Source: Prochlorococcus sp. AG-402-P16
GTDB taxonomy: Bacteria > Cyanobacteriota > Cyanobacteriia > PCC-6307 > Cyanobiaceae
Direction of reading: 5' to 3'
DNA length: 39,559 nt
Assembly (NCBI GenBank): GCA_003216295.1
Contig: QCJB01000012.1
Location: forward strand, 1 to 39,559
The translations under genes and the position numbers were made by a program. This document shows, piece by piece, positions 1 through 39,559 of this stretch (the first letter of the stretch is position 1; each line of letters opens with the position of its first letter). The notes beneath the pieces are model-generated. The model was given only the letters and a program-made list of their open reading frames with translations, was not told where the DNA came from and did not search any database.

Positions 1-54
1 CCAGCAATATATAGTGGTGTAATAATTAGAGATGAAAAGGATTTCATTTTATGA
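1..54 (+). CDS. 3' end of an unidentified gene (partial)
   Basis: Frame 1 is open from the window edge and reads PAIYSGVIIRDEKDFIL before TGA at 52-54. The stop overlaps the ATG at 51 in an ATGA arrangement typical of translationally coupled genes, which supports this being a real C-terminus. The 17 visible residues are too few to name a family. It would be the upstream operon partner of the broken oxygenase gene that follows. Confidence 0.5.
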   Translation, partial: PAIYSGVIIRDEKDFIL

Positions 55-584
55 ATACAAATAATCAAATCGTTGTTAAGAATAACTTTTTAGATGGTAG
101 CAATTTTTGAAAAGTTTCTTTTAATTTAAAAAATCAGTCTTGGATTATTCAGGCTAGTAATTCATCTAATCAAGAAAATGACAGCCTAGAAATGAATGAT
201 TTCTTGATGCTAGATGTTTGTGATCGAGAATTCTTTAGAGATTACTTGTTCAACAAGATTAAAGATTCCTTAGATATTTCAAGTGAATTACAAAGAGTTT
301 ATTTTAACTTGCAATGGCCTGGAAGACATGGAAAACTCCACAAAGACGGTTGTGATCTCACCGCTTTATTATTTGTTAGTCCTTGGGATCCTGATTGGGG
401 TGGATTTACTCAGATAATGCTGCCTTCTAATCAAATCACGGTTATTCCACCAATTCAAAATAGATTAATATGTTTCCCAGGCAATTTTCCCCATAAAGGT
501 TATGCTTTTTCTGGTAATGCACCAAAGCGCATTAGCTTGGCCTTTAAGATGATTAATGTAAAGAATCGAAACCAATCTTGTTGA
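51..584 (+). pseudogene. 2OG-Fe(II) oxygenase gene interrupted by in-frame TGA
   Basis: An ATG at 51 opens a frame that hits TGA at 108-110 (codon 20) and is then open in the same frame to the stop at 582-584. The part after the TGA (KVSFNLKNQSWIIQAS...) still reads like protein. The intact part from ATG 192 is 130 aa and carries a plausible 2-oxoglutarate/Fe(II) dioxygenase core: an HKD triplet giving HxD (H50, D52 from ATG 192), a distal His in FPHKGYAF (H101) and an Arg in PKRISLAFK (R113) for 2OG binding. The N-terminal piece (VVKNNFLDGSNF) resembles the start of prolyl-hydroxylase-like proteins. A shortened protein from ATG 192 is possible but would lose about 47 residues. Sequencing error or a true nonsense mutation cannot be told apart here. 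Substrate is unknown; the neighbourhood suggests surface or protein modification. Confidence 0.7.
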
Positions 585-637
585 AAAGTTTGATATATTT
601 TACTCTAACTGATTGATATTTGTGAGGATATAATCTA

Positions 638-668
638 TAGTTAATATTATTTATAAAAATATTAACTA
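638..668. terminator. AT-rich hairpin between convergent genes
   Basis: A perfect 11-bp stem (TAGTTAATATT with AATATTAACTA) and a 9-base loop sit between the plus-strand oxygenase remnant and the convergent TPR-oxygenase gene, overlapping the latter's stop codon. It could end transcription in either direction. The stem is AT-rich, so it is weaker than a classical terminator. Confidence 0.4.
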
Positions 669-1952
669 ACTTTCAATATAATTTACATAAAAGTTGATTC
701 CAATAATAATACGGTCTTTCTCTCCTGAATAAAATGCTGAGTGAACCCAATCTGATGGGAATATTATTACCATACCCTCTTCAGGAAGTACTTCTTTACT
801 TGGATTATATAATTTTAAAATACCTGGATCTTTGCAATTTTGATCACCTACTGAAACGTAATAAACAAGACTAAATTTTCTAGCTTGTAATTTAAGTAAA
901 TGATCTATTTTCGTTATATGTCCATGTTTTTTTACGCCTCCTCCAGAGTTAGAGATTGTAACAAAAGAATCTTTTATGAAAATTTCTGAGTTAAAAATAG
1001 TTTTTAACTTATTATATATATATTCTTGAAAAGTTTTTATTTCTAAGCTCTTTTCATTAAATAAATTAAAGTCAGATCCTTTTGCATTCCCAATAATAAC
1101 AGGTTGATACTTGTCGATGCATATTGCATCTTTTGCTCTGATTTTGTATAAGGTTTTGATAAGATCTATTCCAACTGATTTTTGAAAAATAAAAGGTTGT
1201 AATTCTTCCTTTACTTTAAAGATATGATTTTTGAGAATCTTAAGATTCCTTTCTGTATTTGATTGTGATAATGATCCTTTTATTATAAATAAAAATAACA
1301 TAATATCATTATTCCTAGGATCTATTCCCTGAGCAATTTTTACTATTTCTAATGCTGAATTAAAATCTTTTAAAAGATATAAACAAGTACATAATGTCAA
1401 ATATGCCTTGATGAAATTTGGTTCGAGTTCAAGTGCATATCGAGCGGATATTTCTGCTTCTTTATATTTACCAAGATCTATCAATATTAAAGCAAGACCA
1501 ATATGAGCTTTGGCAAATTTGGGTTTGATTTCAATAGCTTTTCTTGTTGATTCTTCTGCTTCTTTTAAATTTCCACTATCTTTATAAATATTCCCCAGAT
1601 TGTAATATGCTTCTGCAAAATCAGGTTTATTTTCTATAGCCTTAAGCTGAGCTTCTTTTGCTTTTGTTAATTTACCATTGGCTTTCAATATTATTCCATA
1701 ATTCGAGAATATTCTATAATCATTAATTCCTTGTTCAATACAGTTTTTATAATATCTAATTGCTTCGGAAATATTACCTCTTAAATGAAAATCAAGTGCT
1801 TTTTGTATCATTAACTCCTGAGATTCATTGCAATTGTTATTAGTTTTAATAGAAATATATTCATTATTATCTTGGAATTTATATTGTACTGGAAATGTAC
1901 TTGCATTTTTGTCTCTTCTCCTCTCTAGATCATCTGCTCTTGATTCTTTCAT
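666..1952 (-). CDS. TPR protein with C-terminal 2OG-Fe(II) oxygenase-like domain
   Basis: A 428-aa protein. After a polar N-terminus with a TFPV motif (about residues 19-22) come roughly five TPR units (about residues 46-220), recognisable from repeated A.A..NLG...K..G...EAE....KAIE..P patterns. The C-terminal part (about 320-425) looks like the putative 2OG-Fe(II) oxygenase domain often fused to TPRs in marine cyanobacteria: HGH near residues 343-345, a YYVS strand, G..IIFPSDWVH with H404, and an Arg (R414) before the final strand. The TPRs probably bind a protein partner and the oxygenase domain may hydroxylate a peptide or glycan; the substrate is inferred, not shown. It is the last gene of a minus-strand series, 143 bp downstream of the TPR-glycosyltransferase gene, and its N-terminus is related to the leaders of the neighbouring TPR proteins. 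No signal peptide is evident. Confidence 0.8.
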   Translation of the reverse strand: MKESRADDLERRRDKNASTFPVQYKFQDNNEYISIKTNNNCNESQELMIQKALDFHLRGNISEAIRYYKNCIEQGINDYRIFSNYGIILKANGKLTKAKEAQLKAIENKPDFAEAYYNLGNIYKDSGNLKEAEESTRKAIEIKPKFAKAHIGLALILIDLGKYKEAEISARYALELEPNFIKAYLTLCTCLYLLKDFNSALEIVKIAQGIDPRNNDIMLFLFIIKGSLSQSNTERNLKILKNHIFKVKEELQPFIFQKSVGIDLIKTLYKIRAKDAICIDKYQPVIIGNAKGSDFNLFNEKSLEIKTFQEYIYNKLKTIFNSEIFIKDSFVTISNSGGGVKKHGHITKIDHLLKLQARKFSLVYYVSVGDQNCKDPGILKLYNPSKEVLPEEGMVIIFPSDWVHSAFYSGEKDRIIIGINFYVNYIES

Positions 1953-2095
1953 CTTTAATTTCTTGCCTTGGAATCCCTTTATTCTACTATTTTATCCCAA
2001 ATCTATCTCGAAGAATTTTTAATTAAGTAATTAAAAAAGGTTTTTTGTTAGTTCACTATTTACTAAATCTTTCAAATTAGTTTTTGTTTATTATT

Positions 2096-3697
2096 TTATT
2101 CTTCTATTTTTAAATTATTTAATTCTTGGGACACTCTATTAATTACCTCTTGCCAATTGAATATTTCTTTTTGTCTAAATATTCTAATTGATGGATACCA
2201 GAATGTTTTATCACTAATATTCCCCCATCTCCAGTCAGGTAAATCTTTTAAAAGTAACCAAGTTGATTTTCCCAATCCTCCAGATAGATGAGCAACTGAT
2301 GTATCTGATGTGATAATAATATCACAATTTAATATGACTGCTGAAATTTCTAAAAAATCCCAAATAATATTTATATCTTTTTGGCATTTAACAAATTTGT
2401 TTTTGAAAGAACAGTTATTTAATTGTTCTGATCCAAAACCCTTTTGAAGGGATATAAATTTGCAATTATTTACTTCAGCAATTTTTGAGAAAGTTTCAAG
2501 AGGTAACGAGCGCCCCTTTTGTAATCTTTTTTCTGCCAGGGGATTTCCTTGCCAATTAAGTCCAATAATTGGTTTTTTTTCTGTTGATAAAATAGTTTTC
2601 CATTTTTTATAAAGTTCTGTTTTAGTATTTATATATTTTTCTGAAATAATTGGGTTATTTGGGCTTACTTTTAAATATTTAGGAATAGATAATAGTGGAA
2701 TCCATTTACCTTCAGAAACTTTATTCACTTCTTCTTTGTCTAATGGATTTTGATCAATATTTGATTCTTTGATTAACGAATGTAATTTTTTCTGTGCACA
2801 AAAAGAAACATTTATACCTTGAGCTTTTAAATAAGGTATATATCGCATATATTGAATAGTATCGCCTAACCCTTGCTCGCTAATTATTAATAGCTTTTCT
2901 CCCTTTTCTAATTGCTCATTACCAATTCGTCTAATTTTTGGTTTCCCATTCAGGTATGATGGATTTTTCTTTTTAAATCTAAATTCATAATGTTCAAGAC
3001 CTGATTGATAATTACCTTGTATAAGTTCTAAATATGAAAGATTAAAATAAGCATCTGGAAAATTTGGTCGGAGCTCTATTGCTTTATTAATTGAATTTTC
3101 TGCAAGCTTTAGCTTTTTTTGATCTCTTAAAATATTGCCGAGATTATAATGAAATTCTGCTTTATCTTTTTCAAGTTCTATTGACTTACGAATGGATTTT
3201 TCAGCATCTTCAAGTTTTCCAAGATCTTTTAATATGTTTCCTAGATTGTTATGAGCTATTGCATAGTTTGGTTTTAGTTTTATTGCTATATTTAATGAGT
3301 TTTGAGCTTCTTCTAATTTGTTATGATCTTTGAGTATATTGCCCAGACTATTGTGTGCTTGCGCCAAATTAGGATTGATGTCAATAGCTTTTCTTAGGAA
3401 TAATTCTGCTTCATTTATTTTTCCTAATTGTTTTAAAATAATTCCATAATTTAAGAAAACAATACTTTCATTAGAGTTTTCATTAATTAAATATTGATAA
3501 TATTCTGCTGCTTTTTCTAAATTTCCTTTTGAATAATAATCTAATGCAATTTTTATTTTATCGTCTTTATAAATATCCGTATTTTTAGTAGAATTACTTA
3601 AATTTCTGTATATTTCATTTGAAACTAATGGAACAGGAAATGTTTTTGTTGCATATGGATCTTCTTGTTCATTATTCTTATTCCTAGGACTTTCCAT
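2096..3697 (-). CDS. TPR-glycosyltransferase (GT-B, heptosyltransferase/OGT-like)
   Basis: A 533-aa protein. The N-terminus (MESPRNKN...YATKTFPVP) is the same as in the next gene upstream. About six TPR units follow (about residues 45-240; e.g. AHNNLGNILKDLGKLEDAE). The C-terminal domain (about 262-525) is GT-B-like: EKGEKLLIISEQGLGD at its start, PIIGLNWQGN in the middle, and the donor-site-like motif SDTSVAHLSGGLGK followed by LLKDLPDWRWG. This layout matches bacterial TPR glycosyltransferases related to GT9/GT41. It probably transfers a sugar to a protein or surface glycan; donor and acceptor are unknown. Unlike its two paralogues in this window it keeps the VAHL histidine, so it is the best candidate for an active enzyme. 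Its first ~71 bases lie inside the 970-bp repeat shared with the next unit. Confidence 0.8.
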   Translation of the reverse strand: MESPRNKNNEQEDPYATKTFPVPLVSNEIYRNLSNSTKNTDIYKDDKIKIALDYYSKGNLEKAAEYYQYLINENSNESIVFLNYGIILKQLGKINEAELFLRKAIDINPNLAQAHNSLGNILKDHNKLEEAQNSLNIAIKLKPNYAIAHNNLGNILKDLGKLEDAEKSIRKSIELEKDKAEFHYNLGNILRDQKKLKLAENSINKAIELRPNFPDAYFNLSYLELIQGNYQSGLEHYEFRFKKKNPSYLNGKPKIRRIGNEQLEKGEKLLIISEQGLGDTIQYMRYIPYLKAQGINVSFCAQKKLHSLIKESNIDQNPLDKEEVNKVSEGKWIPLLSIPKYLKVSPNNPIISEKYINTKTELYKKWKTILSTEKKPIIGLNWQGNPLAEKRLQKGRSLPLETFSKIAEVNNCKFISLQKGFGSEQLNNCSFKNKFVKCQKDINIIWDFLEISAVILNCDIIITSDTSVAHLSGGLGKSTWLLLKDLPDWRWGNISDKTFWYPSIRIFRQKEIFNWQEVINRVSQELNNLKIEE

Positions 3698-4596
3698 TTC
3701 TTTGCTATTAGCAATCTATCTCAACAGAGTATACACATTAATATTATTATTCATCTTGTTTATATTTGTCTCTTATCTCTTTTTGAAGTGCTGTAGATAC
3801 TCTTTCTATAACTTCATCCCAGTTGTGAAGTTCTTTCTGACGAAAGAGTTTCATTGTTGGATACCAGAATGTTCTTTCTCCTTGAAGACCCCAGTACCAA
3901 AAAGGACTATCCCTGAGTAATAACCAAACTTTCTTTCCTATTCCAGCAGCTAGGGGTCCAAGACTGCAGTCGTTTGTAATAATGAGATCGCAATTTTCAA
4001 TGATCGCAGCCGTTTCTGAATAATCCCATATTTCATCAATTTGATCCTGGCAGTTAACAAAATGTTCTTTAAAGCTACATTTTTCCATTTGCTCGGAACC
4101 AAAACCTTTTTGAAATGAAATCAAACTAATATCATTTTTTTCAACAATTTTTGCGAATTTATTTAACGGAATAGATCGACCTAGATAAGTTGATTCCATT
4201 TTTTTACTTCCTTGCCAATTAATACCAATAATTGGTCTTTTTTCTTTACAGAGAATATTCCTCCATTTTTCTTTAAGTATTTCTGTTGATGATATATATG
4301 GAGTATCGATGGGTGGATTTTGAGGACTGATGGATAAATACTTAAGTAGAGATAGTAATGGTATCCATTGTCCTTCTTTTACCAGATTTGATTGCTCTGG
4401 AGAAAGAGGATGGGAATGAATCCCAGAGTCTTTAATTAAGCTATGTAATTTTTCAGGGGCACAAAAGGAGATGTTTAATCCTTGATTTCGTAGAGGTATT
4501 AAATATCGCATATGCATAATTACATCACCTGGCGCTTGTTCACTAACGACTAAAATTGATTCTCCTTTTTCTAATTTTTGATTATCAACTCTTTTA
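3627..4596. repeat. Copy A of 970-bp near-perfect direct repeat
   Basis: Bases 3627-4596 match 5191-6160 (offset 1564) with one difference, G4531 versus A6095. The copy spans the 5' end of the 533-aa gene, the 49-bp spacer, and the last ~850 bases of the 504-aa gene. Both boundaries are sharp: sequence on either side is unrelated or only distantly similar. This indicates recent duplication or gene conversion. Reading line by line I saw no other mismatch. Confidence 0.95.
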
Positions 4597-5261
4597 TTTT
4601 TAGACTGAGTAAATATATCTGTAGGTTCCGTTGTTTTATCTCTAAATTCATAATGCTTAAGTCCAGATTCATAGTTTCCATTTAGTAGCTCTATAAGTGA
4701 GAGGTTGAAATAAAAATCTGCGAAATCAGGTTTCAATTTAATTGCTTTGCGAGTATATAATTCTGCTTCTTTTAATTTGCCAAGATCTCTTAATATGTGC
4801 CCCAGATTAGAATACGCATATGGGAAATTAGGTTTCAATTCGATTGCTTTACGAGTGTATAAATCTGCTTCTTTTAAGTTGCCAAGATCTCTCAATATAA
4901 TACCTAGATTGGAATAAGCCTCTGCAAAATTTGGCTTCAATTCAATAACTTTGCGAGTGTATAATTCTGATTCTTTTAAGTTGCCAAGATTTTGTAAAAT
5001 TGCTGCATAATTTGAAAAAAGCCTATAGTCTTCTGAACCTTGATCAATGTAATATCGATAATAATTTGCTGCTTTCTTAATATTTCCTTGTGAATGCAAC
5101 TTTAATCCTTGATTAATTATTTGATCTTTAGAAGAATTAGAAGGAATATTAGTATTAACAATAATATTTTCTTTAATTTTTTCTATTAAAAATGGAACAG
5201 GAAATGTTTTTGTTGCATATGGATCTTCTTGTTCATTATTCTTATTCCTAGGACTTTCCAT
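3747..5261 (-). CDS. TPR-glycosyltransferase, GT domain duplicated from neighbour
   Basis: A 504-aa protein with the shared leader (MESPRNKN...TFPVP), about five TPRs (about residues 48-200, very regular: LRDLGNLKEAELYTRKAIEL) and a GT-B domain (about 222-500). Its last ~283 residues equal those of the 745-aa protein upstream except residue 244, which is Pro here (SEQAPGD) and Leu there (SEQALGD). The donor-site motif reads NDCSLGPLAAGIGKK and lacks the His seen in the paralogue's SDTSVAHL, so activity is uncertain. The spacers to the next genes are 49 bp on both sides and identical, since they fall in the repeat. It is probably transcribed with the genes around it. It may be a duplicate in the process of diverging or decaying. 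Confidence 0.8.
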   Translation of the reverse strand: MESPRNKNNEQEDPYATKTFPVPFLIEKIKENIIVNTNIPSNSSKDQIINQGLKLHSQGNIKKAANYYRYYIDQGSEDYRLFSNYAAILQNLGNLKESELYTRKVIELKPNFAEAYSNLGIILRDLGNLKEADLYTRKAIELKPNFPYAYSNLGHILRDLGKLKEAELYTRKAIKLKPDFADFYFNLSLIELLNGNYESGLKHYEFRDKTTEPTDIFTQSKNKRVDNQKLEKGESILVVSEQAPGDVIMHMRYLIPLRNQGLNISFCAPEKLHSLIKDSGIHSHPLSPEQSNLVKEGQWIPLLSLLKYLSISPQNPPIDTPYISSTEILKEKWRNILCKEKRPIIGINWQGSKKMESTYLGRSIPLNKFAKIVEKNDISLISFQKGFGSEQMEKCSFKEHFVNCQDQIDEIWDYSETAAIIENCDLIITNDCSLGPLAAGIGKKVWLLLRDSPFWYWGLQGERTFWYPTMKLFRQKELHNWDEVIERVSTALQKEIRDKYKQDE

Positions 5262-6160
5262 TTCTTTGCTATTAGCAATCTATCTCAACAGAGTATACAC
5301 ATTAATATTATTATTCATCTTGTTTATATTTGTCTCTTATCTCTTTTTGAAGTGCTGTAGATACTCTTTCTATAACTTCATCCCAGTTGTGAAGTTCTTT
5401 CTGACGAAAGAGTTTCATTGTTGGATACCAGAATGTTCTTTCTCCTTGAAGACCCCAGTACCAAAAAGGACTATCCCTGAGTAATAACCAAACTTTCTTT
5501 CCTATTCCAGCAGCTAGGGGTCCAAGACTGCAGTCGTTTGTAATAATGAGATCGCAATTTTCAATGATCGCAGCCGTTTCTGAATAATCCCATATTTCAT
5601 CAATTTGATCCTGGCAGTTAACAAAATGTTCTTTAAAGCTACATTTTTCCATTTGCTCGGAACCAAAACCTTTTTGAAATGAAATCAAACTAATATCATT
5701 TTTTTCAACAATTTTTGCGAATTTATTTAACGGAATAGATCGACCTAGATAAGTTGATTCCATTTTTTTACTTCCTTGCCAATTAATACCAATAATTGGT
5801 CTTTTTTCTTTACAGAGAATATTCCTCCATTTTTCTTTAAGTATTTCTGTTGATGATATATATGGAGTATCGATGGGTGGATTTTGAGGACTGATGGATA
5901 AATACTTAAGTAGAGATAGTAATGGTATCCATTGTCCTTCTTTTACCAGATTTGATTGCTCTGGAGAAAGAGGATGGGAATGAATCCCAGAGTCTTTAAT
6001 TAAGCTATGTAATTTTTCAGGGGCACAAAAGGAGATGTTTAATCCTTGATTTCGTAGAGGTATTAAATATCGCATATGCATAATTACATCACCTAGCGCT
6101 TGTTCACTAACGACTAAAATTGATTCTCCTTTTTCTAATTTTTGATTATCAACTCTTTTA
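5191..6160. repeat. Copy B of 970-bp near-perfect direct repeat
   Basis: Partner of 3627-4596. It covers the first ~71 bases of the 504-aa gene, the 49-bp spacer and the 3' ~850 bases of the 745-aa gene. The unique stretch between the copies (4597-5190, 594 bp) encodes the N-terminal and TPR part of the 504-aa protein. Crossing over between the copies would remove exactly 1564 bp and leave all reading frames intact. Confidence 0.95.
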
Positions 6161-7548
6161 ATTATTGGATTGGCTCCCCAGAACAGGGATTCAGGTCCTT
6201 TAGCTTGAACTCGAAGTTCATAGTGTTCAAGTCCTGCCTTATAATCACCTTTAAGAAGGTTGACTAGAGAAAGATTGAAAAGAGCTAATTGATTATCAGG
6301 TTCTAATGAAATAGATTTAAGAGTACTCAGTTCTGATTCTTGTAATTGACCGAGATTTTTCAATGTTACTCCCAAATTTAAATGAGCACTTGCGGAATCA
6401 GGTTGAAGTTGAATTGCTTTCCTGATTGATATTTCTGCTTCTTGTGTTTGTCCTAGACTATTTAATACGTTTCCTAGATTATTATAAGCTTCAGCTAAAT
6501 CAGGCTTGATTTTAATAGCTTGTCGAGCATTTATTTCTGCCTCTTGTATTTGCCCCAATTCATGTAATATGGATGAAAGGTTAGAATAAGCTTCGGCAAG
6601 CTTGGGGTTGATTTGAATTGCTTTTTTAGTTGATATTTCTGCTTGTTTAATTTCTTTTTTAAGTTTTAATATTGTTCCTAAATTTGAATGAGCTTTTGCA
6701 TTATTAGGATTCAATTCAATAGCCTTTTTAGTATATAATTCAGCTTCTTTTAATTTACCTAGATCTTTTAATACTGTTCCTAGGCTTAAATATGCTTGTG
6801 CATAATTAGGATCTAGTTCAATAGCTTTACGGGCATATAATTCAGCTTCTTTTAATTCACCTTTTGAAAGTAATATGATTGCTAGATTAAGATGGGATTT
6901 TGCGTAACTGGAATTAAGTTCAACAGCTTTACGAGCATACAATTCTGCCTCGTCTATTTTCTTCAGAAGTTTTAATATATTTACTAAATTAATATATGCA
7001 GCAATATAATCAGGCTTTATTTCAATAGCTTTACGGGCATATAATTCAGCTTCTTTTAATTCACCTTTTGAAAGTAATATGATTGCTAGAGTAAGATGGG
7101 ATTTTGGGTAACTTGAATTAAGTTCAATAGCTTTACGAATAGATGATTCAGATTCTTTTAATTTACCTAGATATTTCAATATCCATCCTAGGCTTAGATA
7201 TGCTTGTTCATTGCTAGGATTCAGCTCAATAGCTTTTCTAATTGATAACTCTGCTTTATTTAATTCTTTCAGATCTATTAAAATTAAACCTAGATTAAAA
7301 TATGCTTTATCAAAATTTGGTTTTAATTTAATAGCTTGGTGAATTATTTTTTCTGCTTCTTTCAATCTTCCAATACTCTTTAAAAAGATTCCATAATTAC
7401 ATAATATTATTGGATCATTGTTACCTTTCTTAATTAAATAAAGGTAACACTTTTCTGCTTCTGAAGTTTTTCCTTGTAATTGAAAGTTGATTGCATTTTT
7501 AATTAATTCGTTTTTAGAAAGTGTAGAATAAGTATCAATGTTATCCAT
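5311..7548 (-). CDS. Large TPR-glycosyltransferase (about 13 TPRs)
   Basis: A 745-aa protein with about thirteen TPR units from about residue 10 to 450, then a GT-B domain (about 463-740) virtually identical to that of the 504-aa protein. Its N-terminus (MDNIDTYSTLSKNELIK) lacks the TFPVP leader found in the next two genes. Two TPRs are an internal 204-bp duplication (AIILLSKGELKEAELYARKA occurs twice, 68 residues apart). The GT domain has SEQALGD, PIIGINWQGS and the His-less NDCSLGPLAAGIGKK motif. By analogy with O-GlcNAc-transferase-like proteins the TPR superhelix would select an acceptor protein for the GT domain; that role is inferred. It is the 5'-most of three tandem TPR-GT genes on this strand. 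Confidence 0.8.
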   Translation of the reverse strand: MDNIDTYSTLSKNELIKNAINFQLQGKTSEAEKCYLYLIKKGNNDPIILCNYGIFLKSIGRLKEAEKIIHQAIKLKPNFDKAYFNLGLILIDLKELNKAELSIRKAIELNPSNEQAYLSLGWILKYLGKLKESESSIRKAIELNSSYPKSHLTLAIILLSKGELKEAELYARKAIEIKPDYIAAYINLVNILKLLKKIDEAELYARKAVELNSSYAKSHLNLAIILLSKGELKEAELYARKAIELDPNYAQAYLSLGTVLKDLGKLKEAELYTKKAIELNPNNAKAHSNLGTILKLKKEIKQAEISTKKAIQINPKLAEAYSNLSSILHELGQIQEAEINARQAIKIKPDLAEAYNNLGNVLNSLGQTQEAEISIRKAIQLQPDSASAHLNLGVTLKNLGQLQESELSTLKSISLEPDNQLALFNLSLVNLLKGDYKAGLEHYELRVQAKGPESLFWGANPIIKRVDNQKLEKGESILVVSEQALGDVIMHMRYLIPLRNQGLNISFCAPEKLHSLIKDSGIHSHPLSPEQSNLVKEGQWIPLLSLLKYLSISPQNPPIDTPYISSTEILKEKWRNILCKEKRPIIGINWQGSKKMESTYLGRSIPLNKFAKIVEKNDISLISFQKGFGSEQMEKCSFKEHFVNCQDQIDEIWDYSETAAIIENCDLIITNDCSLGPLAAGIGKKVWLLLRDSPFWYWGLQGERTFWYPTMKLFRQKELHNWDEVIERVSTALQKEIRDKYKQDE
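6818..7122. repeat. 204-bp internal duplication of two TPR units
   Basis: About 100 bases beginning near 6818 recur near 7022 at an offset of 204 bp with only a few mismatches (for example GATTAAG versus GAGTAAG). 204 bp is 68 codons, i.e. two 34-residue TPRs, so the frame is kept. This marks recent lengthening of the TPR domain of the 745-aa protein. Confidence 0.85.
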
Positions 7549-7661
7549 GAAAATAAATCAAATTATCAGTGTAAAGGTGAATTTTTTCTTTAAATATAAA
7601 CTTGAAAGCTTATTACTTTTTCGCCTCAAGGAGTGATATTCTATATTAGTAATCGATCCCA

Positions 7662-7769
7662 ATGGCTATGATGGTTTCTTCTATACTTATTATATCAGAT
7701 TCTGAAGCTTTTTCAAAGCTGATAAATATTTTAGAAAATCAAGTTTTTAATATTGACAAAAAACATTAG
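7662..7769 (+). other. 35-codon ORF, possible gene remnant
   Basis: In the 227-bp gap between two minus-strand TPR genes, an ATG at 7662 opens 35 codons (MAMMVSSILIISDSEAFSKL...) ending in TAG. The SSILIISDSEAFSKLINIL stretch resembles the first strand and helix of a response-regulator receiver domain or a similar alpha/beta protein, so it may be a leftover gene start. There is no downstream continuation. It may equally be chance. Confidence 0.25.
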
Positions 7770-7775
7770 AATTTA

Positions 7776-9854
7776 TTATTTTTGGATTAAATCAAATACG
7801 AAACATATTCTTTCTTCTAGGCTTTCAAATGGAATTGTTTGATGAAACAAAGAAGAAGGGAATATACATATATCTCTAAAATTTAATTTTTTAATTGTTA
7901 AGTCAAAATTTTTTTCTTTATTAGGATATTGAGGTCCTTCATAACTGAAAGCTATAGCTCCAGAATTAACATTTTCCCCATGATATTTCGGGATTTGTAG
8001 ATAAAAACTGCCTGTTATCCATCCATACTCATGATTGTGTTGTTTAAGATAACCTCCACTTTTCATACCAATTATCCATGATCGAAGTTCATATTCCTTT
8101 GGCCAATTTTTTATAAACCCCTGATTACTATCCTTGAAATTCATTTTATAAAGATTAATTTTTTCTTCTAATGCTTTCTTGACTGAAAATATAAAGGGAT
8201 AGTTTAAAGAAAATAAGTTTCCAGAAGTTTGCTTTCCATTAAGGAGTAGATTCTGCGATTGAGTTTCTGTTTTCTCGCTTTTATAGTAATCAATTAAATT
8301 TTTTAAATCTTCAGAAGAGAATATATCTTCATCGATCTTGTCTAATAAGATATATTTTTTTGTTTCATTACAAAAAGGTGAATTAATTCTTTTATTATAA
8401 ATAATATTTGCATGCTCTATAATACCTCCAATCTCAGCATTACAAAAATTATTTCTTGTTAGCTCATAATATTTTTGATAAAATTGATGTTCTTTATCAA
8501 GGCATAATAAGCAAGCTAAAATCATACTTTGAGATCGTCCGTAATTTTTTCCATTTAAAATATTAATTGCTTGTTCATAGTTACCTTCTAAATACTTCTT
8601 TTGAGCTATTAAAAAACTAGTTCTTTCTAATCTTGGATCGAGTTTAATAGCTTTCTGCCAATATTTCTCTGCCTCATTTATTTTCCCATTGAGATTTAAT
8701 ACATCCCCTAGATTTGAGTATGCTAAAGCATTATTCTGATTTAATTTGATTGATTTGTGCAAGTATATTTCTGCTTCTTTTAATTTTCCAATGTTAGTAT
8801 AAACACTTCCTAGGTTGGTGTATGCGTTTGCTATTTGTGGATTAAGTTCAATTGCTCTGAGTAGAGGTATTTTGGCTTCTTCAGGTTTTCCTTTTTGAAG
8901 CAATATGCCTCCCAAATTCGTGTAAGCTTCAGCTGATTCAGGATCAAGTTCAATAGCTTTTCGAGTGAATGATTCTGCATCTTCTAATTGTTCTATCTCT
9001 TTCAAAACGATTCCAAGATTTAAATGAGCTATTGCAAAATCAGGTTTGAGAGTAATGGTTTTGCGTAGAGGCTCTTCTGCTTCTTTGAGCTTACCCTTTG
9101 CAATTAATATTGAGCTGAGAAGATAATGAGCATTGAAGAGATTTGGATTTAGATTAATAGAATTAGTAAGAAAAATTTCTGCTTCTTTTTCTTTATTTAA
9201 ATCTTTTAAAATTGCTCCAAGATTTAGATGAGCCATTGCAAAATCAGGTTTGAGAGCAATGGTTTTGCGTAGTGACTCTTCTGCTTCTTTAAGCTTATTT
9301 TGGTTTATTAGGATTTCTGATAGTAGAAAATATAAATTGTAGAGGTTTGGATTCAGCTCAGTTGCTTTACGAAAGTAATTCTCCGATTCCTCTACCTTGT
9401 TAAGACGAAAAAAAGTATTAGCTAATTTCTCCCAAGCAATAATCAATAAAGGCTCCGATTGAGTTGCTTTTTTGAAAAGAGATAGTGCATATTCATTTTC
9501 GCCAGAATTAAGAGCAATGTTTCCAAGATTTGTTAAAGCAGGAGCATAGGAATCATTTATAGACAATGACTTTTGATAGTATTTTTTGGCTGAAACTATG
9601 TCTCCTTCTGCGAGAAATGTATTGCCAAGATCTTTAATTAACTCATAGTCATTAGGTTGTATTTCTAGTGCTCGATTTAAATATAAGCGAGAATCTTTTA
9701 TATTTCTAATTTCTAATAATGACTTGTATATTAACTTTAAAGCTTGGAAAGAATTAATATTTTCTTCTAGTATTTTTTGGCATACATCTATGCTTTCTTT
9801 GTATCTCTTTTTCGTAAAGAGTAATTTTGCTATATTAATCTTGCTTTCCAACAT
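7776..9854 (-). CDS. TPR protein with C-terminal 2OG-Fe(II) oxygenase domain
   Basis: A 692-aa protein. About twelve TPR units fill residues ~1-430. A less regular linker follows (about 430-570), then a clear putative 2OG-Fe(II) oxygenase domain (about 585-690): SGGYLKQHNHEYGWITG with H606 and H608, YLQIP, GAIAFS, and FPSSLFHQTIPF...ERICFVFDL with H671 and R682. In this family the conserved His residues bind iron and the Arg binds 2-oxoglutarate. TPRs presumably choose the substrate; which one is unknown. A 204-bp internal duplication repeats LKEAEE.LRKTI.LKPDFA 68 residues apart. The gene lies upstream of the three TPR-GT genes on the same strand, separated by 227 bp, so it may have its own transcript. 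Confidence 0.85.
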   Translation of the reverse strand: MLESKINIAKLLFTKKRYKESIDVCQKILEENINSFQALKLIYKSLLEIRNIKDSRLYLNRALEIQPNDYELIKDLGNTFLAEGDIVSAKKYYQKSLSINDSYAPALTNLGNIALNSGENEYALSLFKKATQSEPLLIIAWEKLANTFFRLNKVEESENYFRKATELNPNLYNLYFLLSEILINQNKLKEAEESLRKTIALKPDFAMAHLNLGAILKDLNKEKEAEIFLTNSINLNPNLFNAHYLLSSILIAKGKLKEAEEPLRKTITLKPDFAIAHLNLGIVLKEIEQLEDAESFTRKAIELDPESAEAYTNLGGILLQKGKPEEAKIPLLRAIELNPQIANAYTNLGSVYTNIGKLKEAEIYLHKSIKLNQNNALAYSNLGDVLNLNGKINEAEKYWQKAIKLDPRLERTSFLIAQKKYLEGNYEQAINILNGKNYGRSQSMILACLLCLDKEHQFYQKYYELTRNNFCNAEIGGIIEHANIIYNKRINSPFCNETKKYILLDKIDEDIFSSEDLKNLIDYYKSEKTETQSQNLLLNGKQTSGNLFSLNYPFIFSVKKALEEKINLYKMNFKDSNQGFIKNWPKEYELRSWIIGMKSGGYLKQHNHEYGWITGSFYLQIPKYHGENVNSGAIAFSYEGPQYPNKEKNFDLTIKKLNFRDICIFPSSLFHQTIPFESLEERICFVFDLIQK
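9018..9296. repeat. 204-bp internal duplication of two TPR units
   Basis: The stretch around 9018-9095 is repeated around 9222-9296 at an offset of 204 bp, with scattered mismatches. Like the repeat in the 745-aa gene it is exactly two TPRs long and keeps the frame, but it is more diverged. Confidence 0.75.
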
Positions 9855-10268
9855 GGTAAGAATAATATAATTTATTATATCATCTTGTCTAAATTTTAGG
9901 AAGCATATTTTGCTTTATATCTATCTTGAAGAAACATTAAAATTTTACGAAAATAGATTATTTTGAAAATAATAATATTATTCATCTAGAAGTCAACAAT
10001 AATTTACTTATGGATTAAAATAATTCTGTCAAAAATTTTCAATACTATAAATTATTAAACATGTAATTATTTGTCCTCTAAGAATTATTCCTAGTGTAAT
10101 TCTTGTATTCAGTTAATCCTATATTAAATTTATTATTTTAGTCTAAAGTCTATTGATTTGTATTGAATCAACTAGCGTTTTCTTTTATATTAAAAATTTG
10201 TAATATGTGTTTATTTACGATTGAAATATTTGTATTATGTCTAATTAATTTATTTGGCAACTTAAATA
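9855..10268. other. Intergenic region between divergent genes
   Basis: This 414-bp, very AT-rich gap separates the starts of the 692-aa TPR gene (minus) and the DUF5672 gene (plus), so it should hold both promoters. I saw no tRNA, no strong hairpin and no convincing small gene. Many TA-rich hexamers could serve as -10 boxes, and I cannot choose among them. Confidence 0.5.
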
Positions 10269-11177
10269 ATGGAGAAAATTGATTTAATGACAAGGTTGAA
10301 AGAGTATAGAATAAATAAATTTTATTCTCATGTTTATTTTATCTTGGAGAATTACCTGGAAAAATGGGTAAGAAGTGAATTTATATCTAAGATAAGTTCA
10401 ATTTCTTCTTTTGAGTTCACAGCTGTGATTTTGGAGGATAGGCCAAATAAATTATTAAGATTTTCTATTATAAATACATTATTAATGACTAGGGCAAAAA
10501 TGAAAATAATTATTTTTACAACTAACGATAAGTTAGTAAAAATGAATCAACTTTTTTCAGATATAAGCGAATTTGTGGAAATACGTCTTTTAAATTATGA
10601 TCAATCATTTATAAAAAAATTATCTATTCAAAATTATAATAAAACTATGTTTAGTGCCGAATTTTGGAGGCAATTACCTACTAATAATATTTTACTTTTT
10701 CAAACTGACTCATTATTAATTGAGCCGTTAAACTTCTTGATTTTTGAATATGATTATGTTGGGGCTCCATTTGCTAAAGAAAAATATATATCTACTATTT
10801 TTCCTAATTTTTCTGATAATGATCAATCTGAAATTGCTGGTACTTGGATAACACAGGTTTTCAATCGGAAACATAAGATACCCGATGGTATATTTCAAGG
10901 GAATGGAGGTTTGTCAATTAGAAATCGTGATGTAATGATAAAAATTTGTGAGAATGAAATTCCATTAAATGATGAGAATGAGGATATTTATTTTAGTAGA
11001 CTTGTTCAGAAATATTCTAGCCGCTTACCTTCTTTAGCTACAGCTTCTCGGTTTTCTTGTGAATGTGAATATTATAAAAGTATAGGATTTCATGCTAGTT
11101 ATTTGTATCTTTCAAGTTCCCAACAGGCTGAAATATATGAAAGACATTTGAAATATGTAATGAGTTTAACCTTATAG
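10269..11177 (+). CDS. DUF5672 family protein, glycosyltransferase-like
   Basis: A 302-aa protein matching the DUF5672 pattern: FSAEFWRQLPTNNILLFQTDSLL (about residues 129-152), DYVGAPFA (about 161-168), FQGNGGLSIRNRDVM (about 214-228) and NEDIYFS (about 242-248). The QTDS and GNGG..LR elements recall the DxD and acceptor-site motifs of GT-A enzymes, and DUF5672 genes are common in glycan-biosynthesis islands, so a sugar-transfer role is likely but not proven. The start is uncertain: ATG 10269 has no clear ribosome site, while ATG 10287 has GGAG 12 bases upstream. It faces the methyltransferase-glycosyltransferase gene across a 49-bp AT-rich gap. Confidence 0.75.
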   Translation: MEKIDLMTRLKEYRINKFYSHVYFILENYLEKWVRSEFISKISSISSFEFTAVILEDRPNKLLRFSIINTLLMTRAKMKIIIFTTNDKLVKMNQLFSDISEFVEIRLLNYDQSFIKKLSIQNYNKTMFSAEFWRQLPTNNILLFQTDSLLIEPLNFLIFEYDYVGAPFAKEKYISTIFPNFSDNDQSEIAGTWITQVFNRKHKIPDGIFQGNGGLSIRNRDVMIKICENEIPLNDENEDIYFSRLVQKYSSRLPSLATASRFSCECEYYKSIGFHASYLYLSSSQQAEIYERHLKYVMSLTL

Positions 11178-11226
11178 ATTTTTTAGAAAAATAATTATTA
11201 ATTTATTTTTTATATTATTTTTAAAT

Positions 11227-12924
11227 CTAACTATTGTTTAATTCTGGTTCTCTTTCAAGTATTGCCTTATTTATTTCATTTCTTCTTTCCCATAGATTTT
11301 TATACCATTCTTCCCTTTTTTTTACTTGTTGTGAGGCCAACCTATTTTTAAATACGTATTCTCTTGCTTTAATCCCAATTTCTCTTATCCTTTTAGGATT
11401 TTTTTCCCAGTTTTGGAGTATCGATATTAAAGTATCACTATCATTAAAGAATCTAGCTGACTCACCATCTTTAAATGTTTTGTTATAAATTACTGGATTA
11501 GCTAAAATTGCTAATGAGTGTGAGGCTGCTTCTAATGCTTTTAAGTCAGACTTACATCTATTAAAACTATTGTCTAATAAAGGCATGAAACAAATATCAC
11601 ACTTACTCATGATATCTAAATATCTTGAGTAAGTGCATAATGGATTAAATTTCTTATGTGTTGCGGGTAACCGGATGGAATTATAAAATAATTCATCATA
11701 TACAACTTCAAATCTCCAGCGTTTTTTATTTAATGATAATCCTTGATTAAGTGAGTCTATCCAAGGTGACCAATCATTTTTTCTATTTAGAGCTCCGAAG
11801 AATATTTTTATGTCAGAGTTATTATCTATTTCATTTTTTTTATGTCCAATTTCATCAATTACATTTGAAAAAACTTTTATCTCGGGATTCAAGTGAGAAA
11901 TCTTTCTTGCAATTTCATTGGTAGAAACCTGAATAGCATGACAACTGCTAAGTGAGAAATTATATTTTTGATCTTTCTCCAGAAATTCAGATGGATCATC
12001 ATCTAAATCAATAATAATAATATATTCATTCTTTAATAAAGTCCTAACACGATTTAGAGAATTCTCATCTTTTTTTTCTAATAATCTATTTAATACCATT
12101 ATTTTTGGTATTTTTATACTACTAGAGTAGATCTTTATCTGTTCACCAATTCTGTTTGATATATCAGGGAGAGTATTTAAAGCATTAAAGGGAACATTTA
12201 TTCTTGATTCAGCAATTACAGGGGGGTTTACTTTTGATTTTAATATATCTATATGAAATCTTTTGTATTTTCCTTTCTTTGCTACAACAAGGAATTGTTT
12301 AGGCGCAATATTACTGATAAATGTATTTTGATTTAATTTCAGATTATTTAAGCTAGTTCCAATTTGCTTAGTAAATTCAATTGTTTTTTCAAAATCATTA
12401 ACTATTGGTTTGATTAAACAAATATTAAAACCATTATCTTCTAATAAATTCTTTATACCTTTTAATGTAAATAACCCTTGAATATTTTCAGGATAAATAC
12501 CTATTTTTTCTTTTTGAAATGATTCACTTAGTAACTCTTGTATGATACTCCAATGTTGAATATTCTGAATAAAAGCAATCACAACTCCGTTATCTTTCAA
12601 CCATTCCAATTGATATGGAATATTTTTCCATGGATCTTTTATAATTTCTAAAGTTTGATTATAAATTAAGCAATCTAATGGGGGTATTTTGTTTTTTAGC
12701 TTAGTTGTATCTTTAAGATCATAATTATAAACTACATCAAGTCTTTTTTTAGCAATCAAACTATTATTTTGTTCTTTTTCTATCCCATAATATTTAACTA
12801 ACGGCTGTTTCTTTTTGAATTTATAACCTAGAGATCCATTGCCGCATCCTATTTCAAGTATATAATTCGAAGTTATTGGAATATTCGAAAGTAAATACGA
12901 TTCATTTTGCTCGTAATTAGTCAC
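11227..12924 (-). CDS. Methyltransferase-glycosyltransferase fusion protein
   Basis: A 565-aa two-domain protein. Residues ~20-215 form a class I SAM-dependent methyltransferase: the SAM loop ILEIGCGNGSLG (22-33), an acidic position in YYGIEKE, and LDCLIYNQTLEII (motif IV region). After a linker, residues ~225-560 look like a GT4-type GT-B fold: IMVLNRLLEKK, IKIFFGALNRKNDW at the nucleotide-binding half, and CDICFMPLLDNSFNRCKSDLKALEAA, the family's typical C-terminal donor motif. Such proteins occur in polysaccharide loci, where one polypeptide adds and caps sugars. Donor and acceptor are unknown. It converges on the DUF5672 gene, and both border the TPR-GT block, suggesting a shared glycan context. 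Confidence 0.75.
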   Translation of the reverse strand: MTNYEQNESYLLSNIPITSNYILEIGCGNGSLGYKFKKKQPLVKYYGIEKEQNNSLIAKKRLDVVYNYDLKDTTKLKNKIPPLDCLIYNQTLEIIKDPWKNIPYQLEWLKDNGVVIAFIQNIQHWSIIQELLSESFQKEKIGIYPENIQGLFTLKGIKNLLEDNGFNICLIKPIVNDFEKTIEFTKQIGTSLNNLKLNQNTFISNIAPKQFLVVAKKGKYKRFHIDILKSKVNPPVIAESRINVPFNALNTLPDISNRIGEQIKIYSSSIKIPKIMVLNRLLEKKDENSLNRVRTLLKNEYIIIIDLDDDPSEFLEKDQKYNFSLSSCHAIQVSTNEIARKISHLNPEIKVFSNVIDEIGHKKNEIDNNSDIKIFFGALNRKNDWSPWIDSLNQGLSLNKKRWRFEVVYDELFYNSIRLPATHKKFNPLCTYSRYLDIMSKCDICFMPLLDNSFNRCKSDLKALEAASHSLAILANPVIYNKTFKDGESARFFNDSDTLISILQNWEKNPKRIREIGIKAREYVFKNRLASQQVKKREEWYKNLWERRNEINKAILEREPELNNS

Positions 12925-13233
12925 TTTGACTTTTAGTGAAGGTATATAAATAGAAGATACTCTTTTGAATTAAAAGAATGCAAATAATTAATTATTTTTA
13001 TAAAAAATTTATCTATATCAATTACAGAATTTCTAGATAATATATCGAATACCTATTTGATGTTTATCTGTTGTGGCTATTTATTAAATTTAGCCTATGA
13101 AAAGTTACCCAATTAATCCATCGGAGAGATTTAAACTAGGTTTTTTTGCAGCACTTCATTGCAACTACGGAATATTTTTTAAATCTTAGTAATTTGGATG
13201 CTTGAATGATATTGATTTTAGGGTTAAAGAAAC
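12925..13233. other. Intergenic region with a possible 30-codon ORF
   Basis: This 309-bp gap separates the divergent methyltransferase-GT and Lys/Ala-rich genes. It contains an ATG at 13097 opening 30 codons (MKSYPINPSERFKLGFFAAL...) to TAG at 13187-13189. The NPSERFKLGFFAAL stretch slightly recalls the chlorophyll-binding helix of high-light-inducible proteins (ERxNGRxAMxGF), but the key residues are absent. Otherwise I see only AT-rich promoter-like sequence. Confidence 0.35.
13097..13189 (+). CDS. Possible 30-aa small protein
   Basis: An ATG-initiated ORF of 30 codons with polar N-terminus and a short hydrophobic stretch (LGFFAAL). There is no recognisable family and no strong ribosome binding site. 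It is listed because cyanobacterial small membrane proteins are often missed, and a small-protein cluster follows directly downstream. Confidence 0.2.
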   Translation: MKSYPINPSERFKLGFFAALHCNYGIFFKS

Positions 13234-13542
13234 GTGGCAGTAGTTAACAAACGTCAAGCAGATAAGAAGGCTTTAGCAGAGAAGAAAGCTCAAGCAGATA
13301 AGAAGGCTTTAGCAGAGAAGAAAGCTCAAGCAGAGAAGAAGGCTTTAGCAGAGAAGAAAGCTCAACCAGAGAAGAAAGTCATTGCTATGCCTAAATTGGA
13401 TTCAAAGCAAAAGCGCGACTCTAGAACTGAATTGTTAACAGTTTCAGTTTCTTTAAATACTGGCAAGATTGTAGGAATAGTTGCCGTTGGAATTATTGCT
13501 TCTGCGTTTCTTGTCTCTGCAATGGTATTTATCGCTGGGTAA
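13234..13542 (+). CDS. Lys/Ala-rich repeat protein with C-terminal membrane span
   Basis: A 102-aa protein starting at GTG. Residues ~8-50 are a tandem of six-residue units (ADKKAL, AEKKAQ) encoded by a 36-bp minisatellite; they would form a strongly basic helix. A short linker follows, then LLTVSVSLNT and a hydrophobic span (about 78-100, IVGIVAVGIIASAFLVSAMV). The tail strongly resembles the 44-aa protein encoded at 14301-14435, so the two share a small membrane module. The basic repeat would be cytoplasmic under the positive-inside rule and could bind nucleic acid or acidic surfaces; no function is known. A GTG start preceded by AGGG about 13 bases away is weak, but no better start is seen. 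Confidence 0.65.
   Translation: MAVVNKRQADKKALAEKKAQADKKALAEKKAQAEKKALAEKKAQPEKKVIAMPKLDSKQKRDSRTELLTVSVSLNTGKIVGIVAVGIIASAFLVSAMVFIAG
13255..13380 (+). repeat. 36-bp minisatellite in coding sequence
   Basis: Three consecutive 36-bp units start at 13255, 13291 and 13327, each coding for two KKA-type hexapeptides, followed by a partial fourth unit from 13363. Units 1 and 2 are identical; unit 3 differs by a base (GATAAG to GAGAAG). Each unit is itself a doubled 18-bp element. The length is a multiple of three, so copy-number changes would lengthen or shorten the protein without a frameshift. Confidence 0.9.
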
Positions 13543-13633
13543 TTCAATTCAAAAAGAAGATATTAAAAGTCGAATTTTGATGCTGAATCTCTGCTAGATT
13601 TTCATTTTTATACTTTTAGAGAAAATCTTAACT

Positions 13634-14182
13634 GTGATTAAAGAAAGATTCCGGGAAATTCTTGAATTCACTAAGAGTGAATCCCCCTACAGGAAAGCTA
13701 ATAAAGGGTGGATTAATAAGGATATATTTTTAGAATTTGGAAAATCTGTTAATAAATTGAATGAAAAATCTGAACTGGCAAAAGTAACATTAATTTGGAC
13801 ACCTCTTCAGAGATTAATATCTAATATTTTTCTTATCATTATTTTATCTTCCATAGTTGTCTTCACCTCTATAAAATTTGCAGAAGGTAAATTTAAAATT
13901 GATTTATTTAATATTTCTGTGAATGATAAATTAGTTGATTCAAATACTAAAGACATAAGTTTATTTAAAGAGAAGAAAGATCCTTCGCATGGGAAGTTAG
14001 AGTCTAAATTAATTCAAGATCTAGATATTGAAGGAATAAATTTATCAAAAGAACTAATTGAAGAAGAGAACTTTATTAAAGATAAACAAAATCTAATTGA
14101 GGAGAGAAATTTGGAAGATCTAGATAAGAAGAAAGATATTAAAATTTTAAAAACTCAAAAATCAAAGTCAAACTTTTTTTGA
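13634..14182 (+). CDS. Single-span membrane protein of unknown function
   Basis: A 182-aa protein starting at GTG. Residues 1-60 are polar and basic, a transmembrane segment spans about 62-80 (LISNIFLIIILSSIVVFTSI), and the C-terminal ~100 residues are rich in Lys, Glu and Asp (for example LEDLDKKKDIKILK), probably partly helical or disordered. I recognise no family. It lies between two genes for small membrane proteins that resemble each other, 91 bp after the first and 118 bp before the second, so the three may act together. Confidence 0.6.
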   Translation: MIKERFREILEFTKSESPYRKANKGWINKDIFLEFGKSVNKLNEKSELAKVTLIWTPLQRLISNIFLIIILSSIVVFTSIKFAEGKFKIDLFNISVNDKLVDSNTKDISLFKEKKDPSHGKLESKLIQDLDIEGINLSKELIEEENFIKDKQNLIEERNLEDLDKKKDIKILKTQKSKSNFF

Positions 14183-14300
14183 TTATGATTTCAAAATTCA
14201 ATGATGGTTAGTTTTTTTAAAATTGTTTGCTCACCTAAGCATTTTTAGGTCTAAGGGATGTTGAGGTGCTTGAATAACAAAAATTTAGGGAGTTATTAAG

Positions 14301-14435
14301 GTGTCAGAAGCAAAGGGAAATCAACTTGCAACAATATCTGTTTATTTGAATACACCAATTATTGCAGTGCTTTTAGGCGTTGGATTTATCTTGGGTTCTA
14401 TTTTATTCGCCGGTATTTTACTTATCGCGAAATAG
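14301..14435 (+). CDS. 44-aa small membrane protein
   Basis: GTG at 14301 opens 44 codons to TAG at 14433-14435, preceded by GGGAG about nine bases upstream. The peptide has a short polar start (MSEAKGNQ), the motif LATISVYLNT, and one long hydrophobic span. The motif and span line up with the C-terminus of the Lys/Ala-rich protein at 13234 (LLTVSVSLNT plus span), which is good evidence that this is a real gene. Its last 14 bases overlap the end of the convergent serine-hydrolase gene. Function unknown; small single-span proteins of this kind often associate with larger membrane complexes. Confidence 0.65.
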   Translation: MSEAKGNQLATISVYLNTPIIAVLLGVGFILGSILFAGILLIAK

Positions 14436-15321
14436 CTAATTTATTCATTTCACTGCTTAAAGCAGGAAGCAAAAACCTATCTTTTGCTAAATTTTCTCCT
14501 GTTGTGAAAACCACAAGTAGCATTGGGCTTTGGTTTGGAGCCTCCCACCAGGCTACGTCATTACGTACTTCACTCATCAGCCCCGCTTTACTCCAAATTT
14601 TTGAAGCCAAAGGTAAACCTTCTCCTAAAAACCCATCTATTTGATTCTCTGAGTCTTCTTTTCGTTTGTGGAGATCAAGTGATCGTGAGAAAATATCTTT
14701 TAATTTTTTAGTTTCGACTAATGACCACTTGTCTTTAGTCATTAATGACTCAAAAATCCTTGCAGTTCCATTTGTTGTCATGCTATTTCGGTTTTGATTT
14801 TTTATTTCATAAAAATCTTTTTCTCTTCCAAAAGGACCTTCATTCCATGTTTTTTGACAACAGTTCCACCCTTTTAATTCTGGCCATTCCATATTCTCTA
14901 ACCATTCGTTGATAACTCTTCTTTGAACTTTCCAGGCTTGAAAGCTCTTATTCTCCAAAGAGGGTCCACTTGTGGTTCCTGTTAAAAGATCTAAAATATA
15001 ACTCGTGGCATCATTATTGGAGTTTGCAATCATTTCATTGATAGCTCTTCGAACCTCCTGAGTCTCAAGAATTAAATTCCTCTTTATCCATATCTCAGTC
15101 GCTAATGCATAGACAATTTTTACAACACTTGCAGGATATAAATTTTTGCTTGAATTCCACCCAGTTCCATATCCACTAGAGGTTGATGGGGTTGGGCTCT
15201 CATAACGAATCCAAGTTATTGCAATATTTTCATGAAGGTTTGATCTACCTTCTTTTTCATATCTATCGAGTAGACCTTTTAGGCATAATGCCATTTCAGG
15301 GTCTTGACGGTAGAACGTCAT
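14422..15321 (-). CDS. Class A beta-lactamase-like serine hydrolase
   Basis: A 299-aa protein with the three marks of the serine beta-lactamase/penicillin-binding fold: SxxK in YPASVVKI (S65, K68), an SxN-type element SNN (101-103) and KAG (245-247) in place of KTG. WWEAPNQSPMLLVVFT fits the strand after the KTG box. No signal peptide is visible at this ATG, and an in-frame stop lies only 15 bases upstream, so a secreted form is not evident. Cyanobacterial members are usually of unknown role, possibly D,D-peptidase or esterase rather than antibiotic resistance. It is transcribed divergently from an NlpC/P60 hydrolase with only 20 bp between the starts, suggesting joint control of cell-wall-related functions. 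Confidence 0.75.
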   Translation of the reverse strand: MTFYRQDPEMALCLKGLLDRYEKEGRSNLHENIAITWIRYESPTPSTSSGYGTGWNSSKNLYPASVVKIVYALATEIWIKRNLILETQEVRRAINEMIANSNNDATSYILDLLTGTTSGPSLENKSFQAWKVQRRVINEWLENMEWPELKGWNCCQKTWNEGPFGREKDFYEIKNQNRNSMTTNGTARIFESLMTKDKWSLVETKKLKDIFSRSLDLHKRKEDSENQIDGFLGEGLPLASKIWSKAGLMSEVRNDVAWWEAPNQSPMLLVVFTTGENLAKDRFLLPALSSEMNKLAISR

Positions 15322-15341
15322 AACGCCAAGAAGAATTTAAT

Positions 15342-16094
15342 ATGACATTAGAGATTCCATTGACTAAAGCTTCTTTTTTAATTAAAAGTATGTGGAAACT
15401 TAGAATTAATGTCGATGGATATAAAAGTAAAAAAAGTGATGAACTTGCAACTCAGGTAAGGGAAGGAAGGAGCTTTCAGTTAATAGATTCCTATAGCATT
15501 AACTTCAATGGCCAACTAATGATTGATAGAGTCAAAGTTCGTTTATTGGAAGACGGTTATATTTGTTGGATTAAATTCTCAGAATTAATTAATAATGCCT
15601 TTAAAAGAAAGTTTTGGGAACCTGATTTATTAGTCCAAGAAAAAATTGAGTCTCTAATTCCAAAAGTCTTGTTGTGGGCAATAGAAGCTGAAAAAAACCA
15701 GAATGAATATTTATGGGGTGGAACTATTGGCCCAAATTTTGATTGTTCTGGTTTGGTTCAATCTGCGTTTGCAAGTTCCGGTATTTGGATACCTAGGGAT
15801 GCTTATCAGCAGGAAAAATTTTGTAAACATGTTGCATTTGATATTGACTCATTATCTGAAAAATTAATACCTGGTGATTTACTTTTCTTTGGATCAGCAG
15901 AGAAATGCACCCATGTTGGTTTGCATATTGAAAACGGTTTTTATATCCATAGCTCTGGGCTCAGTAATGGGCATAATGGAATAGCGATTGATGGTTTATT
16001 TCCCTTGAATCCTGGAAATATTGCTTCTTTTTACAGGTCTCAATTTAGATCTGCTGGAAGAGTTATCTCTTGCTATCAGAGTGAAATACTCTAA
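15342..16094 (+). CDS. NlpC/P60 (C40) peptidase
   Basis: A 250-aa protein. The C-terminal half is an NlpC/P60 domain with a full catalytic set: Cys135 in FDCSGLV, His191 in CTHVGLHI and His203 in FYIHSSG. The N-terminal ~80 residues (WKLRINVDGYKS...DGYICWIKF) look like a bacterial SH3-type domain, the usual partner in cyanobacterial C40 enzymes that cut the gamma-D-Glu/diamino-acid bond in peptidoglycan stem peptides. There is no evident signal peptide, so it may work on recycled muropeptides or be exported by another route. It shares its promoter region with the serine hydrolase on the other strand and is followed after 37 bp by the GT2 gene. Confidence 0.85.
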   Translation: MTLEIPLTKASFLIKSMWKLRINVDGYKSKKSDELATQVREGRSFQLIDSYSINFNGQLMIDRVKVRLLEDGYICWIKFSELINNAFKRKFWEPDLLVQEKIESLIPKVLLWAIEAEKNQNEYLWGGTIGPNFDCSGLVQSAFASSGIWIPRDAYQQEKFCKHVAFDIDSLSEKLIPGDLLFFGSAEKCTHVGLHIENGFYIHSSGLSNGHNGIAIDGLFPLNPGNIASFYRSQFRSAGRVISCYQSEIL

Positions 16095-16131
16095 AAAATA
16101 TTAATTAATTTACTTTCTTGAGGAGTTTTAA

Positions 16132-17094
16132 ATGAGTTCTAATGTAGCCCTATCAATAGTTGTTCCTATCTTTAACGAAGAAGAAAGTCTTCCATTATTG
16201 GTTAATCAGTTATTAGAGGTTTTGGAGCCTATGGAGGAAACTTTTGAATTGGTTTTAGTGAATGACGGCTCATCAGATAGAAGCGCTGAAATTATGGAAA
16301 AGTTAAGTGTACAAGTACCGGAAATAGTTGGCGTTCTTTTGCGTAAAAATTATGGACAGACTGCCGCAATGGCTGCAGGATTTGATATTTCCTCTGGTGA
16401 GATTGTTGTAACTCTTGATGGTGATTTGCAAAATGATCCTGCAGATATTCCTTTACTAGTTAATAAAATTAGGGAAGGTTTTGATCTGGTTAGTGGTTGG
16501 AGGTTTAGAAGGAAAGATGCAGCTATTAGTAGAAAGCTTCCATCTAAAATTGCTAATCGATTGATTGGAAAAGTTACTGGAGTGCGACTAAATGATTATG
16601 GATGTTCTTTAAAGGCTTATAGGAAAGAAGTACTTACAGATATGAGATTATATGGAGAATTACATAGATTCTTACCGGTTTTAGCGAATATTGAAGGTGC
16701 AAGAATTACTGAAGTTAAGGTAAATCATAGAGCACGTCAATTTGGATCTAGTAAGTATGGAATAGATAGAACTTTTAGAGTCTTGATGGACTTGTTAACT
16801 GTATGGTTTATGAATAGGTTTTTGACTAGACCGATGTATGTTTTTGGTTTTGGTGGGATTCTTGCAATCATTGGAAGCTTCATAACAAGCTTTTATTTAT
16901 TCACTATTAAACTCTTAGGAGAGGATATAGGTAATAGGCCTCTGCTTATATTTTCTTTACTTCTCGCGGTGACTGGCGTTCAACTATTTGGATTTGGTTT
17001 GCTTGGAGAACTTCAGATTCGTACTTATCATGAGAGCCAAAACAGGCCTATTTATCGCATTAGAGATACGTTGCGCGGAGGACGAGAAGCTTGA
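16132..17094 (+). CDS. GT2 family polyprenyl-phosphate-type glycosyltransferase
   Basis: A 320-aa membrane glycosyltransferase. The GT-A domain (1-~225) has LSIVVPIFNEEESLP, VNDGSSD and the metal-binding LDGDLQNDP (D96, D98), then YGCSLKAYRKEV and LHRFLPVLA, a set typical of the DPM1/GtrB/ArnC group. Two C-terminal transmembrane helices (about 235-260 and 268-292) complete the GtrB-like architecture. Such enzymes load a sugar on undecaprenyl phosphate for later transfer outside the membrane. The sugar is unknown. A good ribosome site (GAGGAG) precedes the ATG. The 3' end overlaps the convergent downstream gene by 43 bp. Confidence 0.85.
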   Translation: MSSNVALSIVVPIFNEEESLPLLVNQLLEVLEPMEETFELVLVNDGSSDRSAEIMEKLSVQVPEIVGVLLRKNYGQTAAMAAGFDISSGEIVVTLDGDLQNDPADIPLLVNKIREGFDLVSGWRFRRKDAAISRKLPSKIANRLIGKVTGVRLNDYGCSLKAYRKEVLTDMRLYGELHRFLPVLANIEGARITEVKVNHRARQFGSSKYGIDRTFRVLMDLLTVWFMNRFLTRPMYVFGFGGILAIIGSFITSFYLFTIKLLGEDIGNRPLLIFSLLLAVTGVQLFGFGLLGELQIRTYHESQNRPIYRIRDTLRGGREA

Positions 17095-17534
17095 GATTTT
17101 TTTTGTAAATATGTAGCTTTACCTTTGAAAGAGGATATTGCAGCGGCGGCGGCAACTACAACTCTTACATCAGAGTCTTTTAAACCTCTTTTGAAAAAAG
17201 GTATTGCTTTTGAATTATTCCAATCACTTGCAATTTGAATTGCTAGGAGGCGATCATCAGGATTGCTGGAAATTAATTTAGTTAGTTCTTTTCTAATCTC
17301 TATTGAGTTTCGTAGCAGCTCATTTGAAAAACGTATAAATTTTTTATGAGTTCGTTTTGAAGCTTTCTTATGATTTATAGAGTTTTTCTTAATTACTAAA
17401 GAGGACGTACCCTGGGAAGTTGAAAAAGAATCCTTTTTAGATTTAAGGAATGAAGATGTGGACGATTTTTTCTTAGAACTCCATAGGATTAAAGCAATAA
17501 TTAGAGCTAAACCGCCAGCAAAAACTTGATTCAT
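17052..17534 (-). CDS. Membrane-anchored protein with possible HEAT-like repeat
   Basis: A 160-aa protein: one N-terminal membrane span (about residues 4-19), a Lys/Ser-rich linker (20-65), and a C-terminal helical part in which DDRLLAIQIASDWNNSKAIPFFKRGLKDSDVRVVVAAAAAIS resembles a HEAT-like repeat, as found in phycobilisome-lyase-like and scaffold proteins. Whether it binds partners is not known. It overlaps the GT2 gene tail to tail and is transcribed away from psaI, with 136 bp between the two starts. Confidence 0.65.
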   Translation of the reverse strand: MNQVFAGGLALIIALILWSSKKKSSTSSFLKSKKDSFSTSQGTSSLVIKKNSINHKKASKRTHKKFIRFSNELLRNSIEIRKELTKLISSNPDDRLLAIQIASDWNNSKAIPFFKRGLKDSDVRVVVAAAAAISSFKGKATYLQKKSQASRPPRNVSLMR

Positions 17535-17559
17535 GATTAGGAAAACTATTTAGTGATGA

Positions 17560-17577
17560 ATCTTCTTTAAAGAAGAT
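17560..17577. promoter_or_regulatory. 18-bp perfect palindrome upstream of psaI
   Basis: ATCTTCTTTAAAGAAGAT reads the same on both strands and sits between the divergent starts of the HEAT-like gene (17534) and psaI (17671). Its place, 94 bp upstream of psaI and 25 bp upstream of the other start, fits an operator for a dimeric regulator. No matching regulator is known to me. Confidence 0.4.
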
Positions 17578-17670
17578 ATACGTATTGAACTTTTATGTCA
17601 TCAATGCGGTGTATATGGTTTGATTAGATGATAATTCTATAAAATAAAAGTGGATTTATTGAAATAAGTA

Positions 17671-17787
17671 ATGACTAGTGAACTCGCTTCGAATTTGCTT
17701 CCAACTATTCTCATTCCCTTAGTTGGGATAATGGGTCCAGCAGTATTCATAGTTTTGATTGGTAGATACATAACTGCTACTGAGTAA
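17671..17787 (+). CDS. psaI: Photosystem I subunit VIII (PsaI)
   Basis: A 38-aa membrane peptide. The sequence NLLPTILIPLVGIMGPAVF with a following IGRYITATE tail is characteristic of PsaI, a one-helix subunit at the trimer side of photosystem I that helps position PsaL. The gene directly precedes psaL by 38 bp, the usual cyanobacterial order. Length matches the family. Confidence 0.9.
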   Translation: MTSELASNLLPTILIPLVGIMGPAVFIVLIGRYITATE

Positions 17788-17825
17788 TCTCAAAACCCTT
17801 ATTTTTTATCAATTTCTTTTAGCTA

Positions 17826-18353
17826 ATGACTAAATCCCAAGAAACACTTATGCAAAAGTGGGCTGTGAAAACAGTCTCAGACCCAACTGTTGGTAATCTT
17901 CAAACCCCAGTAAACAGTGGTTGGTTTACAAAAATGGTTATTAATAATCTTCCAGTCTATAGAGAAGGTTTATCGCCAAATTTCAGAGGTCTCGAAACAG
18001 GGGCAATTTTTGGATATTTACTATATGGACCTTTTTCTATGACTGGACCTCTTAGAAATACTGACTTTGCCTTAACAGCTGGCTTACTTGGTGGAGTAGG
18101 TGCTATTCAAATTTTGACTGCCCTTTTTATTCTTTACAATGCTCCAGGCAAAGCTCCTAATGTTCAACCTCCCGATGCAACAGTAGCTAACCCTCCAGCA
18201 GATTTATTTACTAGAGCAGGATGGAATGATTTTACAAATGGTTTTTGGTTAGGTGGTACTGGAGGTGTCGTTTTTGCTTGGTTATTAATTGGTACTTTGC
18301 ATTTAGATACAGTTCTCCCTTTGATAAAGGAATATCATTTACTCGGAGCTTAA
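17826..18353 (+). CDS. psaL: Photosystem I subunit XI (PsaL)
   Basis: A 175-aa protein matching PsaL, the thylakoid subunit that holds photosystem I trimers together and binds chlorophyll and carotenoid. Visible signatures are [46 protein letters not shown] and three hydrophobic spans in the C-terminal two thirds. It is about 20 residues longer than many cyanobacterial PsaL proteins, with extra residues at the N-terminus and in the lumenal loop ([19 protein letters not shown]). It is co-transcribed with psaI and followed by a strong terminator. Confidence 0.95.
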
Positions 18354-18361
18354 AAAAGCTG

Positions 18362-18413
18362 TTAAGAATAAAAAAAGGCCCCTTTAATAAGGAGCCTTTT
18401 TTTTATTCTTAAA
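18362..18413. terminator. Rho-independent terminator after psaL
   Basis: A hairpin with the GC core AGGCCCC...GGAGCCT is followed by a run of eight T bases, nine bases after the psaL stop. The A-tract before and T-tract after (TTAAGAATAAAAAAAGG paired with CCTTTTTTTTATTCTTAA) extend the pairing to about 20 bp and make it usable in both directions. Confidence 0.9.
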
Positions 18414-18550
18414 ATTGATTATCTAAACATTTATTTAGATCTACTCAAAAGAAGGGTAATTAGATAAATATTAGTTATGGCATATTCTTTACTAGCTTTA
18501 TTCTTTAAATTAGATTATCCACTTTTAGATATAGATTTTTAAAAAATATA

Positions 18551-18568
18551 AGCTAATAAATATTAGCT
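18551..18568. repeat. Short inverted repeat AGCTAATA-AA-TATTAGCT
   Basis: A perfect 8-bp inverted repeat with a two-base centre, between the psaL and psaB terminators. It is AT-rich and without a T-run; its role is unknown. Confidence 0.4.
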
Positions 18569-18570
18569 TC

Positions 18571-18608
18571 CAAAAAAAAGAACACTGTCTAAAAGACAGT
18601 GTTCTTTT
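18571..18608 (-). terminator. Rho-independent terminator after psaB
   Basis: A perfect 15-bp stem (AAAAGAACACTGTCT with AGACAGTGTTCTTTT) and a 3-base loop begin 22 bases past the psaB stop. On the minus strand the stem is followed by a T-run (complement of the A-run at 18572-18579). Confidence 0.9.
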
Positions 18609-18629
18609 GAATTTAAGTCAGTAAAAACT

Positions 18630-20858
18630 TTAGCCGAATTTACCTGATGTAGAAGCTATGACAAAGGCTCCAAAGGTGACAAAGTTTCCAACGGTGAAAT
18701 GGGTTAAACCAACTAATCTTGCTTGTACAATTGATAATGCAACAGGCTTATCTCTCCAACCAACTAAATTAGCTATTGGAGTTCTTTGATGAGCCCAAAC
18801 AAGAGTTTCAATAAGTTCTTGCCAATAACCCCTCCAAGAGATGAGGAACATAAATCCAGTAGCCCATATGAGATGACCAAACAAGAACATCCAAGCCCAT
18901 GGTGATAAAGCATTTACACCAAATGGGTTGTATCCATTGATTAACTGAGAACTATTTAGCCATAGATAATCTCTAAACCAACCCATTAAATAGGTACCAG
19001 ACTCATTGAATTGAGCTGTATTACCCATCCAAATTGCTAGATGCTTCCAATGCCAATAGAAGGTAATCCAAGCAATAGTATTTAAGGCCCAGAACATTGC
19101 TAAATAAGTAGCGTCCCAAGAAGAACTATCACAAGTACCTCCACGTCCTGGTCCATCGCAAGGGAAAGCAAATCCTAAATCCTTTTTATCTGGGATTAGT
19201 TTTGTTCCTCTGGCATCAAGAGCACCCTTTATAAGAATCAAAGCAGTTGTATGAAGTCCTAATGCAATTGCATGGTGAACTAAGAAATCTGCAGGTCCTA
19301 TAGGTAAGAAATTTGTAAGAGCATCTGGTCTATTAATCATATCCATCCAGTAATGGTTTCCTGGCATGGTGCTTGCTGCTATTGACGCAGAACTAGATGC
19401 ATTTGCTAATAAAGCATTAAAGCCATACATCATTTTGCCGCTTGCAGCTTGAGCAAACTGAGCAAAAACTGGTTCAATAAGAATCTGCTTTTCAGGTGTA
19501 CCAAAGGCTACAACTACATCATTGTGAACATAAATTCCAAGAGTATGGAAGCCTAGAAGCATTGTTACCCAACTTAAGTGGCTAATTAAGGCTTCTTTTG
19601 TACTAAGGATTCTTGCTAATACATTATCTTTATTCAGCTCTGGATCATAATCTCTTACAAAGAAAATTGCTCCGTGAGAGAAGGCACCAACCATCAAGAA
19701 CATTGCTATGTATTGATGATGGGTATACAGAGCTGACTGAGTTGTGTAATCCCTTGCGATAAATGCATATGAAGGAAGTGCACCCATATGCTGAGCGACC
19801 AAACTACAAGCTACACCTAGAGAAGCAAGTGCAAGTCCAAGTTGAAAATGAAGTGAATTGTTAACTGTCTCGAATAGACCATTGTGCTTTATACCGAAAT
19901 ATCCCTTATGTGGATCTTTTGGGTGACTTGTATTATGTGCTTCAACAATTTCTTTAAGGCTATGGCCAATACCAAAGTTAGTTCTATACATATGACCTGC
20001 AATTATAAATACAACTCCTATAGCCAAATGATGGTGAGCAATATCTGTTAGCCAAAGTGATTCACTTTGAGGGTGAAGTCCACCTAAGAAAGTAAATATC
20101 GCTGTACCAGCTCCTTGAGTAGTTCCGAAAACTGCATCAAGTGAATCAGGATTTTGAGCATAAGCTCCCCAATTACCTGAGAAAAAAGGAGTTAGACCTT
20201 CTGGATGAGGCATAACAGTTAACCAGTTGTCCCAGCCAACATGTATTCCTCTTGATTCAGGTATGGCTACGTGAATTAAATGACCAGTCCAAGCAATACT
20301 GCTGAATCCAAAAAGAACAGCTAGGTGATGATTTAATTGAGACTCTGCATTTTTAAACCACGCTAATGATGGTCTGTATTTAGGTTGAAGATGAAGCCAT
20401 CCAGCAAACAATAACCAGCAGACAAGAATGTTGATAAAGATTGCACCCTGGAAAAGCTGCTCATTAGTTCTCATGCCAATTGTGTACCACCAGTGGTATA
20501 AGCCTGAGTAAGCAATATTGACTGGAGAAGTTGCTCCTGCCTGTGTTAGAGCATCAGTAAGACCTTGTCCAAAATGAGGATCCCAAATTGCATGAGCAAT
20601 TGGACGAGTATGGGTTGGATCTAGAACCCATTGCTCAAAGTTTCCTTGCCAAGCAATGTGAAAAAGATTTCCTGCCACCCAAAGACCAATGATGGCTAAG
20701 TGACCAAAATGAGTAGAGAAGAGTTTTTGATATAACTGTTCCTCTGTCATACCATCATGACTTTCGAAGTCATGAGCGGTAGCTATGCCGTACCAGATTC
20801 TTCTGGTTGTAGGGTCTTGAGCAAGACCCTGACTAAAAGATGGAAATTTAGTTGCCAT
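18630..20858 (-). CDS. psaB: Photosystem I P700 apoprotein A2 (PsaB)
   Basis: A 742-aa core protein of photosystem I with eleven membrane spans. It binds, together with PsaA, the P700 chlorophyll pair, the antenna pigments and the FX iron-sulfur cluster. The FX loop [12 protein letters not shown] is present with both Cys ligands. Other family features are the N-terminal [20 protein letters not shown] and many His residues in W..HL.I and HHHLA motifs. Length is normal for cyanobacteria. It is the second gene of the psaAB operon, 21 bp after psaA, and ends at a strong terminator. Confidence 0.98.
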
Positions 20859-20879
20859 TTTGTAAAAGATCAGAGAGGG

Positions 20880-23186
20880 TCAGCCGAGACCGATTAAGCG
20901 AGCGTGGAAGAAGGCCCAAGTTGTAGCAATTCCTCCTAGAAGGAAATGAGCTGCTCCTACTGCCCGACCTTGGGTTATAGATAGAGCTCTTGGTTGAATA
21001 GTTGGGGCCAACTTAAGTTTATTGTGAGCCCAAATAATTGACTCAAATAATTCTTGCCAGTAACCACGTCCACTGAATAGGAACATAAGACTAAACGCCC
21101 AAACGAAATGTGCTCCTAAGAACATCAAGCCGTACATACTTATGGGTTGCCCATAACTTGTAAGGACCTGTGATGACTGAGCCCAGAGGAAATCTCTAAG
21201 CCATCCGTTAATAGTTATGGAGCTTTGAGCAAAGTTTCCTCCTGTAAGACCCCATACATCACTTTGCATTTTCCATGAGAAGTGGAAGATAACTACTGAT
21301 AAGCCGTTATACATCCAGAATAATCCAAGGAAAACATGATCCCAAGATGAAACTTGGCATGTGCCTCCCCTTCCAGGTCCATCACATGGGAATCTAAATC
21401 CAAGATTTGCTTTGTCAGGAATCAGCCTGGAGCTCCTTGCGAATAAAACTCCCTTTAGAAGAATTAGAAGAGTTACGTGGATAGTAAAAGCATGGATATG
21501 ATGAATCATGAAATCAGCAGTTCCTAGTGGTATAGGCGCGATTCCAATTTTTCCACCAACTTGACTTACGGAACCATTAAAGACCTCACTAACCAATCCA
21601 CTTTGAAGATTTACGTTCGCACCAGCAAGAGTTGTAGAGCCAGCAGCTGAATGATGAATATTTTGAATCCATTGAGCAAAAACAGGTTGAAGTTGGATTC
21701 CTGTATCACTGAACATATCAGCAGGTCTTCCTAACGCTCGCATTACATCGTTATGAATATAAAGACCAAAACTATGGAAACCTAAGAACATGCAAGCCCA
21801 ATTCAGATGACTGATTAATGCATCTCTTGCTTTCAAGATTCTGTCTAGAACGTTATCAATATGAACAGCGGGGTCATAGTCTCTAATCATTGCAATACCA
21901 GCATGAGCTGCTGCACCAACAATAAATAATCCTCCTATCCACATGTGATGTGTAAATAGACCAAGGACAGTTGGGTAATCAATCGACAAGTATGGATATG
22001 GGGGCATCGCATACATGTGATGAGAAATAATGATGCTCAAGGAGCCAATCATTGCAAGGTTTAAACCAAGCTGAGCATGCCAACTATTAGCTAAAAACTC
22101 ATAAATTCCCTTATGACCATTTGGAGCAGGGAAAAGAATTGGATCTCCAGCATGATTATCAAGTATTTCTTTGAGACTATGGCCAATGCCAAACATTGTT
22201 CTATATAAATGTCCTCCAAATACAGCTAGTACTCCAAAAGCTAAATGATGATGAGAAATATCTGTCATCCATAAGCTACCAGTAACTGGATTGAGACCAC
22301 CTTTAAAAGTTAGAAAATCACTAAACGCCCACCAATTAGTCGTAAAGAAATTCTCAACTGTTCTTCCTGCGAGGCCAGGAAATATTTGACTAGCAATGGC
22401 AGGATTGCAAAGCTCATGGGGCAAAGGCATATCCGCAATTGAAGCAATAGGAATGCCATCAATAATCAGAGGCTTTCCTGCATCAATTGCATCCATTAGC
22501 GCTGCAGTTGGTGCTCCAATGTGAATGCAATGTCCAGCCCAAGCAATAGAACCCAATCCCACTAGACCAGCTATGTGGTGATTGAGCATTGATTCAAGAT
22601 TTCTGAACCAATCAAGCTTTGGCGCGGCTTTGTGATAGTGATATATGCCTCCATGCAACATAATTGCAGCCATTAGTAGTGCACCAATAGCTAGAGCCAT
22701 TAATTCAGTTTCGTTAGTAATTCCCCAGCCTCTCCACATCTGGAAAATTCCTGATGTGATCTGAATGCCGTGATAATTACCGCCCAAGTCAGCATTGAGC
22801 ATTTCTTGACCAACTATTGGCCAAACGACCTGAGCTCCAGGTTTTACGTGAGTTGGATCTGTCAGCCAGCCAGAATAATTTGAAAAGCGAGCTCCATGAA
22901 AGAAAGCTGCGCTCATCCAAATAAAGATGACTGCTAGGTGGCCAAAATGAGCAGAAAATACTTTTCTACTTGTTTCTTGTAGATCTCCAACATGGGTATC
23001 AAAATCATGCGCATCAGCATGAAGATTCCATATCCATGTAGTGGTCTTTGGACCCTTGGCAAGAGTCTTGGACCAAAAACCAGGCTTATCAAGCTTGGAA
23101 AAATCTACAGGGATTGCATCAGTTTCGATAGGTTTATCGAGAACTGGCTCTTTTTTTTGTTCTCTTTCTGGTGGGCTAATGGTCAT
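20880..23186 (-). CDS. psaA: Photosystem I P700 apoprotein A1 (PsaA)
   Basis: A 768-aa eleven-span reaction-centre protein pairing with PsaB. It carries [12 protein letters not shown] for FX, the conserved C-terminus [22 protein letters not shown], and HHH/HxxxH chlorophyll-binding motifs. The start [14 protein letters not shown] is the usual one and is preceded by GAAGGA eight bases upstream on the coding strand. It is the first gene of the operon; the 635-bp region upstream holds its promoter. The ribosome site lies within a small hairpin. Length fits the family. Confidence 0.98.
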
Positions 23187-23821
23187 CGAGTGATTCCTTC
23201 AGGAATGTGATCGAGGTTTGGGGGCCTAATCTTAGGAAGATCAGTGTTAAATCTTAAGTAAGTAATTCTACTCATGAAGTGAAATTACTTTGTGTAAGAT
23301 TTTAGGAATTCAAGACCTACCTTTGAAGTTACTTGAAAACCTATATAAGGGTTATGACATAAGCATAAAGTAGACAGTCAGTTACTACGGAAGCATGTAA
23401 CAAATGTTCTACACTTTTATTCTTGAGTGGTGATTTAATCCATGGTTTTTCTTAATTAGTAAATTATTACTTGTGGTGGAGGGGAGGGGAAAAGGTTATT
23501 TAGGCCTAGAAGGTTTATTTATTATAAATATTGATTTGGTAGAATTTCAGTTATACCAAGAATTTTTTAGCTTTGACAAGTTTGACTAGATGTTTTTTGA
23601 TAGGTAAAAATACTAGTTAATTTATTGGTAAAAGCTTTTTATTGATTTCACTAAATTTATTTCAAGACTATTTCACGATTTTTGTTTGTTCATTTTTACT
23701 AAAGCTTTCTTTCAGAGGCTACCTTATATAAATAAATCAAAATTTTATTTTATTTCTCGTTCTGAAAAAAACATTAGTTAAAACTCAAAAAAGGATTGCA
23801 TTTGGATTTTCTTTAAGTGCT
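23187..23821. other. Long divergent intergenic region psaA / cbiG-cobJ
   Basis: This 635-bp stretch contains the psaA leader and promoter (minus strand) and the upstream part of the cobalamin gene (plus strand). Notable items are a dyad GTTAC-N11-GTAAC at 23381-23401, a G-rich tract GGTGGAGGGGAGGGG near 23475-23489, and the open frame from 23732 that probably belongs to the cobalamin gene. I did not find a convincing pair of TTTACA-like high-light-regulatory boxes, tRNA or known small RNA. Confidence 0.5.
23190..23211 (-). promoter_or_regulatory. Hairpin covering the psaA ribosome binding site
   Basis: Around 23193-23206, ATTCC and GGAAT pair across a TTCA loop, with outer TCGA pairs on both sides across a small internal loop. 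On the mRNA the GAAGGA Shine-Dalgarno sequence falls in the loop and right arm. Folding could hide the site and dampen psaA translation. This is a structural inference only. Confidence 0.35.
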
Positions 23822-25603
23822 TTGCCTTTGCTTGAGAGATTACAAGCAACCAAACATATAGATCAAATTTTTATATCTAATGGTTCAACTCTTTCTTTAG
23901 AAAAAAAAAATGAAGGTTTACTTGAATCCTCACCAATTCATTTTTTAAAAGATCATTGGGAGAAAAATAATAAATTAATTTTTGTAGGTTCAATCGGCGC
24001 CGTAGTTAGGCTTATATCCCCTTTTGTTAGATCCAAAGAAAATGATCCAGCAATACTGGTAATGGATTCAAAAGCTGAAAATGTTATTCCTCTTTTAGGA
24101 GGCCATAAGCAAGGAGGAGAAAGGTTTGCTTGTGAGCTTGCAGCTGCTTTAGAAGCAGAAGTGATTTTTACCTCAGATTCATTCACAGAAAGAAGAATTC
24201 CTTTGGATTGTTTTGGTGAACAATGGGGTTGGAAAAGAGGAGGGGATAACGTCGATTGGCGACAATTAATGATTAGCCAATCTAAAAAGCAAAAAAACAT
24301 TGTTTTTCAATCTAAAGGGTCAATCTTGTGGCAGAAATTACAGGCCTGTTCCAATTTATCTTTTTTAGAGAAAAATGATCCAATATCTTTTGAAAATATC
24401 GACTTATATATAGGGCAACAAAATACTAATTTATGTTCGTGGCATCCCCCGTTAATAATTATTGGAATTGGGTGCGAGCGAAATACTAATGAAAAATTGA
24501 TTCAACGAGCTATAGAGGATTCTTTTTCTAAAAATGGTTTATCACTTCTTTCAATCTCTGGTTTGGCAACTATAGATAAAAAAAGTGATGAAATAGGATT
24601 ATTGAATTTGTCAAAAAATAATGAATGGCCAATTTATTTCTTTAGTGCTCTTGAACTTTCGCAAGTCAAAGTGCCTACCCCTTCAAATGTAGTTTTGAAT
24701 GAGATGGGAACTCCCTCAGTGGCTGAAGCTGCCGCAATTTTATTAGGAGCTCAAGGTGGAAGATTAATACAAGAAAAACAAATCTATTATTCCAACGAAA
24801 ATGAGTGTGGTGCAGTAACAATTGCATTGGTCGAGGTATCAACTCCTTTTGCTCCTCATAAAGGTGAATTGCATTTAATAGGTAGTGGGCCTGGAGATTT
24901 GGAAATGCTTACTTCTGACTCACGCCGAACTTTAACTAGATGCGCTGTTTGGATCGGTTATACCCCTTACTTAAATTATTTAGATTCAATTCGACGCCAT
25001 GATCAGGTTCGAGTTGATTCAGAATTAACTTTTGAAAAAGATCGATGTAAACACGCTCTTGATCTTGCAAAAGAGGGAGTAAGGGTTGCTCTTATTTCAT
25101 CTGGCGACAGTGGAATTTATGGAATGGCAGGTTTGGCTCTCGAACTTTGGCTAAATGAAACGGTTCAGTCAAGGCCTTTATTTCAAGTTCATCCAGGCAT
25201 TAGCTCTTTTCAGATGGCTGCTGCAAAACTTGGAGCTCCTTTTATGCATGATTTTTGTTCTATCTCATTAAGTGATCTTTTGACTCCATGGAATCAAATT
25301 GAGAAGAGAGTAAAAAATGCAGCCATAGGTGACTTTGTCATAGCAATATTTAATCCAAAATCATTCAAACGTGATTGGCAGTTAAAAAAGGCTGTTGATT
25401 TATTACTTAAATTTCGCAAACCAGATACACCTGTTGCTCTCGCTCGAGAGCTTGGCAGGCCAAATGAAAGTATAGAAATACATACTCTTGAAACATTGCC
25501 ATTTAATAAGATAGATATGCTTACTATTTTGGTTATTGGGAATAGTCAGAGTGTTATTAAAAACAATAGATTTTTAACGCCAAGAGGCTATTTTTCTAAT
25601 TAA
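23822..25603 (+). CDS. cobJ: CbiG-CobJ fusion, cobalamin biosynthesis
   Basis: A 593-aa bifunctional protein for corrin-ring formation. Residues ~1-340 match CbiG (cobalt-precorrin-5A hydrolase), with GSIGAVVRLISP, GGHKQGGERFACELA near the N-terminus and GIGCERNT with ATIDKKSDE in the C-terminal CbiG subdomain. Residues ~350-593 match CobJ/CbiH, the precorrin-3B C17-methyltransferase: LHLIGSGPGDLEMLT (SAM-binding start), YTPYLNYL, SSGDSGIYGMAG and IFNPKS. The cbiG-cobJ fusion is common in marine cyanobacteria. The TTG at 23822 is doubtful as start, because the frame is open upstream to 23732 and reads RIAFGFSLSALPLLERL across it, a conserved-looking CbiG N-terminus. The true start is probably upstream at an unusual codon such as ATT 23795 or CTG 23762. 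Confidence 0.9.
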   Translation: MPLLERLQATKHIDQIFISNGSTLSLEKKNEGLLESSPIHFLKDHWEKNNKLIFVGSIGAVVRLISPFVRSKENDPAILVMDSKAENVIPLLGGHKQGGERFACELAAALEAEVIFTSDSFTERRIPLDCFGEQWGWKRGGDNVDWRQLMISQSKKQKNIVFQSKGSILWQKLQACSNLSFLEKNDPISFENIDLYIGQQNTNLCSWHPPLIIIGIGCERNTNEKLIQRAIEDSFSKNGLSLLSISGLATIDKKSDEIGLLNLSKNNEWPIYFFSALELSQVKVPTPSNVVLNEMGTPSVAEAAAILLGAQGGRLIQEKQIYYSNENECGAVTIALVEVSTPFAPHKGELHLIGSGPGDLEMLTSDSRRTLTRCAVWIGYTPYLNYLDSIRRHDQVRVDSELTFEKDRCKHALDLAKEGVRVALISSGDSGIYGMAGLALELWLNETVQSRPLFQVHPGISSFQMAAAKLGAPFMHDFCSISLSDLLTPWNQIEKRVKNAAIGDFVIAIFNPKSFKRDWQLKKAVDLLLKFRKPDTPVALARELGRPNESIEIHTLETLPFNKIDMLTILVIGNSQSVIKNNRFLTPRGYFSN

Positions 25604-25741
25604 ATTTTTTGATTATTTCTATTAATCAGAAATTGGATATTTAGTTTTAAGCTTATTTTTGGTTATTAAGTTTAGAAGAAGGTAAAAAAATCAAGTAAAT
25701 CTGGAAATTCTTTCTAAAGTTAGTTTGTTATCAAAAGAGCT

Positions 25742-26611
25742 TTGCTTAAACCAGACTGGTTACGTGTTAAGGCACCGCAGAAAGAGAGGATTGGCAATGT
25801 TGCTGATCTATTAGTTGATTTAAAACTCAATACAGTTTGTCAGGAAGCAAGTTGTCCAAATATTGGAGAATGTTTTGCAGGAGGTACTGCGACTTTCTTA
25901 ATAATGGGACCTGCTTGCACTAGGAAATGCCCTTATTGTGATATCTCGTTTGATAACTCGAAAAGGCTTTTAGATCCATCAGAACCTGATCGTTTGGGTG
26001 AGGCTGTTTTTAGGATGGGCTTAACTCATGTTGTAATAACTTCTGTCAATCGTGATGATTTAGAAGATGGTGGCGCTAGTCAATTTTTGAAATGTATTAA
26101 GGCTGTTCAAAGTAAATCTCCTTTTACCTCTATTGAAGTCTTAATTCCAGATCTTTGTGGTAATTGGGATGCTTTGAAAGTTATTTTGGATGCTGCCCCA
26201 AATGTACTAAATCACAATATCGAGACAGTTCCAAGGCTATATAAAAGAGTCAGACCTCAAGGAAAATATGAAAGGTCTTTGGAATTACTAAAAAGAGTTC
26301 GTGAAGGTTGGCCAAGAGTGTATACAAAATCTGGTTTAATGGCTGGATTAGGCGAAACAGATGATGAGATTTTGAGTGTTTTAAGTGATCTTCATTTAAA
26401 TAAAGTCGATATAGTAACTATTGGCCAATATTTATCACCAGGACCAAATCATTTACCTGTTAATAGATTTGTATCTCCTTCTCAATTTGATAGTTACCGT
26501 ATTGAGGGAGAAAATAAACTAGGATTTTTACAGGTCATTAGCTCACCATTAACTAGAAGTAGTTATCACGCAGGAGAAGTTAAAAAATTAATGATGTCTC
26601 ATCCAAGATGA
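25742..26611 (+). CDS. lipA: Lipoyl synthase
   Basis: A 289-aa radical SAM enzyme that inserts two sulfur atoms into protein-bound octanoate. Both iron-sulfur sites are present: the auxiliary cluster [12 protein letters not shown] (C33, C38, C44) and the radical [11 protein letters not shown] (C59, C63, C66), plus the terminal RSSYHAGE. The N-terminus [11 protein letters not shown] is standard, so the TTG start is acceptable; a stop 21 bases upstream excludes a long extension. The 3' end overlaps the convergent YciI-like gene by 13 bp. Confidence 0.95.
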
Positions 26612-26925
26612 TTTGAAAACTTTGGTTGACTTCCATCAATTGATATCCATTCTTGCAGATCCCAAATAACTAATTCATGTTTAATCATTGGATCATTTTC
26701 GATGATTTTTTTTGCTGTTAAATAATCCTTCGCCTCAAAAATTAATAAGCCGCCTCCGCCTGGCCTTTTTTTTTCATTTATTAAATATCCACTATGTATA
26801 TAACGACCAGCTTTACTAATATCTTTGACCCATTCTTTATGCATTAATAAGAATTTTTGTCTTTCACTATTTGACAATTCTAAGGTTTGTTCTTTGAACT
26901 TCTCTGTCTTAATAAATATAGGCAT
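26599..26925 (-). CDS. YciI-like protein
   Basis: A 108-aa protein of the YciI/ferredoxin-like fold group: a start [33 protein letters not shown] (conserved H..W...G....G) and [24 protein letters not shown], the typical second half. Biochemical function of the family is mostly unknown. It follows glsF after 10 bp on the same strand and probably shares its transcript. Its end overlaps lipA. Confidence 0.8.
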
Positions 26926-26935
26926 TCTTGTCTTT

Positions 26936-29900
26936 CTATATGATTGCTTTTTCTAGAGCTTCTTCAATGTCTAATTTATTTTTTTCGCTTGGGGGAACTA
27001 CTATTTTAAATAAATTTTTCCATGAAGACCAATCCGAGAGAATCTTGTTTGCTTTAGGACTTTTGGTTTTCTGATGATATTCAATTATTAGCTCCTTTAA
27101 GAATTGTTCTTGGTTTGTTGCGGTCAGATCATGTACCTCAACAATTTCTTGATTCATTCTTAAGTTAAGTTCATTTTTTTGATCAAGAATAAATGCTATT
27201 CCCCCAGTCATTCCTGCTCCAATATTTCTTCCAGTTTTTCCGAGCACAACAACCACTCCTCCAGTCATATATTCGCAGCAATGGTCTCCTGCTCCTTCAA
27301 TAACAGCATGAGCTCCGCTATTGCGAACACCAAAACGTTCTCCTGCTATTCCAAGGGCGAATAATTTTCCACCAGTTGCTCCATATAGACATGTATTGCC
27401 AAGTATTACCTGGGTATTAGATGTGTCATTAATAATTTCGGGGACAATCGTAATGGAACCTCCGTTAATGCCTTTTCCTACATAGTCATTAGCTTCTCCT
27501 ATCAAAGAAATATTCATTCCTCTTAAAATAAATGCACCAAAACTTTGCCCGGCTGGACCTTTAAATATCAAATTTAAATTTCCACTAAAACCTTTATTTC
27601 CATATTTTTTTGCTATTACTCCAGAGATTCGTGCACAAACACTTCTATCTGTATTAACAATTGAAATTTCTTTAGTGATGCTTCCCTGATTCTTAATTGC
27701 ATTGGAAATTTCTTCATCTTTGAGTAGAGAATTCTCAAGGACTTCTCCATTTGTATGAGCTTGTATTTCGTGGTTCAACCATGAACGATCTGTTGAGCTT
27801 TCTAAAGGTTTGAGCAGGCTAGATAGGTCAACTTCTTTTGTTTTGCTTAAGTTTAGATTCCTTGGAATTAATAGATCTGTTCTTCCAATAAGATCTTCGA
27901 CTTTTGCTACTCCAACTTGACTCATCAATTGTCTGACTTCCTCTGCTACGAAGATAAAAAAGTTAACCACATGCTCAGGCAGACCTGGGAATCTTTTTCT
28001 TAAGCCTTCTTGTTGAGTTGCCACACCGACTGGACACTTATTTGTATGGCAAATCCTCGCCATGATGCAACCTTCGGCAATCATTGCGATTGTTCCGAAA
28101 CCATATTCTTCTGCTCCAAGTAAAGCTGCAATAATTACATCCCACCCTGTCTTTAAACCTCCATCTGCTCTTAATAAAACCCTTTTGCGAAGACCATTTT
28201 CTAATAAAGAGCGATGAACTTCAGTTAATCCGAGTTCCCATGGCAAACCAGCATGTTTAATTGAACTAAGTGGCGATGCTCCCGTTCCTCCATCATGTCC
28301 TGAAATTTGGATGACATCAGCATTAGCTTTTGCCACTCCCCCTGCAATTGTGCCAATGCCTATTTCAGCAACTAATTTCACGCTGACTTTTGCAGTTGGA
28401 TTTATTTGATGAAGGTCGTGAATAAGTTGAGCAAGATCTTCTATGGAGTAGATATCATGATGAGGAGGGGGAGAAATAAGAGCTACACCCGGTTTGCTAT
28501 TACGAAGCTTGGCTATATATTCATCAACCTTTGGTCCCGGTAATTGGCCGCCTTCGCCAGGCTTTGCACCTTGAGCTACTTTGATTTCTAATTGCTTGCC
28601 GCTAGTTAGATATTCGGGGGTTACACCAAATCGGCCAGAGGCAATTTGTTTTATTGCGGAACAAGCGGTATCTCCATTTAAAAGTCCTTTTAGATTGGGT
28701 AACGTTTTTGATTGATTATTTTCATCGACATCTTCGAGAATATTGAATCTCGCTGGATCTTCGCCTCCTTCACCACTATTACTTTTGCCTCCAATTCTAT
28801 TCATTGCTATTGCAAGAACTTCATGCGCTTCCCTTGATAGGGCACCTAGACTCATTCCACCGGTGCAAAATCTTTGACAAATACTCTCAACACTCTCTAT
28901 TTGATCAAGAGGCAAAGGCTGAGTAGCTGTTTTAAATGTAAGGAGATCTCTGAGGGTAGTAGTAGGTCGACTTTCTAGAAGTTGTTGATAGGTTTTGAAG
29001 TGGTCATATCCAGGCCCAGCTTTAACTGCAGCATGAAGAATTTTTGACATTTCTGGATTGTTTAAATGAAATTCCCCATTATTTCGATATTGAACAAATC
29101 CATTGAAATCAAGTTTTTTTTGCTCTAGTTCTGGGAAAGCTTTTTTATGAAATGAAATTGTCTCGAGTGATAATTCTTTTAAAGTTAGTCCCGCTATACG
29201 ACTTGTCGTTCCCTTGAAAGCTAAATCAATTAAATCTGCACCAATACCAATAGCCTCAAAAATTTGTGCTCCGTGATAACTTGCTAGAACTGATATTCCT
29301 ATTTTTGAAAGTATTTTTCTTAATCCATCTTCCATTGCTTTCTTAACATTTTCTTGAGCAATTTCTATGGATAAATTAGACAACTTCCCATCGGAAATAA
29401 GTTTTTGAGTTTTAGGTAGTTGCCACCAATGGCGAGTAGTTTCCCATGCCAGCCAAGGACAAATTGCACTTGCTCCGAATCCAATCAGACAGGCTATATG
29501 ATGCGTACTCCAGCATTGAGCTGTTTCTATGATTATGGAGGTTTTTAGCCTTAGCCCCTTTCTGAGTAGATGATGATGAACTGCACCAATTGCAAGAAGA
29601 GGAGGAATGTAGGAATTTTCTCGATTAATATTTCTATCTGAGAGTATAAGTATTTCTCCACCATTAATTACACTTTTTTCAGCTTCTTGGCATAGATTTT
29701 TTAAACCTTTTTCGAGGTCGAATTTAGCATCATTAATAGGAATTAAAGTTGAAATTTGCTTGCATGAAAGTTCTGATTTTGTTATTGAAGTTAATTCTTT
29801 TTCATTAAGTATTGGTGATTTAATATGAATTAGTCTTGCAGACTCTGCTTTAGGACTTAAGGGTGCTTTTCTAGTCCCAAGATGCATCTCTAAGCTAGTT

Positions 29901-31525
29901 ACAAGCTTTTCTCTAAGAGGATCAATTGGTGGATTGGTAACTTGTGCAAATCTTTGTTTGAAATAGTCGTAAAGAATATGAGATTTATTAGAAAGTATTG
30001 CCAGTGGGATATCATCTCCCATGCAATAAGTTGGTTCTTTTGCATTTGCTGCCATGCTATTAATTATGTAATCAAAATCTTCTGCACTAAAGCCAAATGC
30101 AATTTGTTGCTGAAGCAATTCTTGCTTATCAAATTTATTATTTATTTCCCAACTTTGGTTGTTAAGGTTTATACGATTTGCTTTTAACCAATCTAAGTAT
30201 GGGTATCTATTTGCTGACTCTTCTTTAACATCCCAGTTTCGTAAAATTCTCTTGCTTTCTAAATCTACCGCAAGCATTTGACCAGGACCTAGGCGACCTT
30301 TTTCTTGGATTTGATCTTCTTCTAATTCAACAACTCCAGTTTCAGATCCCATAACAACATATCCATTTTTAGTGATGCAATAGCGAGCAGGTCTTAAACC
30401 ATTTCTATCAAGAGTTGCACCTATGTTTCTTCCATCAGTAAAGACTATTAAAGCTGGGCCATCCCATGGCTCTTGGGTTCCTGCAGCATATTCATAAAAA
30501 GCAGTTATTTCAGGTTTATTTATTAATTCTGGTTGGTCTCTAAAAGCTTCGGGTATAAGTGTTAATAAACTATCAGTTATTGGCCGCCCACTTCGTACTA
30601 ATAGTTCAAGATTTAAATCAAGATTTGCTGAATCACTATAAAAATTATTGACTATAGGTTTTAGATCATTTGCGTTATCTTTCCATATTGAACTTATATC
30701 TGTTTCTGTTGCTTTGGCCCAATTTATATTTCCAAGTAAAGTATTAATTTCTCCATTATGACCTAAAAGTCTCATCGGTTGAGCCAATGGCCATTTTGGT
30801 AAAGTATTTGTACTAAATCTTCTATGATAAACCGCATAAGAAACTTTGAATCTATCGTCTTGAAGATCGCTATAAAAAGGAGCCAGTATTTCAGATCTAA
30901 CCATCCCTTTATAAACTATAGTTTTGCTACTTAAAGAGCATATATAAAGGCCTAATTTGTCTTCCTTTAATTCTATATTCGATCGATTTGAAATTCTTTG
31001 CTTTAATCTGAAAAGTAAAGCCTCAAGATCCAATTCTTTATTGTTATTACTAACAAGCCATTGTGTAATAAAGGGTTCATTTTCTCTTGCAAGTTTCCCT
31101 AAGACGTCTTCATTAACAGGAACATCTCTCCATCCTTTAGAGCTAAATCCCAAAAATTCGGCTTCTTCCTCACATATTTTTTTTGCTATTGCTCTATTTT
31201 TTACATTTTGTGGCATGAAAATCATACCGATTCCTGATGATTGGGGATCGCATTGTTCAGCTGTATTCCAAACTTTCTTTAAGTATGACCATGGAATTTC
31301 GCATAAAATGCCAGCACCATCCCCTGAGTCACTATCTCCTCCGCAGCCTCCTCTATGCTCCATGCAGCTCAGGCCTCTCAACGCTTGAGATAGGACCCAA
31401 TTATTTTGTTCTCCTTGTACATGCGCTATGAAGCCAACTCCACAAGAATCTCTTTCCCCGGAAAAGGCATCTGGATAAGTGCTGTCACAGTATGGCCAAT
31501 TTGATCTTGAGGGTGGTTGATGCAT
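26936..31525 (-). CDS. glsF: Ferredoxin-dependent glutamate synthase
   Basis: A 1529-aa enzyme making two glutamates from glutamine and 2-oxoglutarate with reduced ferredoxin. The N-terminal amidotransferase nucleophile is Cys28 after propeptide removal (RDSCGVGFIAH). The central and FMN-binding parts follow (GGMSLGALSREAHEVLA, QISGHDGGTGASP, LRADGGLKTGWD), the [3Fe-4S] motif CIMARICHTNKCPVGVATQ, and a C-terminal beta-helix domain (GGVVVVLGKTGRNIGAGMTGG). No gltD partner is adjacent, which fits the ferredoxin type used by cyanobacteria. It is divergent from the str operon and followed by the YciI-like gene. Confidence 0.95.
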   Translation of the reverse strand: MHQPPSRSNWPYCDSTYPDAFSGERDSCGVGFIAHVQGEQNNWVLSQALRGLSCMEHRGGCGGDSDSGDGAGILCEIPWSYLKKVWNTAEQCDPQSSGIGMIFMPQNVKNRAIAKKICEEEAEFLGFSSKGWRDVPVNEDVLGKLARENEPFITQWLVSNNNKELDLEALLFRLKQRISNRSNIELKEDKLGLYICSLSSKTIVYKGMVRSEILAPFYSDLQDDRFKVSYAVYHRRFSTNTLPKWPLAQPMRLLGHNGEINTLLGNINWAKATETDISSIWKDNANDLKPIVNNFYSDSANLDLNLELLVRSGRPITDSLLTLIPEAFRDQPELINKPEITAFYEYAAGTQEPWDGPALIVFTDGRNIGATLDRNGLRPARYCITKNGYVVMGSETGVVELEEDQIQEKGRLGPGQMLAVDLESKRILRNWDVKEESANRYPYLDWLKANRINLNNQSWEINNKFDKQELLQQQIAFGFSAEDFDYIINSMAANAKEPTYCMGDDIPLAILSNKSHILYDYFKQRFAQVTNPPIDPLREKLVTSLEMHLGTRKAPLSPKAESARLIHIKSPILNEKELTSITKSELSCKQISTLIPINDAKFDLEKGLKNLCQEAEKSVINGGEILILSDRNINRENSYIPPLLAIGAVHHHLLRKGLRLKTSIIIETAQCWSTHHIACLIGFGASAICPWLAWETTRHWWQLPKTQKLISDGKLSNLSIEIAQENVKKAMEDGLRKILSKIGISVLASYHGAQIFEAIGIGADLIDLAFKGTTSRIAGLTLKELSLETISFHKKAFPELEQKKLDFNGFVQYRNNGEFHLNNPEMSKILHAAVKAGPGYDHFKTYQQLLESRPTTTLRDLLTFKTATQPLPLDQIESVESICQRFCTGGMSLGALSREAHEVLAIAMNRIGGKSNSGEGGEDPARFNILEDVDENNQSKTLPNLKGLLNGDTACSAIKQIASGRFGVTPEYLTSGKQLEIKVAQGAKPGEGGQLPGPKVDEYIAKLRNSKPGVALISPPPHHDIYSIEDLAQLIHDLHQINPTAKVSVKLVAEIGIGTIAGGVAKANADVIQISGHDGGTGASPLSSIKHAGLPWELGLTEVHRSLLENGLRKRVLLRADGGLKTGWDVIIAALLGAEEYGFGTIAMIAEGCIMARICHTNKCPVGVATQQEGLRKRFPGLPEHVVNFFIFVAEEVRQLMSQVGVAKVEDLIGRTDLLIPRNLNLSKTKEVDLSSLLKPLESSTDRSWLNHEIQAHTNGEVLENSLLKDEEISNAIKNQGSITKEISIVNTDRSVCARISGVIAKKYGNKGFSGNLNLIFKGPAGQSFGAFILRGMNISLIGEANDYVGKGINGGSITIVPEIINDTSNTQVILGNTCLYGATGGKLFALGIAGERFGVRNSGAHAVIEGAGDHCCEYMTGGVVVVLGKTGRNIGAGMTGGIAFILDQKNELNLRMNQEIVEVHDLTATNQEQFLKELIIEYHQKTKSPKANKILSDWSSWKNLFKIVVPPSEKNKLDIEEALEKAII

Positions 31526-31824
31526 GTTTCTAACGTACTATTTTTCTCTTAAAAAGTGCTATTTGTAGGCTTTGCCATGGGGGATGAGATTTTTGCTAGA
31601 AAAAATTAATTTTGGAATGATTTGATAGTTTCTAGAGTTACATCTTAAACATTTTTGTCGACCATCAAGTTTTTTATTCAATACTTTCTTAAAAAATTTG
31701 AACTTGTGTTTGTTGGGCTAATAAAAACAAATTCATAATTAAAAAAATTATGAATTTGGGTGGTTGACCAAGTAATCTGGAGAATTGTTGAATCTGGTCG
31801 AATATCGACCGAATAATTAAATTA
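31526..31824. promoter_or_regulatory. Divergent promoter region glsF / rpsL with three hairpins
   Basis: Between the two starts are a near-NtcA site GTT-N8-TAC at 31628-31641 (consensus GTA-N8-TAC, one mismatch), a perfect 13-bp hairpin at 31728-31758 (CAAATTCATAATT with its complement), a small TGGT-TG-ACCA at 31761-31770, and GGTCGA-ATA-TCGACC at 31796-31810, ending 14 bases before the rpsL ATG. No Shine-Dalgarno sequence precedes rpsL. The hairpins may form a leader that controls ribosomal-protein synthesis; this is inference. Confidence 0.45.
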
Positions 31825-32199
31825 ATGCCAACTATTCAACAGCTGATAAGAACAGAGAGAAAGACTCTCAAAACAAAGACCAAATCTCCGGCTTTGCGAG
31901 GTTGTCCTGAGCGCAGAGGAGTATGTACAAGGGTTTATACCTCAACTCCAAAAAAACCTAATTCAGCTCTACGCAAAGTCGCGCGTGTAAGATTAACCTC
32001 TGGATTTGAAGTGACAGCGTATATCGGAGGTATTGGTCACAATCTTCAGGAACACTCCGTTGTTTTGCTTAGAGGAGGCAGGGTCAAAGATCTCCCTGGT
32101 GTTAGATATCACATAATAAGAGGCACACTCGATACTGCAGGTGTAAAAGACCGACGTCAGTCGAGATCAAAATATGGAGCGAAGTCTCCAAAAGAATGA
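31825..32199 (+). CDS. rpsL: 30S ribosomal protein S12
   Basis: A 124-aa protein at the decoding centre of the small subunit. It has the family hallmarks [41 protein letters not shown] and [16 protein letters not shown], where resistance to streptomycin usually maps. The sequence at the key lysine (TPKKPNS) is wild type. It is first in the str operon. Confidence 0.98.
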
Positions 32200-32244
32200 A
32201 CCATTTTTATTTAGTGAAATTTTTTCCTTTTACAAAACCATCTC

Positions 32245-32715
32245 ATGTCTAGAAGAAACGCTGCAGAGAAAAGACCTGTTCTGCCAGACCCACAATTTAA
32301 CAATCGTTTAGCGAGCATGATGGTTCATCGTTTGATGAAGCATGGAAAGAAATCAACTGCTCAAAGAATTCTATCTGATGCTTTTGGCTTGATTAATGAT
32401 CGAACCGGCTCAGACCCTATTGAGTTGTTTGAAACAGCCGTGAAAAATGTCACACCTCTTGTTGAAGTGAGGGCTAGAAGAGTTGGAGGAGCAACTTATC
32501 AAGTCCCTATGGAGGTTCGTCAAGAAAGAGGAATTGCAATGGCGCTTAGATGGTTAGTAAATTTTTCCAGATCAAGAAATGGTAGAAGTATGGCTCATAA
32601 ACTTGCTGGGGAGCTTATGGATGCAGCTAATGAAGCTGGAAACGCAGTCAGGAAAAGGGAAGAGACGCATAAAATGGCCGAAGCCAATAAAGCTTTTGCT
32701 CATTATCGCTATTGA
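32245..32715 (+). CDS. rpsG: 30S ribosomal protein S7
   Basis: A 156-aa 16S rRNA-binding protein that starts assembly of the small-subunit head. Signatures are [43 protein letters not shown] and [14 protein letters not shown]. It follows rpsL after 45 bp. In enterobacteria S7 regulates this operon; no such site is shown here. Confidence 0.98.
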
Positions 32716-32819
32716 CTTTGGTCAAATTTTTCTACTTAAATCCTCAAAAATTTCGTTTTTAGCATGATGAGTTGTAGAGTCCATGCTCATTTTAAAGCCC
32801 TTTAGTTGGAGTATTTTCT

Positions 32820-34895
32820 GTGGCACGAGCCTTTCCTTTAGAACGAGTTCGAAATATCGGGATAGCTGCACATATTGATGCTGGTAAGACAACTTGTACT
32901 GAAAGAATTCTTTTCTATTCAGGCGTTGTGCACAAAATGGGTGAAGTCCATGATGGTGCAGCTGTTACAGACTGGATGGCGCAAGAGAGAGAAAGAGGAA
33001 TAACTATCACTGCTGCAGCAATCTCAACCACATGGGATGACCATCGAATAAATATTATTGACACTCCTGGGCACGTAGATTTTACGATTGAAGTAGAACG
33101 CTCGATGAGAGTTCTAGATGGTGTTATTGCCGTTTTTTGTGCGGTGGGTGGAGTGCAGCCTCAATCTGAAACTGTTTGGCGTCAGGCTGATAGGTATTCG
33201 GTACCAAGAATGGTATTCGTGAACAAAATGGATAGAACAGGTGCCGATTTCCTTAAGGTGCATGGCCAAATTAAAGATAGATTAAAAGCTAATGCGGTAC
33301 CAATTCAGTTACCTATTGGAGCTGAAAATGACCTCAAGGGAATTATCGATTTAGTCGAAAATAAAGCATACATATATAAAGATGACCTTGGTAAAGATAT
33401 TGAACAGACTGAGGTTCCCTCAGATATGGTTGATTTGGTTACGGATTGGCGCTCCCAATTGATGGAGTCGATTGCGGAAACAGATGAGGACTTGCTTGAA
33501 GCTTTTCTTGAGAATGGTCAACTGACTATAGAGGAACTTAAATCTGGAATTAGAGAGGGAGTGCTTAAGCATGGCTTGGTCCCCATGTTGTGTGGTTCAG
33601 CATTTAAAAATAAAGGAGTTCAGTTACTTCTTGATGCAGTGGTTAATTATCTTCCTGCACCCGTTGATGTTCCACCTATTCAAGGGTTATTACCTAATGG
33701 TAAAGAAGCTGTGAGACCTTCGGATGACGGAGCACCATTTAGTGCCCTCGCCTTTAAAGTAATGGCAGATCCCTATGGCAAATTGACTTTTGTTCGTATG
33801 TATTCTGGTGTCCTTGAAAAAGGAAGTTATGTACTTAATTCAACAAAAGATGCCAAAGAAAGAATATCTAGGTTGATTGTTTTAAAAGCTGATGACCGTG
33901 AAGAAGTGGACGAGTTAAGAGCTGGAGATCTAGGAGCTGTTCTTGGGTTGAAAAATACAACTACTGGAGACACTCTATGCGCTTCTGACGAAGCAATTGT
34001 TCTAGAAACTTTATATATACCTGAACCAGTTATTTCAGTTGCAGTTGAGCCAAAAACCAAGGGAGATATGGAAAAGCTAGGTAAAGCTTTGACTTCATTG
34101 GCAGAAGAAGATCCAACTTTCAGAGTAAGTACTGATCAAGAGACTAATCAAACTGTAATCGCTGGAATGGGTGAACTTCACTTAGAGATTTTGGTTGATC
34201 GTATGTTGAGGGAATTTAAGGTCGAGGCAAATATTGGGGCTCCTCAGGTTTCATACAGAGAAACAATTAGAGCAAGCTCTTCAGGTGAAGGGAAATTCGC
34301 AAGACAAACTGGAGGCAAGGGGCAATATGGTCATGTTGTAATTGAGGTGGAGCCAGGTGAACCTGGAACTGGTTTTGAGTTCGTAAATAAAATCGTGGGC
34401 GGCGCCGTTCCGAAGGAGTATATAAAACCTGCTGAATCAGGAATGAAGGAAACCTGTGAGTCTGGTGTGATTGCTGGCTATCCTCTTATAGATGTAAAAG
34501 TTACATTAGTTGATGGCTCGTATCATGATGTTGACTCGTCAGAGATGGCATTCAAGATTGCCGGTTCAATGGCTTTCAAGGATGGAATCAAGAAGTGCAA
34601 TCCTGTCCTTCTAGAACCTATGATGAAAGTTGAGGTAGAAGTACCTGAGGACTTCTTAGGCTCTATTATTGGAGACCTGTCCTCTAGACGAGGACAGGTT
34701 GAAGGTCAGTCCATCGATGATGGACAGTCTAAAGTCCAGGCAAAAGTGCCATTAGCCGAAATGTTTGGCTATGCCACTCAACTCCGATCAATGACTCAAG
34801 GTCGGGGTATTTTCTCAATGGAGTTCAGCATGTATGAGGAAGTCCCTCGTAATGTTGCTGAAGCAATTATCTCCAAGAATCAGGGCAATTCCTGA
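32820..34895 (+). CDS. fusA: Translation elongation factor G
   Basis: A 691-aa GTPase that drives ribosomal translocation. The GTP-binding motifs are [17 protein letters not shown] and NKMDRTGAD, with the effector loop [11 protein letters not shown]. Domains II-V follow at normal length. The start is GTG with GGAG eight bases upstream. Third gene of the str operon, 104 bp after rpsG. Confidence 0.98.
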
Positions 34896-34936
34896 TCTCT
34901 AAAATTTACTAACCAACCCCCGATTCTTTAAAAAAA

Positions 34937-36136
34937 ATGGCTCGCGAGAAGTTTGAGAGGAACAAACCTCATGTCAACATAGGTACTATTGGCCACGTTG
35001 ACCACGGCAAAACAACCCTAACTGCAGCAATTACAAAGGTTTTAGCCAAGAAGGGTCAAGCCAAAGAACAAGATTATGCTGATATTGACGGTGCGCCAGA
35101 AGAGCGCGAGCGCGGTATCACAATTAATACTGCTCACGTTGAATATGAAACCGACGGTAGGCACTACGCTCATGTCGATTGCCCAGGGCACGCAGATTAT
35201 GTGAAAAACATGATTACTGGTGCTGCTCAAATGGATGGAGCAATTCTTGTTGTTGCAGCTACTGATGGAGCCATGGCTCAGACAAAAGAACATATTCTTT
35301 TGGCAAAACAAGTTGGAGTCCCTGCATTAGTAGTGGCACTTAATAAATGTGACATGGTCGATGATGAAGAAATGATAGAACTTGTAGAGATGGAGATTCG
35401 TGAACTCCTAACTAGTTATGACTTCCCAGGTGATGACATACCTGTAGTTCAAGTTTCAGGATTAAAGGCTATTGAAGGAGAGACAGACTGGGAGTCAAAA
35501 ATAGATGAATTAATGACCGCGGTTGATGCTTCAATTCCAGAACCAGAGCGTGAAGTTGATAAGCCATTTTTAATGGCTATTGAAGATGTCTTCTCTATTA
35601 CGGGTCGAGGAACTGTTGCTACTGGTCGAATTGAAAGAGGAAAAGTTACAGTGGGCGAGGAAGTTGAGATTGTAGGAATAAGAGATACGAGGCTCACAAC
35701 TGTTACTGGTGTCGAGATGTTTAGAAAGCTGCTTGATGAAGGAATGGCTGGAGATAATGTTGGACTTTTGTTGAGAGGTATTCAGAAAGAAGATATTGAA
35801 AGGGGTATGGTTCTTGTTAAGAAAGGATCTATCACTCCACATACTAAATTTGAGGGTGAGGTATACGTCTTAAAAAAAGAAGAAGGTGGTCGTCATACCC
35901 CATTCTTCGCTGGATATAGACCTCAATTTTATATTCGTACTACAGACGTAACAGGTCAAATTACTGCTTTCACTTCAGATGATGGTAGTAATGTTGAGAT
36001 GGTTATGCCTGGTGACAGAATAAAAATGACAGGAGAATTAATTGCTCCAGTTGCTATTGAGCAAGGGATGAGATTCGCAATTCGCGAAGGCGGTCGTACT
36101 ATCGGTGCAGGAGTAGTTTCTAAAATTATTGAATAA
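34937..36136 (+). CDS. tuf: Translation elongation factor Tu
   Basis: A 399-aa GTPase delivering aminoacyl-tRNA to the ribosome. GTP-binding motifs are GHVDHGKTT (19-27), DCPGHADY and NKCDMVDD, with [14 protein letters not shown] as switch I. Only one tuf gene is seen here. It lies 41 bp after fusA and is followed by two hairpins before rpsJ. Confidence 0.98.
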
Positions 36137-36145
36137 TCAATTCAT

Positions 36146-36176
36146 AGGATGACTTGTTATTTATTCAGGTCATCCT
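36146..36176. terminator. Hairpin after tuf
   Basis: AGGATGACTTG pairs with CAGGTCATCCT (11 bp, one G-T wobble) across a nine-base AT loop, beginning ten bases after the tuf stop. Only three T bases follow, so it is more likely a partial terminator, processing site or 3' protection than a full stop. Confidence 0.55.
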
Positions 36177-36188
36177 TTAAATTGAAAT

Positions 36189-36214
36189 ACATATGAATTA
36201 ATTAGTTCATATGT
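36189..36214. promoter_or_regulatory. Second hairpin in the tuf-rpsJ spacer
   Basis: ACATATGAA and TTCATATGT form a perfect 9-bp stem with an eight-base loop 46 bases before the rpsJ ATG. It may be part of an rpsJ leader. Confidence 0.4.
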
Positions 36215-36260
36215 CAAATGCACCTCGAAAACTAAATCTAAACATTTTTGTTTTTTCATT

Positions 36261-36581
36261 ATGTCAACAGCAATAGCACAGCAAAAGATACGTATTCGTC
36301 TTAAGGCTTTTGATAGGAGAATGCTTGATTTGTCTTGTGAAAAAATAATTGAAACTGCAGACACTACAGCGGCTTCAGCAATTGGTCCTATACCTCTTCC
36401 TACGAAAAGAAAAATTTATTGTGTTTTGCGTTCGCCCCATGTTGATAAAGATTCTAGGGAACATTTTGAGACAAGAACACATCGAAGAATTATTGATATT
36501 TACAGCCCCTCCGCTAAGACAATTGATGCCCTTATGAAGTTAGATCTTCCAAGTGGAGTTGATATAGAAGTTAAGCTCTAA
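36261..36581 (+). CDS. rpsJ: 30S ribosomal protein S10
   Basis: A 106-aa protein with [50 protein letters not shown] and the terminal [11 protein letters not shown], all typical of S10. In cyanobacteria S10 is often placed after tuf, as here, rather than at the head of the S10 operon. It may also be called NusE for its role in antitermination. Confidence 0.98.
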
Positions 36582-36641
36582 AGCTTTTTCTCTCAAAGTT
36601 TAGATTGATTATCTAGGATATGATTACTTAGGAATATCCTT

Positions 36642-37304
36642 TTGAGCGAACTTTCAGTTAGAGAGTTACCACTTTTCCCATTGCCTGAGGTTGTGCTCTT
36701 CCCTCAGGAGTATTTGCCGCTTCATATTTTTGAAACTCGCTATAGAGTTATGCTTGAATCTATTTTGAAATCAGATAGCCGTTTTGGAGTTGTTAGATGG
36801 GATCCTATAGCAAAGAAAATGGCTGATGTAGGCTGTTGTGCCGAAGTTATTAAGCATCAAACTTCATCAGACGGCAGGAGTAATATTGTCACTATTGGAC
36901 AGCAAAGATTCAGAATACTTGAAGTCATCAATGAAACCCCCTACATAAACGCTCTAGTAAGTTGGGTTGATGATGATCCAATATTAGACCAACCAAAACT
37001 TGAGGAATTGAAGAATTCCGTCTCAATTGCTTTGAATGATGTAGTTTCTCTCACGGCTAAATTAACAGATTCTGAAAAGGTTTTACCTGATTCAATACCA
37101 GATATTCCTAGAGAGTTATCTTTTTGGATAGCCTCTCATTTAGGAGGACCTGTGGCTAGTGAACAACAAAAATTATTAGAATTAACCAATACATTTAATC
37201 GTCTGGAAAGAGAATATGAACTTCTCGATCACACAAGAAGACAATTGGCTGCTAGAACAGCTTTAAAAGATACTTTCTCAAATGCTGACCAAACTAATAA
37301 TTAA
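36642..37304 (+). CDS. LON substrate-binding domain protein
   Basis: A 220-aa protein made only of the N-terminal domain of Lon protease: LPLFPLPEVVLFPQEYLPLHIFETRYR at the start, then RFGVVRWD and a helical end (FNRLEREYELLDHTRRQLAART). No ATPase or protease domain is present. Such stand-alone proteins occur in cyanobacteria and plants and may recruit substrates; their role is not established. It starts with TTG and is followed two bases later by the methyltransferase gene, so both are likely in one transcript. Confidence 0.85.
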   Translation: MSELSVRELPLFPLPEVVLFPQEYLPLHIFETRYRVMLESILKSDSRFGVVRWDPIAKKMADVGCCAEVIKHQTSSDGRSNIVTIGQQRFRILEVINETPYINALVSWVDDDPILDQPKLEELKNSVSIALNDVVSLTAKLTDSEKVLPDSIPDIPRELSFWIASHLGGPVASEQQKLLELTNTFNRLEREYELLDHTRRQLAARTALKDTFSNADQTNN

Positions 37305-37306
37305 TC

Positions 37307-38239
37307 ATGCAATGGCTATTAATTATTAGTTTTAGTGCTTTTGCTCTGATCATTTTAATTTTTTCATGGTTGAAGAAAAGTAGAAAATATGAATCAATTG
37401 ATAGTGTTGCATCTTCATATGACACATGGACTAACGATAAATTATTAGAAAATCTTTGGGGCGAGCATATCCATCTTGGCTTCTATGAAAAACCTAGATT
37501 AAAAAAAGATTTTAGAAAAGCTAAGGTAGATTTTGTTCATGAATTAGTTCACTGGAGTGGTTTAGATAAATTACCTAAAGGGTCAAGAGTTTTGGATGTA
37601 GGTTGCGGGATTGGAGGAAGTGCAAGGATTTTGTCGGATTATTATGGATTTGATGTGGTCGGTATTTCAATAAGTCAAGAGCAAATTAAAAGAGCGAATG
37701 AGTTAACTATTAATACAGATCGTTGTAGGTTTGAGGTGATGAATGCGCTTAATTTAAAGTTTGAAAAAGGAAACTTTGATGGTGTGTGGAGTGTTGAAGC
37801 TGGTCCACACATATCTGATAAACAAAAATTTGCAGATGAGATGCTTAGAGTCCTTCGCCCTGGAGGGGTTTTAGCAATTGCTGATTGGAATCAAAAAGAT
37901 TCAATTAAAACTCCTTTGAATTCTTTGGAAAAGTTCATCATGAATCAATTGCTTGTTCAATGGACCCACCCTGAATTTTCAAGTATTGAAGGGTTTAAAA
38001 ACAATATATTAAATAGCCCTTATTGTGGTGGTTCTGTAGAGGCTTCAAATTGGACGAAATATACTATTCAATCATGGAACGAATCTATATATGAAGGCTT
38101 CAGAAGACCTAGATCTATTCTCAAGTTAGGCTTATTATCTGTAATTAAGGCTTCAAGAGAAATACCAACCATATTAATGATGAGGTGGGCTTTCTCTAGA
38201 GGGCTTATGAAATTTGGAGTGTTTAGGTCAAGAGGTTGA
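37307..38239 (+). CDS. MPBQ/MSBQ methyltransferase (plastoquinone/tocopherol)
   Basis: A 310-aa SAM-dependent methyltransferase with an N-terminal membrane anchor (about residues 3-21). It contains SVASSYDTWTNDKLLENLWGEHIHLG, the SAM loop VLDVGCGIGGSARILS (95-110), WSVEAGPHISDK and LRPGGVLAIADWNQ, closely resembling the Synechocystis 2-methyl-6-phytyl-1,4-benzoquinone methyltransferase (Sll0418) as I remember it. That enzyme methylates precursors of tocopherol and plastoquinone at the membrane. The membrane anchor and overall likeness point to this one rather than to gamma-tocopherol methyltransferase; plastoquinone is the likely main product here. It ends one base before the convergent pheA stop. 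Confidence 0.85.
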   Translation: MQWLLIISFSAFALIILIFSWLKKSRKYESIDSVASSYDTWTNDKLLENLWGEHIHLGFYEKPRLKKDFRKAKVDFVHELVHWSGLDKLPKGSRVLDVGCGIGGSARILSDYYGFDVVGISISQEQIKRANELTINTDRCRFEVMNALNLKFEKGNFDGVWSVEAGPHISDKQKFADEMLRVLRPGGVLAIADWNQKDSIKTPLNSLEKFIMNQLLVQWTHPEFSSIEGFKNNILNSPYCGGSVEASNWTKYTIQSWNESIYEGFRRPRSILKLGLLSVIKASREIPTILMMRWAFSRGLMKFGVFRSRG

Positions 38240-38240
38240 T

Positions 38241-39077
38241 TCACTCAAATTCAACTTCAGATCCGAAATAACATCCAAAATTAATTATTTGATTGCAAAG
38301 TGGAGATAATTCTTCAGTAATCTTCTGGAATTCTTTGTAATTTGAATTATTCAAATCAAGATCTATAAAAAATACATACTCTCCGAGCTCTCTTTTGGAT
38401 GGACGGGATTCAATCCTAGACATATTTAACCCAAGATTTGCAATGCACGTTAGTACTTTAAGTAGCGCTCCTGGTGTATTTGATTTCAATGAAAAGGCCA
38501 TACTTGCCTTATTACCCTCTTCTTTAATATTTCTCTTACTCAAAATTACAAAACGAGTGCAATTTCCCTCAATATCATTAATTGGATAAGCAAGAATATT
38601 TAACTCTTCACTTGCATCCTTTGATCCGATAGCTGCTCTAAATGCGCTGCCTTTTACCATCCTTATCGCCTCTGCCGTTGAATTGGTTGGCAAATGCACT
38701 GCATTTGGAACATTATCGTTTAACCATTGACTACATTGTGCTAATGCCTGAGGGTGAGAAAGTACTTCTGAAACAGTTGAAATTGATCCGCTACTTATCA
38801 ATGAATGCTTGATCGGGAGAACTAATGCTCTGTGAATATATAAATTTTTGTGTCTCCACAAAGAGTCTAATGTCGAGGTCACACCGCCTTCCACAGAGTT
38901 TTCAATAGGTACTACAGCTGCTTCACAAAGATTATTTGCAAGATTATCTACAACAGACCTAAGGCCTTTGCATGGCAGGAACTCTGGAGCAACTAGCTGC
39001 TCTAGCTCGGCAAGTGCCTTAGCGGCCTTCTCTGCGTAAGTTCCTTTAGGCCCCAGGTAGGCCACACGAGTGGACAT
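38241..39077 (-). CDS. pheA: Prephenate dehydratase
   Basis: A 278-aa enzyme converting prephenate to phenylpyruvate for phenylalanine synthesis. The catalytic domain (1-~180) has YLGPKGTYAEKAA, VPIENSVEGGVTSTLD and NCTRFVILS (the TRF motif). A C-terminal ACT domain (about 190-275) has SNTPGALLKVL and MSRIESRPSKRELGEYVFFID, the ESRP site that binds phenylalanine in feedback inhibition. No chorismate mutase domain is fused. Divergent from the DUF1997 gene with 56 bp between starts. Confidence 0.95.
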   Translation of the reverse strand: MSTRVAYLGPKGTYAEKAAKALAELEQLVAPEFLPCKGLRSVVDNLANNLCEAAVVPIENSVEGGVTSTLDSLWRHKNLYIHRALVLPIKHSLISSGSISTVSEVLSHPQALAQCSQWLNDNVPNAVHLPTNSTAEAIRMVKGSAFRAAIGSKDASEELNILAYPINDIEGNCTRFVILSKRNIKEEGNKASMAFSLKSNTPGALLKVLTCIANLGLNMSRIESRPSKRELGEYVFFIDLDLNNSNYKEFQKITEELSPLCNQIINFGCYFGSEVEFE

Positions 39078-39133
39078 TAGATAAAAAAAATGGGATAAAT
39101 GTCGATAAGATCATGCTGAGCAAGCTTTGAATA

Positions 39134-39559
39134 ATGCCTCTTGCCTTTAACGCACAAAAAATTGATCTATTTGTTCAAGATAGTGCTGAGCGACTACCTA
39201 ATTATCTCCTACAACAGGAGAGAGTTGTAGGAGCAATGCTTGATTCCAGAAAATTGACTCCTTTGGGGCCAGGTAGCTTTAAGTACGAAGTTACAAGTTT
39301 TCAAGTTTTTCAACTCCAAATAAACCCTGTAGTATCAATAGGTGTGGAAAATATTGATAATAAAATCAGAATGTATGTTACCGATAGTCACTTAGATGGT
39401 TTGGGATTAGTTGATGACTTTGAATTAACCTTAAATGCAATTCTGGAAGCCAAACCAGAAGGTCTTGAAGGTGAAGCTCTTCTAGGGGTAACAGTTAGTC
39501 AACCTCCTCTGTTGAGATTAATTCCTCCGAAAATCCTTGAATCTACAGGTCAATCAATA
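39134..39559 (+). CDS. DUF1997 family protein (5' part, runs off window)
   Basis: ATG at 39134 opens 142 codons with no stop before the window edge. The reading (MPLAFNAQKIDLFVQDSAERL..., then LDSRKLTPLGPGSFKYEV) resembles DUF1997, a family of conserved cyanobacterial and plastid proteins of unknown function with a START/SRPBCC-like look. The C-terminus is missing. No membrane span is visible in the part shown. Confidence 0.75.
   Translation, partial: MPLAFNAQKIDLFVQDSAERLPNYLLQQERVVGAMLDSRKLTPLGPGSFKYEVTSFQVFQLQINPVVSIGVENIDNKIRMYVTDSHLDGLGLVDDFELTLNAILEAKPEGLEGEALLGVTVSQPPLLRLIPPKILESTGQSI

Follow-up and report, generated by a model that had tools for sequence, protein, structure and literature searches.

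A 970-bp Near-Identical Repeat Joining TPR-Glycosyltransferase Genes of Prochlorococcus sp. AG-402-P16 Is Best Read as a Footprint of Recombination between Paralogs

Three adjacent genes of Prochlorococcus sp. AG-402-P16, each encoding TPRs joined to a C-terminal glycosyltransferase (GT) domain, are linked by two copies of a 970-bp sequence that differ at a single base. The genes lie in a 39,559-nucleotide stretch of contig QCJB01000012.1, the whole of which is referred to here as the window. Sequence comparisons within the genus suggest that recombination between paralogs is the probable source of the repeat, which is best read as one recent footprint of ectopic recombination in a lineage-expanded family of modular TPR-enzyme genes.

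All three genes are complete open reading frames (ORFs) on the minus strand. Gene A (5311 to 7548, 745 amino acids) consists of a TPR array and a GT and falls outside the profile of the family's N-terminal leader (KTFxVPF...KEN before the TPRs), whereas genes B and C fit it. Gene B (3747 to 5261, 504 amino acids) has the leader (KTFPVPF), a TPR part at 4597 to 5190 that is unlike A or C, and a GT; gene C (2096 to 3697, 533 amino acids) starts with the same 23 codons as gene B and continues into its own TPRs and a different GT. Copy 1 of the repeat (3627 to 4596, minus strand) is made up of the 3′ 850 bp of gene B, encoding the GT domain, a 49-bp spacer, and the first 71 bp (23 codons plus 2 nucleotides) of gene C; copy 2 (5191 to 6160, minus strand) comprises the same portion of gene A, the spacer, and the first 71 bp of gene B. 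The A-B spacer (5262 to 5310) and the B-C spacer (3698 to 3746) are identical. A self-comparison of the window placed the copies at an offset of 1564 bp, with a longest exact run of 904 bp and one mismatch, G at 4531 in copy 1 and A at 6095 in copy 2, which yields EQAPGD in gene B and EQALGD in gene A. The sequence-only reading had claimed both the single difference and this anatomy, and the gene coordinates bear it out. Proline occupies the mismatched position in 8 of the 10 relatives listed with the same GT type and leucine in none, so the leucine of gene A looks derived, and we dropped the idea that it is the ancestral state.

Identity between the copies is lost abruptly at 3626 and 4597. 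The flanks had been described as dissimilar, which is right in that identity falls to 64% and 59% on alignment of 150 bp on either side, but they are still homologous TPR DNA, and gapped blastn therefore extends past the 970-bp block, giving 82.7% over 1857 bp. Apart from the block, exact direct repeats of at least 25 bp in the window are confined to TPR-internal ones (6817/7021) and a short tandem around 13254, and the genome holds seven further matches to the block, at 64 to 70% identity. The array continues on both sides, with a TPR gene at 666 to 1952 (minus strand) that has a leader-like start and a weak 2OG-Fe(II) oxygenase match (E of 9e-5, under the Pfam cut-off), and a TPR gene with a 2OG-FeII_Oxy_5 domain upstream of gene A at 7776 to 9854 (minus strand). 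A beta-lactamase-like gene flanks it at 14422 to 15321 (minus strand); such a gene is found near TPR-family genes in 5 of 6 single-contig relatives. Searches of the window for RNA elements at Rfam gathering scores and for tRNAs with ARAGORN returned none.

At an E value of 0.001, the C-terminal domains of genes A, B, and C did not match the Glyco_transf_41 profile, and window proteins P0001 to P0003 matched no Pfam GT, Glyco_transf_9 included; a PDB sequence search with the GT returned nothing up to an E value of 1. Among family C termini from the 99 leader genes of the relatives G004 to G006 (87 were counted, after removal of ORFs interrupted by a region edge and of those no longer than 380 amino acids), 13 matched GT41 and 9 matched Glyco_transf_9 (best E, 1.3e-4). 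The structure predicted for the GT (pLDDT of 91.6, pTM of 0.91) retrieved 3tov, a GT9 enzyme, at rank 1 (E of 6e-9, TM of 0.61) and TibC (4rap) at a TM of 0.56 to 0.57 (top two chains), and the top matches were 10 to 15% identical to it. The domain thus has a predicted GT-B fold with GT9 as the nearest solved structure. In NCBIfam, P0001 and P0003 matched TPR-type models only, under the cut-offs; P0002 scored above the cut-offs for PilW (183 versus 154 bits) and for a TPR end-of-group domain model (33 versus 32), which we take to be TPR cross-matching.

In a tree of 55 of the 63 full GT matches, those of at least 150 bits (the structure alignment took in 57 of the 63), the GTs of genes A and B are sisters (100/100), and sister pairs also occur in G004, G005, G006, and G034. 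Outside the GT tract, the TPR parts of A and B differ and have other best matches. The locus therefore combines a near-identical tract with abrupt ends in diverged homologs and the grouping of same-genome copies inside that tract and not outside it, both of which are looked for in ectopic gene conversion. Over the whole tree, the nine GTs of AG-402-P16 are unclustered (8 changes; 208 of 500 shuffles as low), as are those of G005 (126 of 500 shuffles as low), which also has two genes with the same GT type that have not been homogenized.

A copying event would have run as follows. In this low-GC lineage, neighboring members of a large modular TPR-enzyme family would recombine homologously, so that the GT domain, the spacer, and the leader of the following gene are copied nonreciprocally, as one tract, from one gene junction to the next. 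The tract would stop where the paralogs are still alike, namely, at the KTFPVPF leader in one direction and where the GT domain begins in the other. The GT of gene B was presumably the donor and that of gene A the recipient. Over the 330 bp of DNA before the junction, 12 relatives with the same GT type, chosen by hand, were nearer to B in nine cases and to A in two, with one tie, a modest difference (means of 0.731 and 0.693). A protein comparison with seven relatives (three nearer to B, four to A) was indecisive, since the pattern it used had missed several others that carry the same GT type. Recombination of the RecA type would be responsible.

As had been claimed from the sequence, crossing over between the copies as they now stand would delete exactly one gene with all frames intact: a 1564-bp deletion modeled at three points removed gene B only, leaving gene C unchanged in all three cases and gene A unchanged in two, with one residue altered in the third. 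The repeat in its present form also exposes gene B to clean loss or to amplification. The further suggestion that such crossovers exchange TPR parts does not follow from the window copies alone, since a crossover between them drops gene B and creates no new TPR-GT pair. It follows instead from the pattern of blocks across the family, where module exchange is indeed seen. The proposed link to recombination among TPR-GT genes was right.

We compared 23 genomes of the genus, the relatives being other species and not strain level. A scan scored at +1/−5 found 27 blocks, the window's included, that join TPR-enzyme genes (400 to 1916 bp, 97.9 to 100% identity) in 7 of the 23 genomes, 4 of which are single contigs. 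The blocks lie 1.6 to 648 kb apart in both orientations, nine being inverted; tandem blocks inside a single gene were left out of the count, as were pairs whose two sides do not both hold a TPR gene, such as a 203-bp pair in G011. Scans with blastn at 88% and 93% identity had overlooked the window repeat, which was diluted by gapped extension. Identity is at most 80% on both sides of 16 blocks and stays at 81 to 96% on one side of the other 11, some of which may therefore be partly eroded duplications. No block between family genes was found in 16 of the 23 genomes, G001 and G007 among them, many of them thinly sampled and with drafts that may collapse repeats; in AG-402-P16, the window block is the sole one in the 161 kb compared. 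Several blocks of G006 are not independent, in that four GTs have one stretch in common.

Eleven of the 27 blocks are of the 5′ and 12 of the 3′ kind, so that, judged by sequence, exchanges of the enzyme with the leader-TPR part kept constant are about as frequent as exchanges of the TPRs in front of a constant enzyme. Near-identical leader-TPR parts precede different enzymes in the combinations GT41/2OG_3, GT/FkbM, and GT/2OG_5. In the regions compared, a block of at least 200 bp is shared with another family gene by 15 of 38 TPR genes in G004 and by 15 of 36 in each of G005 and G006; TPR regions of 163 to 164 kb hold 15, 11, and 22 nonoverlapping blocks, respectively, a few of them outside TPR genes. 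In control sequence of 200 kb per genome, which covered G005 and G006, the former yielded 0 blocks and the latter seven rows, of which six trace to a single local tandem array and the seventh to a 392-bp repeat with no ORF above 93 amino acids; one of the ten G006 stretches (L185) has two leader matches. An adjacent gene pair in G034 has 757 bp in common at 99.9%. The leader profile is fitted by 217 ORFs in the regions compared. A leader alignment has 31 rows, all of the same genus, so the search made with it is less sensitive to remote leaders.

What the shuffling is for is a question apart from its mechanism. The TPR half is probably target binding. The TPR part would pick the target and the C-terminal enzyme modify it, re-pairing would give new target-reaction combinations, and shuffling may have been selected as a diversification device, conceivably for acceptor choice as the sequence-only reading proposed. 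Tentatively, the lineage may maintain a library of leader-TPR enzymes (GT9-like, GT41, sulfotransferase, 2OG oxygenase, and methyltransferase behind one common N-terminal leader), the halves of which would be continually re-paired, with the leader, the TPR-enzyme junction, and the TPR repeats serving as anchors for recombination. Such a combinatorial enzyme system in a streamlined genome would be maintained by selection for shifting targets, for example surface or phage-receptor molecules. It is quite possible, if short of an even chance, that an expanded, repeat-rich family recombines passively and is shuffled without any role, which is compatible with the mechanism favored here. TPR DNA is homologous throughout, in-gene TPR expansions are common, and two block partners (L097:4175-4987 and L148:7887-8864) are TPR-only ORFs without an enzyme match, all as expected of a neutral by-product. 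Against it, block starts preserve the reading phase in 52 of 54 cases, and a single genome of roughly 1.9 Mb has as many as 44 genes that match the leader-TPR start, which would be costly if useless, although neither is proof of selection. Streamlined Prochlorococcus genomes are expected to lose redundant genes, and yet these genes persist in such numbers, many with recently exchanged modules. If the target is indeed set by the TPRs and the reaction by the C-terminal enzyme, parts that are 98 to 100% identical but carry different enzymes are natural domain-swap experiments and indicate which pairs to express and compare.

As to origin, unequal crossing over could have produced gene B as a hybrid with a C-derived 5′ part and an A-derived 3′ part through tandem duplication of "end of A, spacer, start of C," its TPR part being replaced later from a third paralog. 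We consider this unlikely, and it would in any case be a subcase of recombination between paralogs, compatible with the favored reading. As it would predict, the 3′ end of B is common with upstream A and the 5′ end with downstream C, and a mosaic gene in G004 has a similar layout with much longer common ends, being 100% identical to its downstream neighbor over about 1 kb (5′ 1035 bp) and, in its 3′ half, 91 to 100% identical to its upstream neighbor (pieces at 98.5 to 99.6%). However, two events are required, and the middle ~400 bp of the G004 gene is also at most 84% identical to both neighbors. After plain duplication the copies would abut over 1564 bp; here, they are identical over 970 bp only, and the 594 bp between them match neither neighbor closely, so we rejected simple tandem duplication. 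In 100-bp windows, the best matches of the gene B TPR part were 25 to 75% to A and 37 to 69% to C, and with such low identity to both a plain hybrid of a C TPR start and an A TPR end was rejected as well. Copying, as opposed to duplication with later TPR replacement, is the somewhat likelier origin of the window repeat.

It is improbable that assembly or amplification of a draft, possibly single-cell, genome has misrepresented the repeat or its copy number. The AG-402-P16 assembly has 51 contigs and is 83% complete, the relative AG-315-C08 is a whole-genome-shotgun draft, and the 904-bp exact run is longer than the k-mers generally used for short reads, so the assembly may understate the copy number. 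Nevertheless, the repeat-gene B-repeat layout requires both junctions, each of which yields intact genes in frame; the copies are told apart by one base; and like blocks are present in single-contig relatives. The near-identical parts joined to different enzymes also suggest that copies in these islands may be undercounted in short-read assemblies and in population surveys.

A dedicated variation system (recombinase cassette exchange, silent stores with an expression site, or a mobile element) acting in place of general recombination is very improbable, for although 4 of the 27 blocks (window, L102/L103, L101/L145, and L097/L097) end inside or within 4 codons of the KTFxVPF leader and a tRNA-Ser lies beyond the listed TPR genes of the compared stretch in three relatives, block ends are widely scattered (those at the 5′ side between ~350 bp ahead of the gene and its codon 27, the inner ones over the TPR codons), the 970-bp block encodes family genes only, and A, B, and C are not truncated stores. 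A Pfam scan of 25 window proteins detected neither a transposase nor a recombinase, the locus running off the contig end. A genome_contigs scan returned one locus. A phage vector found no support, as three IMG/VR loci matched at 32 to 39% identity over part of the TPR region.

Recombination between paralogs, the favored reading, has partial parallels elsewhere. In low-light Prochlorococcus, TPR repeats are the most represented Pfams, an abundance attributed to photosystem II assembly or heterotrophy, with no mention of enzyme domains, a leader, or module exchange in the part of that paper considered here (PMC11357015). Surface proteins, for example in Porphyromonas gingivalis, are reported to undergo domain rearrangement and allelic exchange, which resembles the present case in domain-level exchange between homologous genes but concerns adhesins and fimbriae and not TPR enzymes (PMC5266723). 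The GT9 and TibC heptosyltransferases share the GT-B fold, predicted here, and provide the best structural matches, but at low identity and without the TPR fusion. The GT41 enzymes OGT and SPINDLY have the same order of TPR array and GT, substrates being chosen by the TPRs in OGT, and some family C termini match GT41, but the GTs of A, B, and C do not and are predicted to fold more like GT9. Ectopic gene conversion and concerted evolution are general processes among bacterial paralogs, and near-identical tracts in diverged paralogs, with one domain homogenized and its neighbor variable, are likewise found here; what differs is that different enzyme classes are joined to one TPR part and that numerous members of a single family take part, in a marine phototroph with a small genome.

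The window, which spans contig C12 from end to end, belongs to a 1.59-Mb genome (51 contigs, 83% complete), has a GC content of 34%, contains psaL, psaA and psaB and carries five consecutive TPR genes on its minus strand. These are a TPR-2OG oxygenase gene (9854-7776), genes A (7548-5311), B (5261-3747) and C (3697-2096), each with TPRs and a C-terminal glycosyltransferase (GT) domain, and a fifth TPR gene (1952-666). TPR expansion within genes is frequent across the family; gene A has a 70-bp exact repeat (6817-6886 and 7021-7090) whose copies lie 204 bp, or two TPR units, apart. Read by eye, a 2OG-oxygenase-like ORF (192-584) seems to begin further upstream, at an ATG at 51, and to contain an in-frame stop (TGA near 108); the extended ORF (51-584) lies at the contig end and may be a broken gene.

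We confirmed the 970-bp repeat: its copies (3627-4596 and 5191-6160) show one mismatch, and identity breaks off abruptly at both ends. Each copy takes in 850 bp from the 3' end of one gene (B or A), the 49-bp spacer that follows it and 71 bp from the 5' end of the next gene (C or B, respectively). At the mismatch, B encodes EQAPGD and A encodes EQALGD; since this residue is P in 8 of the 10 listed relatives with an A/B-type GT (A in one, S in one, L in none), the change probably lies in A's copy. When 1,564 bp were deleted in silico at three positions within the repeat, C was unchanged every time, and A was unchanged twice and altered by one residue once. The sequence-only reading had held that a crossover between the copies would delete one gene, which was borne out at all three points, and that TPR parts would be exchanged through them, which is not a consequence of the window repeat alone, since removal yields no new TPR-GT pair. 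Recombination between the copies would thus lose or multiply B, and the interpretation is partly supported.

No GT match was found in A, B or C with Pfam (E 0.001), and a PDB sequence search with B's C-terminal domain returned no match. Because neither source matched, we tested the GT label by structure. An AlphaFold model of the domain, built from 57 homologs (pLDDT 91.6), matched the GT9 structure 3tov (TM 0.61) and, further, TibC and E. coli heptosyltransferases I and II, so that the GT domain claimed for these genes is predicted to have a GT-B, GT9-like fold. The GTs of A and B share the subtype motif NDCS.GPL, at which place C and others have SDTS(I/V)AHL.

The repeat could have arisen as an unequal crossing-over duplication, but this would call for a second event replacing B's TPR part. 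A 970-bp tract copied from one gene junction to its neighbour would suffice as a single event, and we prefer copying as the origin. Over the 330 bp of DNA ahead of the junction, 9 of 12 relatives with an A/B-type GT were nearer B, two were nearer A and one was tied (best identity, 0.81 for B versus 0.71 for A), which favours B over A as the gene that first carried this GT; a protein comparison over 42 residues, in which B was nearer in three of seven relatives, did not separate the two. The GTs of A and B form a sister pair in the GT tree (100/100), and such pairs likewise occur in four relatives, but the nine GTs of this genome are not clustered across the tree (208 of 500 shuffles were as low), so GT homogenisation is local rather than family-wide.

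By itself, the window repeat is a modest event; the interesting part is the exchange of modules in several relatives. Among 41 Prochlorococcus genomes searched, this one included, the window block was matched in 26, and no match of more than 50 bp beyond its own genome exceeded 79% identity. B's leader (the N-terminal segment ahead of the TPRs) plus first TPR was matched in 39 of the 41, with 24 matches in this genome and a maximum of 44. We then took TPR regions from this genome and 22 relatives and looked for repeats within each genome by strictly scored self-comparison. Counting the window's own, this gave 27 blocks (400 bp or longer, 97.9-100% identity) that link one family gene to another. 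Eleven span the 5' side (upstream DNA, leader and TPR) and 12 the 3' side (end of the TPRs plus enzyme), two span an end-spacer-start junction like that of the window, and two are internal. Nine are inverted, and the copies lie 1.6 to 648 kb apart; flanks fall to 80% identity or less on both sides of 16 blocks and retain 81-96% on one side of the other 11. The window tract ends at a KTFPVPF leader on one side and at the GT start on the other, both conserved in the family; with 4 of the 27 blocks ending at a KTFPVPF-type leader, the leader as an end point is suggestive only. Blocks occurred in 7 of the 23 genomes (G000, G002, G004, G005, G006, G022 and G034), and none was found between family genes in the other 16, G001 and G007 included, many of them thinly sampled. 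Within the fetched regions, blocks of at least 200 bp were shared by 15 of 38 TPR genes in G004 and by 15 of 36 in each of G005 and G006. The closest parallel to the window is an adjacent gene pair in G034 whose TPR parts differ and whose GTs share 757 bp at 99.9% identity.

Several blocks join one module to different partners. In G004, a 1,035-bp upstream-leader-TPR part (100% identity) precedes GT41 in one gene and, in the gene after it, a 2OG oxygenase; the 3' half of the GT41-side gene is 91-100% identical to the preceding gene, which makes it a mosaic situated between its two sources. In G006, 857 bp at 99.8% precede a GT in one gene and an FkbM methyltransferase in the other, and a further 1,008 bp at 100% precede a sulfotransferase in one copy and, in the other, a segment that matches no enzyme. 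A 514-bp block of G002 (97.9%) is followed by a 2OG oxygenase in one gene and a GT in the other, while a 5' pair on that genome's stretches L131 and L132 has GT41 on both sides, i.e., no enzyme difference. GTs without a Pfam match were assigned with a profile made here from B's domain. The C termini of 87 family genes from G004 to G006 include GT41 (13), sulfotransferase (13), GT9 (9), 2OG_5 (6), TylF (5), methyltransferases (4) and 2OG_3 (4). Separately, in stretch L097 (3578-4174 and 4175-4987), a leader-TPR ORF (270 aa) directly precedes a separate 198-aa ORF whose end looks oxygenase-like by eye, as though two modules of one gene had separated.

Control sets came from G005 and G006, with none for G004. 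Ten 20-kb control stretches of G005 gave no block of at least 200 bp, and ten from G006 gave seven rows, of which six belong to a single local tandem array and the seventh is a 392-bp repeat with no ORF above 93 aa; one G006 control stretch, L185, contains two leader matches. TPR regions of 163-164 kb held 11 (G005), 22 (G006) and 15 (G004) nonoverlapping blocks, a few outside TPR genes; these regions were picked by leader, TPR or GT matches, so the comparison is of family with background, not of random with random.

The leader (consensus KTFxVPFALxEIKENI...) is largely confined to the genus. At 1e-8 it was matched in 20 of 151 sampled family-level genomes, six within the genus (this genome included), and 20 of the 25 matches beyond the genus miss the KTFxVPF motif, since they begin no earlier than profile position 9. 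Of six single-contig genomes, five (G002, G004, G005, G006 and G007, not G003) have the same beta-lactamase-like flank gene ~2-5 kb from family genes, and the fetched stretches of G002, G005 and G007 have a tRNA-Ser beyond their listed TPR genes; the locus looks like a variable island at a fixed address.

Other elements were seen in these islands. A 600- to 700-bp stretch with short ORFs, inside TPR islands, is 97-98% identical across five genomes (L114, 4760-5446; L130, 7786-8472; L140, 13532-14201; L099, 2327-3007; L139, 14946-15553); by contrast, the flank-gene protein of this genome is 71-73% identical to those of the other four. The Cyano-1 sRNA (RF01701) is located within TPR arrays (L104, 10675-10739; L149, 4957-5021; L092, 680-744; L155, 7360-7424), and in G006 it sits within a 403-bp segment present in two copies at 99.75% (L104, 10344-10746; L105, 1711-2112). 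The G005 island has a tandem array of 72-bp units outside the listed TPR genes (L098, 343-1184).

Among the listed titles and abstract openings of openly available journal papers on Prochlorococcus TPR, paralogs, gene conversion, concerted evolution and islands and, more generally, on domains or gene conversion, we found no description of the leader-TPR-enzyme family or its shuffling, nor did we among those on tycheposons. Excerpts of two papers do mention TPR proteins: TPR repeats are described as having the highest representation of all Pfams in low-light strains, with suggested roles in photosystem II (PMC11357015), and TPR proteins as one of the most frequent annotations in gene clusters that are small or unique (PMC7779031).
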